In this document: piece after piece, positions 1 to 64,000 of the stretch
How positions within the stretch are numbered: position 1 is the first letter of the stretch
Layout of the letters: each line of letters opens with the position of its first letter
Source of the DNA: Ornithinimicrobium cerasi
GTDB taxonomy: Bacteria > Actinomycetota > Actinomycetes > Actinomycetales > Dermatophilaceae
Reading direction: 5' to 3'
NCBI RefSeq assembly: GCF_003702705.1
Contig: NZ_QZMN01000008.1
Span: 1 to 64,000 of the forward strand
DNA length: 64,000 nucleotides
Position numbers and translations under genes: made by a program
The notes under the pieces: generated by a model
Told to the model about the DNA's origin: nothing
What the model saw: the letters and a program-made list of their open reading frames with translations, nothing else
The model's database searches: none

Positions 1-2
1 GC

Positions 3-74
3 CCACTCCCGAGAATCGACTATCCGATCTCCAACGCCCTGCTCAACGAAGTCCGTCGGTGGATCGAGGCTTAG
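3..74 (+). CDS. C-terminal end of an unidentified protein (cut by window edge)
   Basis: An open frame enters the window at base 3 and ends at a TAG (72-74). It encodes 23 residues ending in ISNALLNEVRRWIEA, a helix-like, protein-like ending. The next gene can start at GTG 74, sharing the last base of this stop (TAGTG), or at GTG 59 inside it, so the two are probably translationally coupled. The local DNA is visibly more AT-rich than the chromosome beyond 7.5 kb. There is too little sequence to name a family. It is the first visible member of a three-gene operon on the mobile element. Confidence 0.45.
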   Translation, partial: PLPRIDYPISNALLNEVRRWIEA

Positions 75-1003
75 TGCGACTGGCGGCTGGAGTTCTCCCA
101 TCGCGCGCGACGCTCGCCCTGTACCCGGACCACCCTCTCGTGTTGCGCCCACCGGAGATTCTTGCGTCGTATCAAGGCGCCCTCTACGCGGTGTTCGTCG
201 TACAAGGCGCTGAGACACTGGGGCGGGGTCGCCACACTTTTGGACGTTACCTGCTAAATCGACTCGCCCTTCCAGAAAATGCAGTCTTTGTGGCTGTCGT
301 AGAGGAGTCTGCAGACGTCGATATAATCGCTGGCGACCTCTTCGATGCCGTGTTGCCCGCCACGGTGAGCAAACCCGGCCGTTTAGCTGATGAGCCCACG
401 GGGGCGGCATGGCAACAAGCCGTTGAGAGCCTGCGTCCCGCTCACGTCGAGCGTTTTAGTGCTGCATGGTCTCTCGATCGCTCCCTGAGGGACGAGCGTT
501 CCCGCCGCGACGAGGGTAGGGTCACCACCGCTAGCTTGAGCATGGCTGGCCGCCAGAAGGCGCATAGGCGAACCCCCTACGTTTCCTTCGCATCGAAGGG
601 ATACTTCACTCTCGACGCACCGCCCAAGCGTTCCAGACAGCAACAGATGGCACTGGTTTCTGCGGCTACTCTTACCGCGATAGAAGCTGACTACGGTCTG
701 ACCCCTGAGCCGACCCTGGCGTACACGGTGCTTGGGACCCCCGACTCCCCGTCCGCGAGGCCACCAGTCGGGCATTCCTCCTCTGACAGACGCGAAAGCC
801 AGCCGCATGAGAAGCCTCCGACTGATCTCGTGGCCAAATACGGGCAACTGCTTAACCACGGTGACGCGGTTCTGGCCCTTCACCATGCCTTCGTCCCGAT
901 TGTGAGCACCTCGCGAACCTTCGACGTAGAGAAACCGCTGCGAGCAGCTGCATTCGCTGGCTACGTACCTGAAAGCCGGCGCCGAAATGAAGGGGGACCC
1001 TAA
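59..1003 (+). CDS. hypothetical protein, middle gene of a coupled cargo operon
   Basis: A 314-residue protein starting at GTG 59; GTG 74, overlapping the upstream stop, is an equally good start. I do not recognise a family. The N-terminal third (residues about 15-110) alternates hydrophobic strands and looks like a folded alpha/beta domain. Residues 130-200 are basic and Arg-rich. A Pro/Ser-rich linker (about 225-255) precedes a short C-terminal helical part. There is no signal peptide or membrane segment. Its TAA overlaps the next ATG (TAATG), so it is coupled to the HEPN gene. The codon use includes A/T-ending codons rare in the chromosome, consistent with recent acquisition. A nuclease or defence role is conceivable from context only. 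Confidence 0.7.
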   Translation: MDRGLVRLAAGVLPSRATLALYPDHPLVLRPPEILASYQGALYAVFVVQGAETLGRGRHTFGRYLLNRLALPENAVFVAVVEESADVDIIAGDLFDAVLPATVSKPGRLADEPTGAAWQQAVESLRPAHVERFSAAWSLDRSLRDERSRRDEGRVTTASLSMAGRQKAHRRTPYVSFASKGYFTLDAPPKRSRQQQMALVSAATLTAIEADYGLTPEPTLAYTVLGTPDSPSARPPVGHSSSDRRESQPHEKPPTDLVAKYGQLLNHGDAVLALHHAFVPIVSTSRTFDVEKPLRAAAFAGYVPESRRRNEGGP

Positions 1004-1431
1004 TGAGTTACAAGAAAAGGGTTGATACCCTACGCGTTCTCATCGACGGACACCCTCTGCTCAAGGGATCCCCACAACTGACTGCGATTACCGGTGAGGC
1101 AAACAGAATTGTGCATGCCGGACGACTGGCTACGGAGCGCGGTTGGCTGTTGAGTGTCCTACATACAACGCGCACTCTCGATACCACCATGCATGAGTTG
1201 TGCACAGCGAAGGGCTGGCCAAGTAAGCAGTCTCTTGGCGGATACCTAAGCACAATTGCTTCTAATCGTGCTCACTTGGCCGGCGCATGCGAAGGCTTCC
1301 AGAAGTCAATAGTTAAGCCGCGAAATAAGTACATGCATCGAGCCGGAACGCATCCCCAGCGCGCCGAGGCAGACAAGATTCTTTCGGAGATGCACACCTG
1401 CGTAGCGCTGCTTCTGACCAACATCACCTGA
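1003..1431 (+). CDS. HEPN-like domain protein
   Basis: A 142-residue, mostly helical protein. Near the C-terminus it carries R107-N-K-Y-M-H112, matching the R-x4-6-H signature of HEPN domains (known family feature), where Arg and His form the RNase site. The start ATG shares the A of the preceding TAA (TAATG), so it is translated from the same message as the 314-residue protein. HEPN proteins are common in toxin-antitoxin, abortive infection and other anti-phage systems. Placement at the end of a mobile-element operon fits that role but does not prove it. No MNT nucleotidyltransferase partner is visible; one could lie left of the window. AT-richer than the host chromosome. Confidence 0.6.
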   Translation: MSYKKRVDTLRVLIDGHPLLKGSPQLTAITGEANRIVHAGRLATERGWLLSVLHTTRTLDTTMHELCTAKGWPSKQSLGGYLSTIASNRAHLAGACEGFQKSIVKPRNKYMHRAGTHPQRAEADKILSEMHTCVALLLTNIT

Positions 1432-1776
1432 CCCGTCTCTTCACCACTGCGGGCGCCGTTCGAGGCGTGCACTCGAACCGACTGCAACCTCACCTCGCAG
1501 GCAACGGTCCGACTCGGAGGCAAGCGCCCCCAGGATCTCCCGCGGAACTGCATCTATAGATGGCTGTCGTTGCTGGCATCCGGTACTTGGCGTGTGCGCG
1601 GTCTACGGACGACTCGTCGCCAACCGCCCTGTCTTCGGCGTGACAGCGATGTACCGACCCTCCACGAGCGCCGATCACCGGCATATCCCTGATGAGGGTG
1701 CGCTCATCCGCGGTACAGCGATGTATCGAGCACTCGGCAGCGTTGAGCGAGGGGACGCCGTCCCTCTGCGGATCGG
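1432..1776. repeat. gene-free stretch with three related repeats (possible transposon end)
   Basis: No convincing gene lies between the HEPN gene and the relaxase. Three related 18-base sites are visible: 1551-1568 (containing the perfect palindrome CATCTATAGATG, inverted orientation), 1642-1659 and 1714-1731. Read in one orientation they share ACAGCsATsTAynGA. Several spaced copies of one short motif near an end resemble the multiple transposase-binding sites of IS21-family ends. No transposase gene is present here, so this could be a remnant or a solo end. The identification is tentative. Confidence 0.35.
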
Positions 1777-4700
1777 TCATCGGCTTGGGCCGGATACCTC
1801 ACGCGAGGGACCTTCGAAGGGGTGATGTTCTGCTCGTCGCTGGCTGGTTCGGAGGCGCTCGCCCACAGCGCCTGGCTTCGGCCTGCGGAGAACCGGGGAC
1901 GGCGCGTTGAGTCGCCGGACCAGCCTGGCTTGGTGCCTGGCGACGTCGGGGTCTTTCATGGGCGGTCCGGTGGGGTCTGTGTCGCTGGGTGGGATGCCGA
2001 GGGCGGCGCGCCAGACGGCGAGGTCGCCGAGCAGGTGGTCGTCGACGTGCGCCGGCAGGGGTCGCTGCCACGGCGCGCGGTTGGCGGCGCCGGCCTGCTG
2101 GGCCTGGTCCGTGACCCGGTGCTTGAGGTCGTCGATCCGGCCGCTGAGCCGGTCTAGGTAGGTGCCCGTGCCTGGGTCGCGTCGTAGGGCGGGTGGGATG
2201 TCGGGCAGCCACGGCAGCGGGGCGTCCCCGTGCGGCAGGGGGGTGAGGGCGCTGAGGCGCCAGGTGAGGGCGGCGGCGGGGTCGTAGGCCTCGGTGAGGG
2301 TGCGCTTGCCGCGGTACAAGGTGGCCTCCTGCACCACCGTCTCGGGCCGGGTCCCCTCGACCCAGCGGACGGCGAGCTGGCCTCGCAGGTGCGGGTAGGC
2401 CGGTGCCTGAGTGAGGCCGGGCAGCCACGTCTCGAGCGCGTCGTCGAGGGCGGTCATCCGCTCCTGCCCGAGATGGTGCTGAGCCAGCACGGTCAGGGCG
2501 TCCTGGTAGGCCAGCACCGCCTGCCGCAGCAACTCAGGGGCGTCGCCGTGCTCGACGGTGGTGGCCGAGTGGGCACGGCCGTCGCGGTCCAGGATGTCGG
2601 TCAGCACCTGCCGCGGGTCAGCCACCGTGTCCTGCAGGTGAGGATCGATGCTGTCGAGGGAGGCGTTGGGCGTGGCGAGGTAAAGGTGGTTGCTCTCCCG
2701 TCCGCGGGAGAGGGCGACGTACAGGGCTTGCCGGGTCTCGGTCCCGGTCAGGACGGTGTGGGTGCTGTCCACGGTGACGCCCTGGGCGCCGTGGATCGTG
2801 GACGCGTACCCCAGCTGCACGTGCTGGGCCACATACCCCGCGGGCAGCGTGACTCGACGGGTGGCACCTGCCCCGGCGTGTCCGCGCCGTGTCGCCCTGT
2901 CTTGGCGGCTGACGGTGAGAGCCCCGTCGGGGTGGGCCGTCAGGAGGTGCCACCGGTCGCCGTTCTTGACCCACGACCCGTCGACGCTCCGGAGGCGACG
3001 GTCGTTGCGGCGGGTGATCAGCATGTCACCGGCGCTGGCGCGGGTGCCATCCGCCAGGGTCACCTCAGAGCCGGGGTGTTCTCCGGTGGTGTCGAGGCGG
3101 TCCTGCCGGGCACGCTGGTTCAGGTCGCGCACGGTGTCGCGGGTCGCGGCCAGCAGCAGGCTGGACAGACCAGCCTGCTGGTCAGCGGCCCAAGCGGCGT
3201 ACGCCGCCTCCGCCACGGTGCCCGTGTCCCCCGTGTGGACCCGGTCGTGGTCGAGGTAGTGGTCCAGGGCAGTGGGATCGCCGTCACGGATGGCGAGGGT
3301 GGCGGCTCCTTCGGCGGGGTCGGTAAACCGGTGCAGCTCGGTCAGCGTCGCAGTGGTGCCGTTCCCGTGGCCCTGCTCGGCCAGGTCACGGAAGATCCCG
3401 CCGGCGGCGACGGCCGCCAGTTGCTGGTCGTCCCCGACCAGCCGCACGCTGGCGCCGGCGTCGACGACGTGCCGGACCACCTGGGCCAGGTCGCGGGTGC
3501 CGGCCATGCCTGCCTCGTCGATGAGCACTAACGTCCCCGGGCTAACCACTGCGCCCACGGTGGACGTCGTCCCCGTCTCCGGTGATGCACCTGCCGCGGT
3601 GGTCTGATGGAGGTACTTGGCCAGAGTGTCGGCGCGAATGCCGGTGGCGCGGCCCAGCTCGTCGGCCGCGACCGCGGTCGGGGCCAGGCCCAGGACGGTG
3701 CCGCCGGAGGCCTCCCACGCCCGAGCGAGCACCCGCAGCGCGGAGGTCTTACCCGCTCCGGCCGGGGCGAGGGCGACCTGGACCCGGCATCCGCTGGTGG
3801 CGAGGTTGAGCACCATTGCAGTCTGCGACCAGTCCAGGCCTGGACCGTCTCCACTCTTTGCAGCCAGGACGGTCTCGACCACGTGCTCGGTGGCTTGGCG
3901 GCCGTCGCGCCGCAACCCCAGCGCGAGGAGTTCGTCCTCGGCGGCGAGGATCGCCTTCGAGGTGTAGGTCTGGCTGCCGTGCACGACGTGGGCGGGCTGC
4001 CCGTCCGGGCGGCGCAGCACCTGCGGCTCGCCCAGCTCCGGCGGTACCCCGACCGGCACCGAGAACCCCTGCAGGACCCACCGCTCGACGTCACGTTGGT
4101 ACGCCTCGAGCTTGTCCAGGGGGACCTGGGCGGTCCGGAGCTGCCGCAGGGTCTCGGCGCGCACGTGCCACACCTGCCACGTCGCCCGCGACCCCTCCAG
4201 CACCGACAGCACCCGGGCGGCGACGACCTGAGGGCGCACGTCCCCACCACCCCCGCGTCGCCGGAGGTGTCCCGGGAGCGCCCCCACCCACCCACCTGCG
4301 ACGATGCCAGCCTCCCCACCGCGTACCCGGTCGCGCCCCCACCGCGCCCCCACGGCCGATGCGACCATCTCCTCCGGGCAGCGCCCGCCACGGGAGAGCA
4401 CGGCGGTCGCCTGCTCACCCCACGCGGCGCGTTGCTCAGCCTCGGAGCGGGGCTCGTGCTTTTCGGGGCGGGTCTCCAGGTTCGCCTGCTGGGCCAGGGC
4501 CAGCGCCTCGATGGTTGTGGGGGTGCGGCCGTGGTCGCAAAGGAAGGTGGAGGTGAGCTCGCGCTGCCGGGTCTCGATCGCCTGCCGACGGGACGACCAC
4601 GCGGTCAGCAGGGCCGGGTCGACCCCCTCGATCTCCCGCACCGGCCGCTTACCCTCGTCGCCCGGGCGGTCGACGAAGCGGACCCCGAGGCGCTCGACGA

Positions 4701-5604
4701 GGCCAGCCTCGAGGTGGGTGTTGTAGTGCTCAGACGCCATCACCTTGGCCTTGAACAACATCCGCCCGTCCAGCGTCAACCACCGGCCGCCCTCCTCGGG
4801 CAGGGACTGGACCTTGTTGGAGACGACAACATGGGTGTGCAGATCCGGGTCCCCGGTGCGCGAGTCACGGTGGTCGAAAGCCGCCGCTACCAGCCCGGTC
4901 ACGGGGACCTGACGGATACCGCCCTTCCCCACCCGGGTGAACGCCACCTCCGCCTCCATCAGCGCCACCGTGGCGCGGACCGCATCCGCGTGGGCGGCCT
5001 CCACCTGCTCGGCGATCTCCGGTGGGGCAAGGGCCCACAGGGTCGAGACCGACTTCACCGGCGACAACGTCAGGTCGAACCCGGCCACCGGCACCTGCGC
5101 CGGCCGCGACGCCCGCGCCATGAACTTCGTCAGCTCGGCCTCGTCCACCGGGCCGCGGCCGTGCCGCTGCTCGAACGCCTCCCGGGCGACCCGGGTCCGG
5201 ATCCGCGCCCGCTCCTCCCCCGGGATCGGCGCGTTCCACGCCAGCCCGCGGGCGGTGTTGTGCTCGCTGAACGCCCGCGCCGTCACCTGCCGCAGAGACG
5301 TGGCGTCGAACGTCGGGAACGCCCGCCCCAACGCACCCCAGCCCTCGGAAGCGGCCTCCGGCTCTCCGGAGCGGGGGTGACGACCCTGACCGAAAAGCAG
5401 CTTCATCTGCTCCTCGCTCACCACGTCACCGACCTTCAGGTCGAGGCCGGGCAGGCCGGTGCCGAGCCAACGCCCGGGTGCTTCGCCCTTCTCCTCGTAG
5501 TACGAGGCTAGGCCGACCTGGCGCTTCTCCGTTGAATCGTGCACCGCGACCTGACGCGTCAGGTAGGTGTACCCGGACCCGGCCGAGAGCTTGTGCATCG
5601 TCAT
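1777..5604 (-). CDS. MobF-family conjugative relaxase-helicase (TrwC/TraA-like)
   Basis: About 1275 residues. The start at 5604 gives the family-typical N-terminus MTMHKLSAGSGYTYLTRQVA, with candidate nicking tyrosines Y12 and Y14; ATG 5598 is an alternative. The N-terminal TrwC domain has the metal-binding histidines H245, H256 and H258 (segment DPDLHTH). The C-terminal half is a RecD-like SF1 helicase: Walker A GAGKT at about 616-620, Walker B LVLIDEAGM at about 692-700, then VGDDQQL, GYASTIHGAQG and YVALSRGRE. Such proteins nick oriT, stay bound to the 5' end and unwind the transferred strand. A Gly/Arg-rich stretch (about 415-465) separates the two parts. No type IV secretion or coupling genes are visible, so the element may be mobilisable or continue leftwards. 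Confidence 0.93.
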   Translation of the reverse strand: MTMHKLSAGSGYTYLTRQVAVHDSTEKRQVGLASYYEEKGEAPGRWLGTGLPGLDLKVGDVVSEEQMKLLFGQGRHPRSGEPEAASEGWGALGRAFPTFDATSLRQVTARAFSEHNTARGLAWNAPIPGEERARIRTRVAREAFEQRHGRGPVDEAELTKFMARASRPAQVPVAGFDLTLSPVKSVSTLWALAPPEIAEQVEAAHADAVRATVALMEAEVAFTRVGKGGIRQVPVTGLVAAAFDHRDSRTGDPDLHTHVVVSNKVQSLPEEGGRWLTLDGRMLFKAKVMASEHYNTHLEAGLVERLGVRFVDRPGDEGKRPVREIEGVDPALLTAWSSRRQAIETRQRELTSTFLCDHGRTPTTIEALALAQQANLETRPEKHEPRSEAEQRAAWGEQATAVLSRGGRCPEEMVASAVGARWGRDRVRGGEAGIVAGGWVGALPGHLRRRGGGGDVRPQVVAARVLSVLEGSRATWQVWHVRAETLRQLRTAQVPLDKLEAYQRDVERWVLQGFSVPVGVPPELGEPQVLRRPDGQPAHVVHGSQTYTSKAILAAEDELLALGLRRDGRQATEHVVETVLAAKSGDGPGLDWSQTAMVLNLATSGCRVQVALAPAGAGKTSALRVLARAWEASGGTVLGLAPTAVAADELGRATGIRADTLAKYLHQTTAAGASPETGTTSTVGAVVSPGTLVLIDEAGMAGTRDLAQVVRHVVDAGASVRLVGDDQQLAAVAAGGIFRDLAEQGHGNGTTATLTELHRFTDPAEGAATLAIRDGDPTALDHYLDHDRVHTGDTGTVAEAAYAAWAADQQAGLSSLLLAATRDTVRDLNQRARQDRLDTTGEHPGSEVTLADGTRASAGDMLITRRNDRRLRSVDGSWVKNGDRWHLLTAHPDGALTVSRQDRATRRGHAGAGATRRVTLPAGYVAQHVQLGYASTIHGAQGVTVDSTHTVLTGTETRQALYVALSRGRESNHLYLATPNASLDSIDPHLQDTVADPRQVLTDILDRDGRAHSATTVEHGDAPELLRQAVLAYQDALTVLAQHHLGQERMTALDDALETWLPGLTQAPAYPHLRGQLAVRWVEGTRPETVVQEATLYRGKRTLTEAYDPAAALTWRLSALTPLPHGDAPLPWLPDIPPALRRDPGTGTYLDRLSGRIDDLKHRVTDQAQQAGAANRAPWQRPLPAHVDDHLLGDLAVWRAALGIPPSDTDPTGPPMKDPDVARHQARLVRRLNAPSPVLRRPKPGAVGERLRTSQRRAEHHPFEGPSREVSGPSR

Positions 5605-6013
5605 CATCTCCACCCCATAAGCGGAGGAGCGCACTCCTGGGTCTCACCCGCGAACCGAGTGCAGTAGGTGTGTTCCTTCTTGAGCGGGCGAGACGTTGGT
5701 TGCCGTCGCTGGGTCGAGGTGAGGACTGGGGCGCAGGTCGTGCACGGCCTGCGCCTGTGCAGGCATGCCTTGGACGACGTGGGGCTGTCCGGATCGCAGG
5801 CCGAGGACGAGCATGCTGCTCAGCCTGTGGACAAAGGAGGCCCGGGATCTGCGTTCGGGGTCATGCTGGGTCTCGTGGCTCATCTCTCCCGCGGCAGGCG
5901 CGAGCGCGCGAGTTCCGAGAAATCTGCCTCTGGATGAGTCCCCAGTGCCTCCTCGTCCGCTTTGGGGGGTAACAGGCACAAGCAGTGCTTGCGGAGCGAA
6001 GGAAGTGGGGACC
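5605..6013. promoter_or_regulatory. divergent control region between relaxase and xis; candidate oriT
   Basis: About 400 bases without a convincing gene separate the relaxase from the excisionase, which diverge. It holds a perfect 8-bp hairpin (GGCGCAGG 5730-5737 with CCTGCGCC 5748-5755), the kind of structure found near a nick site. A 13-base palindrome CAAGCAGTGCTTG (5979-5991) lies 22 bases before the xis start and is a possible operator. Calling it oriT is inference from its position next to the relaxase gene; no nic site is recognised. Confidence 0.4.
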
Positions 6014-6292
6014 ATGGCAGTCGAGCACAGCCAACGCAGGAGCGGGTGGCCCGCAGTGCAGGCCGCGACGAGGGGCTCAGCGCAGACCGACGGACTGGGG
6101 GCAGGCCACGCGGACCCGATGTTCCTGACCGTCCAGGAGGTCGCGGAGCTGCTTCGGGTCAGTCCGGCGACGGTCCGCGCCTGGATCGCCAAGGGCGAGG
6201 GCCCGCCTGCCATGCGGTTCGGCAAACAGATCCGCTACCGCCCCGAGCGCGTCATGGAGTGGGTCGAGCAGCAGGAGGAAGGCCGGAGGTGA
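6014..6292 (+). CDS. xis: excisionase / helix-turn-helix DNA-binding protein
   Basis: A 92-residue protein starting at ATG 6014 behind a GGAAG-type ribosome site. Residues about 35-90 form a MerR-like winged helix of the excisionase family: FLTVQEVAELLRVSPATVRAWI, then GPPAMRFGKQIRYRPERVMEW. Such proteins bend DNA at attachment sites and steer the integrase towards excision, and may also repress transcription. Its TGA overlaps the integrase GTG (GTGA at 6289-6292), so the two are co-translated. The long upstream open frame back to 5765 is not needed; the family match begins well inside it. Confidence 0.88.
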   Translation: MAVEHSQRRSGWPAVQAATRGSAQTDGLGAGHADPMFLTVQEVAELLRVSPATVRAWIAKGEGPPAMRFGKQIRYRPERVMEWVEQQEEGRR

Positions 6293-7371
6293 TCGACCGT
6301 CGCCAGTCACCGATCACCGGAAGAGTGGTCTGGCGCGTGCGTTGGTACGAGACCGAACCCGCCGGTGGGCGGCGCGAGCGGAGCCGCACCTTCTTCACCA
6401 GGCGAGAGGCGCTCGACTTCGAGCGCGAACGGGCCCGGGCCAGGCGGGCGGGCGTCGTCTCCTCGAGCCGGGTGTCCGTCTCCGAGGTTGCCGAGCGCTA
6501 CTTCGCCAACCTGACCGGTACGGCGGCCTCCCGCACCGTCCAGGGATACCGCCAGCACTGGCGGACGCATCTGCAACCGGCCTTCGGCCACGTGCCGGTC
6601 GAGAAGCTAACGGTGCCACGGATCCAGGAGTTCGTCTCCAACCTCGCAGCACGACGGTCCCCGGCGACGACGCGCAAGGTGCACAGGACGCTGAGCCTGA
6701 TCCTCGACCAGGCCGTCGCAGAACGGCGGCTGGCGGTCAACCCGGCGCACGGGGTCCGGCTGCCCAGACTTCCGGCCCAGCTCGGCGACCACGTCCTCAG
6801 CGTCGAGCAGGTCGAGGCGTTGGCGGACGAGGTCCACCACCACGGGACGCTCGTGCGGGTCGCGGCGTACTGCGGGCTGCGCTGGGGGGAGGTGGCCGCC
6901 CTGCAGGTCGGTGACGTCGACCTCGCTGCTCGCCGCCTCCGGGTCCAGCGGGCACAGGTCGAGGTCTCCGGCCGCATCGAGATCAAGGCGCCGAAGTCAC
7001 GGCACGGTCAACGCCGTGTGCCAATCCCCGGAAGGCTGCTCGACGAGCTGGGTGAGCAGACGGAAGGGCGTCGGGCGTCTGCCTTGCTGTTCACCTCGCC
7101 GGAGGGGGACAGGTTGCGAGCCTCGAACTGGAAGCGGTGGTCCGGGTGGAGCGAAGCCGTCGCGAGCATGGGCGGCGGCATCCGGTTCCACGACCTGCGC
7201 CATACCTGCGCGAGCCTGCTCATCCAGGCGGGCGCGACACCCGTGGAAGTCCAGCGCATCCTGGGTCACAGCACGCCGGCGACGACGCTGAACCTCTACA
7301 CCCACCTGCTGCCCGACGCGCTCGACGGCGCGGCCGCGAAACTCGACGGCTACCTGGATAGCCGGCTGTGA
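6289..7371 (+). CDS. int: site-specific tyrosine recombinase (integrase)
   Basis: 360 residues from a GTG that overlaps the xis stop. Residues 1-50 are an arm-binding-type basic domain. Residues about 62-150 are a SAM-like core-binding domain. Residues about 165-350 are the catalytic domain, with R198 (CGLRWGE), K236, H301 and R304 (FHDLRHT), H327 (LGHS) and nucleophile Y337 (NLYTHL). All catalytic residues are present, so it should be active. It points at the 3' end of tRNA-Lys about 95 bases downstream, the usual arrangement for integration into a tRNA gene. A 12-bp tandem repeat (TGACGGCCTAC, 7369-7392) spans its stop and could be an arm site. Confidence 0.95.
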   Translation: MIDRRQSPITGRVVWRVRWYETEPAGGRRERSRTFFTRREALDFERERARARRAGVVSSSRVSVSEVAERYFANLTGTAASRTVQGYRQHWRTHLQPAFGHVPVEKLTVPRIQEFVSNLAARRSPATTRKVHRTLSLILDQAVAERRLAVNPAHGVRLPRLPAQLGDHVLSVEQVEALADEVHHHGTLVRVAAYCGLRWGEVAALQVGDVDLAARRLRVQRAQVEVSGRIEIKAPKSRHGQRRVPIPGRLLDELGEQTEGRRASALLFTSPEGDRLRASNWKRWSGWSEAVASMGGGIRFHDLRHTCASLLIQAGATPVEVQRILGHSTPATTLNLYTHLLPDALDGAAAKLDGYLDSRL

Positions 7372-7392
7372 CGGCCTACGTGACGGCCTACT
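7369..7392 (+). repeat. 12-bp tandem duplication at integrase stop
   Basis: TGACGGCCTACG (7369-7380) is followed at once by TGACGGCCTACT (7381-7392). The first copy contains the integrase stop codon. Lying between int and the tRNA-Lys attachment region, the copies could be integrase arm-type sites, or simply a duplication. Confidence 0.6.
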
Positions 7393-7464
7393 TAACCCGG
7401 CTCGGCTGCCGTGAGACATCCTCCAGCGGGACGAAAAGCCGTTTGACCTGCGACGATCTGAAGG

Positions 7465-7500
7465 TGGGCCCCGTGGGACTCGAACCCACAACCTACGGAT
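7465..7500. other. probable attachment site (attR/attL side) in the tRNA-Lys 3' half
   Basis: The integrase gene ends 93 bases from the tRNA 3' end. Everything left of it (relaxase, cargo, AT-richer DNA) looks foreign, and everything right looks chromosomal. Tyrosine integrases commonly cross over within the T-arm/3' part of tRNA genes. The matching copy should lie left of position 1; I found no second copy of the T-arm sequence inside the window. Exact ends cannot be fixed. Confidence 0.5.
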
Positions 7501-7537
7501 TAAAAGTCCGCAGCTCTGCCCATTGAGCTAGAGGCCC
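7465..7537 (-). tRNA. tRNA-Lys (anticodon TTT)
   Basis: Read on the minus strand, the acceptor arm GGGCCTC pairs with GGGGCCC (one G-U). The anticodon stem CGGA... encloses the loop CT-TTT-AA, and the T arm GTGGG-TTCGAGT-CCCAC is perfect. Length is 73 without CCA; the discriminator is A at 7465. The 3' half faces the integrase, so this gene is the probable host attachment site, kept intact by the element. Confidence 0.97.
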
Positions 7538-7570
7538 CTCGGATCCGGGGAGGTCCCGCTCCGGCAGACA

Positions 7571-10500
7571 TCATCGCAGACTCCCACCCTGCGGCGGCGG
7601 CCCGCCGGCTGCGGCGACCGACTCCTGCGGGTGCGAGGGGCCGACGCCCTGGCCAGTCGCGTCGCCCTGTTCCGCGGCGTCACAGGTCAACCCGGACTGG
7701 CTCGTCACCGCCGCCAGAGCACGGCAGTCCGCGCCCGACAGGAAGCGCTCTCGCACCGCGCTGTCGGACACCAGGGACGACCTGCGGGCGAGCACCCGAC
7801 CGGCCACCGCCCCGACATACCCCGCCCACGGGTCCTGGAGAGCGCTCAGCACGCGCTGGCACGCGACGACCCCTCGTCCCGGGTGCAGCTCACCGAACGG
7901 CGGGGGTCCGTCAGGGCCCATGGCGACGAGGGCACGCCGGGCGAGGCTGCCAGCCAGGTCGGGCCGTCCCGCGAGCAGCTGAGCCTCGGCCAGCATCGCG
8001 TGCACCTCCACCGTCTCCAGGCGCAGCCCCAGTGCCCTTGTCCGCTCACCCGCGTCCGCGAGGGCGGCGACGGCCACCGGGGCGTCCCCGACGGCGAGGG
8101 CCGCCAGTCCGAGCGCGGCCGCGGACTGTGCCAGTGCAACGGGCACCTCGCTGAGCTCCGCGGCGACCCGGGCCTCCCGGGCGCTCCCCAGGGCCTGCGC
8201 CGGGTCATCCTGGTCCAGGGCGAGGGCGCTGAGGGAGCACAGGGCGTGCGCCACGAAGTAGTGCAGCCCGTGCTGCCGCCCAAGGTCCACCGCCCGCACC
8301 AGGTGGGCGCGCGCCTCCCCGAGGGACCCGGTCAACCGCTCCACCTCGCCCAGCCGCTGCAGCGACGACACCACGCCCTCGACGTCGTCGACGGTCTCGC
8401 TGAGCTCGAGGGACCGCCGCGCGAGGGCCAGCCCCTCGTCCAGCGAACCCGTGTCCAGGGCGATGCTCGTGACGTTGCCCAGGATGATGCCCTGCCGCAG
8501 CAGGTGCCCGCTCGCGGTGAAGACTGCCAGCGCCCGCTCGGAGTGCCGCTTCGCCTCCGCCATCCGCCCGGAGAGCATCAGGACCGCTCCGAGCTGCCCG
8601 CTGACCAGGGCCAGACCCTCGTCGTCACCAGCGTCCTCGAACGCCTCCGCGGAGCGTTCGAGCAGCTCGACAGCGACCTTCTCCTCGTGCAGGTTCGTGG
8701 CCACCACGCCGAGCAGGCGCAGCGTCTCCCCCACCAGCCGGGGGGTCCCGCCGTCACGGGCCATCGGCAACGTGGTCTCCAGCTGCCTGCGCGCCGCGGC
8801 GTGCTCCCCCGCGAAGGCGAGCGCACGGCCACGCATCACGCTCGCCTCGACCTCCTCCTCGCGCAGGCCCGCCTCCCTCGCCAGCCGCGCGGCCTCCTCC
8901 GCGACCCGCGCGGCGTCGGCATACTCGGCGTGGAAGAAGGCCCACCGCCCCCGCGCCAGGAGCACCCGGGCCCGACGCCCGGGCTCCTCCCCCGCCACGC
9001 CGTCGAGCCGGTCGAGGACACCCCGCTGCTCCTCACGCAGCCCGGTCCTGTCCAGGAGACTCTCCTGCTCCAGCAGCACCTCGAAGAGCAGTTCCTCGTC
9101 TCTCGTCACCTCGACCGCCCTGGTGAGCAGGCCCAGCGCCTCGTCGTTGGCGTAGGTGCGTGCCGCATGACGGGCGGCCTGCAGGAGCCAGCCGGCCGCA
9201 GCGTCGTCCTGACCGGCCTGCAGCAGGTGGTGGGCGACCGAGGCGGCGTGCTCGTCCGGGCGCCCGCTGGCCGCAGCCATCTCCCGCAGCCAGTCGGCGG
9301 CGCGGGCGTGGTAGCGCTGCCGCTCGGGCGTCAGCAGGCAGTCGTAGGCCACGTCCCGCAGGAGCGCGTGCCGGAAGGCGAACTCCTCGGCCTGGGCGAA
9401 CGCGGACGAGGGACGTCGGTGCACGACCTCCCGCCGCCGCAGCGCCTCGTAGGTCTCGCGGGTGGGCGCGGGCCGGTCCGGCGCGAGGTGCTCGATCGCC
9501 GTGTCCCAGAAGACCCGGCCGATCACGCTCGCCCGGTCCACGAGGTCCCGCTCCGAGGGCGTCAGGACGTCCAGCCGGGCCTCGAGCAGGGCCCGCAGGG
9601 TGCCTGGAGCGGCGGCCGTGCTGACCTGCTCGGGCAGCACGGTCCAGGACCCCGGTCCTGTCCGGATGCTCCCGGTGTCGACGAGCCAGGCGATGATCTC
9701 CTCGACGAAGAACGGGTTGCCCTCGGCAGCCTCCACGGCCAGCTCGCGGACCCAGTCGGGCACCGCGTCGGCACGCTGCAGCACCTCGGTGACCAGCATC
9801 CCCGTCTCCCGCCGCGACAGCGGCTGCAGCCGGATCGTCCGCTGGCCGGGCAGGCCCTCCCCCCAGTGCGGGTGGTCCTCCAGCAGGGTCGGGCGGGAGG
9901 TGGCGACGACGAGGAGCGGCACGGGCCGGGGCGCCGCCTGCAGGTCGACCAGCAGGTCGAGCACCGGCCGGTCGGCCCAGTGCACATCCTCCAGGAGCAG
10001 CACGACCGGGGCCTCCACGGACATCGCCCGGACAGCCGCGTCGAAGGCCGCCCAGGCCCGGCGCTGCAGGGTCGCGGGGTCCGGCGGCGCGGCCCCCGTC
10101 GGCACGGTGAAGCCGAGCCAGCCCAGGAGGTCCTCGGCGCCCGGCACCGTCCCGGCACCCATCGCGGCCATCCCCTCGTGCCAGCGCGACAGCACCTCCG
10201 CGGGGGTGTCCGTGTCCCTGATCGCGAAGCGCTCCGCGAACGCCGAGCGGAGCAGGGCGTGGGGGGCCCGGTCGCCGACCGCGTCGGCCCGTCCCCGCAG
10301 CAGCCACACCGGCTCGCTCAGCCCCGCCAGCCAGCTCTCGAGGTCGGCGAGCAGACGTGACTTGCCGATCCCGGCGTCACCCAGCACCGTGACCACGGTG
10401 GAGCTGCGCTCCTCCAGCACGTCCTCGAACAGGCGGGTGAGCAGCTGCAGCTCGAGGTCCCGGCCGACGGTCCGGGTGGAGATCCCCTCGAGGCCCCGCG

Positions 10501-11236
10501 CCGTGCTCCAGAACCCCTCGTCGGCGGCGGAGTGGACGAGGAAAGTCCGGACCGGCCGGTCCAGCCCGCGCAGGTCGAGCTCACCGTGCTCGCGCAGACC
10601 GAAGGAGCCCCGCACGTGCCGGGCGGTCGCCGCCGACAGGAGTATGCCGTCCGGCGGCGCCGCGGTCTGCAGCCGTGCCGCCCGGTTGACGGTCCCTCCC
10701 ACGACGACGAGGTCGCCGTCACCGAGCTCGTCGAAGCGCCCCAGCACCACCTCGCCGGTGTCGATGCCGACCCGGGTCCGGAGCGGGTGCCCGTGCTGCA
10801 CCAGCACGTCCCGGGACAGCCGCTCGAGTGCGGGGCGGACCGCGACGGCTGCCCGCACCGCACGGTGGGGATCGTCCTCACGGGCCCGTTCCATCCCGAA
10901 GACGCCCACCACCGCGTCGCCGATGAACTTCTCCACCTGCCCGCCGTGGGTCTCGATCACCTCGCGCCAGAGGCCGAAGTAGCGCCGCATCACCTCGCGC
11001 ATGGCCTCGTCCCCGATCGCCTCGGTCAGCGGCGTGGAGCCGACCAGGTCGCTGAAGAGGACGGTGACGAGCTTGCGCCGGTCACCCGTCCGGGACGCGA
11101 GCCGGCGCCGCCGCTCCCTCAGCGGGGCCAGCGCCGTGTCCACGACCGCGTCGCCCAGCGCCGCCCGCTGCTGCTCCAGGGCGTCGATCGCACGGTCGAG
11201 GGCCTCCAGCTCCGCCTCGGAGCCGTGTCCACTCAT
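7571..11236 (-). CDS. class III nucleotidyl cyclase-domain protein with AAA ATPase and TPR regions
   Basis: 1221 residues. A short coiled N-terminus (1-50) precedes a class III cyclase homology domain (about 52-235) with metal aspartates D63 (FSDLVGST) and D107 (VEKFIGDAV), then GIDTGEVVLG and VNRAARLQ. An AAA_16-type ATPase follows, with Walker A GDAGIGKSR near residue 290 and hhhhDD-like VVLLLEDVHWAD near 410. The rest (about 600-1180) is helical TPR-like repeats. The architecture is that of large actinobacterial signalling ATPases that may make cAMP or only bind nucleotide. It stands alone next to tRNA-Lys; no partner is evident. A second protein of related plan lies at 53707-56376. Confidence 0.88.
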   Translation of the reverse strand: MSGHGSEAELEALDRAIDALEQQRAALGDAVVDTALAPLRERRRRLASRTGDRRKLVTVLFSDLVGSTPLTEAIGDEAMREVMRRYFGLWREVIETHGGQVEKFIGDAVVGVFGMERAREDDPHRAVRAAVAVRPALERLSRDVLVQHGHPLRTRVGIDTGEVVLGRFDELGDGDLVVVGGTVNRAARLQTAAPPDGILLSAATARHVRGSFGLREHGELDLRGLDRPVRTFLVHSAADEGFWSTARGLEGISTRTVGRDLELQLLTRLFEDVLEERSSTVVTVLGDAGIGKSRLLADLESWLAGLSEPVWLLRGRADAVGDRAPHALLRSAFAERFAIRDTDTPAEVLSRWHEGMAAMGAGTVPGAEDLLGWLGFTVPTGAAPPDPATLQRRAWAAFDAAVRAMSVEAPVVLLLEDVHWADRPVLDLLVDLQAAPRPVPLLVVATSRPTLLEDHPHWGEGLPGQRTIRLQPLSRRETGMLVTEVLQRADAVPDWVRELAVEAAEGNPFFVEEIIAWLVDTGSIRTGPGSWTVLPEQVSTAAAPGTLRALLEARLDVLTPSERDLVDRASVIGRVFWDTAIEHLAPDRPAPTRETYEALRRREVVHRRPSSAFAQAEEFAFRHALLRDVAYDCLLTPERQRYHARAADWLREMAAASGRPDEHAASVAHHLLQAGQDDAAAGWLLQAARHAARTYANDEALGLLTRAVEVTRDEELLFEVLLEQESLLDRTGLREEQRGVLDRLDGVAGEEPGRRARVLLARGRWAFFHAEYADAARVAEEAARLAREAGLREEEVEASVMRGRALAFAGEHAAARRQLETTLPMARDGGTPRLVGETLRLLGVVATNLHEEKVAVELLERSAEAFEDAGDDEGLALVSGQLGAVLMLSGRMAEAKRHSERALAVFTASGHLLRQGIILGNVTSIALDTGSLDEGLALARRSLELSETVDDVEGVVSSLQRLGEVERLTGSLGEARAHLVRAVDLGRQHGLHYFVAHALCSLSALALDQDDPAQALGSAREARVAAELSEVPVALAQSAAALGLAALAVGDAPVAVAALADAGERTRALGLRLETVEVHAMLAEAQLLAGRPDLAGSLARRALVAMGPDGPPPFGELHPGRGVVACQRVLSALQDPWAGYVGAVAGRVLARRSSLVSDSAVRERFLSGADCRALAAVTSQSGLTCDAAEQGDATGQGVGPSHPQESVAAAGGPPPQGGSLR

Positions 11237-11306
11237 GAGGTGATGATCCGCCCGCGACCGCCCTGCTGTCGAGGGGCAGGACCCTCGTACCTGGTGCCGA
11301 CATGCC

Positions 11307-11326
11307 CGCGCGGTCAGCCGACCGCG
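11307..11326 (-). terminator. hairpin after marR
   Basis: A compact GC-rich inverted repeat (CGCGGTC...GACCGCG with a short loop) lies just beyond the marR stop. There is no clear U-tract. Probable terminator. Confidence 0.5.
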
Positions 11327-11332
11327 GCCGCG

Positions 11333-11794
11333 TCAGGTCTGGACGCGCCCCAGCACCCGCTCGAGAAAATGGGTGAGGGCCTGCCGCTCGTCCTCCTGCA
11401 GTCCCTCGAAGAAGAGCGCCCGCACGATCCGGACGTGACCGGGGGCGGCCGAGTCGAGGGCGGCCCGGCCGGCGTCGGTCAGCTCGACGAACGACCCCCG
11501 CCCGTCCTCGAGGCAGTCCTGCTTGACCACCAGCCCCCGCCCGGACATCCGCCGCAGGTGGTGCGAGAGCCGCGAGCGCTCCCAGTGCATCCCCTCCGCG
11601 AGGGCCGAGATCCGCAGCCGGCCCTCGGGCGCCTCGGACAGCCGCACCAGGGTCTCGAAGTCCTGCATCGACAGCTCGCTGTCCTGGGCCAGCCCGCGCC
11701 CCAGAGCGGCCGGCAGCTCGGTCTGGACCCGCAGCCACAGACGCCACAGCGTCATCTCCTGCTCGTCCAGCCACGGGGTGTCGGTGTCGCTCAT
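11333..11794 (-). CDS. MarR-family transcriptional regulator
   Basis: 153 residues from ATG 11794 (MSDTDTPWLDEQEM); the nine residues of the longer frame upstream are not family-like. It is a winged helix-turn-helix with recognition helix around HWERSRLSHHLRRMSGRGL (about 75-95) and wing DGRGSFVELTDAG. MarR proteins are dimeric repressors released by small ligands or oxidation. It is divergent from yceI, with about 110 bases between starts. TTGACACGTCA (11815-11825) and the inverted TGATGGTTCAA (11848-11858) flank the yceI -10, so autoregulation and control of yceI are likely (inference). No oxidation-sensing Cys is obvious at the N-terminus. Confidence 0.9.
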   Translation of the reverse strand: MSDTDTPWLDEQEMTLWRLWLRVQTELPAALGRGLAQDSELSMQDFETLVRLSEAPEGRLRISALAEGMHWERSRLSHHLRRMSGRGLVVKQDCLEDGRGSFVELTDAGRAALDSAAPGHVRIVRALFFEGLQEDERQALTHFLERVLGRVQT

Positions 11795-11814
11795 ACCCCG
11801 ACGATAGCACTTGC

Positions 11815-11858
11815 TTGACACGTCACGGAAAACCCCGGTAAGGTACGTGATGGTTCAA
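11815..11858 (+). promoter_or_regulatory. yceI promoter with flanking inverted repeat (MarR operator candidate)
   Basis: -35 TTGACA (11815-11820), an 18-base spacer, -10 TAAGGT (11839-11844). TTGACACGTCA over the -35 and TGATGGTTCAA after the -10 are imperfect inverted copies (TTGAnnCnTCA). Binding of the adjacent MarR dimer here would block both directions. Confidence 0.6.
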
Positions 11859-11903
11859 CCAACCCGGTCCGGACCCACCCCCATCTCCCGGAAGGATCAT
11901 GCC

Positions 11904-12446
11904 ATGTCGGTCACCGAGCTCAACGGCACCTACACCATCGACCCGGCCCACAGCCGCCTCGGCTTCTCCGCCCGCCACGCAATGGTCACCAAGGTCCGCG
12001 GCGCCTTCAACGAGGTCGCCGGCACCGCGACCACGGGCCCGAACCTGGAGGGTGCGCACATCGAGATCGACGTGGCCTCCATCAGCGTCGACACCCGTCA
12101 GGCCGACCGCGACGCGCACCTGAGGTCTGCTGACTTCTTCGACTGCGAGACCTACCCCACCATCAGCTTCCGCTCCACCGAGATCACCGCGGTCGACGAC
12201 GACACCCTGCGCGTCACCGGCGACCTCACCATCAAGGACGTCACCCAGCCGGTCACCGTCGACTTCGAGTACGCCGGCTCCGCCCAGGACCCCTTCGGCA
12301 ACACCCGCGTCGGCTTCGAGGGCGCCACCACCGTGAACCGCAAGGACTTCGGGCTCACCTGGAACGCGGCCCTGGAGACCGGGGGCTTCCTCGTCTCCGA
12401 GAAGGTCACCCTCGAGTTCGAGGTCTCGGCGATCAAGTCCGCCTGA
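11904..12446 (+). CDS. YceI-family lipid/isoprenoid-binding protein
   Basis: 180 residues from ATG 11904 behind GGAAGGA. The YceI lipocalin-like beta-barrel is recognisable throughout: GTYTIDPAHSRLGFSARHAMVTKVRGAF at the start, FFDCETYPTISFRST in the middle, GDLTIKDVTQPVTVDFEY, and NRKDFGLTWNAALETGGFLVSEKV near the end. There is no signal peptide, so it is probably cytoplasmic, unlike the periplasmic E. coli protein. Family members bind polyisoprenoids or amphiphiles. It is divergently transcribed from a MarR regulator, suggesting induction by a lipophilic or stress signal. Confidence 0.93.
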   Translation: MSVTELNGTYTIDPAHSRLGFSARHAMVTKVRGAFNEVAGTATTGPNLEGAHIEIDVASISVDTRQADRDAHLRSADFFDCETYPTISFRSTEITAVDDDTLRVTGDLTIKDVTQPVTVDFEYAGSAQDPFGNTRVGFEGATTVNRKDFGLTWNAALETGGFLVSEKVTLEFEVSAIKSA

Positions 12447-12486
12447 CCCCCTCTCTCCCGGGGGATCCCGTCCCCCCGACCTGGGT

Positions 12487-12529
12487 AGCACGACACCCCC
12501 GGCGCGAACAGCGCCGGGGGTGTCGTGCT
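12487..12529 (+). terminator. strong hairpin terminator after yceI
   Basis: A perfect 19-bp stem (12487-12505 with 12511-12529) around the loop GAACA, 41 bases after the yceI stop. There is no U-tract, as is usual in high-GC actinobacteria. Confidence 0.85.
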
Positions 12530-12594
12530 GCGACGGCCCGGGCACCGACCCCGTCGGCGGGAGGTCCCGACGCACGTGGGCCAGACTGGGCGGT

Positions 12595-12957
12595 ATGCCG
12601 TTCGGCCCGGGGCTCGAGGACCTGCTGGCGCGCACGCTCGCACCGCTCGTCGCGCGCCAGGTCCCCGTGCGCTCCCTCACCCCCGGACCGCTGGAGGGCG
12701 TGGCGCGCGTGCGGTGGGCCGACGGCACGGTGCTGCTCGCCCGCTCGCTGCAGCCCGGGGCACTCGTCGGCCTCAGCCGCGCGCTGCTCAGGGGCGGCCG
12801 CGTCCTGGCCACCCAGGTGGACCGCGTCGACGACGCGGCGGACGCCCACGCGCCGGGCTCGCTGCAGACGCCCGGGGTCGTCGTCGTCCTGCAGCCGCAG
12901 AGCCGACGCGCCGGGCCGGTCCGGCTGCTGGTCCTGGGTCTCGACCAGCCCGACTAG
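12595..12957 (+). CDS. small conserved-looking hypothetical protein
   Basis: 120 residues from ATG 12595. I do not recognise a domain. The sequence is soluble-looking, with an amphipathic N-terminus (MPFGPGLEDLLARTLAPL), a beta-rich centre (RVRWADGTVLLARSL; QTPGVVVVLQPQ) and two consecutive basic/hydrophobic segments. There is no signal peptide. The ribosome site is weak. It converges on pabAB, overlapping its stop by four bases, and has the chromosome's codon use. The frame runs the full length with typical third-position bias, so I regard it as real but unknown. Confidence 0.6.
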   Translation: MPFGPGLEDLLARTLAPLVARQVPVRSLTPGPLEGVARVRWADGTVLLARSLQPGALVGLSRALLRGGRVLATQVDRVDDAADAHAPGSLQTPGVVVVLQPQSRRAGPVRLLVLGLDQPD

Positions 12958-15077
12958 GACACGGCCGTGTCCGCCGCCGCCCGCTCGACGGCGCGTAGCA
13001 CGGACCGTGCCTTGGTGAGCGTCTCGGCATACTCCCCGTCGGGGTCCGAGAGCGCGGTGACCGCGCCCCCGACCCCGAGGGTGAGGTCGCCCCCCGCCCA
13101 GGTGAGGGTCCGGATGACGATCGACGTGTCCATCGACCCGTCCAGCCCGACCCACCCGACCGCGCCGGAGTAGATGCCCCGGGCAGTGCCCTCCAGCGCG
13201 TCCAGGATCTCCATCGTGCGCACCTTCGGCGCCCCGGTCATCGAGCCGCCCGGGAAGCAGGCGCGCAGCACGTCCGTCGGTCCCATGCCGGTCGCCAGCC
13301 GGCCCCGCACCGTGGAGACGAGCTGGTGCACGCTGGCGTAGCTCTCGACCGCGAAGATCTCGGGCACGTGCACGCTGCCGGCGCGGCAGACCCGGTGCAG
13401 GTCGTTGCGGAGAAGGTCGACGATCATCAGGTTCTCGGCCCGGTCCTTCTGCGCCGCAGCCAGATCCGCCGCCAGAAAGGCGTCCTCCTCGGCGGTCGAG
13501 CCGCGCGGACGGGTGCCCTTGATCGGCCGCGCCTCCACCGCCCCGGCGGCGTCGACGGAGACGAATCGCTCGGGGGAGCAGCCCAGCACGCTGACCGCCG
13601 GCGTGCGGATCCAGCAGCCCCGAGGCACCGGGCTGCTCTCCCGCATCGCCCGGTAGAGCCCCTCCTCGCCGAGCCCCGTCCCGCGCGCCTCCCACGTGGT
13701 CGTCAGGCAGATCTCGTAGGACTCGCCGCGGGCGATCTGGTCCTGGCAGGCGCGGACCTTCTCCAGGTATGCCGTCCGCGTGTCCCGGGGGGTCAGGAGT
13801 GACGCGGCGACAGGGAGGCCCGGGCCGTCAGGCGCCCCGGGGGGCACGGGGCCGGGGGGTCGGGGCCGGGGGGCTGGCGGCGAGGCCGGCTGGGAGGTGG
13901 CCACCGCCCGGCGCACGCCCTCCAGCCACGCGCGCTGGGTCGGGGCCACCTCGTCGTCCTCGAGCCACACCGCCCACGCGTCACCGGTGGCGTGGTCGAC
14001 CACGACGCCGCGGTCCGCGAAGACCAGCCACGCGTCCGGCCACGGCGACCGGTGCGCCCCCGCCCCTCCGGTCTCGGCCTTGAGCTCGTAGCCGAGCCAG
14101 CCGACGAAGCCCGGCCGCCAGGGGAAAGGGGTGCTCGGCGCCTCGCCGACGAGCCGGAACCGGTCCAGCTCGTCGTCGAGCCGGTCGAGCAGCGGGACCT
14201 GCGCCCCGACCCGGTGCTCCAGCTCGGAGGAGAGCGGGCCGGCGCCGTCGGCCACCAGCGACCACCCGGAGCCGTCCGAGGCGTCGAGCCACACGGACGA
14301 CGGGGAGCCCCCGACGAGCACCTCGCGCAGGTGCCAGTCGTCGACGGGGCCGGCCAGACGGCATACCTGCACGGAGACGGGTCGTGCGTGGGGTGCGACC
14401 GGGTGCGCGTGGGGAGCCAGCGCGTCACCGACCGCGACCGTCCCGTCGTCCTCGCCCTCCGCCGCCGCGGAGGGCTCCACGCCGGCGAGCCGCAGGAAGT
14501 TGGCCACGATGAGCTCCCCGTGCTCGGACAGGACCGACTCGGGGTGGAACTGCACCCCCCAGCGCGGGGCGCCGGGGTCCGCGAGCGCCATGACCCCGCC
14601 GTCGTCGGTGGCGCGCGCCGTGACGCGCAGGGCCGTGCCCGTGCTCCCGCCTCCCTCCCGGACGACCTCGAGGGAGTGGTAGCGCACCACCCGCAGCGGG
14701 CTGGGGACGCCCTCGAAGATGCCGGTGCCGTCGTGCTCGACGGGGCTGACGATCCCGTGCCGGGGGACCCTCATCTCCACCACGTCCGCGCCCGCGAGGT
14801 GGGCGAGGCCCTGGTGGCCCAGGCAGACCCCGAGGACCGGGACCTCGCGCTGGCGCAGGGCGAGGTCCGACAGACCCATGTCGGCAGCGACCTGCGGCCG
14901 ACCGGGGCCCGGGCCCACGACGATCGCGGCGAAGGCCCGCAGGTCCTCGGTCGTCGCGGGATGGTCGTTGCGCCACACGACCGGAGGTCGCCCCAGGACC
15001 CGGTGCAGCAGGTCGGCCACGTTGTAGGTGAAGCTGTCGACGTTGTCGACCAGCAGCACGGGCGCCGGCGGGGTCAC
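12954..15077 (-). CDS. pabAB: aminodeoxychorismate synthase, fused PabA-PabB
   Basis: 707 residues. Residues 1-205 are a class I glutamine amidotransferase (PabA): DNVDSFTYN at the start, nucleophile C85 in GVCLGHQG, H178 and E180 in FHPES. A variable linker leads to the chorismate-binding PabB part (about 260-690), with SYEICLTT, the PIKGT motif (K520) that marks aminodeoxychorismate rather than anthranilate synthases, and PGGSMTGAPK. The product makes 4-amino-4-deoxychorismate from chorismate and glutamine, the precursor of p-aminobenzoate and folate. Fused PabAB is common in actinobacteria, for both folate and secondary metabolism; no antibiotic genes flank it, so folate is likely. No pabC neighbour is seen. 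Confidence 0.93.
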   Translation of the reverse strand: MTPPAPVLLVDNVDSFTYNVADLLHRVLGRPPVVWRNDHPATTEDLRAFAAIVVGPGPGRPQVAADMGLSDLALRQREVPVLGVCLGHQGLAHLAGADVVEMRVPRHGIVSPVEHDGTGIFEGVPSPLRVVRYHSLEVVREGGGSTGTALRVTARATDDGGVMALADPGAPRWGVQFHPESVLSEHGELIVANFLRLAGVEPSAAAEGEDDGTVAVGDALAPHAHPVAPHARPVSVQVCRLAGPVDDWHLREVLVGGSPSSVWLDASDGSGWSLVADGAGPLSSELEHRVGAQVPLLDRLDDELDRFRLVGEAPSTPFPWRPGFVGWLGYELKAETGGAGAHRSPWPDAWLVFADRGVVVDHATGDAWAVWLEDDEVAPTQRAWLEGVRRAVATSQPASPPAPRPRPPGPVPPGAPDGPGLPVAASLLTPRDTRTAYLEKVRACQDQIARGESYEICLTTTWEARGTGLGEEGLYRAMRESSPVPRGCWIRTPAVSVLGCSPERFVSVDAAGAVEARPIKGTRPRGSTAEEDAFLAADLAAAQKDRAENLMIVDLLRNDLHRVCRAGSVHVPEIFAVESYASVHQLVSTVRGRLATGMGPTDVLRACFPGGSMTGAPKVRTMEILDALEGTARGIYSGAVGWVGLDGSMDTSIVIRTLTWAGGDLTLGVGGAVTALSDPDGEYAETLTKARSVLRAVERAAADTAVS

Positions 15078-15117
15078 GGCGCGACAGACTACCGGCGGAC
15101 GGCGGCCACGGCGCGCG

Positions 15118-16113
15118 CTACGCCCGGGGGCGCAGCCGCACCGGAGGCAGGGTGGGTGCGGGGAGCGACTCCCCGCCGGGGTAGTCGAAGGACCCGAACC
15201 GACCGTCCGGGTCGTGCCCGAGCTCGGACTGCCACTGCTCGCGGGCCGCCACGACGTCCTCGTGCGTGCGGCCGATGAAGTTCCACCACATGACGACCTC
15301 CTCGCCGAAGGGCGGCCCGCCGAGCAGGATGAGGTCGGCCCCGTCCTCGCCGGCCGCGAGCGTCATCGACGTCGGTCCCGGCGCCTCGTGCAGGAGGTGG
15401 CTCACCGGCAGCATGCACCCGCCGTTCACGCTGAGCGTCCCCCGGTCGAGGAGGAGCCCGTGCTCGAAGCCTGGGTCGAGGTCGAGCGTCAGCTCCGCCC
15501 CCGGCTCCATCCTCACCTCGGCCCCCAGCAGGGGTGTGAACGTCCGCACCGGTGAGGAGGTCCGCCTCCCGCCGGGCAGCCGCAGCTCGCCCAGGAACAC
15601 GCGGACCCGGGCGCCGTCGAGCACCACCGGCTCCGGCTCGTGGTGCTCGAAGGTCGGCGCGACGTCCACGGCGTCCAGGGGCAGCGCGGTCCACAGCTGG
15701 ACACCGTGGAGGATGCGCTCGGCGCCGGGGGTGGTGACCGACACCTCGCTGTGGCAGACGCCGCGGCCGGCCGTCATGAGGTTGAGCTCCCCCGGGACGA
15801 CCCGGGCGACGACGCCGGTGCTGTCGCGGTGCTCGACCTCCCCGCTGAAGAGCCAGCTCACCGTCTGCAGGGCGGTGTGCGGGTGGGGAGGGACCACCAT
15901 GCCGCCCGTGGCCGCCACGTCGTCGGGCCCGTAGTGGTCCACGAAGCAGTACGCACCGATCATCGTCCGCCCCCGCGCGGGCAGCGTGCGACGGACGGTC
16001 ATCGCCCGGGGCCCGCCCAGCGGCACCTCGCGCGGCGGGATGACGCTGGACCCCGGGTGGGTGGCGTCCCTCCCGCTGGTGTGCTCGTCAGGGTGGCGCT
16101 GCAGGTCGCTCAT
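15118..16113 (-). CDS. pirin family protein
   Basis: 331 residues from ATG 16113 (MSDLQRHPDEHTSG). It is a bicupin with the N-terminal pirin domain at about residues 30-150: RTMIGAYCFVDHYGP, PHPHTALQTVSWLFSGEVEHRDS and GRGVCHSEVS supply the usual metal-binding His/Glu set. The C-terminal cupin (about 190-300) includes HLLHEAPGPTSMTL and GPPFGEEVVMWWNFIGRTHEDV. Pirins bind iron and act as redox-responsive co-regulators or quercetinase-like dioxygenases; which applies here cannot be told. Start codons of this gene and of ndh are about 84 bases apart and divergent, so they share a promoter region. Confidence 0.93.
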   Translation of the reverse strand: MSDLQRHPDEHTSGRDATHPGSSVIPPREVPLGGPRAMTVRRTLPARGRTMIGAYCFVDHYGPDDVAATGGMVVPPHPHTALQTVSWLFSGEVEHRDSTGVVARVVPGELNLMTAGRGVCHSEVSVTTPGAERILHGVQLWTALPLDAVDVAPTFEHHEPEPVVLDGARVRVFLGELRLPGGRRTSSPVRTFTPLLGAEVRMEPGAELTLDLDPGFEHGLLLDRGTLSVNGGCMLPVSHLLHEAPGPTSMTLAAGEDGADLILLGGPPFGEEVVMWWNFIGRTHEDVVAAREQWQSELGHDPDGRFGSFDYPGGESLPAPTLPPVRLRPRA

Positions 16114-16197
16114 GAACCCAGTCTGGCGCACCCGAGCGGTGACCTACGTAACTTCGTCGTGCGGAAGCATCGCACCCGTCACTACGCTGACGAAGGT

Positions 16198-17652
16198 ATG
16201 AGCGCCCAGCCCGACACGACCCCCGCGGCCGCACCGTCCACCACTCCCGAGCCAGGCTCCCCGCACCGCGTCGTGATCATCGGCTCCGGCTTCGGCGGGC
16301 TCTTCGCCACGAAGGCGCTCGACGCCCCCGAGGTGGCCGTCACCATGCTGGGCCGGACCAGCCACCACCTCTTCCAGCCGCTGCTCTACCAGGTCGCCAC
16401 GGGCATCCTCTCCGAGGGCGTCATCGCGCCCACCACCCGCGACGTCCTCGCGCGCCAGGCCAACGCCAGCGTGCTCCTGGGCGAGGTGACCGAGATCGAC
16501 CTCGCAGCCCGCCAGGTCATCGCCACCGCCGTCGGCCAGGCCACCACCTACTCCTACGACAGCCTCATCGTCGCGGCCGGTGCCGACCAGTCGTGGTTCG
16601 GCAACGACAGCTTCGCCGAGTTCGCCCCGGGCATGAAGACCATCGACGACGCCCTGGAGCTGCGCGGCCGGATCTACGGCGCCTTCGAGATGGCCGAGGT
16701 CGCCGCCGCCTCCGGGCGGGACGAGGTCATCGACCGGCTGCTCACCTTCGTCGTGGTCGGCGCCGGACCGACCGGCGTGGAGATGGCCGGGCAGCTGGCC
16801 GAGCTGAGCAAGCGGACGCTGGCGCGGGAGTTCCGGCACATCGACCCGAGCCGGGCCCGTATCGTCCTCCTGGACGCGGCCGACACCGTGCTCACGAGCT
16901 TCGGCCCCCGGCTGTCCGAGCGGACCGCCCGGGACCTCACCAAGCTCGGCATCGAGGTGCGCCTCGGCGCCAAGGTCGTCGACGTCGACGCGGAGGGCCT
17001 GGTCGTCGAGGAGCGCGACGGCTCCCAGGAGCGCATCGAGGCCACCACCAAGGTCTGGGCGGCGGGCGTCCAGGCCAACCCCCTCACCCGCCAGCTCGCC
17101 GCGCAGACCGGGGCGACCCTGGACCGGTCCGGGCGGATCTCGGTCAACCCCGACCTCAGCCTGCCGGGCCACCCCGAGGTGTACGCCGTCGGCGACCTCA
17201 CCGCGATCGACGGCGTGCCAGGCGTCGCCCAGGGCGCGATCCAGGGCGGGCGCCACGCGGCCGACCAGATCCTGCGCCGGCTGCGCGGCGAGGAGACCGG
17301 CCAGCCGTTCCGCTACTTCGACAAGGGGTCGATGGCCACCATCTCCCGGTTCCGGGCGGTCATGAAGCGGGACAGGATCGAGCTGACGGGCTACCCGGCC
17401 TGGGTGGCCTGGCTGGCGGTCCACCTGTTCTACATCATCGGCTTCAAGAGCCAGATCCAGACGCTCATGCACTGGGCGGTGAGCTTCGTCGGGCAGGACC
17501 GCTCCGAGCGCACGGTCACCGAGCAGCAGGTCCTCGCCCGCCTCGCGCTGGAGTACCTCGGGGAGGACTTCCTGCGCTCGTCCCTGCGCAAGGTGCCCGG
17601 GGCCCAGCCGGACCCGGCACCGGAGACGATGCCCCCGGGCTCCGCGTCCTGA
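16198..17652 (+). CDS. ndh: type II NADH dehydrogenase / FAD-dependent oxidoreductase
   Basis: 484 residues from ATG 16198 (AAGGT ribosome site). Two Rossmann folds: FAD-binding VVIIGSGFGGLFATKAL near residue 25 and NAD-binding FVVVGAGPTGVEMAGQLAEL near residue 190. HHLFQPLLYQVATGIL and the FAD signature VYAVGDLTAI are typical of NDH-2. The C-terminal amphipathic region (WVAWLAVHLFYIIGFKSQIQTLMHW) is the membrane-anchoring part. It passes electrons from NADH to menaquinone without proton pumping at the inner membrane face. It stands as a single gene, divergent from the pirin gene. Confidence 0.95.
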   Translation: MSAQPDTTPAAAPSTTPEPGSPHRVVIIGSGFGGLFATKALDAPEVAVTMLGRTSHHLFQPLLYQVATGILSEGVIAPTTRDVLARQANASVLLGEVTEIDLAARQVIATAVGQATTYSYDSLIVAAGADQSWFGNDSFAEFAPGMKTIDDALELRGRIYGAFEMAEVAAASGRDEVIDRLLTFVVVGAGPTGVEMAGQLAELSKRTLAREFRHIDPSRARIVLLDAADTVLTSFGPRLSERTARDLTKLGIEVRLGAKVVDVDAEGLVVEERDGSQERIEATTKVWAAGVQANPLTRQLAAQTGATLDRSGRISVNPDLSLPGHPEVYAVGDLTAIDGVPGVAQGAIQGGRHAADQILRRLRGEETGQPFRYFDKGSMATISRFRAVMKRDRIELTGYPAWVAWLAVHLFYIIGFKSQIQTLMHWAVSFVGQDRSERTVTEQQVLARLALEYLGEDFLRSSLRKVPGAQPDPAPETMPPGSAS

Positions 17653-17670
17653 CCTCCGCACGCCATGGCG

Positions 17671-17732
17671 GTGCGCGGCTGTCGTGTCCCAGGCGTCGCC
17701 CGGACGACCGTCGTGACACGACAGCCACGCAC
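17671..17732. terminator. long inverted repeat between convergent ndh and GNAT genes
   Basis: Arms 17671-17687 and 17716-17732 match over 17 bases with one mismatch, around a 28-base loop. The position, between two convergent genes, suits a bidirectional terminator. Confidence 0.75.
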
Positions 17733-17734
17733 AG

Positions 17735-18166
17735 TCATCCGCGACGCATCGGCAGGTGGGGTATGCCGTCGTCCAGGTAGTCCGCGCCGTCCCGCACGAA
17801 GCCGAACCGGCCGTACCACCCCTCGAGGTAGGTCTGCGCCCCGATGCGGACGGGGCGCTCCCCGCACCGGCGCAGCGCCTCCTCCACGAGCGCGGCGGCA
17901 TACCCCTGTCCGCGGTGCGCCGCGGCGGTCGCGACCCGGCCGAGGTGCGCGCCTCCGTCCGCGTCGACGTAGGTGCGCAGCGTGGCGACCGGCGACCCGT
18001 CGACCTCGACCCACAGGTGCTGCGTCCCGGGCTCCGCGTCGACGCCGTCGAGCTCCGGGTAGGGGCACTGCTGCTCGACGACGAACACGTCGACGCGCAG
18101 CCGGAGCAGCGTGTAGAGCGTGAGCGGGTCCATCTCGGGCAGGCGGGCGGCGCGGACGTGCGGCAT
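17735..18166 (-). CDS. GNAT-family N-acetyltransferase (ElaA-like)
   Basis: 143 residues. The pattern LYTLLRLRVDVFVVEQQCPYPELDGVD, then TQHLWVEVDG, the acetyl-CoA loop motif RVATAAAHRGQGYAAALVEEAL (about 80-100), and the C-terminal YGRFGFVRDG...LDDGIPHLPM match the ElaA subgroup of GNAT enzymes. The substrate is unknown. Its start lies only 11 bases from the divergent PHP gene, so its promoter must overlap that gene's coding region or upstream DNA. Confidence 0.93.
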   Translation of the reverse strand: MPHVRAARLPEMDPLTLYTLLRLRVDVFVVEQQCPYPELDGVDAEPGTQHLWVEVDGSPVATLRTYVDADGGAHLGRVATAAAHRGQGYAAALVEEALRRCGERPVRIGAQTYLEGWYGRFGFVRDGADYLDDGIPHLPMRRG

Positions 18167-18177
18167 ACCCTGAGCCT

Positions 18178-19254
18178 ATGAGCCAGCCCGCCGTGCCCGA
18201 GCCGGTCGACGCCCTGCGCCGCATCGCCTTCCTGCTCGAGCGCAGCCGCGCGGAGTCCCGCCGCGTCGAGGCCTACCGCAACGCCGCGAAGGTGATCCTG
18301 CCTCTCGGCGAGGACGAGGTCCGCCGCCGCGTCCGGGCAGGCACCCTCACCGAGCTCGCCGGCATCGGGACCTCGACGTCCGCCGTCATCGAGCAGGCCG
18401 CCGCCGGTCGCGTGCCGGACAAGCTCGCCGAGCTGGAGGCGGACGTGACCGGTCCTCTCGTCGAGGGCGGCGGGACGGTGCGTGCGGCGCTGCGCGGCGA
18501 CCTGCACAGCCACTCCGACTGGTCCGACGGCGGGTCGCCCATCGAGGAGATGGTGGCCTCGGCGATGGAGCTCGGGCACGACTACCTCGCGCTCACCGAC
18601 CACTCCCCCCGGCTGACGGTCGCCCACGGGCTCACCGCCGACCGCCTGCGCCGCCAGATCGGGGTCGTCGACGCGATCAACGCGCACACCGGGCCGTCGT
18701 TCACGCTGCTCAGAGCGATCGAGGTCGACATCCTCGACGACGGCGCCCTCGACCAGGAACCCGACCTGCTCGCCGCGCTCGACGTCCGCGTCGCGTCCGT
18801 GCACTCCAAGCTGACGATGGAGTCCCCGGCGATGACCCGGAGGATGGTCGCGGCGGTGCGCAACCCGCTGACCAACGTGCTGGGCCACTGCACCGGACGC
18901 CGGGTGATGCCGCGCGCGGGTGACCGGGGGGCCCGCTCGGGCGGGCGGGCGCGGCCGCCGAGCACCTTCGACGCCCGCGCGGTCTTCGAGGCCTGCGCCG
19001 AGACCGGCACTGCGGTGGAGATCAACTCACGCCCGGAGCGGCAGGACCCCCCGGGCGAGCTGCTCACCCTGGCGATCGAGACCGGCTGCCTCTTCGCGCT
19101 GAGCACCGACGCGCACGCGCCGGGGCAGCTGGACTTCCTGGACTACGGGTGCGAGCGCGCGCAGCGCTACGGCGTGCCCCTCGAGCGGGTGGTCAACACC
19201 TGGCCGGTCCAGCAGCTGGTGGACTGGGCGTCCGGCGGGCCACCAGGCTCCTGA
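18178..19254 (+). CDS. PHP-domain phosphoesterase with N-terminal helix-hairpin-helix (PolX-like)
   Basis: 358 residues. Residues 1-85 resemble the helix-hairpin-helix region of family X DNA polymerases (RIAFLLERSR...EAYRNAA, then LTELAGIGTSTSAVIEQAA). Residues about 105-340 are a PHP phosphoesterase: H110 and H112 with D117 in DLHSHSDWSDGG, LTDHSPRL, EVDIL, ASVHSKL, LGHCTGR and STDAHAP supply the metal ligands. The polymerase palm is absent, so this is a PHP phosphatase or nuclease, often annotated histidinol-phosphatase-like. A DNA-repair role is plausible from the HhH part. There are only 11 bases between its ATG and the divergent GNAT start. Confidence 0.9.
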   Translation: MSQPAVPEPVDALRRIAFLLERSRAESRRVEAYRNAAKVILPLGEDEVRRRVRAGTLTELAGIGTSTSAVIEQAAAGRVPDKLAELEADVTGPLVEGGGTVRAALRGDLHSHSDWSDGGSPIEEMVASAMELGHDYLALTDHSPRLTVAHGLTADRLRRQIGVVDAINAHTGPSFTLLRAIEVDILDDGALDQEPDLLAALDVRVASVHSKLTMESPAMTRRMVAAVRNPLTNVLGHCTGRRVMPRAGDRGARSGGRARPPSTFDARAVFEACAETGTAVEINSRPERQDPPGELLTLAIETGCLFALSTDAHAPGQLDFLDYGCERAQRYGVPLERVVNTWPVQQLVDWASGGPPGS

Positions 19255-19285
19255 CCAGCGTGGACGTCGGGGCCGGGCCGCCGTT

Positions 19286-19315
19286 TTGGTGCCCGCGCCC
19301 TCCATCACGTATATT
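19286..19315 (+). promoter_or_regulatory. promoter of the tRNA-Glu/Asp cluster
   Basis: -35-like TTGGTG (19286-19291), an 18-base spacer and a good -10 TATATT (19310-19315), about 59 bases before tRNA-Glu. This is the only AT-rich -10 hexamer in the 119-base gap. Confidence 0.55.
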
Positions 19316-19373
19316 CACTCACTGTCCTCAGCGGATCCGAGCAGGGCTACGAGCGAGGGACCGAGCAGGACAG

Positions 19374-19446
19374 GTCCCCATCGTCTAGTGGCCTAGGACC
19401 CCGCCCTTTCACGGCGGTAACACGGGTTCGAATCCCGTTGGGGATG
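19374..19446 (+). tRNA. tRNA-Glu (anticodon TTC)
   Basis: Acceptor GTCCCCA pairs with TGGGGAT (terminal G-U). The anticodon arm is CCGCC-CTTTCAC-GGCGG, giving TTC. The T arm is ACGGG-TTCGAAT-CCCGT. First gene of the Glu-Asp cluster. Confidence 0.96.
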
Positions 19447-19470
19447 CACCAGGTCTCGTCCTGTTCACGA

Positions 19471-19544
19471 GGCCCCGTAGCGCAGTTGGTTAGCGCGCCG
19501 CCCTGTCACGGCGGAGGTCGCGGGTTCGAGTCCCGTCGGGGTCG
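19471..19544 (+). tRNA. tRNA-Asp (anticodon GTC)
   Basis: Acceptor GGCCCCG pairs with CGGGGTC (one G-U). The anticodon arm is CCGCC-CTGTCAC-GGCGG, anticodon GTC. Discriminator G. It lies 24 bases after tRNA-Glu and is probably cotranscribed. Confidence 0.97.
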
Positions 19545-19549
19545 CCGTC

Positions 19550-19589
19550 AGCGGCGTGGTCCGGACCGTCAGGTCCGGGCCACGCCGCT
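19550..19589 (+). terminator. hairpin after tRNA-Asp
   Basis: An 18-bp stem (19550-19567 with 19572-19589, one G-U) around the loop GTCA, five bases after tRNA-Asp. Confidence 0.85.
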
Positions 19590-19629
19590 TCGTCGTGCGG
19601 GGGGTCGGCCGGACGCGCCAGCATGGGGC

Positions 19630-19980
19630 ATGGCCACCTACGAGCTCAACGACGCGGGGGTCGCGCGCTGCCGCGAGCTGATCGACGCCCGCCAGTACGT
19701 CCTGGACAGCGAGTGGTCGGACGTGCAACCGGATGCCGAGAGCCAGAACGCCTACCTCGGCCGGCACACCTTCGCGGAGTATGCCGTCTGGCACCTCGGC
19801 CTGACCGCCGGCGCCGCGGACGACACCAAGGCCAGGTACGCCTTCGCCTACGGCGACTTCCGACGCGTCCACCGCTCGGCCCTCATCGCCTGCGTCTTCA
19901 GGGCGGCCCAGTGGCGGCACAAGGAGGTCGAGCTGGCCGCCCACGACCTGCTGCAGCACCTCGACGCGACCTCCGCCTGA
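19630..19980 (+). CDS. conserved hypothetical protein between tRNA genes
   Basis: 116 residues from ATG 19630. It is a small soluble alpha/beta protein: MATYELNDAGVARCRELIDARQYVLDSEW at the start, SQNAYLGRHTFAEYAVWHLGL in the middle, and a helical C-terminus RVHRSALIACVFRAAQWRHKEVELAAHDLLQHLD. I recognise no catalytic motif. It has full chromosomal codon bias and an initiation site consistent with a real gene. I recall small uncharacterised proteins in tRNA neighbourhoods of actinobacteria, but no function. Confidence 0.75.
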   Translation: MATYELNDAGVARCRELIDARQYVLDSEWSDVQPDAESQNAYLGRHTFAEYAVWHLGLTAGAADDTKARYAFAYGDFRRVHRSALIACVFRAAQWRHKEVELAAHDLLQHLDATSA

Positions 19981-20054
19981 GGAGCCGTGGCCCGGGCCGG
20001 GGTGTCGGGTATAGTGATCTGCGTTCCGGTCCCGACCGGGACACTTCTGTGCAG

Positions 20055-20128
20055 GGCCAGGTAGCTCAGTTGGTACGAGCGTCCGACTGAAAATCGGAAG
20101 GTCGGCGGTTCGACCCCGCCCCTGGCCA
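20055..20128 (+). tRNA. tRNA-Phe (anticodon GAA)
   Basis: Acceptor GGCCAGG pairs with CCTGGCC perfectly. The anticodon arm is TCCGA-CTGAAAA-TCGGA, anticodon GAA. Discriminator A at 20128. A -10-like TATAGT (20010-20015) lies about 40 bases upstream. Confidence 0.97.
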
Positions 20129-20135
20129 CAGCGAC

Positions 20136-20169
20136 AAGCCGCGGGGCCGCCCCTGAGCCCCCGCGGCTT
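20136..20169 (+). terminator. hairpin terminator after tRNA-Phe
   Basis: AAGCCGCGGGG (20136-20146) pairs with CCCCGCGGCTT (20159-20169), followed by TTCG. It lies eight bases after the tRNA. Confidence 0.85.
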
Positions 20170-20204
20170 TCGCATGCCCGGAGCCCGTCCATACCCTGGT
20201 CAGC

Positions 20205-20223
20205 CTACTACTTGCGGTAGTAG
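20205..20223. promoter_or_regulatory. perfect palindromic operator before the ADC-like gene
   Basis: CTACTAC-TTGCG-GTAGTAG is a perfect 7-5-7 palindrome ending nine bases before the ATG at 20233. It overlaps the likely promoter/ribosome-site region. The form suits a TetR-type dimer; no TetR gene is in the neighbourhood. Confidence 0.65.
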
Positions 20224-20232
20224 AATGGTCCC

Positions 20233-21183
20233 ATGACCACCACCGACCTGCCCACCCCGCCGACGAGCACCGTCGACGCCGACTTCTTCCGCTGGGAGGA
20301 GGACCACGGGGCCGGGGTCAGGGTGGTGCGCGGACGCACGGCGATCCACCGGGTCGACGCCTTCCAGACGATCCACACCGCCTCCTACGAGAAGGTCCGG
20401 GAGCTGGTGCCCAGCGACGAGCTGCACCCCGCCCGCTGGTTCGACGGGCGCGGTCTCGTGTTCGTCGCCGCGATGCGCTACCGCGACGTCACGACGCGCG
20501 ACGAGGCGGGCACGACCCTGCTCCTGCCGCCGTACGCCGAGGTCGTGGTCGGGGTCGTCCTCGCCGCCGACCCGGAGATCCCCGGCCTGGCCCCCTACGG
20601 GCATCCCCTGCGGGGGTTCGTCCTGCACATGCCGGTCACCACCGCCGTGGCCGCGGAGTCCGGCCGCACCGCCTACGGCTTCCCGGCCTTCGTCGCCGAC
20701 CTCGCCTTCCACGACAGCCCGACCCGGCGCTGCGTCACGGTCACCGAGGGCGACCACGGCATCCTGGTGCTGCACGCCTCGCTGCACGGTCACGTGCACC
20801 CGGACCATGCCCCGGTGATCATGTACTCCGAGCTGGACGGCCGGCTCGTGGAGACCATGGGGCGCTTCTTCGGGCACCGCCAGACGATGCTCCGCGGCGG
20901 CAACGGGGACCTCTCCCTGCCGGGCCTGCACCCGGTGGCCGAGCGGCTCCGTGAGCTCGAGACCGACCCGGCGGCGCTGGTGACCGTCAACCACGTCGAC
21001 GCCCGGCTGGTCCTCGGCCCACCGGTCGACGTGGGGGCGGCCCAGCCCTACGCAGGGTTCGTGCCCGCCGTGGAACCCCGGTTCGGTCGGTACACGGTCG
21101 ACTACCCCGACACCCCGCCGCTGGACCAGTACGCGGTGCCGCTGGACGTGCGGGCGGTGGGAGCCCCCTCCCCCGTCGGCTGA
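20233..21183 (+). CDS. acetoacetate decarboxylase-family protein
   Basis: 316 residues. The beta-cone fold of the ADC family is suggested by LLLPPYAEVVVGVVL, PYGHPLRGFVLHMPVTTAVAAESGRTAYGFPAFVADLAF and VNHVDARLVLGPP near the end. True decarboxylases have a Schiff-base lysine in the equivalent of GYPK; here the segment reads YGFPAF, with no lysine, so it is probably not an acetoacetate decarboxylase. Other members of the family bind or rearrange small ketoacids. The strong palindrome at its start suggests tight repression. It is followed 78 bases later by glutaryl-CoA dehydrogenase on the same strand, so the two may form a unit. Confidence 0.75.
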   Translation: MTTTDLPTPPTSTVDADFFRWEEDHGAGVRVVRGRTAIHRVDAFQTIHTASYEKVRELVPSDELHPARWFDGRGLVFVAAMRYRDVTTRDEAGTTLLLPPYAEVVVGVVLAADPEIPGLAPYGHPLRGFVLHMPVTTAVAAESGRTAYGFPAFVADLAFHDSPTRRCVTVTEGDHGILVLHASLHGHVHPDHAPVIMYSELDGRLVETMGRFFGHRQTMLRGGNGDLSLPGLHPVAERLRELETDPAALVTVNHVDARLVLGPPVDVGAAQPYAGFVPAVEPRFGRYTVDYPDTPPLDQYAVPLDVRAVGAPSPVG

Positions 21184-21261
21184 CCGGCCGTGGTTACCTA
21201 CTCGGGACGGGCCGCAACGGCCCGTGCCGAGCAGGTGACCATGTGCCAGGAGGACGACCCG

Positions 21262-22449
21262 ATGACGACCCGCAGACTGCGGCCACCGGTCGCGCCCGAC
21301 GACCTCCTCGACGTCGACCACCTCCTCGACGATGAGGAGAAGGCGATCCGGGACACCGTGCGCGACGTCGTCACCGACACCGTCCGCCCCCACGTCGCCG
21401 GCTGGTACGAGGCGGGCGAGCTGCCTGCCCGCGAGCTCGCCCTCGAGCTGGGCCGGGTCGGTGTCCTGGGCATGCACCTTGAGGGCTACGGCTCCGCGGG
21501 GACGAGCGCGACGGCCTACGGGCTGGCCTGCCTGGAGCTGGAGGCGGCTGACTCCGGCGTCCGCTCGCTCGTCAGCGTGCAGGGCTCGCTCGCGATGCAC
21601 GCGCTGCACGCCTACGGCAGCGAGGACCACCGCCGCGAGTGGCTGCCGCGGATGGCGACCGGTGAGGCCATCGGCTGCTTCGGCCTCACCGAGCCCGACC
21701 ACGGCTCGGACCCCGCCGGGATGCGCACGACCGCGCGCCGCGACGGCGGTGACTGGGTCCTGGACGGGACCAAGATGTGGATCACCAACGGCTCCGTCGC
21801 CGACGTGGCCGTCGTGTGGGCGCAGACCGACGACGGGATCCGAGGCTTCGTCGTCCCCGCCGGCACCTCTGGCTTCACGGCCACCGACGTGCGGCACAAG
21901 ATGTCGCTGCGCGCCTCGGTGACCAGCGAGCTCGTGCTCGAGGGCCTCCGGCTGCCGGCCTCGGCGGAGCTGCCCGGCGCCCAGGGCCTGAAGGGACCGC
22001 TCGGCTGCCTCAACGAGGCCCGCTTCGGCATCGTCTTCGGGGCGGTGGGCGCCGCACGCGACTGCCTCCTCACCGCTCTCGACTACGCGGGCAGCCGCGT
22101 GCAGTTCGACCGGCCGATCAGCGGCTTCCAGCTCACCCAGGCCAAGCTCGCGGACATGACGCTGGAGTACGGCAAGGCCCTCCTCCTGGCCCTGCACCTC
22201 GGCCGGGCCAAGGACGCCCGCGGCCTCGCGCCGGCCCAGGTCAGCCTCGGCAAGCTCAACAACGTCCGCGAGGCGCTGGAGATCGCCCGGACCACGCGCA
22301 CCATCCTGGGCGCCAACGGCATCACCCTCGACTATCCCGTCATGCGGCACGCCAACAACCTCGAGTCGGTCCTCACCTACGAGGGCACGAGCGAGATGCA
22401 CGCGCTGACCATCGGCCAGGCGCTCACCGGCGTGCAGGCGTTCCGGTGA
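21262..22449 (+). CDS. gcdH: glutaryl-CoA dehydrogenase / acyl-CoA dehydrogenase
   Basis: 395 residues from ATG 21262, behind AGGAGG eight bases upstream; the longer frame from 21190 is not needed. It aligns from memory over its full length with glutaryl-CoA dehydrogenase: [21 protein letters not shown] (with R101, the glutarate-carboxylate ligand), [35 protein letters not shown]-like [13 protein letters not shown], and [12 protein letters not shown] with catalytic base E374. FAD enzyme converting glutaryl-CoA to crotonyl-CoA in lysine/tryptophan breakdown, with electrons passed to ETF. It lies directly upstream of fgd. Confidence 0.92.
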
Positions 22450-22489
22450 CGTCCCGGCCTACCCCGCGCCACCCCCAGAAGGAGCACCC

Positions 22490-23512
22490 ATGACCCCCCT
22501 CACCCTCGGCTACAAGGCCTCCGCGGAGCAGTTCGGCCCGCGTGAGCTCGTCGAGCTCGGCGTCGCCGCGGAGGAGGCGGGGATGCAGACCGCCTTCGTC
22601 AGCGACCACTTCCAGCCGTGGCGGCACGAGGGCGGGCACGCGCCGTTCGCGATCGCCTGGATGACGGCGGTCGGCGAGCGCACGAGCTCCCTGGTGCTGG
22701 GGACCTCGGTGCTCACCCCGACCTACCGCTACAACCCGGCCGTCCTCGCCCAGGCGTTCGCGACGATGGGCTGCCTCCACCCCGGCAGGGTGGTGATGGG
22801 TGTCGGCTCCGGGGAGGCGCTCAACGAGATCGCCACCGGCGCCCGCACGGACTGGCCAGACTTCAAGGAGCGCTTCGCCAGGCTGCGCGAGTCGGTGCGG
22901 CTGATCAGGGCGCTCTGGGACGGGGAGCGGACCACCTTCGAGGGTGACTTCTACCGCACCCAGGACGCCACCCTGTATGACGTGCCCGCCGAGCGGGTGC
23001 CGGTCTACGTCGCCGCCGGCGGGCCCACGATGGCGAAGTACGCCGGGCGGGTGGGCGAGGGCTTCATCTGCACCAGCGGCAAGGGCATGGAGCTGTACAC
23101 CGAGCAGCTGCTGCCCGCCGTGCAGGAGGGACGCGCCGCGTCCGCGGACCCGGAGCGGCCGATCGACCGGATGATCGAGATCAAGGTGTCCTACGACCGC
23201 GACCACGACGCCGCGCTGGAGAACACCCGGTTCTGGGCGCCGCTGTCGCTGACCGCCGAGCAGAAGCACAGCATCAGCGATCCCGTGGAGATGGAGCGCG
23301 CCGCGGACGCGCTGCCGATCGAGCAGGTCGCGCGACGGTGGATCGTGGCCAGCGACCCGGCCGAGGTCGTGGACCAGGTCCGGCCCTACGTCGAGGCGGG
23401 CTTCAACCACCTCGTCCTGCACGCGCCGGGGCACGACCAGCGTCGTTTCCTGGAGCAGTTCGCCGAGGACCTCGCCGATCCGCTGCGCTCGTTGGGCAGC
23501 GCCCTGCCCTGA
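22490..23512 (+). CDS. fgd: F420-dependent glucose-6-phosphate dehydrogenase
   Basis: 340 residues. Start [23 protein letters not shown] and the whole chain follow Fgd1 of mycobacteria closely. The catalytic residues are at the same positions: D39 and H40 (VSDHFQPW) and E109 ([12 protein letters not shown]). [26 protein letters not shown] and [14 protein letters not shown] are also characteristic. This LLM-fold enzyme oxidises glucose 6-phosphate to 6-phosphogluconolactone and reduces coenzyme F420, feeding F420-dependent reductases. It implies that the organism makes F420. AAGGAG ribosome site at 22480. It is 40 bases after gcdH, so possibly cotranscribed. Confidence 0.96.
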
Positions 23513-23573
23513 CCCCGCACGCCGGACGTCGTGACCCGGGTCACGTATTTTGCGCAGAGGGTCGTTGCTGTGG

Positions 23574-23592
23574 TGAAGTTAGCCGACCCTAA
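23574..23592. promoter_or_regulatory. IdeR/DtxR iron box before the iron transporter
   Basis: TGAAGTTAGCCGACCCTAA matches 15 of 19 positions of the known box TTAGGTTAGCCTAACCTAA. It lies 28 bases before the ATG of the binding protein, where repression by iron-loaded IdeR/DtxR would block transcription. Confidence 0.8.
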
Positions 23593-23620
23593 GTCCCCGC
23601 GCGACAAGGATGCACCGTTC

Positions 23621-24766
23621 ATGACCCCGATCACCCGCCTCGTCGGCCTCGCCGCCTCCACCACCCTCGTCCTGGGCCTGGCCGCCTGCAGCGTCGAGGA
23701 GGAGGCCCCGGCCGGCACCGCGACCGAGGACGCCGCGGTCGACGAGACCTCCGACGACACGACCGAGACCTCCGACGACGCCGCCGGCACCGGCGACGCC
23801 AGCTCGCCGGCACCGGCCGCCGCCGAGGGTGACGGCACCCTCGTCCTCTACTCCGGGCGTAACGAGGAGCTCGTCCAGCCGGTGCTGGACGCGTTCACCG
23901 ACGAGACCGGGATCGCGGTCGAGGTCCGCTACGGCGACACCGCCGCGATGGCCGCGCAGCTGCTCGAGGAGGGCGACAACTCCCCCGCCGAGGTCTTCCT
24001 GGCCCAGGACGCCGGCGCGCTCGGCGCCGTCGCCCGGGAAGGGCTGCTCGGCGAGCTGCCCGCCGAGACGCTCGACCTCGTCCCCGACACCTACGAGTCC
24101 GCGCAGGGCGACTGGGTCGGGCTGACCGGGCGCTCCCGCGTCCTCGTCTACAACAAGGAGGCGGTGAGCGAGGACGAGCTCCCCGAGACCGTCGCCGAGC
24201 TCACCGAGCCCGCGTGGACCGGCCGGGTCGGGATCGCCCCGACCAACGCCTCCTTCCAGTCCTTCGTCACCGCTCTGCGCGTCCTCGAGGGTGACGACGC
24301 CGCGGCGCAGTGGCTGGACGGACTGGCCGCCAACGACCCCCAGGTTCGCGAGCGCAACGGCATGATCGTCGCCGACGTCGACTCCGGCGCCATCGACGCG
24401 GGTCTGGTCAACCACTACTACCTCTACGAGCTCGCCGACGAGCAGGGCGTCCCCGCCGACGACCTGAACGCGGCCCTGCACTTCTTCCCCGCCGGCGACG
24501 CCGGGGCGCTCGTCAACATCTCCGGCATCGGGCTGGTCGGCGAGCAGGCCGACGCCGAGGGCCAGGCCCTCGTCGACTACCTGCTCTCCGAGGCGGGCCA
24601 GACCTACTTCGTCGAGGAGACCCACGAGTACCCGATGATCGAGGGGGTCGGCACCCCCGCCGGCCTCCCCGCCCTCGACGAGCTGGAGACGCCCGAGATC
24701 GACCTCAACGACCTCGACGACCTCCAGCGGACGATCGAGATGATCACCGAGGCCGGTCTGCTCTGA
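23621..24766 (+). CDS. fbpA: iron(III) ABC transporter, substrate-binding lipoprotein
   Basis: 381 residues from ATG 23621; the frame further upstream crosses the iron box and is non-coding. The lipoprotein signal ends at LGLAAC (lipid-modified C23), followed by an acidic Asp/Thr/Ser-rich linker to about residue 70. The mature part is a bacterial extracellular binding protein: TLVLYSGRNEELVQPVLDAF, AEVFLAQDAGALGAVAREG, VGLTGRSRVLVYNK, and the iron-ligand tyrosine pair Y266-Y267 (NHYYLYEL) of the FbpA/FutA family. First gene of a three-gene operon with permease and ATPase, under an IdeR box. Confidence 0.93.
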   Translation: MTPITRLVGLAASTTLVLGLAACSVEEEAPAGTATEDAAVDETSDDTTETSDDAAGTGDASSPAPAAAEGDGTLVLYSGRNEELVQPVLDAFTDETGIAVEVRYGDTAAMAAQLLEEGDNSPAEVFLAQDAGALGAVAREGLLGELPAETLDLVPDTYESAQGDWVGLTGRSRVLVYNKEAVSEDELPETVAELTEPAWTGRVGIAPTNASFQSFVTALRVLEGDDAAAQWLDGLAANDPQVRERNGMIVADVDSGAIDAGLVNHYYLYELADEQGVPADDLNAALHFFPAGDAGALVNISGIGLVGEQADAEGQALVDYLLSEAGQTYFVEETHEYPMIEGVGTPAGLPALDELETPEIDLNDLDDLQRTIEMITEAGLL

Positions 24767-26385
24767 GCACCCGACGCCCGCACCCTGCGCTCACCGCCGG
24801 GGCCCTCGTGGCCACGGCGGTGGCGCTGATCCCCCTGGTCTACCTGGTCCTCCGGACCGGCCAGGGGGGTCTGGGTGCGTGGCTGGAGACCGTGGCCACC
24901 GAGCGGACAGCCCGGCTGGCCACCACCTCGCTGCTCCTCGCGGTCGTCGTCACCGCGGCCTGCCTCCTCATCGGCGTCGGCGCCGCCTGGCTGGTCACCC
25001 GCAGCAACACCCCCGGCCGGCGTGCCCTCGCGGTGCTGATGGCCCTGCCGCTGGCCGTCCCCAGCTATGTCGCCGCCTTCACCTGGGTCTCGGTGGCCGA
25101 CCTGTGGACGACCGACCCGGGCACCCGCTTCGAGGGGTTCGTCGCGGCCTCGGTCGTCCTCACGCTCTACACCTACCCCTACGTCTACCTGCCCGTCGCG
25201 GTGGCGCTGGTGCGGGTCGACCCGGCCCAGGAGGAGGTGGCGCGCTCCCTCGGACGCGGCCCGCTGCATACCCTCCTCACCGTCACCCTCCCCCAGGTGC
25301 GGCCGGCCATCGCCGGCGGCGCCCTCCTCGCGGTCCTCTACGTGCTCGCCGACTTCGGTGCCGTCTCGATCCTGCGCCTCGACACCTTCACGCGCGCCGT
25401 CTTCACCGCGTTCAGCGCCGGCTTCAACCGCCAGGGCGCGCTCACCCTCGCCACCCTCCTCGTGCTCGTCACGGTCCTCGTGCTCACCGTCGAGGGGCGC
25501 ACCCGCCGGGCCGGGGCGCGCTTCTCCGGGACCCACGTCACCCGCCCCGCCCGGGCCGCCGACCTCGGGGTATGGCGCTGGGCCGGGTCCGCCGCTCTCG
25601 CGGCGGTCCTCCTCGCGGCCCTGGGCGTGCCGGCCCTGTCCCTGGTGCGGTGGATGACGAGCGGCACGTCGGGCGCCGACGCGGTGGGACGGCTCTGGGA
25701 CGCGGCCGCCGGCTCCCTCACGGCCTCGCTGCTCGGCGCGCTGCTGACGATGCTGCTCGCGCTGCCCGTCGGCATCCTCGCCGCCCGGCACCCCGGCCGG
25801 CTGAGCCGGGCGCTGGAGCGCGCCGCCTACCTGGCGCACAGCCTGCCGGGTGTCGTCGTCGGGCTCTCGCTCGTCTTCTTCGGGGTGACGGTGGCGCTGC
25901 CGCTGTACCAGACGACGTGGCTGCTCGCGCTGGGTTACGCCACGCTGTTCCTCCCGCTCGGCGTGGGCGCGGTGGCCTCGGCCGCGGCCCAGGCCCCGCC
26001 GTCGCTGGAGGAGGCCGCCTCGGCGCTGGGTCGCTCGCCCGCCGAGGTGTTCCGCCGGGTCACCCTGCCGCTGACGCTGCCCGGCATCGGCGCGGGCGCG
26101 GCTCTCGTCTTCCTCACCGCGATGAAGGAGCTGCCGGCGACGCTGCTGCTGCGCCCGACCGGCATGGACACCCTGGCCACCCGGCTGTGGAGCGCGACCG
26201 CGATCGGTCGCTACGCCGAGGCGGCGCCCTACGCCCTCGTCCTCGTGGCGCTGGCCGCGGTGCCGACCTGGCTCATCGTCCGGCGCAGCGGCATCCTGCC
26301 CGCCGCCGGGGAGCGCGAGCCGCTGCGGCCGGTGCGGATCGACGAGACAGGCGCCACCGACCTCCTGGAGGGCGTGAAAGCATGA
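24763..26385 (+). CDS. fbpB: iron(III) ABC transporter, double permease
   Basis: 540 residues if begun at CTG 24763, which overlaps the upstream TGA (CTGA); the first ATG/GTG/TTG is GTG 24808, which would cut into membrane segment 1 and drop the positively charged LSTRRPHPALTAG leader. I prefer the CTG. About 12 membrane spans in two homologous halves. Each half has a BPD transport EAA loop: EEVARSLGRGPLHTLLTVTLPQVRP and EEAASALGRSPAEVFRRVTLPLTLPG. This is the fused FbpB type of Fe3+ permease. It sits between binding protein and ATPase, with overlaps at both ends (CTGA and ATGA). Confidence 0.92.
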   Translation: MSTRRPHPALTAGALVATAVALIPLVYLVLRTGQGGLGAWLETVATERTARLATTSLLLAVVVTAACLLIGVGAAWLVTRSNTPGRRALAVLMALPLAVPSYVAAFTWVSVADLWTTDPGTRFEGFVAASVVLTLYTYPYVYLPVAVALVRVDPAQEEVARSLGRGPLHTLLTVTLPQVRPAIAGGALLAVLYVLADFGAVSILRLDTFTRAVFTAFSAGFNRQGALTLATLLVLVTVLVLTVEGRTRRAGARFSGTHVTRPARAADLGVWRWAGSAALAAVLLAALGVPALSLVRWMTSGTSGADAVGRLWDAAAGSLTASLLGALLTMLLALPVGILAARHPGRLSRALERAAYLAHSLPGVVVGLSLVFFGVTVALPLYQTTWLLALGYATLFLPLGVGAVASAAAQAPPSLEEAASALGRSPAEVFRRVTLPLTLPGIGAGAALVFLTAMKELPATLLLRPTGMDTLATRLWSATAIGRYAEAAPYALVLVALAAVPTWLIVRRSGILPAAGEREPLRPVRIDETGATDLLEGVKA

Positions 26386-27614
26386 GGCTGACCAGCCTGT
26401 TCAGCACCGAGAGCGACGGAGCGCCGATGCCCACCGCCACCACCGACGCGCGGTCCACCCACGTGCCGCACGCCGTGGAGGTGGTCGGGGTGAGCAAGGC
26501 CTTCGGTGCGGTCGCCGCGCTCGAGCAGGTGAGCCTGACCCTGGACGCCGGCGAGTTCGTCGCGGTGCTCGGCCCCTCGGGCTGCGGCAAGACGACCCTG
26601 CTGCGGTGCATGGCCGGCTTCGAGCGCATCGACTCGGGCCGGGTGGCGCTGGGCGGGCGGGCCGTCGCGCTGCCGGGGATCCACCTTCCCCCGCACCGTC
26701 GCCACGTCGCGGTCGTCCCCCAGGAGGGCGCGCTCTTCCCCCACCTGTCGGTCAGCGAGAACGTCGGCTTCGGCCTCGCCGCGGACGGCTTCGGCGCACG
26801 CGCGGGACGGGCGCTGCGCGGGGGGCGCCAGGGCCGGGACGCCACGGGCGGCACGGGCGGGGGCGTCGTCAGGGCCGGTGCCCGCGCGGCCCGCATCGAG
26901 GAGTGCCTGGAGATGGTCGGCCTCGCCGGGATGGGGTCGCGGATGCCGCACGAGCTCTCCGGCGGGCAGCAGCAGCGGGTCGCGCTCGCCCGCGCGCTGG
27001 CCCCGCACCCCCCGCTGGTGCTCCTCGACGAGCCGTTCAGCGCCCTCGACGCCTCGCTGCGCACGGAGCTGCGGGCCGACGTGCGCACGGCCCTGCGCGA
27101 GGCCGGCGCCACCGCCATCCTCGTCACCCACGACCAGGGCGAGGCGCTGTCGATGGCCGACCGCGTCGCCGTCATGTGCGACGGGCGCCTGCGCCAGGTC
27201 GGCACGCCCGAGGAGGTCTACACGACGCCGGTCGACGCCTGGGTCGCGACCTTCGTCGGCGAGGCCGAGCTGCTCGAGGTCACCCAGGGCCACGGCGACC
27301 GGCTCGACACGCCGCTGGGTCCGGTCAGCGTCCTCGACGGCGGCCCGGCCGCCTCGCACGTCGTGCTCCGTCCCGAGCAGGTGCACCTGGTCCCCGACCG
27401 GGGCGACGGCCTCTCCGCCGACGCGGGCGCCGGCGCCGTGCGGACGGTCGTCCGCTCCGTCGACTTCCACGGCCACGACGCCCTCGTCACCCTCGAGCTC
27501 CCGGGCGGCCGGACGGCCCGGGCCCGCACCGGCGCCCACCCGCCGCGCCCCGGCGAGCGCATGCTGGCCTGGGTCGAGGGGGTATGCCGCGCCGTCCCCC
27601 CTGGCGGCCTCTGA
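26382..27614 (+). CDS. fbpC: iron(III) ABC transporter, ATP-binding protein
   Basis: 410 residues; the ATG overlaps the permease stop (ATGA). Walker A GPSGCGKT (64-71), Q-loop VVPQEGALFPHLSV (Q114), signature LSGGQQQ (192-198), Walker B LVLLDEPFSALD (D216), switch histidine in VTHDQGEA, and a C-terminal TOBE-like part (about 290-405). Residues about 138-169 are an unusual Gly/Arg-rich insertion in the helical subdomain, between the Q-loop and the signature, absent from typical members. It energises uptake of iron bound by the upstream lipoprotein. Confidence 0.94.
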   Translation: MRLTSLFSTESDGAPMPTATTDARSTHVPHAVEVVGVSKAFGAVAALEQVSLTLDAGEFVAVLGPSGCGKTTLLRCMAGFERIDSGRVALGGRAVALPGIHLPPHRRHVAVVPQEGALFPHLSVSENVGFGLAADGFGARAGRALRGGRQGRDATGGTGGGVVRAGARAARIEECLEMVGLAGMGSRMPHELSGGQQQRVALARALAPHPPLVLLDEPFSALDASLRTELRADVRTALREAGATAILVTHDQGEALSMADRVAVMCDGRLRQVGTPEEVYTTPVDAWVATFVGEAELLEVTQGHGDRLDTPLGPVSVLDGGPAASHVVLRPEQVHLVPDRGDGLSADAGAGAVRTVVRSVDFHGHDALVTLELPGGRTARARTGAHPPRPGERMLAWVEGVCRAVPPGGL

Positions 27615-27769
27615 GCCCACCCCCGCACCGCCGGCCTCCGCACGTCTGGGGTGGGTCGGTGCTGCTGGGGCGACACCGATCCACCACGGTGCGCCGCGGA
27701 GCGTGGCCCCGGTTCCGGCCCCCTCGCTCCTGGATGCCGGCAGACCACTGCTGCCGGCCCTGTCGGCCG

Positions 27770-29656
27770 CTACGCCAGCGCGTGCAGCAGCAGCCCGTGC
27801 AGCGCCACGAGCCCGTCGCGGGAGAGGACCGACTCGGCGTGCCCCTGGATCGTGGCGACGCCCGGGCCGCGCAGGGCCACCACCGCGTCGTCCGGCTCGT
27901 GCACGGCGACCTCCAGCGGCCGGCCCGCCACCGACAGCTCGCCGACCGGCGGCCTCGCGACGAAGGTGTTGTAGAACCCGATGCGCCGCACGTCGCCCCA
28001 GAGGTCCACGGGCAGCTGCACCCCCTGGTTGGGGCGGGCGAGCTTGGTGATCTCCAGCCCCGCCAGCGCGGCGAGCACCTGGTGCGAGAGGCACACCGCG
28101 AGGGTCGGCAGGCCGCTGTCGAGCCGGGCCGCGACGAGCGCACGCAGCCGCACGATCCGCTCCTCCGCCAGGTCGGTCGGGTCGCCCGGCCCCGGCCCGA
28201 GGAGCACGAGGTCCCAGGCGGGGTCCGCGACGTCCGCCTCCGACACCCGCTCCCAGCGCCGCACGTCGGCGACCATCCCGACGTGCCGCACCATGTGCGC
28301 CAGCATCTGGGTCCAGGTGTCCTCGGCGTCGACCACGAGCACGCGTCGCCCGACGAGCAGCGGGTCGGGCCGGCTCTCCTGCGGGCTCAACCAGAACGGC
28401 GACAGCGACTCGTTGCGCGCGGCGAGGTCCTCGGCGACGCCGGGGAGCGAGGCGAGCTGCACGGCATACCCGAGGTCGCGGCGGGGGCGCAGCCCCAGCG
28501 CGGCGAGCATCCCGCGCGCCTTGGCCGCCGTCTCGGCGACCTCCGAGCGGGGGTCGCTGTGCCGCACGAGCGTGGCCCCGGCGCTGACCGTGATGGTCCC
28601 GGACCCGTCGACGTGGGCGGTGCGGATGAGGATCGGCGCGTCGAGGCGCTCCCCGCCCTCCTCGTCGAGGTCCAGCAGCGCGAGCACGCCGGAGTAGTAG
28701 CCTCGCCCGTCCGGCTCGTGCCGCCTGATGACGGTGCACGCGTTCTCCATCGGCGAGCCGGTCACGGTCGGCGCGAACATCGTCGCCCGCAGCACGTCGC
28801 GGACGTCGGCCTCGCTGGCCCCGTCGAGGAGGTACTCCGTGTGCGTCAGGTGCGCCATCTGCTTCAGCGCCGGCCCGGTGATCCGGCCGCCGTGGGAGCA
28901 GATCTGCGCCATCATCTTCATCTCCTCGTCGACCACCATGAAGAGCTCCTCGGTCTCCTTGGTGTCCTTGACGAACTCTGAGAAGGACTCGCGCAGCTGG
29001 GCTCCGTCCGGGTCGTCGAGCGGGTGGCGGAAGGTCCCCGAGATGGGGTTCATCCAGACCCGGCCGTCGCGCACGCTGACGTGCCGCTCGGGCGTGGCGC
29101 CGACGAGCGTGTGGCCGGGGGTGTGCACGGCGAACGTCCAGTAGGCGCCGCGCTCGTCGGCCAGCAGGGTGCGCAGCCAGGTGAGGGCGGCCGTCGCGGG
29201 GTCGGCGTCGGTGTGCGCGAGCACGTCCCGGCGGATGACGAAGTTGGCCCCCTCGCCGTTGCCGATCTCCTCCTCGATCACCCGCTCGACGGTGCGCGCG
29301 TAGTCGTCGTCGCTCACGCTGAACCGTTCGCCGGTCACCTCGACGGGCGCGGTCGGCAGCGCGGCCAGGAGGTCCTCCAGGCCGATCCGCTGGTATGCCG
29401 TCGGGCCGGCCGGGCGGAGCACGCGCAGGGGGGTCCCGTCGTCGTGCGCGTCGAAGCCCCGCTCGGTGATCTGGCGGAAGGGGACGAGCGCCAGCACCGG
29501 GGCACCCTCGCCCGGGCGTGGCAGGTCGCGCAACCGGTCGAGGTCCTCCACCTCGCCCAGGACCAGCTCGACCCGGTCCTGCCCCTCCCGCCACAGGATC
29601 GCCCACGACTGACCCGAGGGGTCGGCGAGGATCTGGTCGAGGAGGTGGTGGGGCAT
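27770..29656 (-). CDS. PhzE-like anthranilate/ADIC synthase with fused glutamine amidotransferase
   Basis: 628 residues from ATG 29656 (MPHHLLDQIL). The N-terminal two thirds are a chorismate-binding synthase: GEGANFVIRRDVLAH, NPISGTFRHP, ETEELFMVVDEEMKMMAQIC and the segment MFAPTVTGSPMENACTVI with GRGYYSGVLALL, which is characteristic of PhzE (2-amino-2-deoxyisochorismate synthase) rather than TrpE. The last 190 residues are the amidotransferase, with Cys in AVCLSHQV and His/Glu in IQGHAES. PhzE makes ADIC for phenazines and related products. No other phenazine or secondary-metabolite gene is adjacent, so the pathway is unknown. Divergent from the epimerase gene. Confidence 0.85.
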   Translation of the reverse strand: MPHHLLDQILADPSGQSWAILWREGQDRVELVLGEVEDLDRLRDLPRPGEGAPVLALVPFRQITERGFDAHDDGTPLRVLRPAGPTAYQRIGLEDLLAALPTAPVEVTGERFSVSDDDYARTVERVIEEEIGNGEGANFVIRRDVLAHTDADPATAALTWLRTLLADERGAYWTFAVHTPGHTLVGATPERHVSVRDGRVWMNPISGTFRHPLDDPDGAQLRESFSEFVKDTKETEELFMVVDEEMKMMAQICSHGGRITGPALKQMAHLTHTEYLLDGASEADVRDVLRATMFAPTVTGSPMENACTVIRRHEPDGRGYYSGVLALLDLDEEGGERLDAPILIRTAHVDGSGTITVSAGATLVRHSDPRSEVAETAAKARGMLAALGLRPRRDLGYAVQLASLPGVAEDLAARNESLSPFWLSPQESRPDPLLVGRRVLVVDAEDTWTQMLAHMVRHVGMVADVRRWERVSEADVADPAWDLVLLGPGPGDPTDLAEERIVRLRALVAARLDSGLPTLAVCLSHQVLAALAGLEITKLARPNQGVQLPVDLWGDVRRIGFYNTFVARPPVGELSVAGRPLEVAVHEPDDAVVALRGPGVATIQGHAESVLSRDGLVALHGLLLHALA

Positions 29657-29751
29657 GGGCGACAGTGTTTCATCCTGCGACCGGCGCGCTGGCGCCTGCC
29701 GCGCACGGCCCGCGGGATGCGGAGGGGGCGCGCGCGTCATACCGTCGCGGG

Positions 29752-30516
29752 GTGAAGGTCCTCATCACCGGCGCGGCCGGCATCATCGGCCGGACCCTGG
29801 CCCAGGGTCTGGCCGACCGGTACGACCTGATGCTCACCGACGTCGACCCCGGAGCCGGGCCGGACGCGGGCGTGGCGCCGCTGGACGTGCGTGACCTCGC
29901 CGCCTGCACCCGGGTCCTCGACGGCGTGGAGACGGTCGTCCACCTCGCCGGCGCGGCCTCACCGCAGGCGGACTGGGAGACGGTGCTGGACCTCAACATC
30001 GTCGGCACCCGCACCGTGCTCGAGGCGGCCCGGCAGGCGGGGGTGCGCAGGGTCGTGCTGGCCTCCTCCAACCACGCCATGGGGATGTACGACCGAGACG
30101 AGCAGTGGCCGGTGTACGGCTCGATGCCCCCGCGGCCGGACTCCCCCTACGGGGTGTCGAAGGTGGTCGGCGAGACGCTGGGTCGCTACTACCACGACGC
30201 GTTCGGGCTGGAGGTCCTCGTGCTGCGCGTCGGGTGGTCCACCGGCGACCACGGCGCCGCCCGGGAGGAGCTGCTCCAGGCGATGTGGCTCAGCGAGCGC
30301 GACACCGTCGAGGTCTTCCGTTGCGCGGTCGAGGCCCCGGTGCGGTTCGGGATCTACTACGCGACCTCCGACAACGCCAACCGGCGGTGGGACATGACCG
30401 ACACGATGGTCGACCTCGGCTACCGCCCCCGCGACCGGTGGCACGACGCCGCGGGGCAGGAGGAGAGCGTGCGGCCCGGCGGGCACCGGCCGCCACCTGG
30501 GTGGCCCGAGGCCTGA
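29752..30516 (+). CDS. NAD-dependent sugar epimerase/dehydrogenase, uronate dehydrogenase-like
   Basis: 254 residues from GTG 29752. An extended short-chain dehydrogenase: nucleotide-binding TGAAGIIG (6-13), VVHLAGAAS (62-70), SSNHAMGMYD (105-114), active-site Y133-x3-K137 (PYGVSK). The SSNHxxGxY segment and the C-terminal YATSDNANRRWDMTD resemble bacterial uronate dehydrogenases, which oxidise glucuronate/galacturonate to the aldaric lactone. It is shorter than most epimerases but in range for that group. The substrate is inferred from resemblance only. Confidence 0.85.
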   Translation: MKVLITGAAGIIGRTLAQGLADRYDLMLTDVDPGAGPDAGVAPLDVRDLAACTRVLDGVETVVHLAGAASPQADWETVLDLNIVGTRTVLEAARQAGVRRVVLASSNHAMGMYDRDEQWPVYGSMPPRPDSPYGVSKVVGETLGRYYHDAFGLEVLVLRVGWSTGDHGAAREELLQAMWLSERDTVEVFRCAVEAPVRFGIYYATSDNANRRWDMTDTMVDLGYRPRDRWHDAAGQEESVRPGGHRPPPGWPEA

Positions 30517-30619
30517 CCGACCCCGGGCGACCGCCGTGTCCGGAACGGCAGGTCGGCCCCGACATGCTGGTGGAGGCCACGAGCCCCCCACCCACGATCC
30601 GCGCACCGAAGGGACAGGT

Positions 30620-31012
30620 ATGAAGTACGTCATCCTCATCCACTCCAACCCCCAGCCCTGGGGCCACCCCACGGCCCAGTTCCTGCCCGAGCACCAGGAG
30701 GTCCCCCCGGCGGAGCGGGAGCAGCTCGACCGCAACTTCGAGGAGGGCTTCGCCGAGGTCATGGCCCGGGGCGAGTTCGTCCACGCGGAGCCGCTCGGCG
30801 CCCCCAGCACGTCGCGGCTCTTCCGCTGGAAGGACGGCGAGCGGGTCGTCGTCGACGGGCCGTACGCCGAGGGCAAGGAGCACTTCGCCGGGTTCTTCCT
30901 CGTCGACGTCGAGTCGCACGAGCGGGCCGAGGAGATCGCCCGGCTGTTCTCCGGGCCCGGTGAGACGGTCGAGCTGCGGCCCGTCATGGACGGCGGGGGG
31001 AACGGCAGCTGA
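30620..31012 (+). CDS. DGPF/YCII-domain protein
   Basis: 130 residues from ATG 30620 (GGGACAGGT upstream). MKYVILIHSNPQ at the start and VVVDGPYAEGKEHFAGFFLVDV (about 75-96) are the YCII/DGPF signature. In many actinobacteria such proteins sit directly before an ECF42 sigma factor, as here (known genomic association). The stop TGA overlaps a CTG from which the sigma factor reads (CTGA 31009-31012), so the two appear translationally coupled. The biochemical role is unknown. Confidence 0.9.
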   Translation: MKYVILIHSNPQPWGHPTAQFLPEHQEVPPAEREQLDRNFEEGFAEVMARGEFVHAEPLGAPSTSRLFRWKDGERVVVDGPYAEGKEHFAGFFLVDVESHERAEEIARLFSGPGETVELRPVMDGGGNGS

Positions 31013-32247
31013 GCACGGCACCCGAGGCGCTCGAGGTCGTGTGGCGCCGGGAGGCGCCGCACGTCCTCGCCGCGCTGCTGCGCCGGCACGGCAGCTTCGA
31101 CGACTGCGAGGACGCCCTCCAGCTGGCGCTCCTGGCCGCCGCCGAGCAGTGGCCGCGCGACGGGGTGCCGCACAACCCCGCTGGCTGGCTGGTCCGGGTG
31201 GCCTCGCGGCGGGTCGTCGACCAGGTCCGTGCGGACACGGCGCGACGGGGACGGGAGGAGCGGGCGGCCCGGCTCGACCGGGTCGACGAGGGGGTCGCCC
31301 CCTCGCCCCGCGCCGGCACGGAGGACCACGACGCCGGGCGGGGCGACGACACCCTGGACCTCCTCGTCCTGTGCACCCATTCCAGCCTCTCCCCCTCCTC
31401 GCAGGTCGCGCTGATGCTGCGCGCCGTGGGCGGGCTCACGACCCGGGAGATCGCCGACGCGTTCTTCGTGCCGGAGGCCACCACCACCCGACGGATCACC
31501 CGCGCCAAGGCGACGCTGCGCGAGGCGGGCGCGCGCTTCGCGCACCCGGACGCGCGCACGCTGGCCGGTCGCCTCCCGGCCGTGCGTCAGGCGGTCTCGC
31601 TGATCTACACGACCGGGCACGCCGCCCGGAGCCGTCCGGGGTCCAGCGACGGCACGCTGACGACCACCGCCGTCCACCTCGCCCGGGAGCTGTGCCGCCG
31701 GTGCCCGGGCGACCCGGAGAACGCCGGCCTGCTGGCGCTGCTGCTGCTCACCCAGGCCCGCCGCGCCGCCCGGTTCACCGCCTCCGGCGACCTCGTGCCC
31801 CTCGACCGGCAGGACCGCCGGCTCTGGGGCCGCGACCTGATCGTCGAGGGGGTGCAGGTTCTCGAGCGGGCGCTCCCGGTGGGCTACGTGGGGTCCTTCC
31901 AGCTCCAGGCCTCCATCGCCGCCGTCCACGCCGACGCCGCCGACGCCCGGGACACCGACTGGGCCCAGATCCTGGTCCTCTACGACATGCTCGAGCGGGT
32001 CGACCCCACCCCGGCCGTCAGCCTGGGCCGGGCGGTGGCCACGGCGGAGGTGCACGGCCCCCTCGCCGGGCTCGCGGTCCTCGAGGGTATGCCGCCGGGC
32101 AGCCACCGCCTCCTGGCCGCCCGGGGTCACATGCTGGCCGGGGCCGGGCTGGCGGTGGAGGCGCGCGCCGACCTCCTCCGCGCCGCCAGCCTGACCAGGA
32201 GCATCCCCGAGCAGCGCTACCTCAACCGGCTCGCCGCCGACCTCTGA
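31009..32247 (+). CDS. ECF42-type RNA polymerase sigma factor with C-terminal TPR extension
   Basis: 412 residues if begun at CTG 31009, which gives STAPEALEVVWRREAPHVL; homologues start with a similar xxxVxxVWRRE segment. GTG 31039 would remove it. GGGGGG ends eight bases before the CTG. Sigma region 2 lies at about 15-75 (FDDCEDALQLALLAAAEQWP, NPAGWLVRVASRRVVDQ) and region 4 at about 110-165 (QVALMLRAVGGLTTREIADAFFVPEATTTRRITRAKATLR). The long C-terminal helical part (about 190-410) is the TPR-like extension of group ECF42, whose members lack an anti-sigma factor and lie next to a DGPF protein. It converges with ilvD. Confidence 0.92.
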   Translation: MSTAPEALEVVWRREAPHVLAALLRRHGSFDDCEDALQLALLAAAEQWPRDGVPHNPAGWLVRVASRRVVDQVRADTARRGREERAARLDRVDEGVAPSPRAGTEDHDAGRGDDTLDLLVLCTHSSLSPSSQVALMLRAVGGLTTREIADAFFVPEATTTRRITRAKATLREAGARFAHPDARTLAGRLPAVRQAVSLIYTTGHAARSRPGSSDGTLTTTAVHLARELCRRCPGDPENAGLLALLLLTQARRAARFTASGDLVPLDRQDRRLWGRDLIVEGVQVLERALPVGYVGSFQLQASIAAVHADAADARDTDWAQILVLYDMLERVDPTPAVSLGRAVATAEVHGPLAGLAVLEGMPPGSHRLLAARGHMLAGAGLAVEARADLLRAASLTRSIPEQRYLNRLAADL

Positions 32248-32259
32248 GGCGTCCGCCGC

Positions 32260-35429
<3,170 letters not shown>

Positions 35430-35460
35430 GGTGGTGCCTCTCTGTGCTGGGTCTGCGGCG

Positions 35461-35484
35461 GTGGGTCGGGTGGTGGGTCGGGTG
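35461..35484 (+). repeat. 12-bp tandem duplication in the ilvB-ilvN gap
   Basis: GTGGGTCGGGTG occurs twice in direct succession (35461-35472, 35473-35484) in the 125-base gap between ilvB and ilvN. No function is apparent. Confidence 0.6.
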
Positions 35485-35554
35485 CTGGACCGGTATGCCG
35501 TGGGCGGGGTGGGTACCTCCGGCGCCGGCGGGGGATAGGGGGAGAGCAGGGTCA

Positions 35555-37375
35555 TCAGTCCTCCCCGTACTCCGGGCGGACGTCCCGCGCGTGCTGGATG
35601 TCGTCGTTGCTGGTGCCGGCGGGGACCATCGGCCAGACCATCGCGTCCTTGCTCACCCGGAAGTCGACGACGACGGGCTGGTCGTCCACCTCCATCGCGG
35701 CCTCGATGGTCCGGTCGACGTCCTCGGGCCGGTCGCAGCGCAGGCCGACGCAGCCGTAGGCCTGGGCGAGGGTGGCGAAGTCCGGGATCTGCATCGAGGG
35801 CAGCTGGGAGGCGCTGAAGCGCTCGGCGTAGAAGAGCGCCTGCCACTGGCGGACCATGCCGAGGGCGGCGTTGTTGATGATGGCGACCTTGATGGGGATG
35901 CCCTCGACCGAGCAGGTCGCCAGCTCCTGGTTGGTCATCTGGAAGCAGCCGTCGCCGTCGATCGCCCAGACGGTGGTGTCCGGCAGGGCGACCTTGGCGC
36001 CCATGGCGGCGGGCACCGCATACCCCATCGTCCCCAGCCCGCCGGAGTTGAGCCAGTGGCGCGGACGGTCGTAGGTGATGAACTGGCTGGCCCACATCTG
36101 GTGCTGCCCGACGCCCGCGGCGAAGACGGTGTCCGGCCCGGAGATCTTCCCGAGCCGCTCGATGACCAGCTGCGGGGCGAGCGCACCGTCCGAGGGCGTC
36201 TCGTAGCCCAGCGGGTAGCGCCGCTTCCAGCCGAGGCAGCGCTCGACCCAGGCGTCGTAGTCGGGCATGGCCCCGGCGGCCGTGCGGTGCGTCCACTCGA
36301 GGACCAGCTGCCGGATGGTGTCCCGGGCGTCGCCGACCAGCCCGACCTCGGTGGGGAAGTTCTTGCCGATCTCGGCCGGGTCGATGTCGGCGTGGATGAT
36401 CGTGGCCCCGGGGGCGAAGGTGTGCTTGGCACCGGTCACCCGGTCGTCGAAGCGCGCGCCCAGGCTGATGATGAGGTCCGACTTCTGCAGCGTGGCGACG
36501 CCGGCGACGCTGCCGTGCATGCCCGGCATCCCCATGTGCTGCGGGTGGCTGTCGGGGAAGACGCCGCGGGCCATGAGCGTCGTGACGACGGGTATGCCGG
36601 TCAGCTCGGCCAGGCGCAGCACCTCCTCCGAGGCGTTCGCCCTCAGGCAGCCGCCGCCGACGTAGAGCACCGGCCGGCGGGCCTTCATCATCAGCTCGAC
36701 CGCGTCCCTGACCGCCTGCGGGGCGGGGGTGCTGTGCGGACGGAAACCGGGCATCGGGAGCTGGAGCAGCGACTCGTCGGCGAGCGCGGTGAGCGCGTCC
36801 TTGGTCACGTCGACGAGCACCGGACCGGGGCGGCCCGTGGCGGCCAGGTGGAAGGCGGAGGCGATGGTCGCCGCGATCTCGTCGGGGTTGGTCACGAGGA
36901 AGGAGTGCTTGGTGACCGGCATGGAGATCGACCGGATGTCGGCCTCCTGGAAGGCGTCGGAGCCCATGGCCGTGCTCGCGACGTTGCCGGTGATGGCGAC
37001 GATCGGCACCGAGTCCATGTTGGCGTCGGCGAGCGGGGTGACGAGGTTGGTGGCTCCCGGCCCGGAGGTGGCCATGCACACGCCCACCCTGCCCGTCGCT
37101 GCTGCGTACCCCTGGGCGGCGTGCCCGCCCCCCTGCTCGTGCCGCACCAGGATGTGGCGGATCCGGTCAGAGCTGTAGAGCGCGTCGTAGAGCGGGAGGA
37201 CGGCGCCCCCGGGCAGGCCGAAGATGTGCTCGACCCCGAGCCGCTCGAGGGTTCCGACGAGCGCCTGGGCGCCCGTCCTGCGGTCGGCGCCGACCACGAC
37301 GCCGCCGGTGGTCCCCGGTGCGACGGTCGTGGCGCCGTCGGCGATGCTCTCGCTGCTGACGTGGGTGGCGGTCAT
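35555..37375 (-). CDS. ilvB: acetolactate synthase large subunit
   Basis: 606 residues from ATG 37375; the longer open frame upstream crosses the attenuator and is not translated product. ThDP enzyme: [16 protein letters not shown], catalytic E80 in [34 protein letters not shown]-region [11 protein letters not shown], and the C-terminal ThDP/Mg motif [16 protein letters not shown]...[12 protein letters not shown]. It condenses two pyruvates, or pyruvate and 2-oxobutyrate, for valine/leucine and isoleucine. First structural gene of the operon, behind a leader peptide and an intrinsic terminator. Confidence 0.97.
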
Positions 37376-37432
37376 GTGTGTGGTCCTGCCGTGTGGGGGG
37401 GTGGTGGGGAGGCTTGGTGAGGGTCGGGCAAC

Positions 37433-37467
37433 AAAAAACCCCTCGGCCCGGTGGGGCAAACGAGGGG
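37433..37467 (-). terminator. intrinsic terminator of the ilv attenuator
   Basis: On the minus strand CCCCTCG (37467-37461) pairs with CGAGGGG (37445-37439), followed by six T residues (37438-37433). It sits between the leader peptide and ilvB, 22 bases after the leader stop, the classical place for an attenuator. A real U-tract is unusual in this genome. Confidence 0.9.
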
Positions 37468-37488
37468 AGGACGCGTCTCGGCGTGGAC

Positions 37489-37539
37489 TTAGGCCGTGGC
37501 GCGTCCCGGGGTAATAAGTACGAGGGCGAGGTGCTGCAT
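37489..37539 (-). CDS. ilvL: ilv leader peptide (attenuator)
   Basis: ATG 37539 to TAA 37489 encodes [16 protein letters not shown]. Codons 4-9 are Leu-Ala-Leu-Val-Leu-Ile, the three branched-chain residues whose pathway follows, using CTC, CTC, GTA, CTT, ATT. GTA and ATT are rare codons in this genome, which would increase stalling. The 3' part of the peptide frame (GGACGCG) can pair with CGCGTCC further down, and this precedes the intrinsic terminator. Ribosome stalling at the Leu/Val/Ile codons when charged tRNAs are scarce would shift the folding and allow read-through into ilvBNCD. Confidence 0.88.
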
Positions 37540-37724
37540 GGACGTCACTCTGGCCGACGGTGGCCCCGACGTCAACCCCTTCGGGAAGAATTGCATGAAT
37601 ATGTGAGGAAGCGCACAACTATGCGCTTGTCGATATATCGTTGACGTATCGCTACACATCATGTCAGTCTTGACTTCATCGCGGCACCGGGACGGTCTGT
37701 GCCGCACCATCGAAGGAGAGACAC
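37540..37724. promoter_or_regulatory. divergent ilv / padR promoter region with palindromes
   Basis: An AT-richer gap between the ilv leader and padR. Towards ilv, TTGACG (minus strand, about 37575-37570) is a -35 candidate, though a clear -10 is lacking. Two palindromes stand out: AAGCGCA-N6-TGCGCTT (37609-37628) and CGATATATCG (37631-37640), the latter followed by a partial copy CGTATCG. TATA-rich dyads like the second are typical PadR operators, so it may be the autoregulatory site. Confidence 0.55.
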
Positions 37725-38570
37725 ATGACGCAGCGCGGCAGGGGCTTCGACCCCGAGCAGTTCTTCGGGCCGGAAGGTCCGTTCGGTCCCCGGGGCCCCC
37801 TCGGTCCCGGAGGCATCTTCGGGCCGCAGGGTCCGTTCGGGACCAGCGGCGGCTGGCCCGGCGTGGGCGGGTTCAACCTGGGCAGCTCCGGACCGGGCTG
37901 GTCCGGAGAGCGGCGAGGTCCGCGACCGGGAGGTCGTCGCGCACGCCGCGGAGACGTGCGCAGCGCGATCCTCGAGCTGCTCGCCGAGCGCGGCCCCTCC
38001 AACGGCTACCAGCTCATGCAGGGCATCGCCGAGGCCACCGACGGGGCGTGGACGCCCAGCTCGGGCGCCATCTACCCCGCCCTGGCCCAGCTGGAGGACG
38101 AGGGCCTGGTCGAGCAGGTGGAGACGGAGGGCCGCAAGGCCTACCAGCTGACCGACGCGGGTCGCGAGGCTGCCGGCAACGGCCCCTCCCTGCTGTGGGG
38201 CGGGCAGACGGGCCAGGAGCCGGAGGACCCGTGGTCGGACCGCGCCGAGCGGCGCGGAGCGCGCGGGCACGCCCACCACGGCGGGCCCGGGCGCGGCTTC
38301 GGCGGGCCGGGGCGCCACGGCGGCGGCTCCCGTCGCACCGGTGGCACCCTGTGGAAGGCCCTCGGCGGGGTGGCCATGGCCACCCAGGCCGTCGGTCAGG
38401 CCGGTGACGACGAGCTCACCGCCGAGGCCGCCCAGGTTCTCGACCGTGCCCGTCGCGACCTCTACCGGATGCTCGCCGAGGCCGAGGTCGCCAAGGACGA
38501 GGACGAGGCCACCGGCTGGACCGGTGAGGAGGGCGAGGAGATCACCGACGGCGAGATCGTCGAGGACTGA
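37725..38570 (+). CDS. PadR-family transcriptional regulator with Gly/Pro-rich N-terminal arm
   Basis: 281 residues. Residues 1-70 are a repetitive GPxGPFGP-type low-complexity arm. The winged helix follows at about 73-150: [23 protein letters not shown], then [38 protein letters not shown] Gly/His/Arg-rich linker (about 175-210) leads to a helical C-terminus, [19 protein letters not shown], suited to dimerisation. PadR proteins of this layout often repress adjacent transporter or stress genes and themselves; no efflux pump is adjacent, so the target is unknown. AAGGAG ribosome site. The upstream TATA-rich palindrome is a likely operator. Confidence 0.93.
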
Positions 38571-38601
38571 GCCCACGCCATACCGGCTTCAGCCGGGACC
38601 A

Positions 38602-38651
38602 GCTGCCGACCCGTGGGGGTCCACCGGGGCGGAGCCCCCGCGGGTCGGCAA
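38602..38651 (+). terminator. hairpin between padR and lpd
   Basis: TGCCGACCCG near 38607 pairs with CGGGTCGGCA near 38640-38649, extended by GGGGG/CCCCC. It ends only about 12 bases before the lpd ATG, so it may also influence lpd translation. Confidence 0.65.
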
Positions 38652-38662
38652 TACTGGCCCCT

Positions 38663-40057
38663 ATGGCCGATCACTATGACGTTGTTGTCCTGGGCGCCGG
38701 ACCCGGCGGGTATGTCGCGGCGATCCGCGCGAGCCAGCTGGGCAAGAAGGTGGCCGTCGTCGAGAAGAAGTACTGGGGCGGTGTCTGCCTCAACGTCGGC
38801 TGCATCCCCAGCAAGGCGCTGCTGAAGAACGCCGAGCTCGCCCACACGCTGACGCACGAGAAGAAGAAGTACGGCATCGAGGGCGACGCGACCATGTCCT
38901 ACGGCCCCACCTTCGCGCGCAGCCGCCAGGTCTCGGCCGGCATCGTCAAGGGCGTCCACTTCCTCATGAAGAAGAACAAGATCACCGAGATCGACGGCTG
39001 GGGCACCCTCACCGGCCCCACCTCGATGGACGTGGCCCTCAACGACGGCAAGACCCAGCAGCTGGAGTTCGACAACCTCATCCTCGCCACCGGCTCGGTG
39101 ACCCGGATGCTCCCCGGGGTGGAGGTCAGCAAGAACGTCGTGACCTACGAGGAGCAGATCCTCGACGAGGAGCTCCCCGGCTCGATCATCATCGCCGGCT
39201 CCGGCGCGATCGGCGTCGAGTTCGCCTACGTCATGGCCAACTTCGGCGTCGACGTCACCATCGTGGAGTTCATGGACCGCATGGTCCCCGCCGAGGACGC
39301 CGACATCTCCAAGGAGCTCGCCAAGCACTACAAGAAGTTCGGCGTCGCGGTGCGCACCGGCACGAAGGTGGAGTCCGTCGAGGACACCGGGTCGGGGGTG
39401 AAGGTCACCGTCAGCAAGGACGGCACGACCGAGGTGCTGGAGGCCGACCGGCTGCTCTCGGCGATCGGCTTCGCACCCCGCGTCGAGGGCTTCGGCCTGG
39501 AGACGACCGGCGTCGAGCTGACCGACCGTGGCGCGATCGCCATCGACGACTACATGCGTACCAACGTGGACGGCGTCTACGCCATCGGCGACGTCACCGC
39601 CAAGCTGATGCTCGCGCACGTCGCCGAGGCGATGGGCATCGTCGCGGCCGAGACGCTGGCCGGTGCCGAGACGATGCCGATCGACTACCGATTCATCCCC
39701 CGCGCCACCTACTGCCACCCGCAGATCGGCTCCATGGGTCTGAGCGAGCAGCAGGCCAAGGACGCCGGGCACGAGGTCAAGGTCGCCACCTTCCCGTTCA
39801 CGGCCAACGGCAAGGCCCAGGGCCTCGGCGACGCGGTCGGGTTCGCCAAGATCGTCGCCGACGCGGAGCACAACGAGATCCTCGGCGCCCACCTCATCGG
39901 GCCGGACGTCACCGAGCTCCTGCCGGCGATCAACGTCGCCCAGACCTGGGACCTCACCGCCGACGAGCTCTCGCGAGTGGTCTTCGCCCACCCGACGCTG
40001 GGCGAGGCCGTCAAGGAAGCGGTCCACGGCATCGCCGGGCACATGATCAACTACTGA
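38663..40057 (+). CDS. lpd: dihydrolipoyl dehydrogenase
   Basis: 464 residues. FAD-binding [21 protein letters not shown] at the start, redox disulfide C42/C47 in [19 protein letters not shown]-binding [21 protein letters not shown] near 175, FAD signature [21 protein letters not shown], and the C-terminal active-site His in [13 protein letters not shown]. It reoxidises lipoyl groups of pyruvate, 2-oxoglutarate or branched-chain ketoacid dehydrogenases and the glycine cleavage system. It stands alone, as is usual for the shared E3 subunit in actinobacteria. The codons are strongly biased, suggesting high expression. Confidence 0.97.
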
Positions 40058-40069
40058 GCCGGACGGTCC

Positions 40070-40104
40070 GGACCCCCGCCCCCTCCCCGAGGGCGCGGGG
40101 GTCC
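40070..40104 (+). terminator. terminator after lpd
   Basis: GGACCCCCGC (40070-40079) pairs with GCGGGGGTCC (40095-40104), followed by TTCGTCG. It lies 12 bases after the lpd stop. Confidence 0.85.
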
Positions 40105-40170
40105 TTCGTCGTCCGGGGTATGCCGCGCCTCACCTCGCGCGCGCCAGCCTGGCCCCCGTAGTTGTGCCTC

Positions 40171-40199
40171 TTGACACCGGATCCGCCAGGCGGTATCCA
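40171..40199 (+). promoter_or_regulatory. strong sigma-70-type promoter of the vWA gene
   Basis: Consensus -35 TTGACA (40171-40176), a 17-base spacer and -10 TATCCA (40194-40199). The start would be near 40205, about 255 bases before the ATG at 40461. Confidence 0.7.
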
Positions 40200-40204
40200 T
40201 GCAG

Positions 40205-40460
40205 CCATCGTCGCAGGTCAGCGACCTGCGGGTGAGCTGCGTGAGAGGTCGAGCCCTCGCACGTGGACCCTGGTCAGGAAGCACCGTGCGGGTCTACAGT
40301 CGTGCCGTTGCCGCCCGGAAGGGACGCGCGCCACGACAGGGGAACAGCTCGGGGACGTGCGCGCGAGGGGCGGACGTTCCGCCGGTCTGCGGGCCAGGCG
40401 TCTCGGGAGAAGCACCTCATCCGGCGCGGCCTGCGGCCGTGCCGCTCAGCAAGGAGAACC
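40205..40460 (+). other. long 5' untranslated region with hairpins
   Basis: No real gene is visible in about 255 bases between promoter and start codon. A perfect hairpin lies right after the expected start (CGCAGGTC 40212-40219 with GACCTGCG 40223-40230), and another near 40368-40383 (GGCGGA-CGT-TCCGCC). I recognise no known riboswitch class. It may be a structured leader or a stabilising 5' end. Confidence 0.4.
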
Positions 40461-41760
40461 ATGAACCTGTCCCTGCGTGCGGTCGCCGTCGCGACCGCGG
40501 CGACATTCGCCCTCGGGACGAGCGCGGCCTCCGCCGACGTCGACCCCGATCAGCTACACCGACGCCCTCGACCCGGGCGCCTCGGTCACCATCACCAAGA
40601 CCGTCACCACCCCGGAGATCCCGCCCAGACCCGACATCGTGCTCATGGTCGACCGCACCGGCAGCATGTTCGGTGCCATCGACAACGTCAAGACCAACAT
40701 GGCGGCCATCATCGGCACCGTCGCGGCGGCGCAGCCCGACGCCCAGTGGGCCGTGGCGAGCTACTGCGACTTCCCGGAGCCCGACCCGTTCGTCCTGCAC
40801 AGCGACCTGAGCGCCAGCACGGCGACGACGGTGGCGGCCGTGAACGGCATCGGCCTGTGCGGTGGCGGCGACGAGCCGGAGGCGCAGCTCAACGCGCTGT
40901 GGGAGATCGGCGACGGGGGTGACGCGGTGTCATTCCGGGACGGCTCCTCGCGCATCGTCGTGTGGTTCGGTGACGCGCCGGGCCACGACCCGAGCGGCGG
41001 CCACACCGAGGCCGACGCCACCGCCTCGCTCGCGGACGTCGGGGCCAGGGTGCTCGCCGTCAGCGTCGGGGCCAACCGCCTCGACCTCACCGGGCAGGCC
41101 ACCCGGATCACCGGCACCACCGGTGGGGCCCTCACCACCGGAGTCAGCGCCGACCAGCTCTCCCAGGCGATCCTCGACGGCCTCTCGGCGCTGCCGGTCG
41201 AGGTCGGCGCCACGGCCACCTGCGACCCCGGCCTCACCGCCACGCTCGAGCCGGCGACCCAGACGGTCACGAGCGGCACCGACGCCGAGTTCCAGGAGAC
41301 GCTGACGCTCGCTGCCGACGCCCCGCAGGGCGAGACGCTCTCCTGCGAGGTGGCCTTCACGCTCAACGGCGAACCGGGCGGCGACGGCTTCACCCAGACC
41401 GTGTCGATCGACGTCAACGACGTCACCCCGCCCACCGTCTCCTGCGGGCAGGGGCCGAACCCGGCCGGACGGATGCCCCAGGGCGGCAACCCGGACGGCT
41501 TCTTCCAGGTCTTCGCGAGCGACAACGTCGACCCGTCGGTGGACATCTTCGCCCACGACACCGGGTCGTCAGAGGTCTTCGGGGGCTACCCCTCCGGGAC
41601 GACGTTCAAGATCACCCAAGCGCCCGGTGCCACTCCGCAGGCCGTGCCCTTCACCGGGGCCGTCGACCGGAAGCTGCGGCTCAAGGGTGACGCGATGATG
41701 ACGGTGACCGACGCCGCGGGCAACACGGCGGAGGTCCTGTGCGAGGTGCCGCCGAACTGA
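40461..41760 (+). pseudogene. secreted von Willebrand factor A-domain protein, frameshifted near codon 28
   Basis: ATG 40461 follows AAGGAG and begins a textbook signal peptide (MNLSLRAVAVATAATFALG, cleavage near TSAASA). This frame soon becomes nonsense. The rest of the protein is in the next frame: ISYTDALDPGASVTITKTV, the MIDAS segment DIVLMVDRTGSM, GDEPEAQLNALWEIGD, VVWFGDAPGHDPSG, then Ig-like repeats to 41760. Removing one C from CCCC at 40544-40547 joins the two as SADVDPISYTDALD. So the gene has a +1 insertion or a sequencing error; otherwise it would encode about 432 residues with a cell-surface adhesion/binding role. A GT-type MIDAS (DxTxS) is kept. Confidence 0.8.
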
Positions 41761-41775
41761 GGGGCACGTCGACGA

Positions 41776-41840
41776 CCGCCCCGACCGGCACCCGGTCGGG
41801 GCGGCCGGCGGTGGGACGGGTTCGGGGCCGTCCCACCGCC
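41776..41840 (+). terminator. two tandem hairpins after the vWA gene
   Basis: Stems CCGCCCCGACCGG with CCGGTCGGGGCGG (41776-41804), and GGCGGTGGGACGG with CCGTCCCACCGCC (41807-41840), lie back to back 15 bases after the stop. Confidence 0.85.
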
Positions 41841-41920
41841 CCGGACGGGGGTTGTCCCCCGCCCCGGTCCGGGAGCCCGCTGGCTGCCCGGCCACCCCCT
41901 CCCGGGAGGACAGTAGAGAC

Positions 41921-42475
41921 ATGAACGAGCACACGCCCCCCACCACCGCCCCCGGCACCGTCGACGACGTCTGGGGCGTCCAGCGCCCACCCGTCCTCGG
42001 CCCGACTCCCACCGTCGGCCCCACGCCGACCGGGAACCCCGTCGGCCCCGCCGGACCCGGTGGATCCTCGACCCTGGACCGCGGCTTCGCCGTCCTGCAG
42101 AAGGCCCCCCTGCGCCGCGACTCCGTCAACGGCGTCGTCGGCGGCGTCTGCGCGGGCGTCGCCCGGAGGCTCGACGTCTCCCCCACCGCGGTCCGGGTGG
42201 CCGCGGTCGCGCTGGCCCTGTTCTTCGGGGTCGGCATCGGCGCCTACCTGCTCGCCTGGGCCGTCCTGCCCGACCAGGGTGGACGCACCCACGCCGAGCA
42301 GGCCGTCAGGGGTGGCCGACCCCGCTCCCTCGTCATCCTCGCGCTGGGCCTGTTCGCCGCCCTCGGCATCGTCAGCTGGGTCTTCGACAGCTGGCCCCTC
42401 ATGATCCTCACGGCCGTCGTGGCCTTCGTGGTGCTGAAGAAGAAGGGACACTTCTCCACCCACACCCACGGCTGA
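41921..42475 (+). CDS. PspC-domain membrane protein
   Basis: 184 residues from ATG 41921 (GGGAGGA upstream). A Pro/Gly/Thr-rich cytoplasmic N-terminus (1-60) leads to a PspC domain (about 65-125): [55 protein letters not shown] with one membrane span. Two further hydrophobic segments follow ([32 protein letters not shown]), and the chain ends in [12 protein letters not shown]. PspC proteins sense or respond to envelope stress. A response regulator or sensor kinase often sits beside them, but none is adjacent here. Confidence 0.92.
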
Positions 42476-42502
42476 CGGACGCGGCCCCGGGCCGCGACCG
42501 TC

Positions 42503-42546
42503 CGGCGCCGGTGGACCCCCCGCACGGGGTGGGCCCACCGGCGCCG
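42503..42546. terminator. bidirectional terminator between pspC-like gene and ald
   Basis: A perfect 12-bp stem, CGGCGCCGGTGG (42503-42514) with CCACCGGCGCCG (42535-42546), midway between two convergent genes. Confidence 0.85.
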
Positions 42547-42564
42547 TCGTGCGTCTCGTGCGTC

Positions 42565-43680
42565 TCAGGCCAGGACCTCCTCGAGGTCCGTGACCGGCAG
42601 GTCGTGCGCGGCACCGACGGGACCGTTGGTGAGCTTCCCGTCGTGGCTGCTCAGCCCGAGCGCGAGGCTCCGGTCCGCCCGGCAGGCGTCGGCCCAGCCG
42701 CGGTCGGCCAGCGCCACGACGTAGGGCATGGTGGCGTTGGTGAGCGCGTAGGTCGAGGTCCGCGGCACCGCGCCGGGCATGTTGGCCACGCAGTAGAAGA
42801 TGGTGTCGTGCACCTCGTACGTCGGGTCCGCGTGCGTCGTGGGTCTCGTGTCCTCGAAGCACCCGCCCTGGTCGACGGCGATGTCCACGACGACCGAACC
42901 GGGCTTCATCATCGAGACGAGGTCGTTGCTCACCAGCCTGGGGGCCGCCGCCCCGGGCACGAGGACGGCGCCGATGACGAGATCTGCCTCGCTGACCTGC
43001 TGCTGGATCGCCAGCCGTGAGGAGGCCAGCCCCTGCACCCGGTTGTCGTAGCGCCAGAACGACATCCGGAGCTTGTCGAGGTCGGTGTCGAGCAACGTCA
43101 CGTCCGCCCCCATGCCGAGCGCGATGTTGGCGGCGTTCTGGCCGGAGACACCGGCACCGAGGATGACGACCTTGGCGTTCGCCACCCCGCCGACGCCACC
43201 CATGAGGACGCCACGCCCGCCCTGCGCCCGCATCAGCGCGTGCGCCCCGACCTGCGGCGCCAGGCAGCCGGCGACCTCCGACATGGGGTAGAGCAGGGGG
43301 AGCCCGCCCGAGGGCAGCTGCACGGTCTCGTAGGCCAGCGCGGTGACCTTCGTGGACAGGAGGGCCTCGGTGAGCGGCCGGTCCGCCGCCAGGTGGAGGA
43401 AGGTGAACAGGGTGAGCCCCTCGCGCATCCGGTGGTACTCCTCGGCCACCGGTTCCTTGACCTTGAGCACCATGTCGGCCGCGCCCCACACCTCGTCGGC
43501 GGTCGGCAGGATCGTGGCGCCGGCCGCGACATACTCCTCGTCGGCCACCTGCGAACCCTCCCCGGCGCCCGCCTCGACGACTACCTCGTGACCGTGCTCG
43601 ACGAGCTCGTGGACGCCGAGCGGCGTGAGCGCCACCCGGTACTCGTGGACCTTGACCTCGCGTGGAACGCCGACCTTCAC
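42565..43680 (-). CDS. ald: alanine dehydrogenase
   Basis: 371 residues from GTG 43680, seven bases after GGGAG; this start restores the family N-terminus [20 protein letters not shown]. Catalytic and substrate residues R15, K75 and H96 fall at the canonical positions. The NAD-binding segment [28 protein letters not shown] and [12 protein letters not shown] complete the match. It interconverts alanine and pyruvate plus ammonia, used for alanine catabolism and redox balance under low oxygen. The longer open frame up to 43881 is not family-like. No AldR-type regulator is adjacent. Confidence 0.97.
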
Positions 43681-43810
43681 CGCAGACTCCCTCGTCCATG
43701 CCTCACCCCGGTGTGAGGACCGTCCGACGCTATACCGTGAGGGAACGGAGGCGTCCCCCGGGACGTCACACCGCGGACAACGTCGTCCACCCGCACGGCA
43801 GGAGGCCCTG

Positions 43811-45844
43811 ATGCCTCGTTCCACCAGCCTCGTCCTCGTCCCGCTCTCCGCAGCCCTCGCGCTCGGCGGATGCTCGGCCACACCGGAGCCGCCGGGGGGC
43901 GGGGTGACGACCGGGCCGTGGGACTCCTCGGCCGCGCGGGCCGCGGTGACCGCACTGCCGGTGGGCTACCTGGCGGACTTCGACGACTGCGGCGGGCTGC
44001 TCACCTACTACCAGGCCAACGCCCTGGAGCTGGTGACTCCCTACGGGATCGGCGGCTTCGGGATGGGCCGGGACGGGTCGGGAGTGGCCGTCGAGGACAA
44101 CTCCGGCGGTGGGGACAGCGGGGGCGAGGCGGCCGGTGGTGACTCGCCGGTGCCCCGGGAGCACTCGAGCACCAACGTCCAGGAGGAGGGGATCGACGAG
44201 GCCGACCTCGTGAAGACCGACGGCCGGATCATCGTCACCACGACCGGGGGGCGCGTGCGCGTCGTCGACGTCGACACCGAGGCGGTGGTCTCCGAGGTGC
44301 AGATGCCCGGCCGCCGCGACCAGGTCTCGCCCTCCGAGCTGCTCCTGCACGGGAGCACGCTCGTCGTGCTCGGTCAGGAGTGGGGCTCCGCGCAACCGGT
44401 GGACGGGCGGTTCCTCCCGTTCGGTGCCGCCCGGACGGTCGTGATGACCGTCGACCTCTCCGACCCGAGCTCGCCCCGGACCCTGGGCTCGGTCCGCATC
44501 GAGGGGTCCTACCGGTCGGCCCGGATGGTCGGCGACACGGTGCGGATGGTCATGGTGACCGAGCCGGTGGGGGTGGAGCAGACGACGCCGCGGGACAACT
44601 CGCTGGGCGCGGAGTCCGCGGCGGAGGAGGCCAACCGTGACCTCGTCCGCTCGACGACCATCGACGACTGGGTGCCCCATGTGCAGGTCCTCGACGCCGA
44701 CGGCGGGGTGCTCTCCACCGAGCAGCTCCTCGCCTGCGACGAGATCTCCAGGCCTCGCGACCCCGCAGGCCTGTCGACGATGTCGGTCCTGAGCTTCGAC
44801 GTCGCCTCGGGGTCGCCGAGGCCCACCTCGGGCAGCGGTCTCGTCGCCTCCGGGGACACGGTCTACGCGTCCTCCGACCGGGTGGTCGTGGCGACGAGCG
44901 GGTGGGACCTGTGGCGCTGGGTGGGTCCGGCGGTCGACGCCATCTGGCCCACCGAGCCGGTCAACCGGACCGACCTGCACACCTTCGACATCTCCGACCC
45001 CGGCGCCACGACCTACGTCGCCTCGGGCAGCGTCGAGGGACACCTGCTCAGCCAGTGGGCGCTGGACGAGCAGGACGGGGTCCTGCGGGTGGCGACGACC
45101 ATGGACCCCCCCGGGGCCTCCCAGCAGTCCGAGAGCGCGCTCGTCATGCTCCGCGAGGAGGATGACGAGCTGGTCGAGACGGGCCGGGTCGACGGTCTCG
45201 GGGTCACCGAGCAGATCCGGGCGGTCCGCTACCTCTCCCCCGACCTCGCCGCGGTCGTGACCTTCCGGCAGACCGACCCGCTCTACCTCGTCGACACCAG
45301 CGACCCCGCCGCCCCGGCGGTGGCCGGCGAGCTGAAGATCCCCGGCTACTCGGCCTACCTGCACCCCGTCGGTGAGGGCTGGTTGCTCGGCGTCGGGCAG
45401 GACGCCGACGAGAGCACCGGGCAGACCAAGGGCCTGCAGGCCTCGCTCTTCGACATCCGCGACCTGGGGGCTCCGCGCCAGACGGCGGTGCTGACCTGGC
45501 CGAACGGCTACTCGCCGGTGGAGAACGACCACCGCGCGTTCACCTCCTGGCCCGCGACCGGGCAGGTCTTCCTCCCGCTGACCATGTGGTCCGACGTCGC
45601 CTGGGACGGGATCGACCCCGCCGAGTCGGGCGCCTTCGGCGGCGTGGTGGCGCTGGACGTCGGCGAGGGCACCCTCCGCGAGAGCGGCCGGGTCCCCACC
45701 GGGCCCAAGGAGCAACCCGACTGGACCGAGGGACCGATGCGCACGATAGTCATCGGCGAGGACCTGTGGACGCTCGGCTGGCAGGGGCTGTCCCGCTTCG
45801 ACCTGGCGACGCTCGAGGGCGGGTGGGTCGTCGACCTGCCGTGA
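43811..45844 (+). CDS. secreted beta-propeller domain lipoprotein
   Basis: 677 residues from ATG 43811 (GGAGG upstream). A lipoprotein signal ends in ALALGGC, with lipidated C21. After a Gly/Ser/Glu-rich linker (about 85-120) the segment STNVQEEGIDEADLVKTDGRIIVTTTGGRVRVVDV begins the C-terminal beta-propeller domain known from secreted proteins of bacteria and archaea (Beta_propel family). Repeats such as LHTFDISDPGATTYVASGSVEGHLLSQW and LYLVDTSDPAAPAVAGELKIPGYSAYLHPVGEGWLLGVG are blades. The function is unknown, presumably binding or structural at the cell surface. Monocistronic. Confidence 0.9.
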   Translation: MPRSTSLVLVPLSAALALGGCSATPEPPGGGVTTGPWDSSAARAAVTALPVGYLADFDDCGGLLTYYQANALELVTPYGIGGFGMGRDGSGVAVEDNSGGGDSGGEAAGGDSPVPREHSSTNVQEEGIDEADLVKTDGRIIVTTTGGRVRVVDVDTEAVVSEVQMPGRRDQVSPSELLLHGSTLVVLGQEWGSAQPVDGRFLPFGAARTVVMTVDLSDPSSPRTLGSVRIEGSYRSARMVGDTVRMVMVTEPVGVEQTTPRDNSLGAESAAEEANRDLVRSTTIDDWVPHVQVLDADGGVLSTEQLLACDEISRPRDPAGLSTMSVLSFDVASGSPRPTSGSGLVASGDTVYASSDRVVVATSGWDLWRWVGPAVDAIWPTEPVNRTDLHTFDISDPGATTYVASGSVEGHLLSQWALDEQDGVLRVATTMDPPGASQQSESALVMLREEDDELVETGRVDGLGVTEQIRAVRYLSPDLAAVVTFRQTDPLYLVDTSDPAAPAVAGELKIPGYSAYLHPVGEGWLLGVGQDADESTGQTKGLQASLFDIRDLGAPRQTAVLTWPNGYSPVENDHRAFTSWPATGQVFLPLTMWSDVAWDGIDPAESGAFGGVVALDVGEGTLRESGRVPTGPKEQPDWTEGPMRTIVIGEDLWTLGWQGLSRFDLATLEGGWVVDLP

Positions 45845-45958
45845 CCCTGGCCGCCGATCGCGGGACGGATCGCCGTGCGTGAGGATGAACCTGCGGTCGA
45901 ACCTGCGCGATGACGTCGATTCTTCGATATCAGGTACCCCCTGGCCCATCCAGCCGAA

Positions 45959-45988
45959 TTGACTTCGACCATCGAGCGCTGCTAGAAC
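45959..45988 (+). promoter_or_regulatory. metYX promoter, positioned for a leaderless start
   Basis: -35 TTGACT (45959-45964), an 18-base spacer, -10 TAGAAC (45983-45988). Six bases later comes ATG 45995, so transcription would start at or next to the A of that codon. Confidence 0.7.
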
Positions 45989-45994
45989 TTCCCC

Positions 45995-46030
45995 ATGACC
46001 ACCGCTCGTCGCCGAATGCGCAGCTGCTGA
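45995..46030 (+). CDS. short leaderless leader peptide before metY (ends Cys-stop)
   Basis: ATG 45995 to TGA 46028-46030 encodes MTTARRRMRSC. The promoter lies so close that the message would begin at its ATG, and leaderless short open frames with terminal cysteine codons are known cysteine-responsive attenuators in mycobacteria. Here the TGC and TGA codons lie inside two competing RNA stems. A ribosome pausing on Cys would therefore choose between them. The downstream genes make homocysteine or take up sulfide, which fits. It is too short for statistics, so the evidence is positional. Confidence 0.6.
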   Translation: MTTARRRMRSC

Positions 46031-46171
46031 GCCCTCCCTCGCAGCTGCTCTCGCGACGACGCGACGCACCCGGGTGACCGGATCCCCAATACCTGCGCTG
46101 CCGAGGCGGGCTCAGCAGAGGAACACCTCCCCTGCAGACCCCACCAGCCCTCCCTCGAAGGACGCGCAGCC

Positions 46172-47506
46172 ATGAGCACCTACACCGACTTCACCACCCG
46201 CCAGATCCACGCCGGCCAGACCCCCGACACGCACACCGGCGCCCGGGCGCTGCCGATCTACCAGACCACCTCCTACGTCTTCGACGACGCCGACCAGGCC
46301 GCCAACCGGTTCGCGCTCGCCGAGCTCGGCCCCATCTACACGCGCATCACCAACCCGACCCAGGAGGTCGTGGAGAACCGGATCGCCGACCTCGAGGGCG
46401 GGGTCGGAGCGCTGCTCGTCGCGTCCGGTTCCTCCGCCATCACGCTCGCCATCCTCAACCTCGCGGGGGCGGGCGACCAGATCGTCGCCAGCCCGAGCCT
46501 CTACGGGGGCACCCAGAACCTCTTCGCGCACACCCTGCCGCGGCTCGGCATCGAGGTGACCTTCGTGGAGGACCCGACCGACCCGCAGTCCTGGCGGGCC
46601 GCGGCACGGGAGAACACCAAGGCCTTCTTCGGCGAGTCCCTCGCCAACCCCAGCAGCGAGGTGCTCGACACCGAGGCGGTGGCAGCGGTCGCGCACGAGA
46701 TCGGCGTCCCGCTCATCGTCGACAACACCATCCCGACCCCCTACCTGACCCGCCCGATCGAGCACGGCGCGGACGTGGTCGTGCACTCGGCGACGAAGTA
46801 CCTCGGCGGCCACGGCACCGCGATCGCCGGCGTGATCGTCGACAGCGGCAACTTCGACTACGGCCAGAACGACCGGTTCCCCGGCTTCACCGAGCCCGAC
46901 CCCAGCTACAACGGCCTCGTCTACGCGGAGGCGCTCGGCAAGGACGGGATCTTCGGCGTCAACCTCTCCTACATCCTCAAGGCGCGCGTGCAGCTGCTGC
47001 GCGACCTCGGCCCGGCCATCTCCCCCTTCAACGCCTTCCTCGTGGCCCAGGGCATCGAGACGCTGTCGCTGCGCATCGAGCGGCACGTCGCGAACGCGGG
47101 CAGGGTCGCGGAGTGGCTCGCCGCGCACGACCAGGTCGAGAGGGTCGTCTACGCCGGCCTGCCCGACCACCCCTCGCACGCGCTGGCACAGAAGTACCTG
47201 CCCGGCGGGGCCGGAGCCGTCCTCGCCTTCGAGATCGCGGGCGGCCTGGAGGCCGGCAAGGCCTTCGTCTCGGCGCTGGAGCTGCACAGCCACGTCGCCA
47301 ACATCGGCGACGTGCGCTCGCTCGTCATCCACCCGGCCTCGACGACGCACAGCCAGCTGACCGAGGAGGCGCAGCGGGCGGCGGGCGTGACGCCGGGACT
47401 GGTGCGGCTCGCCGTCGGGATCGAGGGGGTCGAGGACATCCTCGCCGACCTGGGCACCGGCTTCGCGGCGGCCGCGCAGGTCACCGCCGAGACCGAGGCG
47501 GCCTGA
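46172..47506 (+). CDS. metY: O-acetylhomoserine sulfhydrylase (aminocarboxypropyltransferase)
   Basis: 444 residues from ATG 46172 (GAAGGA upstream). A Cys/Met-metabolism PLP enzyme: [51 protein letters not shown], and PLP lysine K209 in [18 protein letters not shown]. The long insertion [23 protein letters not shown] and [27 protein letters not shown] mark the O-acetylhomoserine branch. It condenses O-acetylhomoserine with sulfide to homocysteine. Directly followed, after two bases, by metX, which makes its substrate. Confidence 0.97.
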
Positions 47507-47508
47507 GC

Positions 47509-48762
47509 ATGGCCGTCCAGCCCGCCTGTCCGGAGCCGCAGGTCGGCGGCGGCGACCGGCCCGCACGGCATACCCCGCCGCCGTCGCGCCGCCGCAGCCA
47601 GGCGGTCGGTGACCTCGTCCTGGAGTCGGGTCAGCTCCTCGAGGGGGTGCGCGTCGGCTACCAGACCTGGGGCCGGCTCAACGAGGCCGGGGACAACGCG
47701 GTGCTCGTCCTGCACGCGCTCACCGGTGACAGCCACGTCGTCGGCGAGCGCGGGCCGGACCACCCGACCCCCGGGTGGTGGCCGGGTCTCGTCGGTCCGG
47801 GCCGGCCCCTGGACACGGACCGGTGGTTCGTCGTCGCGCCCTCGGTCCTCGGCGGCTGCGGCGGGACCACCGGCCCCTCCTCCCCGGCGCCGGACGGACG
47901 GCCCTACGGGTCCTCCTTCCCGGCGATCACCGTCCGGGACCAGGTCCGCGCGGAGGCGCTGCTCGCGGACCGGCTCGGCATCCACAGCTTCGCGCTCGTG
48001 GTCGGCGGCTCGGTCGGGGGTATGCGGTCGCTCGAGTGGGCGGTGACCTTCCCCGGAAGGGTGCGCCGGTGCGTGGTGCTCGCCGCGGGCGCGGCCGCCA
48101 CCGCCGACCAGATCGGGTGGTCGGTGCCGCAGCTGCACGCCATCCGGCTCGACCCCGCCTTCCACGGCGGCGACTACTACCCGGGGCCGGGGCCGCGGCA
48201 GGGCCTGGCGATCGCCCGGCAGATCGCGCACGCCACCTACCGGTCCGCGGAGGAGCTGTGCCTGCGGTTCGGCCGGGGCGGCCAGGAGGGCGAGGACCCG
48301 CTGCGCGGGGGCAGGTATGCCGTGCAGTCCTACCTCGAGCACCACGGCAGCAAGCTGGTGCGGCGCTTCGACGCCAACTCCTACCTCGCGCTCACCGAGG
48401 CGATGAACTCCCACGACGTCGGGCGGGGTCGCGGCGGGGTCGAGGCGGCGCTGCGCCGGATCACCGCCGAGCTGACGGTCGGCGTGGTGTCGAGCGACCG
48501 GCTGTTCCCGCCCGCCGACGGCGCGGTCGTGGCGTCCTCGCCCGCCTGTCGCGAGCTGGCGGTCATCGAGTCCCCCTACGGGCACGACGCCTTCCTCATC
48601 GAGACCGATCAGGTGTTCGCGATCATCCGGCGCGCGCTCGACTCGTCGCCCGTCCCGCGGGGGAACCAGCCGCCCCGACCACCGTCGGCTCACCCGCAGC
48701 CGCGCACCGCGGCGCGCACGGGGACGGTGCGCCAGATCCGGCCGACAGCGGCGGCATACTGA
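47509..48762 (+). CDS. metX: homoserine O-acetyltransferase
   Basis: 417 residues from ATG 47509, two bases after the metY stop. Alpha/beta-hydrolase: LVLHALTGDSHVVG, PSVLGGCGGTTGPSS, nucleophile S168 in GGSVGGMRSLEW, the RRFDANSYLALTEAM segment, then VVSSDRLFPP (Asp) and SPYGHDAFLIE (His) complete the triad. It acetylates homoserine with acetyl-CoA, supplying MetY for direct sulfhydrylation to homocysteine. The last 40 residues are a Pro/Arg-rich tail beyond the usual end of the family. Confidence 0.96.
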   Translation: MAVQPACPEPQVGGGDRPARHTPPPSRRRSQAVGDLVLESGQLLEGVRVGYQTWGRLNEAGDNAVLVLHALTGDSHVVGERGPDHPTPGWWPGLVGPGRPLDTDRWFVVAPSVLGGCGGTTGPSSPAPDGRPYGSSFPAITVRDQVRAEALLADRLGIHSFALVVGGSVGGMRSLEWAVTFPGRVRRCVVLAAGAAATADQIGWSVPQLHAIRLDPAFHGGDYYPGPGPRQGLAIARQIAHATYRSAEELCLRFGRGGQEGEDPLRGGRYAVQSYLEHHGSKLVRRFDANSYLALTEAMNSHDVGRGRGGVEAALRRITAELTVGVVSSDRLFPPADGAVVASSPACRELAVIESPYGHDAFLIETDQVFAIIRRALDSSPVPRGNQPPRPPSAHPQPRTAARTGTVRQIRPTAAAY

Positions 48763-48782
48763 CCCCGCCCCTCGCCCGACCC

Positions 48783-48899
48783 GTGCACCCGGGGGCGACC
48801 TGTGCACGGCACGGCGACATGGGCGCGCGATATGTCCCGCGCTCAAGCCCGGATGGCGTGCACAGGTCCGGCCGGGCACGGGGGCATGCGGCGGTGCAC
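48783..48899. repeat. cluster of four GTGCAC sites before the MFS gene
   Basis: The palindromic hexamer GTGCAC occurs at 48783, 48802, 48858 and 48894 within 117 bases. Two copies lie in a perfect 10-bp inverted repeat (ACCTGTGCAC 48798-48807, GTGCACAGGT 48858-48867). The last is next to the MFS start. It looks like a regulator-binding array. Confidence 0.55.
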
Positions 48900-48908
48900 A
48901 CTGACCGG

Positions 48909-50114
48909 GTGAGCAGCCGCGCCGACCGTCTCCTCGTCGCGCTGGCGCTCTCGGCCGGGCCGCTGCTGTCGCTGGGTCTGGCGCGCTTCGCCTACGCGCT
49001 GCTGCTGCCGGAGATGCGCGCCGACCTCGGCTGGACGTGGTCGCAGGCGGGCGCCCTGAACACCGCGAACGCCGCCGGCTACCTCGTCGGTGCCCTCGTC
49101 ACCGCGCCGATGGCCCGGCGCGTCGGCACCGCCCGCAGCTTCGTGCTGGGGGCGTGGGTGTGCACCGCTGCGCTCCTGCTCACCGCGCTGACCGAGGAGT
49201 ATGCCGTGCTGCTGCTCGCGCGGACCGCCGCCGGCGTGGGGGGCGCCTGGGCCTTCCTCCTCGGCGCCGCCCTCGTCGCGGCCGCGGGTGAGGCCGGGGC
49301 GCCGTCCCGCTCGGCCCTCCTGCTCGGCCTGTACTACGGCGGGGCGGGAGGCGGGATGACGGTCGCCGGGCTGCTCGTGCCCTGGCTCCTCGACCGAGCA
49401 CCCGAGGGCGCTGCCGGGATGCAGGCCTGGCAGCTCGGCTGGGTCGCGCTCGCCGTCCTGGGAACGCTGGCGACGCTGGTCGCGGCGGTGACGGTGCGCG
49501 CCACCGTCGACCCCGCGCCCCCTGAGGCGGAGGAGCACCGCACCTGGGAGAGGGGGCGCGTCGGCTGGCTGTCCGCCGGCTACACCTTCTTCGGTCTGGG
49601 CTACATCGCCTACCTCACCTTCGTCATCGCCTTCCTCCAGGAGCAGGGCGTGGGGCTGCGCACGGTTGCTGCCTTCTGGGTGGTGGTGGGCGTGGCCGCA
49701 TCGGCCGGGTGGTTCGTCTGGGGACCGGTGATCGGGCGGCTCGGGGGGGTCCGGTCCATGCAGCTGCTCATGGTCGTCCTCGCCGCCGGGACCGTGCTGC
49801 CCGTGCTCGTCCCGCAGACCTGGGCGTTCTTCCTCTCCGCCGCGGTGGTGGGCGGGACGTTCCTGTCGGTCGTCACCGCGATGACCGTCGGCGTGCGGCG
49901 GGTGCTGCCGCCGGTGCTGTGGACGTCGGGCCTGGCCTTCGCGACGGTGGCCTTCGGCGTGGGGCAGACCGTCGGGCCCTGGCTGACGGGATGGTTCTCC
50001 GACGTGGTCGGCAGCCTCGGCGCCGGGCTCGTCCTCTCGGCCGCCCTGCTCGTCGTCGGCGCGGTCGTGGCCCTGCCCCAGCGGGAGCCGCCCACGGGGC
50101 GTGCCGCCGCCTGA
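48909..50114 (+). CDS. MFS transporter (YbfB/YjiJ-like)
   Basis: 401 residues from GTG 48909; GTG 48894 is an alternative. Twelve membrane spans in two bundles. LGLARFAYALLLPEMRADLGWTWSQAGALNTANAAGYLVGAL at the start is typical of the YbfB/YjiJ branch. The cytoplasmic central loop (about 195-215) is charged: PPEAEEHRTWERGR. The substrate is unknown; small hydrophobic compounds or sugars have been suggested for relatives. The GTGCAC cluster just upstream suggests specific regulation. Confidence 0.9.
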   Translation: MSSRADRLLVALALSAGPLLSLGLARFAYALLLPEMRADLGWTWSQAGALNTANAAGYLVGALVTAPMARRVGTARSFVLGAWVCTAALLLTALTEEYAVLLLARTAAGVGGAWAFLLGAALVAAAGEAGAPSRSALLLGLYYGGAGGGMTVAGLLVPWLLDRAPEGAAGMQAWQLGWVALAVLGTLATLVAAVTVRATVDPAPPEAEEHRTWERGRVGWLSAGYTFFGLGYIAYLTFVIAFLQEQGVGLRTVAAFWVVVGVAASAGWFVWGPVIGRLGGVRSMQLLMVVLAAGTVLPVLVPQTWAFFLSAAVVGGTFLSVVTAMTVGVRRVLPPVLWTSGLAFATVAFGVGQTVGPWLTGWFSDVVGSLGAGLVLSAALLVVGAVVALPQREPPTGRAAA

Positions 50115-50154
50115 CCCGAGGTCCTCCGTCACGGCCCGACTACAGTTCCGCCCC

Positions 50155-51603
50155 ATGCGACGCAGCGAGCACCACGGCATCCCGGTCCTGACGATGGACG
50201 GAGCGGCTCCCCTCTTCGGCGCCCTGATGATCCGTGCCGGTGCCCTCGACGAGACCGCCCGGACCACGCAGATCAGCCACGTCCTCGAACACCTGGCGCA
50301 CACCCGGCTGCCGCGGACCCATCTGGACCACAACGCGACCGTGACTCCCAGCACCACCGTCTTCCACGCCACCGGACGTCCCGGGGCGGTGGCCGATCAC
50401 CTCAACGCGATCGCGGAGGCGCTCCGGGACCTGCCCCTGGAGCACCTGGCCAGGGAGCTCGACGTCGTCGACGTCGAGGCGGGGGTGTCCGCGCACCCTG
50501 CGATCGGTCTGAGCGCCGGCGTGCGGTTCGGCTCCCAGGGTCCCGGCCTGATCGGTGGCGGCCCGGCGCCGGTGACCACCCTCACCGAGCAGCATCTCCG
50601 GGAGTACGCCTCTCGTCACGTCTCGCGTGACAACGCCGTGCTGGTCTTCTCGGGGGAGGTTCCTGGCAACCTCGACGTCCGGCTGCCCGCCGGCACCCGC
50701 AACGTGCGCGTCGTCCCCGAGCCTCTGCAGCTCGAGCTGCCCGGTGTGGTCGGCAGCCCGGCGCCGTTCCCGATCCTGTCCTACGTCCTACCCCGGGACG
50801 ACCGTGCCTGGCTCCTCGGCGCCATCCTGGAGGACCGCGTCACGCAGGAGCTCCGGCACCGGCGCGGGATGTCCTACTCCGTGGAGGGCGACGTCCTGCA
50901 CCTGGGGGACCGTGTGCTCGTCGCCCACATGCCGGACGGCCGGGAGGGACAGGAACGGGCACTGGCCGAGCAGCTCTGGGCCAGCCTGCGGGAACTTGCG
51001 GACCACGGCCCGTCGGAGGAGGAGCTGGAGCACGCGGTGGGTGCCTTCGCCGAGGCCGTGCACGACCCCCGCGCCGTTCCCGACCACCTTCTCACCGCTG
51101 CGTCGGCGCTCCTTGTCGGCGAGACGCCGCAGGCCCCAGAGGACGTCCTCGACGACCTGCGGGGCGTCACCCCGGACCAGGTGCGGCGGTGGGCCGGGGT
51201 CGCGGTGGAGGGGTCGCTGATGCTCATGCCGACGGAGGGGCCGGAGGCGACGCCCGAGTCGCTGCCCGGTCTGCCGGTCGTTCCCGACCCGCCGTCGGAC
51301 AGCCCGGTCGAGGGCCGCGCGTTCCGGCGCCGCGCCGTCGCCCTCCTCGCGCCGTCAGACCTGCGGGCGGTGGTGGGCCCCGACGGCATCTCGCTCACGG
51401 CGAGGGCCTACACCTGGGCCGCCGCCTGGGAGGACGTGGTCGCGGTGGCCCGCACGAGCCGGGACCGGGAGGTGCACCTGCGTGACGGTCGCTCGTTCCA
51501 CCTGTGCGACCGCCATCTGAAGGACACGGCTGCGCTCTTCGACGTGCTGGACGAGCGGACCGCCGACGTCTCCTTCCAGGTCCCGGAGGACAGCCTGCAC
51601 TGA
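50155..51603 (+). CDS. M16-like zinc peptidase with C-terminal PH-like domain
   Basis: 482 residues from ATG 50155. A -10-like TACAGT (50141-50146) lies just upstream, so the transcript may be leaderless. The N-terminal half resembles M16 (insulinase/pitrilysin) peptidases: the inverted zinc motif H42-V-L-E45-H46 is intact in QISHVLEHLAH, and E101/E108 (LARELDVVDVEAG) are candidates for the third ligand. LLGAILEDRVTQELRHRRGMSYSVEGDVLHLGDRVLVAHMP resembles the second M16 lobe. The last 80 residues, ISLTARAYTWAAAWEDVVAVARTSRDREVHLRDGRSFHL, look like a bacterial PH domain. Single M16 half plus PH is an unusual layout. No signal peptide. The active protease assignment is moderate. Confidence 0.75.
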   Translation: MRRSEHHGIPVLTMDGAAPLFGALMIRAGALDETARTTQISHVLEHLAHTRLPRTHLDHNATVTPSTTVFHATGRPGAVADHLNAIAEALRDLPLEHLARELDVVDVEAGVSAHPAIGLSAGVRFGSQGPGLIGGGPAPVTTLTEQHLREYASRHVSRDNAVLVFSGEVPGNLDVRLPAGTRNVRVVPEPLQLELPGVVGSPAPFPILSYVLPRDDRAWLLGAILEDRVTQELRHRRGMSYSVEGDVLHLGDRVLVAHMPDGREGQERALAEQLWASLRELADHGPSEEELEHAVGAFAEAVHDPRAVPDHLLTAASALLVGETPQAPEDVLDDLRGVTPDQVRRWAGVAVEGSLMLMPTEGPEATPESLPGLPVVPDPPSDSPVEGRAFRRRAVALLAPSDLRAVVGPDGISLTARAYTWAAAWEDVVAVARTSRDREVHLRDGRSFHLCDRHLKDTAALFDVLDERTADVSFQVPEDSLH

Positions 51604-51680
51604 CGGGTACCAGGTGCGCCCAGCCGGGTGTCAGACCCACCACGTAGGATCGGGGGACCTCGAGGGGAAGGAGGGCACGG

Positions 51681-52178
51681 ATGCCCGACTGGTTGGCGAA
51701 CAGCCCGCAGTGGCTGTGGTGGGTCGGCGCTGCGCTCGCGCTCGGCATCGTCGAGATGACCACCCTCGACCTCATCTTCCTCATGCTCGCGCTGGGCGCC
51801 CTCGTCGCCGCCGTCGTCGCGGGAGCCGGCCTGCCGCTCGTCGTCCAGGTGCTGGTCTTCGCGGTCGCCGCCGGCCTGTTCGTCTTCGCCCTGCGCCCCG
51901 TGGCCATGAAGTACATGCACCTCGAGGGTCGCGGCGCCCCGATGGGCATCGAGGGTCACATCGGTCAGACCGCCACGGTCCTGGAGCCGGTCACCGACCG
52001 CGCGGGGCTGGTCAAGCTGCGCGGCGAGCAGTGGACCGCCAGGGCCGAGCTCGAGGGTCAGCAGTTCTCCCCCGGCGACCTCGTCACGGTGGTCAAGATC
52101 GACGGGGCCACCGCCGTCGTCGCCGCGGCCACCCCCGAGGACAAGCCCTTCGACACGGAGCCCCCCGCCCCCCGCTGA
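51681..52178 (+). CDS. NfeD-family membrane protein
   Basis: 165 residues from ATG 51681 (AAGGAGGG upstream). Two to three hydrophobic spans: WLWWVGAALALGIVEMTTLDLIFLMLALGALVAAVVAGAG and VVQVLVFAVAAGLFVFAL. They precede a soluble OB-fold (about 85-155), IEGHIGQTATVLEPVTDRAGLVKLRGEQWTARAELEGQQFSPGDLVTVVKIDGATAVV. This is the short NfeD form that pairs with SPFH/stomatin proteins, and such a gene follows 77 bases downstream. Together they probably organise membrane microdomains. Confidence 0.94.
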   Translation: MPDWLANSPQWLWWVGAALALGIVEMTTLDLIFLMLALGALVAAVVAGAGLPLVVQVLVFAVAAGLFVFALRPVAMKYMHLEGRGAPMGIEGHIGQTATVLEPVTDRAGLVKLRGEQWTARAELEGQQFSPGDLVTVVKIDGATAVVAAATPEDKPFDTEPPAPR

Positions 52179-52255
52179 CGCGCGTGCAGCCGATCCGACC
52201 CGGCCCGCGTCATACCCGCACCTGACCTGACTGCCCAACTGAAGGAGAGATCTCA

Positions 52256-53524
52256 ATGCCAGATCCCGTGAGCCTGATCGTCTGGTTCGTCGTCGCCCTC
52301 GTGGCGCTGTTCATCATCACCGCCATCGCCCGCGCGATCCGCATCGTGCCGCAGGCCACGAGCGTCATCGTGGAGCGGCTGGGCAAGTACGACCGGACGC
52401 TCGACGCCGGTCTGCACTTCCTGATCCCCTTCATCGACCGGCCCCGCTCGGTGGTCGACCTGCGCGAGCAGGTCGTCAGCTTCCCGCCGCAGCCGGTGAT
52501 CACCAGCGACAACCTGGTCGTCTCCATCGACACCGTCATCTACTTCCAGCCGACCGACCCCCGGGCCGCGACGTACGAGATCGCCAACTACATCCAGGGC
52601 ATCGAGCAGCTCACCGTCACCACGCTGCGCAACGTCATCGGCTCCCTCGACCTCGAGCAGACGCTGACCAGCCGCGACATGATCAACGGCCAGCTGCGCG
52701 GCGTCCTCGACGAGGCCACCGGCCGCTGGGGCATCCGCGTCAACCGCGTCGAGCTCAAGGCCATCGACCCGCCCGCCTCCGTGCAGGACTCGATGGAGAA
52801 GCAGATGCGCGCCGAGCGCGACCGTCGCGCGACCATCCTCAACGCGGAGGGCGTCAAGCAGTCGCAGATCCTCACCGCCGAGGGTGACAAGCAGGCCCAG
52901 ATCCTGCGCGCCGAGGGTACGGCCCAGTCGGCCATCCTCGAGGCGCAGGGTGAGGCCCGCGCGATCCTGCAGGTCTTCGACGCCATCCACAAGGGCAACC
53001 CCGACAGCAAGCTGCTGGCCTACCAGTACCTCCAGATGCTGCCGGAGATCGCCAAGGGCGAGTCCAACCAGATGTGGGTCGTCCCCACCGAGCTCACCGC
53101 CGCGCTCTCGGGCATCGGCAAGGCGCTCGGCGGCGGCAGCAACGTCGAGAGCGGGCTCGACGGGCCCTCCATCGGGCTGCGCGCCGATGCCGGCCAGGTG
53201 ACCTACGACGACATGGACACCCCCACCCTGGAGGACCCCCGCGAGGCGCTGCGCCGCGCGAGGGCCGAGGCCGAGGACGCCACCCGCGACGCCGAGTCCT
53301 CCACCCGTGGCCGCCAGGACTCCTCGGCGGCCGTCGACGCGGCGGCCCAGAAGGCCCGGGCCGCCCAGCACCAGGGCGAGGCCGGCCAGCAGACCGGGCT
53401 CGAGCCGCTGCCCGAGACCGAGTCCGCTCCCGAGGCCGCCCCGTACGACCCGCAGCACTCCTGGCAGCGGGCCGAGGGCGAGACCTCCTCCTGGGAGCAC
53501 AACCGCCCCAACCGCCAGGGCTGA
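52256..53524 (+). CDS. SPFH/band 7 (paraslipin/QmcA-like) membrane protein
   Basis: 422 residues. An N-terminal membrane span (SLIVWFVVALVALFIITAIA) is followed by an SPFH domain (about 25-210): IVPQATSVIVERLGKYDRTLDAGLHFLIPFIDR, LREQVVSFPPQPVITSDNLVVSIDTVIYF, YIQGIEQLTVTTLRNVIG, NRVELKAIDPPASVQDSMEKQMRAERDRRA. A helical coiled-coil repeat with AEG spacing comes next (AEGVKQSQILTAEGDKQAQILRAEG). The C-terminal 110 residues are an acidic, Ala/Gln-rich disordered tail. It oligomerises in membrane microdomains, with NfeD as partner. GAAGGAGAG ribosome site. Confidence 0.96.
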   Translation: MPDPVSLIVWFVVALVALFIITAIARAIRIVPQATSVIVERLGKYDRTLDAGLHFLIPFIDRPRSVVDLREQVVSFPPQPVITSDNLVVSIDTVIYFQPTDPRAATYEIANYIQGIEQLTVTTLRNVIGSLDLEQTLTSRDMINGQLRGVLDEATGRWGIRVNRVELKAIDPPASVQDSMEKQMRAERDRRATILNAEGVKQSQILTAEGDKQAQILRAEGTAQSAILEAQGEARAILQVFDAIHKGNPDSKLLAYQYLQMLPEIAKGESNQMWVVPTELTAALSGIGKALGGGSNVESGLDGPSIGLRADAGQVTYDDMDTPTLEDPREALRRARAEAEDATRDAESSTRGRQDSSAAVDAAAQKARAAQHQGEAGQQTGLEPLPETESAPEAAPYDPQHSWQRAEGETSSWEHNRPNRQG

Positions 53525-53538
53525 CCACCGCACGCTCC

Positions 53539-53572
53539 GGGCACGCCTCACCCAGCCGGGTGGGGCGTGCCC
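53539..53572 (+). terminator. terminator after the SPFH gene
   Basis: GGGCACGCC (53539-53547) pairs with GGCGTGCCC (53564-53572), with an inner CACC/GGTG extension. It lies 15 bases after the stop. Confidence 0.8.
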
Positions 53573-53596
53573 GTCCTTGTCCCGAGCGCGGTGCGC

Positions 53597-53719
53597 GCGC
53601 CACTCACGTGGGTGGCATCGGCACGACCCTGTCGGTATGGCGTGCACGCGCCACTCACCTGGGTGGCCGCGCACGCCGTCCCCCCGGTATGGCGCGCACG
53701 CGCCACTCACGTGGGTGGC
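53597..53719. repeat. three regularly spaced near-palindromic repeats
   Basis: GCGCCACTCACsTGGGTGGC occurs at 53597-53616, 53648-53667 and 53700-53719, at intervals of 51 and 52 bases. The second and third also share flanking GGTATGGCGyGCAC. Each core is nearly self-complementary around CACGTG. They lie between two convergent genes, and the last copy overlaps the 3' end of the regulator gene. Confidence 0.75.
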
Positions 53720-56376
53720 GGCCCCGTCGGGTGTGGCAGGACCGTGCGCCGGGCGAAGGCGGCCGCCTGCGCCAGGGTCATCTGCGAGCCCTCCGCCCAG
53801 GCCCGGGCGAACGCCTGGGGCGTGAGCTCCTCCCGGCAGCGGTCGGTCCACCGGTCGATGAACACCCGGTCGGGCCCGTCGCTGACGAGTCCCTCGCGAC
53901 GCCGCGCGGCGTCGGCGACCGCGGCGAGACGCACTCCCGCGGCCCACAGCCCCCGCGTGACCGCCACGCCCACGCACGTCTCGATGGTCTCGGCAGCCCC
54001 GTCGGGGTCGTCCTCCGCGAGGAAGGAGCGGAGGGCCTCGTCGAGCAGTGGGCCGGCCGTCCCCACGTCGCCGTCCAGGACGTACGTCAGGGCGAGGTTG
54101 AGCATCGAGCACGCCGCACCCCACACGTCGTCACGTCCGCGGTCCAGGACCAGGTTGTCGGCGAACAGCCTGCGCGCCTGGTCGGTGCGGCCCTGGTCCA
54201 CGAGCAGGATCCCCAGGTTGTTGTTGACGTTGATCAGCCCGCCCGGGCGGTCCAGCTCCCGCTGGAGCACCGCCGACTCGCGCAGCCGCTCCTCCGCCTC
54301 GCGGGGACGGCACACGCAGCGGAGCGCGGCGCCCAGGCTGTTCAGGCTGGACGCCTCCCGCTCCCGGTCCCCGGTGGCACGGAAGAGGTCCAGCGCCCGG
54401 TCCAGCACCTGCACCGCCCGGTCGGCCTGACCGGCGTGCTGGAGGAGCACGCCCAGCATGTGCAGGGCCCGTGCCTCGTCCTCGGCGGGCGGGTGGGGTG
54501 CGGAGGCCAGCGCCTCGTCCAGCAGCCTGATGCCCTCACGGGCCTGACCGTGCACGTACCAGTGCCGGGCCATCCTCCCCGCCAGGGCGACGGCCCGGTC
54601 CCCCGCGGAGCTGTCGCCGCGGGCCGCCTCGTCGAGGCAGAACTGCAGCGCCGAGCGCAGGTTGTCGCGCTCCTCGCCGAGCACGCGCTCCTCCTGCGTG
54701 AGACCGCCCTGGTCGGCGTGCCCGACCCTCGTGATGAGGTCGAGGAAGTAGTCCGCATGCCTGACCCGGACCGAGCGCAGCCGATGCGGGTCGGCGCCCG
54801 CGACCTCCAGGGCGTACTGGCGCAGCACGTCCAGCATCGTGAAGCGGACCTCGCCGTGCACCTCGCGTTGCCGGACGAGGCTGTGGTTGACCAGGGACTC
54901 CAGCAGCTGGGCGGGATCGCCGTCCGTCACCGGCGCCACCGCCTCGATCGCCTCGAGACCCGCACCGGCGACGAAGACCGACAGGTCGGAGAAGAAGCCA
55001 CGCTCGTCGGGGGACAGCAGCTCGAAGCTCCAGTCGATCGCCGCCCTCAGGGTCCGGTGCCGCGAGGGTGCGTCGGCGGCGCCACCGCTGAGCACCGACA
55101 GCCGGTCGTCGAGACGCCGCACCAGCGCCTGGGGGGTGAACAGCTTGGTCCGGGCGGCGGCGAGCTCGATGGCCAGGGGCAGACCGTCGAGCAGGCGGCA
55201 CACCTCGGCCACCGCGGCGGCGTTCTCCTGGGTCAGCTCGAACGCGGGTCGGGCCTGGGTCGCGCGTCGCACGAAGAGCGTCACGGCCTCGCTCTCCCTC
55301 ACCTCGGCGAGGGACGTCCCCGACGGCAGCGAGAGCGTGTCGACAGGGAACTCGTACTCACCGTGGACGCCGAGGCTCACCCGGCTGGTCACCAGCACCG
55401 TGAGCAGGGTGCTGGCCTCGAGCAGGTGCGACACGGTCACGGCCGCCGGGAGGACCCGTTCGAAGTTGTCGAGCAGCAGCAGCATCCGGCGGTGGGCCAG
55501 GTGGTGCTGAAGCCTGGTCCCCATCGCCGCGCCCGGCTCGGCGGGCAGCTCCAGCGCGGTCGCGATCGCCGCGGGCAGCTGCTCGGCCGCGCTCAGCGAC
55601 GTGAGGTCCACCAGGTAGCTGCCGTCGGGGAACAGCTCGGACGTCTCCAGCGCGACGGCCGCCGCCAGCCTGGTCTTGCCGACACCGCCCGTCCCGGTCA
55701 GCGTGACCAGCCGGACGGCCGGGTCCCCGAGCATCGCGTGCAGCTCGCGCCGCTCGCCGACCCTCCCGACGAGACCGCCGAGATGGTGCGGGACGTTCGT
55801 GGGGGTACCCAGGGACGCCAGCGGGGGGAAGGTGTCCGCAAGCCCGTCGATCCGGAGCTGGTAGAGGTGCTCGGGCCCGTCCAGGTCCTTGAGCCGGTGC
55901 TCGCCGAGGTCCTTGACCGGGGCCGCCCCCGAGAGCTCCACGGTGCGGGCCGAGAGGAGCACCTGACCGCCGTGCCCCGCGGCGGCGATCCGGGCGGCAC
56001 GGTGGACGTCGATGCCGACGTACTGGCCGTCGACGACCAGCGGCTCGCCGGTGTGCAGCCCCATCCGCACGCGGACGACCACCCCCTCGGGCCAGGCCTG
56101 GCGGTGCAGCGACTCCTGCGCCTCCCGCGCCGCGGTGACGGACTCCCGGGCCGAGGGGAAGACGACGAAGAACGAGTCGCCCTGGGTGTCGATCTCCACC
56201 CCGTGGTGCCGTTCGAACACCTCGCGCAGCAGGTGCTGGTGCGTCCCGAGCACGCCGGCGTAGTCGTCACCCAGCCGACGGAGCAGCAGCGTCGACCCCT
56301 CGATGTCGGTGAACAGGAAGGTCACGACACCTTCCGGGAGCCGACCGCCGGCCGGCGAGGAGGACGCTGTCCCCAT
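53707..56376 (-). CDS. cyclase-domain / NB-ARC-type ATPase / TPR regulator (second copy type)
   Basis: 889 residues from ATG 56376 (MGTASSSPAGGRLPEG). Class III cyclase domain at about 15-180: D24 in FLFTDIEGST, D67 in EIDTQGDSFFVVF, VRVRMGLHTGEPLVVDGQYVGIDVHRAARIAAAGHGGQ. The ATPase follows with Walker A TGTGGVGKTRLA near 240 and hhhhD in RMLLLLDNFERVL near 320. The segment GLPLAIELAAARTKLFTPQALVRRLDDRL is typical of the NB-ARC/AfsR-like group. The C-terminal 400 residues are TPR-like. No DNA-binding domain is visible. It is divergent from the GH13 gene. The target or ligand is unknown. Confidence 0.88.
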   Translation of the reverse strand: MGTASSSPAGGRLPEGVVTFLFTDIEGSTLLLRRLGDDYAGVLGTHQHLLREVFERHHGVEIDTQGDSFFVVFPSARESVTAAREAQESLHRQAWPEGVVVRVRMGLHTGEPLVVDGQYVGIDVHRAARIAAAGHGGQVLLSARTVELSGAAPVKDLGEHRLKDLDGPEHLYQLRIDGLADTFPPLASLGTPTNVPHHLGGLVGRVGERRELHAMLGDPAVRLVTLTGTGGVGKTRLAAAVALETSELFPDGSYLVDLTSLSAAEQLPAAIATALELPAEPGAAMGTRLQHHLAHRRMLLLLDNFERVLPAAVTVSHLLEASTLLTVLVTSRVSLGVHGEYEFPVDTLSLPSGTSLAEVRESEAVTLFVRRATQARPAFELTQENAAAVAEVCRLLDGLPLAIELAAARTKLFTPQALVRRLDDRLSVLSGGAADAPSRHRTLRAAIDWSFELLSPDERGFFSDLSVFVAGAGLEAIEAVAPVTDGDPAQLLESLVNHSLVRQREVHGEVRFTMLDVLRQYALEVAGADPHRLRSVRVRHADYFLDLITRVGHADQGGLTQEERVLGEERDNLRSALQFCLDEAARGDSSAGDRAVALAGRMARHWYVHGQAREGIRLLDEALASAPHPPAEDEARALHMLGVLLQHAGQADRAVQVLDRALDLFRATGDREREASSLNSLGAALRCVCRPREAEERLRESAVLQRELDRPGGLINVNNNLGILLVDQGRTDQARRLFADNLVLDRGRDDVWGAACSMLNLALTYVLDGDVGTAGPLLDEALRSFLAEDDPDGAAETIETCVGVAVTRGLWAAGVRLAAVADAARRREGLVSDGPDRVFIDRWTDRCREELTPQAFARAWAEGSQMTLAQAAAFARRTVLPHPTGPPPT

Positions 56377-56467
56377 CGCCCCACGATAGGCCACCACCAC
56401 CCCCGTGGGCAGCCGTCCGGCTGATCCTGCGGTTGTGAACGGAAGGCGCATCGGAAAGGGTGGGTCC

Positions 56468-58147
56468 ATGCGGATCACCGACACCAGCGACCTGTGGTGG
56501 AAGAGCGCGGTCATCTACTGCCTCGACGTCGAGACCTTCCTCGACGCCGACGGCGACGGGGTCGGCGACCTCGAGGGACTGGCCCAGCGCATCGACTACC
56601 TGGCCGACCTGGGCATCACCTGCCTGTGGCTCATGCCCTTCTACCCCAGCCCCGACCGGGACGACGGCTACGACGTCCAGGACTACCTGGGCGTCGACGA
56701 GCGGCTCGGTGACCTGGGCCGGATGGTCGAGCTGCTGCGCCTCGCGCACGACCGCGGGATGCGGGTCGTCGCCGACCTCGTGGTCAACCACACCAGCGAC
56801 CGGCACCCCTGGTTCCGCCGGTCGCGCGCGGAGCAGGACCCGGCCAAGAACCCCTACCGGGACTACTACGTGTGGCGGGCCGACGAGCCCGGCGACACCA
56901 CCGACCAGGTTGTCTTCCCCGACAAGGAGGACGCGATCTGGACCAAGGACGACAAGACCGGCGAGTGGTACCTCCACCACTTCTACAAGCACCAGCCCGA
57001 CCTCAACCTCGACCACCCCGAGGTGGTGGCCGAGCTGCTCCGGGCGGTCGGCTTCTGGTTGGAGCTCGGCTTCGACGGCTTCCGGGTGGACGGCGTGCCG
57101 TTCTTCGCCCAGGAGCCCGCCAAGGAGGGCGCGGAGGACGCGGTCGACCCGCACGCCTTCATGCGCACGCTGCGCGACTTCATCCAGCTGCGGCGCGGCG
57201 ACGCGATGACGCTCGGGGAGGTCAACCTGGCGCACCAGGACCAGCTGGCGTTCTTCGGCGGGGAGTCCGCCGACGAGTTCCACATGCAGTTCGACTTCAT
57301 CGGGATGCAGGCGACCTACCTGTCGATGGCCCGCCAGGACGCCGGGCCGCTCGTCACCGCCCTGCAGGAACGTCCGGTGCTGCACCGCACGAACCAGTGG
57401 GCGACGTTCCTGCGCAACCACGACGAGCTCACCCTGGACAAGCTCAGCGACGCCGAGCGCCAGGAGGTCTTCGACGCGTTCGGCCCCGAGAAGGAGATGC
57501 AGGTCTACGGGCGCGGCCTCAAGCGCCGGCTCCCGACGATGATGGGCGGTGACCCGAGACGGGTCCGGATGGCCTACTCGCTCCTGTTCTCCCTCCCCGG
57601 GACCCCCACGCTCTTCTACGGCGAGGAGATCGGGATGGGCGAGGACCTCGCGGCCGAGGGCCGGATGGCGGTCCGCACGCCCATGCAGTGGAGCGCGACG
57701 AAGAACGGCGGCTTCTCCTCGGCCGCCCCCTCCCGGCTCGTCCAGGCCGTCGTCGGCGACGGCTACGGGCCCGAGCACGTCAACGTCATGGACCAGCTCC
57801 ACGACCCGTCCTCGCTCCTGTCCTGGGTCCGTGAGCTGATCAAGATCCGGCACGCCTGCCCCGAGCTCGGCTGGGGCGACCTCACCGTCCTCGAGCACGA
57901 CGGCGGCCCGGCGGTGCTCGCGCACCGGCTCTCCCTGGAGCAGACGGCGGTGATCGCGCTGCACAACCTCGGCCCGGACCCGGTCACCGTGACCGTCTCC
58001 TGCGAGGGCTTCGGCGACGACCCGCGGGTCGTGGACCTGCGCACCCACGAGGTGGTCGACCCGGCGCCGGAGATCGTCTCCCCCCTCGAGGGGTATGGCG
58101 TGCGATGGCTCCGCGTCCGCCGCGCCGGCGACCTGGCGGTGCCGTGA
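56468..58147 (+). CDS. GH13 trehalose synthase-like alpha-amylase family protein
   Basis: 559 residues from ATG 56468. A (beta/alpha)8 barrel: AVIYCLDVETFLDADGDGVGDLEGLAQRIDYLADLGITCLWLMPFYPSP, DLVVNHTSDRHPWF, nucleophile D208 in GFDGFRVDGVPFF, acid/base E251 in MTLGEVN, and D319 in FLRNHDELTL. The NHDELTL ending and overall layout resemble TreS, which isomerises maltose and trehalose. The segment FRVDGVPFF and shorter C-terminus differ from classical TreS (FRVDAVPYL), so it may be a divergent branch. Its TGA overlaps the start of the LLM oxidoreductase gene (TGATG), a coupling recalled from other actinobacteria. Confidence 0.88.
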   Translation: MRITDTSDLWWKSAVIYCLDVETFLDADGDGVGDLEGLAQRIDYLADLGITCLWLMPFYPSPDRDDGYDVQDYLGVDERLGDLGRMVELLRLAHDRGMRVVADLVVNHTSDRHPWFRRSRAEQDPAKNPYRDYYVWRADEPGDTTDQVVFPDKEDAIWTKDDKTGEWYLHHFYKHQPDLNLDHPEVVAELLRAVGFWLELGFDGFRVDGVPFFAQEPAKEGAEDAVDPHAFMRTLRDFIQLRRGDAMTLGEVNLAHQDQLAFFGGESADEFHMQFDFIGMQATYLSMARQDAGPLVTALQERPVLHRTNQWATFLRNHDELTLDKLSDAERQEVFDAFGPEKEMQVYGRGLKRRLPTMMGGDPRRVRMAYSLLFSLPGTPTLFYGEEIGMGEDLAAEGRMAVRTPMQWSATKNGGFSSAAPSRLVQAVVGDGYGPEHVNVMDQLHDPSSLLSWVRELIKIRHACPELGWGDLTVLEHDGGPAVLAHRLSLEQTAVIALHNLGPDPVTVTVSCEGFGDDPRVVDLRTHEVVDPAPEIVSPLEGYGVRWLRVRRAGDLAVP

Positions 58148-59103
58148 TGCGCCTCGGCTTCCACGCCTCGCACGAGCAGATCTCGCCCCGGCAGCTGCTC
58201 CTCGACGTCCAGCACGCGGAGCGCGCCGGTTTCGACATGGCCATGTGCTCCGACCACCTCTCGCCCTGGACGACGAGCCAGGGGCACTCCGGCTACACCT
58301 GGTCCTGGCTCGGGGCGGCCCTGGCCACCACCGACCTCGACCTCGGCTGCGTGTCGGCCCCCGGCCAGCGCTACCACCCGGCGGTCCACGCCCAGAAGAT
58401 CGCCACCCTCGGCCAGATGTTCCCCGGCCGCTTCTGGGTGGCGCTCGGCAGCGGTGAGGACATGAACGAGCACGTCACCGGTGACCGCTGGCCGGTCAAG
58501 GAGGTCCGTACCCGCCGCCTGGAGGAGTGCGTCGACGTCATCCGGCGGCTCCTCGAGGGCGAGGAGGTCACCCACGACGGGCTCGTCACGCTCGACCGCG
58601 CCCGCGTCTGGGAGCGGGCCGACCCGGTGCCCCTGCTCGTCGGGCCCGCCGCGTCCGTCGAGTCGGCGGCCCGGGTGGCCCGCTGGGCGGACGGCCTGGT
58701 CACCCTCAACCAGCCGCACGACACCCTGCGCGAGCTGCTCGCGGCATACCGGGACGCCGGCGGGACCGGCCGCGCGGCGCTGCAGGTGCACCTGTCCTGG
58801 GCACCGACCGACGAGGAGGCCGAGGCGGTCGCGCACGACCAGTGGCGCGCCGGGGTGTTCGGCGAGCCGGTCAACTGGGACACCCCCGTCCCGGGGGCCT
58901 TCGACCTGATGGCCGAGCACGTCAGTGCCGAGGCGGTGCGCGAGGTGGTCCGCGTCTCCGCCGACCTCGGGCAGCACCGGGCGTGGATCCAGGAGTACGC
59001 CGACCTGGGCTTCGACGACATCTACCTGCACCACGTCGGTCAGGAGCAGGAGCGGTTCATCGACGCCTTCGGGGAGCAGGTGCTGCCGGCGCTGCGCGGC
59101 TGA
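58147..59103 (+). CDS. LLM-class flavin-dependent oxidoreductase
   Basis: 318 residues; ATG shares its A with the preceding TGA. Luciferase-like barrel: MRLGFHASHEQISPRQLLLDVQHAERAGFDMAMCSDHLSPW, VSAPGQRYHPAVHAQKIATLGQMFPGRFWVALGSGEDMNEHVTGDRWP, VPLLVGPAASVESAARVARWADGL. It resembles the FMN/F420-type family usually found beside a TreS-like gene (TIGR03885-like, by recollection). It is distantly related to fgd at 22490 but lacks the Fgd active-site pattern around the lysine and glucose-6-phosphate pocket. The substrate is unknown. The tight coupling suggests a shared pathway with the GH13 enzyme. Confidence 0.9.
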   Translation: MRLGFHASHEQISPRQLLLDVQHAERAGFDMAMCSDHLSPWTTSQGHSGYTWSWLGAALATTDLDLGCVSAPGQRYHPAVHAQKIATLGQMFPGRFWVALGSGEDMNEHVTGDRWPVKEVRTRRLEECVDVIRRLLEGEEVTHDGLVTLDRARVWERADPVPLLVGPAASVESAARVARWADGLVTLNQPHDTLRELLAAYRDAGGTGRAALQVHLSWAPTDEEAEAVAHDQWRAGVFGEPVNWDTPVPGAFDLMAEHVSAEAVREVVRVSADLGQHRAWIQEYADLGFDDIYLHHVGQEQERFIDAFGEQVLPALRG

Positions 59104-59119
59104 GGTGTGCCGTGCGCGC

Positions 59120-60847
59120 TCAGCCGCGCAGACGCAGCACGACCGACTCCCAGCCAGGCAGCACGCCGTCGGCGAGCACCGACCGCGCCGCCTCCTGCGA
59201 GGTCGGCACGAGGACCTCGGCGTCCTGCCAGCCCGCGAGCAGGTCGGCCGGCACCCGTACCGGTTCCCGGGTGAAGGACGCCAGGGTGAGCAGGCGCGTG
59301 CCCTCGTGCCCGCGTGCGAACGCCCACAGGTCAGGGTGGTCCATGGCCAGCGGGGTGACCGTGCCGTGCGACACGGCGCGCTCGTCGTGCCGCAGGGCGA
59401 TGAGCGCCCGGTAGTGCTCCAGGACCGACCCCTCGACGCCGACCTGCGACTCGGCGTTGACCTCCGCGTGTCCGGGCGCCACCGGGATCCACGGCTCCCC
59501 CGTCGTGAAACCGGCGTGCGGCGCACCGCTCCACTGCACCGGGGTGCGCGCGTTGTCGCGGCCCACCGCCCGCAGCCCGGGCAGCAGGTCCTCGAACGGC
59601 ACCCCGGCCGCCGTCTGCTCGCGGACGTAGTTGAGCGACTCGATGTCGCGGAAGTCGGCGGGCGAGGAGAAGGGGACGTTCGTCATACCCAGCTCCTCCC
59701 CCTGGTAGACGTAGGGCGTCCCGCGCAGCGTGTGCAGCACGGTGGCCAGAGTCCTGGCCGAGCGCTCCCGCCACGCGGGGTCGTCGTCGCCGAAGCGCGA
59801 CACGACGCGAGGCTGGTCGTGGTTGTTCCAGTACAGGGAGTTCCACCCGACCTCGGCCAGCTCGACCTGCCAGTGCATGAGGTTCTCCCTCAGCTGCGGC
59901 ATCCCCATGGGGACCCTGTCGAACTTCCCGCCCGGTCCCCCGCCGAGGTCCACGTGCTCGAACTGGAACACCATGTCCACCTCGTCCCGCGCCGGGTCGG
60001 TGAACAGGCGCGCCTCCTCGGCCGTCACCCCGGGCATCTCGCCGACGGTGAGGAAGGCCCGGGGGTGGTCGGCGAAGACCTCCCGGTGCATCTGCTGCAG
60101 GTGGTCGTGCACCCGCGGTCCGGTGGCGACGAGCGGGAACATCTGCCCCCACAGGTCGCCGGGCCGCAGCTCGCCGTCGGGCAACCCCTCCGGCTTGTCG
60201 ATGAGGTTGATGACGTCCATCCGGAAGCCGTCGACACCCCGGTCCAGCCACCAGCGCATCATCGTGAAGACCGCCTCGCGCACGGACGGGTTCTCCCAGT
60301 CGAGGTCCGGCTGCTTGCGGCTGAACAGGTGCAGGTAGTACTCCCCCGTCGCCGCGTCCCACTCCCAGGCCGAGCCCGAGAAGAACGAGCCCCAGTTGTT
60401 GGGTTCGGCCCCGGGCTCGCCGCCGACGTGCCCCTCCCGCGGGGGGCGCCAGACGTACCAGTCGCGGCGGTCGCTGGTGCGCGACGAACGCGAGTCGACG
60501 AACCACGCGTGCTCGTCGGAGGTGTGGTTGACGACGAGGTCCATGAGCACCCGGATCCCGTGCTCGTGCGCCCGGGCGATCAGCTCGTCCAGGTCCGCGA
60601 GCGTGCCGAAGAGCGGGTCCACGTCCTGGTAGTCGCTGATGTCGTAGCCGTTGTCGTCCTGCGGGGAGCGGTAGACCGGCCCCAGCCACAGGACGTCCAC
60701 GCCAAGGCGCTGCAGGTGGGCGAGCCGCGAGATCACGCCGCGCAGGTCTCCCACGCCGTCACCGTCGCTGTCGGAGAAGCTGCGGGGGTAGACGTGGTAG
60801 ACGACGGCGCGCTTCCACCAGTCCCGGGGCAGGTCGTCGGAGAGCAT
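59120..60847 (-). CDS. alpha-glucosidase / oligo-1,6-glucosidase (GH13)
   Basis: 575 residues from ATG 60847. WWKRAVVYHVYPRSFSDSDGDGVGDLRGVISRLAHLQRLGVDVLWLGPVYRSP, nucleophile D211 in GVDGFRMDVINLI, acid/base E270 in LTVGEMPGV, D344 in WNNHDQPRVVSRFGDD. The Val after the nucleophile (DVIN) is the mark of alpha-1,6-preferring members of the oligo-1,6-glucosidase subfamily, as opposed to Thr in alpha-1,4 enzymes. Probably cytoplasmic: no signal peptide. It converges with the LLM gene, ending 17 bases from its stop, and may serve the same glucan/trehalose pool. Confidence 0.94.
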   Translation of the reverse strand: MLSDDLPRDWWKRAVVYHVYPRSFSDSDGDGVGDLRGVISRLAHLQRLGVDVLWLGPVYRSPQDDNGYDISDYQDVDPLFGTLADLDELIARAHEHGIRVLMDLVVNHTSDEHAWFVDSRSSRTSDRRDWYVWRPPREGHVGGEPGAEPNNWGSFFSGSAWEWDAATGEYYLHLFSRKQPDLDWENPSVREAVFTMMRWWLDRGVDGFRMDVINLIDKPEGLPDGELRPGDLWGQMFPLVATGPRVHDHLQQMHREVFADHPRAFLTVGEMPGVTAEEARLFTDPARDEVDMVFQFEHVDLGGGPGGKFDRVPMGMPQLRENLMHWQVELAEVGWNSLYWNNHDQPRVVSRFGDDDPAWRERSARTLATVLHTLRGTPYVYQGEELGMTNVPFSSPADFRDIESLNYVREQTAAGVPFEDLLPGLRAVGRDNARTPVQWSGAPHAGFTTGEPWIPVAPGHAEVNAESQVGVEGSVLEHYRALIALRHDERAVSHGTVTPLAMDHPDLWAFARGHEGTRLLTLASFTREPVRVPADLLAGWQDAEVLVPTSQEAARSVLADGVLPGWESVVLRLRG

Positions 60848-60937
60848 GCCCAGCAGGGTATGCGGTGCGCGCCCGTCACCCGTAGGTGGCGGCCACCCGG
60901 CCACGGCACCGGGCCCGCCCGTTCCTAGGGTGGGGGC

Positions 60938-62167
60938 ATGTGGATCCGTGACGTGCGCCCCTGGGGCGGCGACCTGTCCGACGTGCGGCTCGAGGGAGAG
61001 GTGGTGGCCGAGGTCCGCCCGGCCGCCGGGGGGACCGGCAGCGCCTCCGCCGAGGTGGCGGAACGGCATACCGCCGACCTGCGGGGACGGGGCCGTCTGC
61101 TGCTCCCGGCGTTCGCGGACGTGCACGTCCACCTGGACTCGACCCGTCTGGGGCTGCCGTTCCGGCCGCACACCGGTGGCACGGGGGTCTGGGAGCTGAT
61201 GCTGAACGACCGGGCGCACTGGCGCACGGCCGAGGTCGGCATCGTCGAGCGGGTCGAGCGCACCCTCGGTCTGATGGTGGCCCGTGGCACCACCCGCGTG
61301 CGCTCCTTCGCCCAGGTGGACGTCGATGCCGGGCTGGAGCGCCTCGAGGCCGTGCTCGCGGCGCGCGAGGCCCACCGCGAGCGCGCGGAGGTGCAGGTCA
61401 TCGCCTTCCCGCAGGCCGGGCTGCTCCGCGAGGAGGGATCGGCACAGGTGCTCGAGGACGCCCTCCGCGCGGGCGCCGACGTCGTCGGCGGCATCGACCC
61501 GTGCAGCCTGGACCGCGACCCGGTCCGGCACCTCGACATCGTCTTCGGCCTCGCGGAGCGGTATGGCGTGCCCGTGGACGTGCACCTGCACGAGCCCGGC
61601 GAGCTGGGACGGTTCTCCGCCGACCTCGTCCTGGAGCGCACGGTCGCGCTGGGCATGCAGGGCAACGTGCTGATCTCGCACGGGTACGGGTTGTGGGACG
61701 GGACGGAGCGTCAGACCCGGGACCTCGTCGAGCGGCTCGCCGAGGCGGACGTCGCGACCGCCACCGTGGCCCCCGGCGGTCGGCAGACCCTCCCGCTGGA
61801 GCTGCTCGCCGGGCAGGGGGTGCGGGTGGGCCTCGGCGAGGACGGGCAGCGGGACTACTGGTCACCCTACGGCAACGCCGACATGCTCGACCGCACCTGG
61901 CAGCTGGCGTTCACGCACGGTTTCCGCCGCGACGAGCTCGTCGAGCACTGCCTGGCCGTGGCCACCCGGGGCGGCGCCACCATCATGGACCGGTCGCTCG
62001 GGCGGCTGGACGGCGTGGGCGACCGCCCGGGGGTGGCGGTCGGCGACCGTGCGGACCTGGTGCTGCTCGCCGGCGAGACACCCACGGCGGCGGTGATGGA
62101 CCGGTCTCCGGACCGCACGGTCCTGCACCGGGGGCGGGTCGTCGCCGAGGGTCTGGAGCTGGTCTAG
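60938..62167 (+). CDS. amidohydrolase, cytosine deaminase-like
   Basis: 409 residues from ATG 60938. Metal-dependent hydrolase: LLLPAFADVHVHLDSTRLG with ligands H63 and H65, VPVDVHLHEPGELG near 210, GNVLISHGYGLWDG, and VGLGEDGQRDYWSPYGNADMLDRTWQLAF carrying the catalytic Asp. This motif set is that of the cytosine deaminase / N-isopropylammelide amidohydrolase-like group. A short N-terminal beta segment and a C-terminal beta segment (DLVLLAGETPTAAVMDR...RTVLHRGRVVAEG) form the composite domain. The exact substrate cannot be told. Its stop overlaps the convergent gntK stop. Confidence 0.9.
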   Translation: MWIRDVRPWGGDLSDVRLEGEVVAEVRPAAGGTGSASAEVAERHTADLRGRGRLLLPAFADVHVHLDSTRLGLPFRPHTGGTGVWELMLNDRAHWRTAEVGIVERVERTLGLMVARGTTRVRSFAQVDVDAGLERLEAVLAAREAHRERAEVQVIAFPQAGLLREEGSAQVLEDALRAGADVVGGIDPCSLDRDPVRHLDIVFGLAERYGVPVDVHLHEPGELGRFSADLVLERTVALGMQGNVLISHGYGLWDGTERQTRDLVERLAEADVATATVAPGGRQTLPLELLAGQGVRVGLGEDGQRDYWSPYGNADMLDRTWQLAFTHGFRRDELVEHCLAVATRGGATIMDRSLGRLDGVGDRPGVAVGDRADLVLLAGETPTAAVMDRSPDRTVLHRGRVVAEGLELV

Positions 62168-62691
62168 AGGTCGAGCTGCGCGAGCACCATCCGCGCGATG
62201 CGCTCCGGCGGGTTGGCCACGTCCACGGTCATGCCGCGCTCGTCGGCGTCGAGGTCCTCCAGGGTGTCCAGCTGCGACTCCAGCAGCGAGGACGGCATGA
62301 AGTGCTCACGCGAGCCCATGCGCTCCAGGAGCAGGCCCTTGTCACCGACCAGGTGGACGAAGTAGGTGCCGGCCCCGCCCTCGCGGAGCAGCTCGCGGTA
62401 GGTGTGCTTGAGCGCCGAGCAGGTGAGCACCGTGCTCTCGCCGCGGGCGTCGCGCTCCGCCGTCCAGGCGGTGAGCGTGCGCAGCCACGGCCAGCGGTCC
62501 TCGTCCACGAGCGGCCGGCCGCTCGCCATCTTCTCCACGTTGGCCTGCGGGTGGTAGTCGTCGCCCTCGGCGAACTCCCAGCCCAGCCGGTCGTTGAGGG
62601 CCCGGGCGATGGTGCTCTTCCCGGTGCCCGACACCCCCATGACGATGAGGTGCAGCGGCACCCCGGCGACGGGGTCGACGACCGGGCTCAC
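62164..62691 (-). CDS. gntK: gluconokinase
   Basis: 175 residues from GTG 62691, behind GAGAGGAG seven bases upstream. P-loop GVSGTGKS (19-26), EGDDYHPQANVEKMASGRPLVDEDRWPWL, VLTCSALKHTYRELLR, and the C-terminal SREHFMPSSLLESQLDTLEDLDADERGMTVDV are diagnostic of GntK/IdnK. It phosphorylates gluconate to 6-phosphogluconate for the pentose-phosphate pathway. It lies 99 bases after the gluconate permease on the same strand, so the two form a gluconate uptake unit. No GntR regulator is in the window. Confidence 0.96.
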   Translation of the reverse strand: MSPVVDPVAGVPLHLIVMGVSGTGKSTIARALNDRLGWEFAEGDDYHPQANVEKMASGRPLVDEDRWPWLRTLTAWTAERDARGESTVLTCSALKHTYRELLREGGAGTYFVHLVGDKGLLLERMGSREHFMPSSLLESQLDTLEDLDADERGMTVDVANPPERIARMVLAQLDL

Positions 62692-62790
62692 GCGGTCTCC
62701 TCTCGAGCGGGACGGGCGGTTCCACCCCAGCCTAGGCAGCCCCGCCACACCGGGGACCCGGTTGCCAGGTGTTGCGGCCGGCCCGACGGG

Positions 62791-64000
62791 TCAGGGGAAG
62801 ACGAACCACAGCAGGACGGCGATGACGAAGATCGCCAGGCCCAGTGTGGTCTCCATCACCGTCCAGGTCCGCAGCGTGGTCTTGACGTCCATCCCGAAGA
62901 ACCGGCTCACCAGCCAGAAGCCGGAGTCGTTGACGTGGGAGAGCACCGTCGCACCCGCGGCGATGGCGAGCACCAGGCAGACCACCTTGAGGTCGGACAG
63001 GTCGGCCGCGATGACGGCGGTGGACAGCAGGCCCGCCGTGGTCGTCAGCGCCACCGTCGCCGACCCCTGCGCGACCCGCAGCAGCGTGGAGATGACGAAG
63101 GCGCTGACGATGAGCGGCAGGCCCAGGTCGGCGAGGCCGTCGGAGAGGGCGGCGCCGATGCCGGAGTAGCGCAGCACGCCGCCGAACATGCCGCCCGCGC
63201 CGGTGATGAGGATGATCGCGCAGATCGGGCCGAGGGCGTCGTTGAGGATGGTCTCGATCGTGGCCGGCGAGCCCGCCCGCATCCCCAGGGTGTAGATCGC
63301 GACGAGGAGGGTGATGAGCAGCGCGACCGGGGTCTGCCCGATGAACACCAGCGCGTCGAGGACCAGGTTGTCCTCCGGGGCCACCCCCGCCTGACGCAGC
63401 GTGGAGATGCCCGTGTTGAAGGCGATGAGCAGCAGCGGGAGCAGGAGCAGCCCGAGCACCAGGCCGAAGGCGGGGGGCGTGACCTCCTCCTCGCGCCGCC
63501 GGATCCGCTCGGCGCGGGCGTCGTCGTCCGGGTCGTCGAGGTCGGACGGCTCGCCGGAGACCCCACCACGCAGGAAGCTGTCGTTGATCGGCACCATCAC
63601 CTTGCCCGCGTAGACCTGGGTGAAGAGGTAGACGCCGACGTACCAGGACGCGAAGGCGACCGGGATGCCCACGAGCATCGTCAGGCCGACCGACCCCTGC
63701 AGCTCGGTCGCGGCGGTGACCGGACCGGGGTGCGGCGGGACGATGGCGTGCATCGCCGCGAACGCCCCGGCCGCGGGGATGGCGTAGATCAGCACCGAGC
63801 CGCCGAACCTGCGGGCCACCGAGAAGATGATGGGCAGGAAGACGACGAGGCCGGCGTCGAAGAAGATCGGCAGCCCGAAGAGCAGCGCCGCGATCCCGAG
63901 CGCGAACCCGGCCCGCTTCTCCCCGAACCTGTTGATGAGCGTGTCGGCGAGCACCTGCGCACCGCCCGTGACCTCGAGCAGGCGGCCGATCATCGCGCCG
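62791..64000 (-). CDS. gntP: gluconate permease, GntP family (5' end outside window)
   Basis: At least 402 residues to the stop at 62791; the frame continues off the right edge (GAMIGRLLEVTGGAQ), so the true start is missing. GntP features: GRLLEVTGGAQVLADTLINRFGEKRAGFALGIAALLFGLPIFFDAGLVVFLPIIF, AIVPPHPGPVTAATELQG, GGMFGGVLRYSGIG, and QGSATVALTTTAGLL with VCLVLAIAAGATVLSHVNDSGFWLVSRFFGMD near the end. Many membrane spans. It has a charged cytoplasmic insert (GVSGEPSDLDDPDDDARAERIRRREEE). It imports gluconate with protons for the downstream gluconokinase. Confidence 0.96.
   Translation of the reverse strand, partial: GAMIGRLLEVTGGAQVLADTLINRFGEKRAGFALGIAALLFGLPIFFDAGLVVFLPIIFSVARRFGGSVLIYAIPAAGAFAAMHAIVPPHPGPVTAATELQGSVGLTMLVGIPVAFASWYVGVYLFTQVYAGKVMVPINDSFLRGGVSGEPSDLDDPDDDARAERIRRREEEVTPPAFGLVLGLLLLPLLLIAFNTGISTLRQAGVAPEDNLVLDALVFIGQTPVALLITLLVAIYTLGMRAGSPATIETILNDALGPICAIILITGAGGMFGGVLRYSGIGAALSDGLADLGLPLIVSAFVISTLLRVAQGSATVALTTTAGLLSTAVIAADLSDLKVVCLVLAIAAGATVLSHVNDSGFWLVSRFFGMDVKTTLRTWTVMETTLGLAIFVIAVLLWFVFP

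Follow-up and report, generated by a model that had tools for sequence, protein, structure and literature searches.

What does the 11-codon reading frame in front of metY and metX do, and to which signal might it respond? The window, by which we mean the whole 64,000-nucleotide stretch of DNA that was analyzed, carries metY (46172..47506), annotated as a bifunctional O-acetylhomoserine/O-acetylserine sulfhydrylase, followed by metX (47500..48762, putative start codon), a homoserine O-acetyltransferase. Both genes lie on the forward strand, as do all features described below, and both were confirmed by NCBIfam (PRK07812 and MetX). The nearest named records for the MetY of the window are from Ornithinimicrobium and Serinicoccus, with identities of 87% and less. 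A sequence-only reading had proposed a cysteine-sensing attenuator upstream of the two genes, and its promoter boxes, frame, stem arms, and repeat copies were all found in the letters where it had placed them. Our best reading is that the window leader represents a novel version of control by leaderless leader peptides, and we consider it reasonably probable that it functions as a ribosome-mediated attenuator that senses sulfur amino acids. The frame would then be a compact and widely conserved case in which one rare codon (CGA before ATG) is apparently selected beyond the amino acid alone, and codon-speed sensing, together with the logic of a riboswitch and a leader peptide in series, becomes directly testable in non-pathogenic actinobacteria.

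The metYX Leader and Its Conservation in the Genus

The presumed leaderless promoter (45959..45988) is composed of the -35 box TTGACT (45959-45964), an 18-base spacer, and the -10 box TAGAAC (45983-45988), all of which were checked in the letters. Six bases separate the -10 box from ATG 45995, the leaderless-type start codon of the frame MTTARRRMRSC (45995..46030, with TGA at 46028-46030). The promoter spacing fits a start at the 5' ATG and is conserved, and a leaderless start is presumed; a consensus scan of 45800-46400 returned no sigma-70 promoter match. Within the frame, the dicodon CGA-ATG (Arg-Met, 46013..46018) is invariant in the metY-leader comparison, and the final sense codon, the Cys codon TGC (46025..46027), is invariant in 20 aligned rows from the genus. 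A C-rich, G-poor tract (46119..46157), which is a candidate Rho loading region, precedes the metY ribosome-binding site, where the Shine-Dalgarno motif AAGGA and the start codon (46158..46174) were read from the letters.

The pattern of the second half of the frame was found in 22 of 32 genus genomes with up to two mismatches allowed (20 exact and 2 with one mismatch), versus three matches for the backward control pattern in the same search; this pattern fixes part of the frame's letters beforehand and therefore biases the apparent conservation. A leaderless-type ATG frame is present in 20 of the 22 matching genomes, and the remaining two are of a SAM-IV/GTG type. The 20 leaderless peptides end in RRMRSC, RRMRRC, or RRMCRC; their N-terminal part is variable, and their length differs by one codon only. 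All 20 have ATTGACTTCG at the -35 position, and the TTGACT of the window falls inside it. The segments CGCCGAATG and GCTGCTGAG are unchanged across the 20 rows, partly because the search pattern selected them. The CAGCAG of the downstream stem arm was not selected by the pattern, yet it is invariant in all 20 rows within a spacer that is otherwise variable. Lack of conservation in relatives was among the conditions that the sequence-only reading had named as refuting it; both the frame and the stem are kept, and the attenuator idea withstood this check. The start signals and the substitution pattern argue for translation of the frame, which appears to be under coding-type and codon-level selection. 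Conservation is also strong around the -35 box, where GAATTGACTTCG at 45956-45967 (GCATTGACTTCG in one subclade) may hold a regulator site.

The CGA-ATG Dicodon and Its Two Start Architectures

For the wider comparison, 134 metY upstream regions were collected (54 loci and 80 stretches), with 18 further prepared regions left out; L051, counted among the 134, begins within the gene and so is not genuinely upstream. Of the 134 regions, 58 contain a short frame that has CGA-ATG no more than seven codons from its stop, leaving 76 without one. In 50 shuffles, the number of regions with such a frame averaged 0.6 and never exceeded 3, and the reverse strand yielded 1. When other Arg codons were placed before ATG, the counts were CGC 1, CGG 2, CGT 0, AGA 0, and AGG 0; those for CGC, CGG, and CGT, the three CGN codons for which shuffles were run, equal the shuffle level. 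Because the other Arg-ATG pairs occur in just 0-2 regions each, the rare codon CGA itself seems to be constrained. The codon that precedes CGA varies over the 58 frames (CGT 20, CGC 17, TGT 10, and TGC 6) while CGA is constant. The Cys codons of these leaders are TGC in 42 cases and TGT in 35 (35 of 77). In 34 long GC3-rich frames of the window, CGA makes up 3.7% of the Arg codons and TGT 2.8% of the Cys codons (3 of 107), both shares being lowered by the choice of frames with GC3 above 0.88. Set against this usage, the leaders hold a rare codon constant and use rare Cys codons frequently. The CGA codon was read slowly or poorly in a Salmonella his-leader assay (PMC4046918).

The 58 frames are spread over ten family labels (f1, f2, f3, f5, f9, f10, f13, f14, f16, and f20). 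Among 80 MetY loci with names, a set that overlaps the first, 25 contain a CGA-ATG frame, one of them (L216) probably by chance; in Demequina the frame reads MFRRMCR or MLRRMCR. In family f21, which may be Streptomycetaceae, the pattern ATG-TGY-CGN-CGN-ATG-TGY, with any CGN permitted, has four matching places in 62 genomes. Three of these end leader-like frames (MCRRMCHC, MCRRMCHR, and MCRRMCAR) that precede a gene for a MetN-like ATPase; each of them has CGA, continuing as CGA-ATG-TGT. At the fourth place (L306) the codon is CGG, and no MetN-like gene was seen there. The one ATPase that was scanned (L303) scores highest against the MetN model, with 378 bits, which is short of the curated cutoff of 499.7. 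These metN-like leaders would constitute independent support for the fixation of CGA.

The start signals of the 58 frames appear to switch coherently between two types. A SAM-IV riboswitch lies upstream of 18 frames by Rfam (17 of them by pattern also, and L058 by Rfam), and each of the 18 has a Shine-Dalgarno-like motif before the frame. The 40 frames without SAM-IV all start with ATG, and 39 of them lack such a motif. In 27 of the 40, TAnnnT ends 6-8 nt before the ATG. Another 11 belong to the clade of the window, nine having TAGAAC, TAGACA, or TACAAC at the -10 place and two (L008 and L009) having weaker boxes; L104 and L134 are of neither kind. In related genomes, the SAM-IV riboswitch (RF00634) sits before the frame, whereas it is absent from the window leader, with no match in the window at the gathering threshold, nor at E values up to 10 for 45700-46400.

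The spacing in the SAM-IV loci was determined from 45 of 46 Rfam matches, the omitted one (L042) having its SAM-IV downstream of metY. In 21 loci with a frame, the frame starts 28-46 nt past the aptamer (median 41), and metY lies at a median of 220 nt; in 24 loci without a frame, metY starts 31-145 nt past the aptamer (median 77), where the start of metY is that of the match and not always the true start codon. These gaps place the frame between riboswitch and metY, at about the usual target place of the riboswitch. The figures of 21 and 24 do not express a prevalence, since the loci were largely chosen with their frame status known. In five of the 24 frameless loci, all of uncultured origin, the gap is 131-145 nt long. 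We tentatively suggest, as a possibility short of an expectation, that in part of the order the direct target of SAM-IV is not metY but the beginning of a timer frame of 7-9 codons with CGA-ATG and Cys. With the Shine-Dalgarno-like start 28-46 nt behind the riboswitch, SAM would gate the entry of ribosomes into the frame, and sulfur amino acids would govern their progress and speed of exit; the lineage of the window would keep the timer in leaderless form. A leaderless promoter would serve the micro-frame in some genomes, and a SAM-IV riboswitch in others.

Two of the five loci with long gaps, L218 and L220, were seen by eye to have a Shine-Dalgarno-like site and then MLCMPVRR or MRCQHMRR, each closed by a stop codon and without CGA-ATG, before metY; they are possibly a third version of the riboswitch-frame relay. 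In L227, MCCCRMTTR and a stop codon follow SAM-IV, so that polycysteine and CGA-ATG are combined in one frame, which may be a bridge to the mycobacterial polycysteine type.

Pairing, Proposed Signal, and Output

The longest perfect stem of the 177-nt leader is 11 bp, a length reached in 4 of 500 dinucleotide shuffles. It joins the 5' arm CTGCTGAGCCC (46024..46034), which overlaps the Cys and stop codons of the frame, to the 3' arm GGGCTCAGCAG (46108..46118), a segment 73 bases downstream. In 20 related leaders, 98.6% of the cells of this stem are paired, compared with 28.2-44.5% after a shift of 1-3 columns. Two sequences carry a compensatory change at one pair, from C-G to U-A; the exceptions are an A-C mismatch in two sequences and loss of the last pair in one. 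The covariation score was matched by 8 of 500 column shuffles, and the count of doubly changed pairs by 129 of 500. A competing local hairpin was found in the alignment of genus leaders, in which GCTGC.GAG (46023..46031) pairs with CTC-GCAGC (CTCGCAGC, 46038..46045); 98.1% of its cells are paired, and no covariation was found in the 20 rows. The support for both structures is conservation and not covariation because their columns are mostly invariant. The two overlap at 46024-46031, exclude each other, and include the control codons, as expected for an attenuator. The mutually exclusive pairings of the sequence-only reading are upheld to this extent, with both structures kept. Its second pairing, between two full copies of GCAGCTGC (46020-46027 and 46041-46048), is conserved in the form of this local hairpin; both full copies are present in 4 of the 20 genus rows. 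A third helix, for which GCTGCCGAGG (46097..46106) is a possible partner of 46037-46045 and is complementary to the local 3' arm as well, has 86.7% of its cells paired, which is no better than column shuffles, and shows no covariation. Across the 58 leaders, complementarity of the frame to downstream sequence was not above that of shuffles (mean z of -0.42, with 5 of 58 below -2).

In the mechanism that we propose, ribosomes would begin at the 5' ATG once it is transcribed and would be slowed by the rare CGA codon, finishing quickly only with charged Cys-tRNA, and perhaps Met-tRNA too. Since the Cys and stop codons lie within the 5' arm, a waiting ribosome should cover 46024-46034 and prevent the long stem; on its departure, the 3' end of the frame could pair locally or with 46108-46118. 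Depending on this choice, more or less transcript or translation would reach metY, most likely via Rho acting on the C-rich tract, and low sulfur amino acids would raise metYX.

Cysteine is the likeliest signal because Cys is present in 56 of the 58 CGA-ATG peptides, versus 52 of 269 for the remaining short frames in these regions, and because its position moves, as in RRMCR, CCRMPNR, RRMRSC, and MCCCRMTTR. Cys follows CGA-ATG immediately in 36 of the 58 metY leaders; in the window it comes three codons after RRM. What stood of the proposed cysteine sensor is the conserved leaderless-type Cys frame before metYX, with its 3' end in a conserved pairing; cysteine as the signal is less secure, since two of the 58 peptides lack Cys and the fixed part is CGA-ATG. 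Methionine, or the decoding of Arg-Met, with the Cys codons secondary, is a serious rival that we nevertheless judge unlikely. In its favor, the gene product acts in methionine synthesis, metL has been published as a methionine-dependent leader (PMC8079986), and the two peptides without Cys (L023 and L027) both contain Met. However, the CGA-ATG seeding of the frame set makes the internal Met invariant by construction, and Cys is enriched and shifts position as expected of a selected residue. Stalling by the nascent peptide is less probable still. An Arg-Arg-Met-(Cys) peptide that arrests the ribosome in response to SAM, cysteine, or another small molecule, and not through an empty tRNA, would agree with a short fixed core that has one fixed codon and a variable Cys position. 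The fixation is at the codon level, however, with other Arg codons before ATG in 0-2 of 134 regions, which points to decoding. The most remote reading has the frame as incidental, with the motif acting as a DNA operator or solely as an RNA hairpin. In several other families (L026, L044, L109, L140, L147-L153, L175, and more), CGAATGTGC is followed by GCGCACGTTCG as an inverted repeat that could fold into a hairpin spanning the Met, Cys, and stop codons, but the right arm GCGCACGTTCG was not seen in the clade of the window or in the SAM-IV type, and the frame, start signals, and stop persist while synonymous sites vary.

With respect to the output of the attenuator, the consensus scan found no terminator-like site in 45800-46400, and thus no classical intrinsic terminator with a U tract. 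In 11 leaders from the same clade as the window, C makes up 47% and G 23% of the metY -60..-15 region on average; the corresponding shares in the 76 frameless leaders are 39% and 30%. The lack of an intrinsic terminator in the scan and the C-rich, G-poor tract lead us to favor Rho-dependent attenuation. Rho-dependent termination has been found in a riboswitch-uORF leader of M. tuberculosis (PMC12810186). We regard it as rather doubtful that the output is translational, such that the leader hides the metY ribosome-binding site until stalling of the ribosome exposes it, the arrangement suggested for the mycobacterial polycysteine frames. CTGCGC at 46093-46098 can pair with GCGCAG at 46164-46169, between the Shine-Dalgarno motif and the ATG. 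Against this, folding with a ribosome on the Cys codon made the site easier to open in 11 of 20 leaders, harder in 6, and unchanged within 0.5 kcal/mol in 3, the mean predicted opening cost falling from 8.3 to 7.7 kcal/mol when the footprint was masked. What stands is the conserved pairing of the frame end; that it gates metY is a proposal, with no consistent release of the ribosome-binding site in the folding and no intrinsic terminator in the scan.

Known Systems and Other Loci

Canestrari reportedly described polycysteine leaderless short ORFs of mycobacteria in 2020, and a B12 riboswitch-controlled upstream ORF of M. tuberculosis is said to be of a similar kind to the riboswitch-frame arrangement, with another ligand. 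The window leader is not a polycysteine frame, not a SAM-IV leader, and not a terminator-type attenuator. The mycobacterial frames attenuate sulfur genes via ribosome speed (PMC9031893, PMC13236596, and PMC4633059) and, like the window leader in its presumed form, are leaderless short Cys frames before sulfur genes. They differ in having contiguous Cys codons near the stop, where MTTARRRMRSC has one Cys and a fixed CGA-ATG, and in the proposed hiding of a ribosome-binding site, for which folding of the 20 leaders gives no consistent support. Cysteine leader peptides have also been predicted in front of cys operons in Mycobacterium and P. acnes, as well as cbs in B. longum (PMC1262725, main text). 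These are short frames with Cys codons near the stop and no clear terminator, for which the authors suggested Rho, as we do here; unlike the window leader, they have runs of Cys, other genes, and no conserved hairpins, and metY does not occur in that main text. In the Mbox leader of M. tuberculosis, a riboswitch directly targets a small upstream ORF with Rho-dependent termination, but the ligand is different and the product is a conserved small protein instead of a Cys/Met micro-frame (PMC12810186).

The closest published relative that we found is the metL leader of metNIQ in Streptomyces lividans TK24. The metL peptide MSTTSDRTPATEATTTPGARCMCRRMCAF, closed by a stop codon, is leaderless, precedes metNIQ, and lacks a typical Rho-independent terminator (PMC8079986). 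Like the window leader in its presumed form, it is a leaderless leader peptide before a methionine operon, and it contains the core RRMC; it differs in having 29 residues, an uptake operon, and several Cys around the core, compared with 11 residues and metYX in the window. The passages on metL considered here highlight methionine and threonine and not CGA, Cys, or metY (PMC8079986), and the likeness is drawn here from the peptide. The f21 leaders described above, at the ends of longer frames, resemble metL. The window leader probably groups with metL, a membership left less certain because its Cys is displaced from RRM. A literature search on the core RRMCR returned nothing related, and by title and abstract no comparable leader, whether with CGA-ATG or before metY, was listed. 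The sequence-only reading did not include the invariant CGA-ATG, the SAM-IV arrangement of relatives, or the metL relative.

Searches away from metY gave mixed results. The genome of the window has no metN match at E values up to 1e-90, no short CGN-ATG frame near a stop was found in 500 nt upstream of the metN-like genes of relatives at nine loci, and a search of f21 for CRRMCAF was negative (0 of 61). A longer frame, MCSGRMCLRPGRATHAR, lies upstream at one metN-like locus (L332). The exact motif CGNCGAATGTGYCGCTGA was found phylum-wide in 1 of 396 genomes, with no metY in that 3-kb locus, and order-wide, with up to one mismatch, in at least 135 of 396. Among 51 of the order-wide matches (L135-L185), 20 have metY downstream, 8 are the regulator leader of family f19, and the remaining 23 are of neither kind, most of them apparently chance or coding matches. 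We take f19 to be, perhaps, Microbacteriaceae. Class-wide, YGNCGAATGTGYCGCTGA was found in 16 of 393 genomes, of which 14 belong to f19, and M-C-[CR]-R-M-C with CGA was found in 19 of 374, all in f19. At the f19 loci (L166-L173, L326, and L327), MCCRMCR with CGA-ATG and a terminal stop codon lies roughly 190 nt before a gene for a predicted winged-helix protein, which is Trans_reg_C by Pfam for L166 only and alike by eye for the others. A uracil phosphoribosyltransferase gene adjoins it in both regions that were examined.
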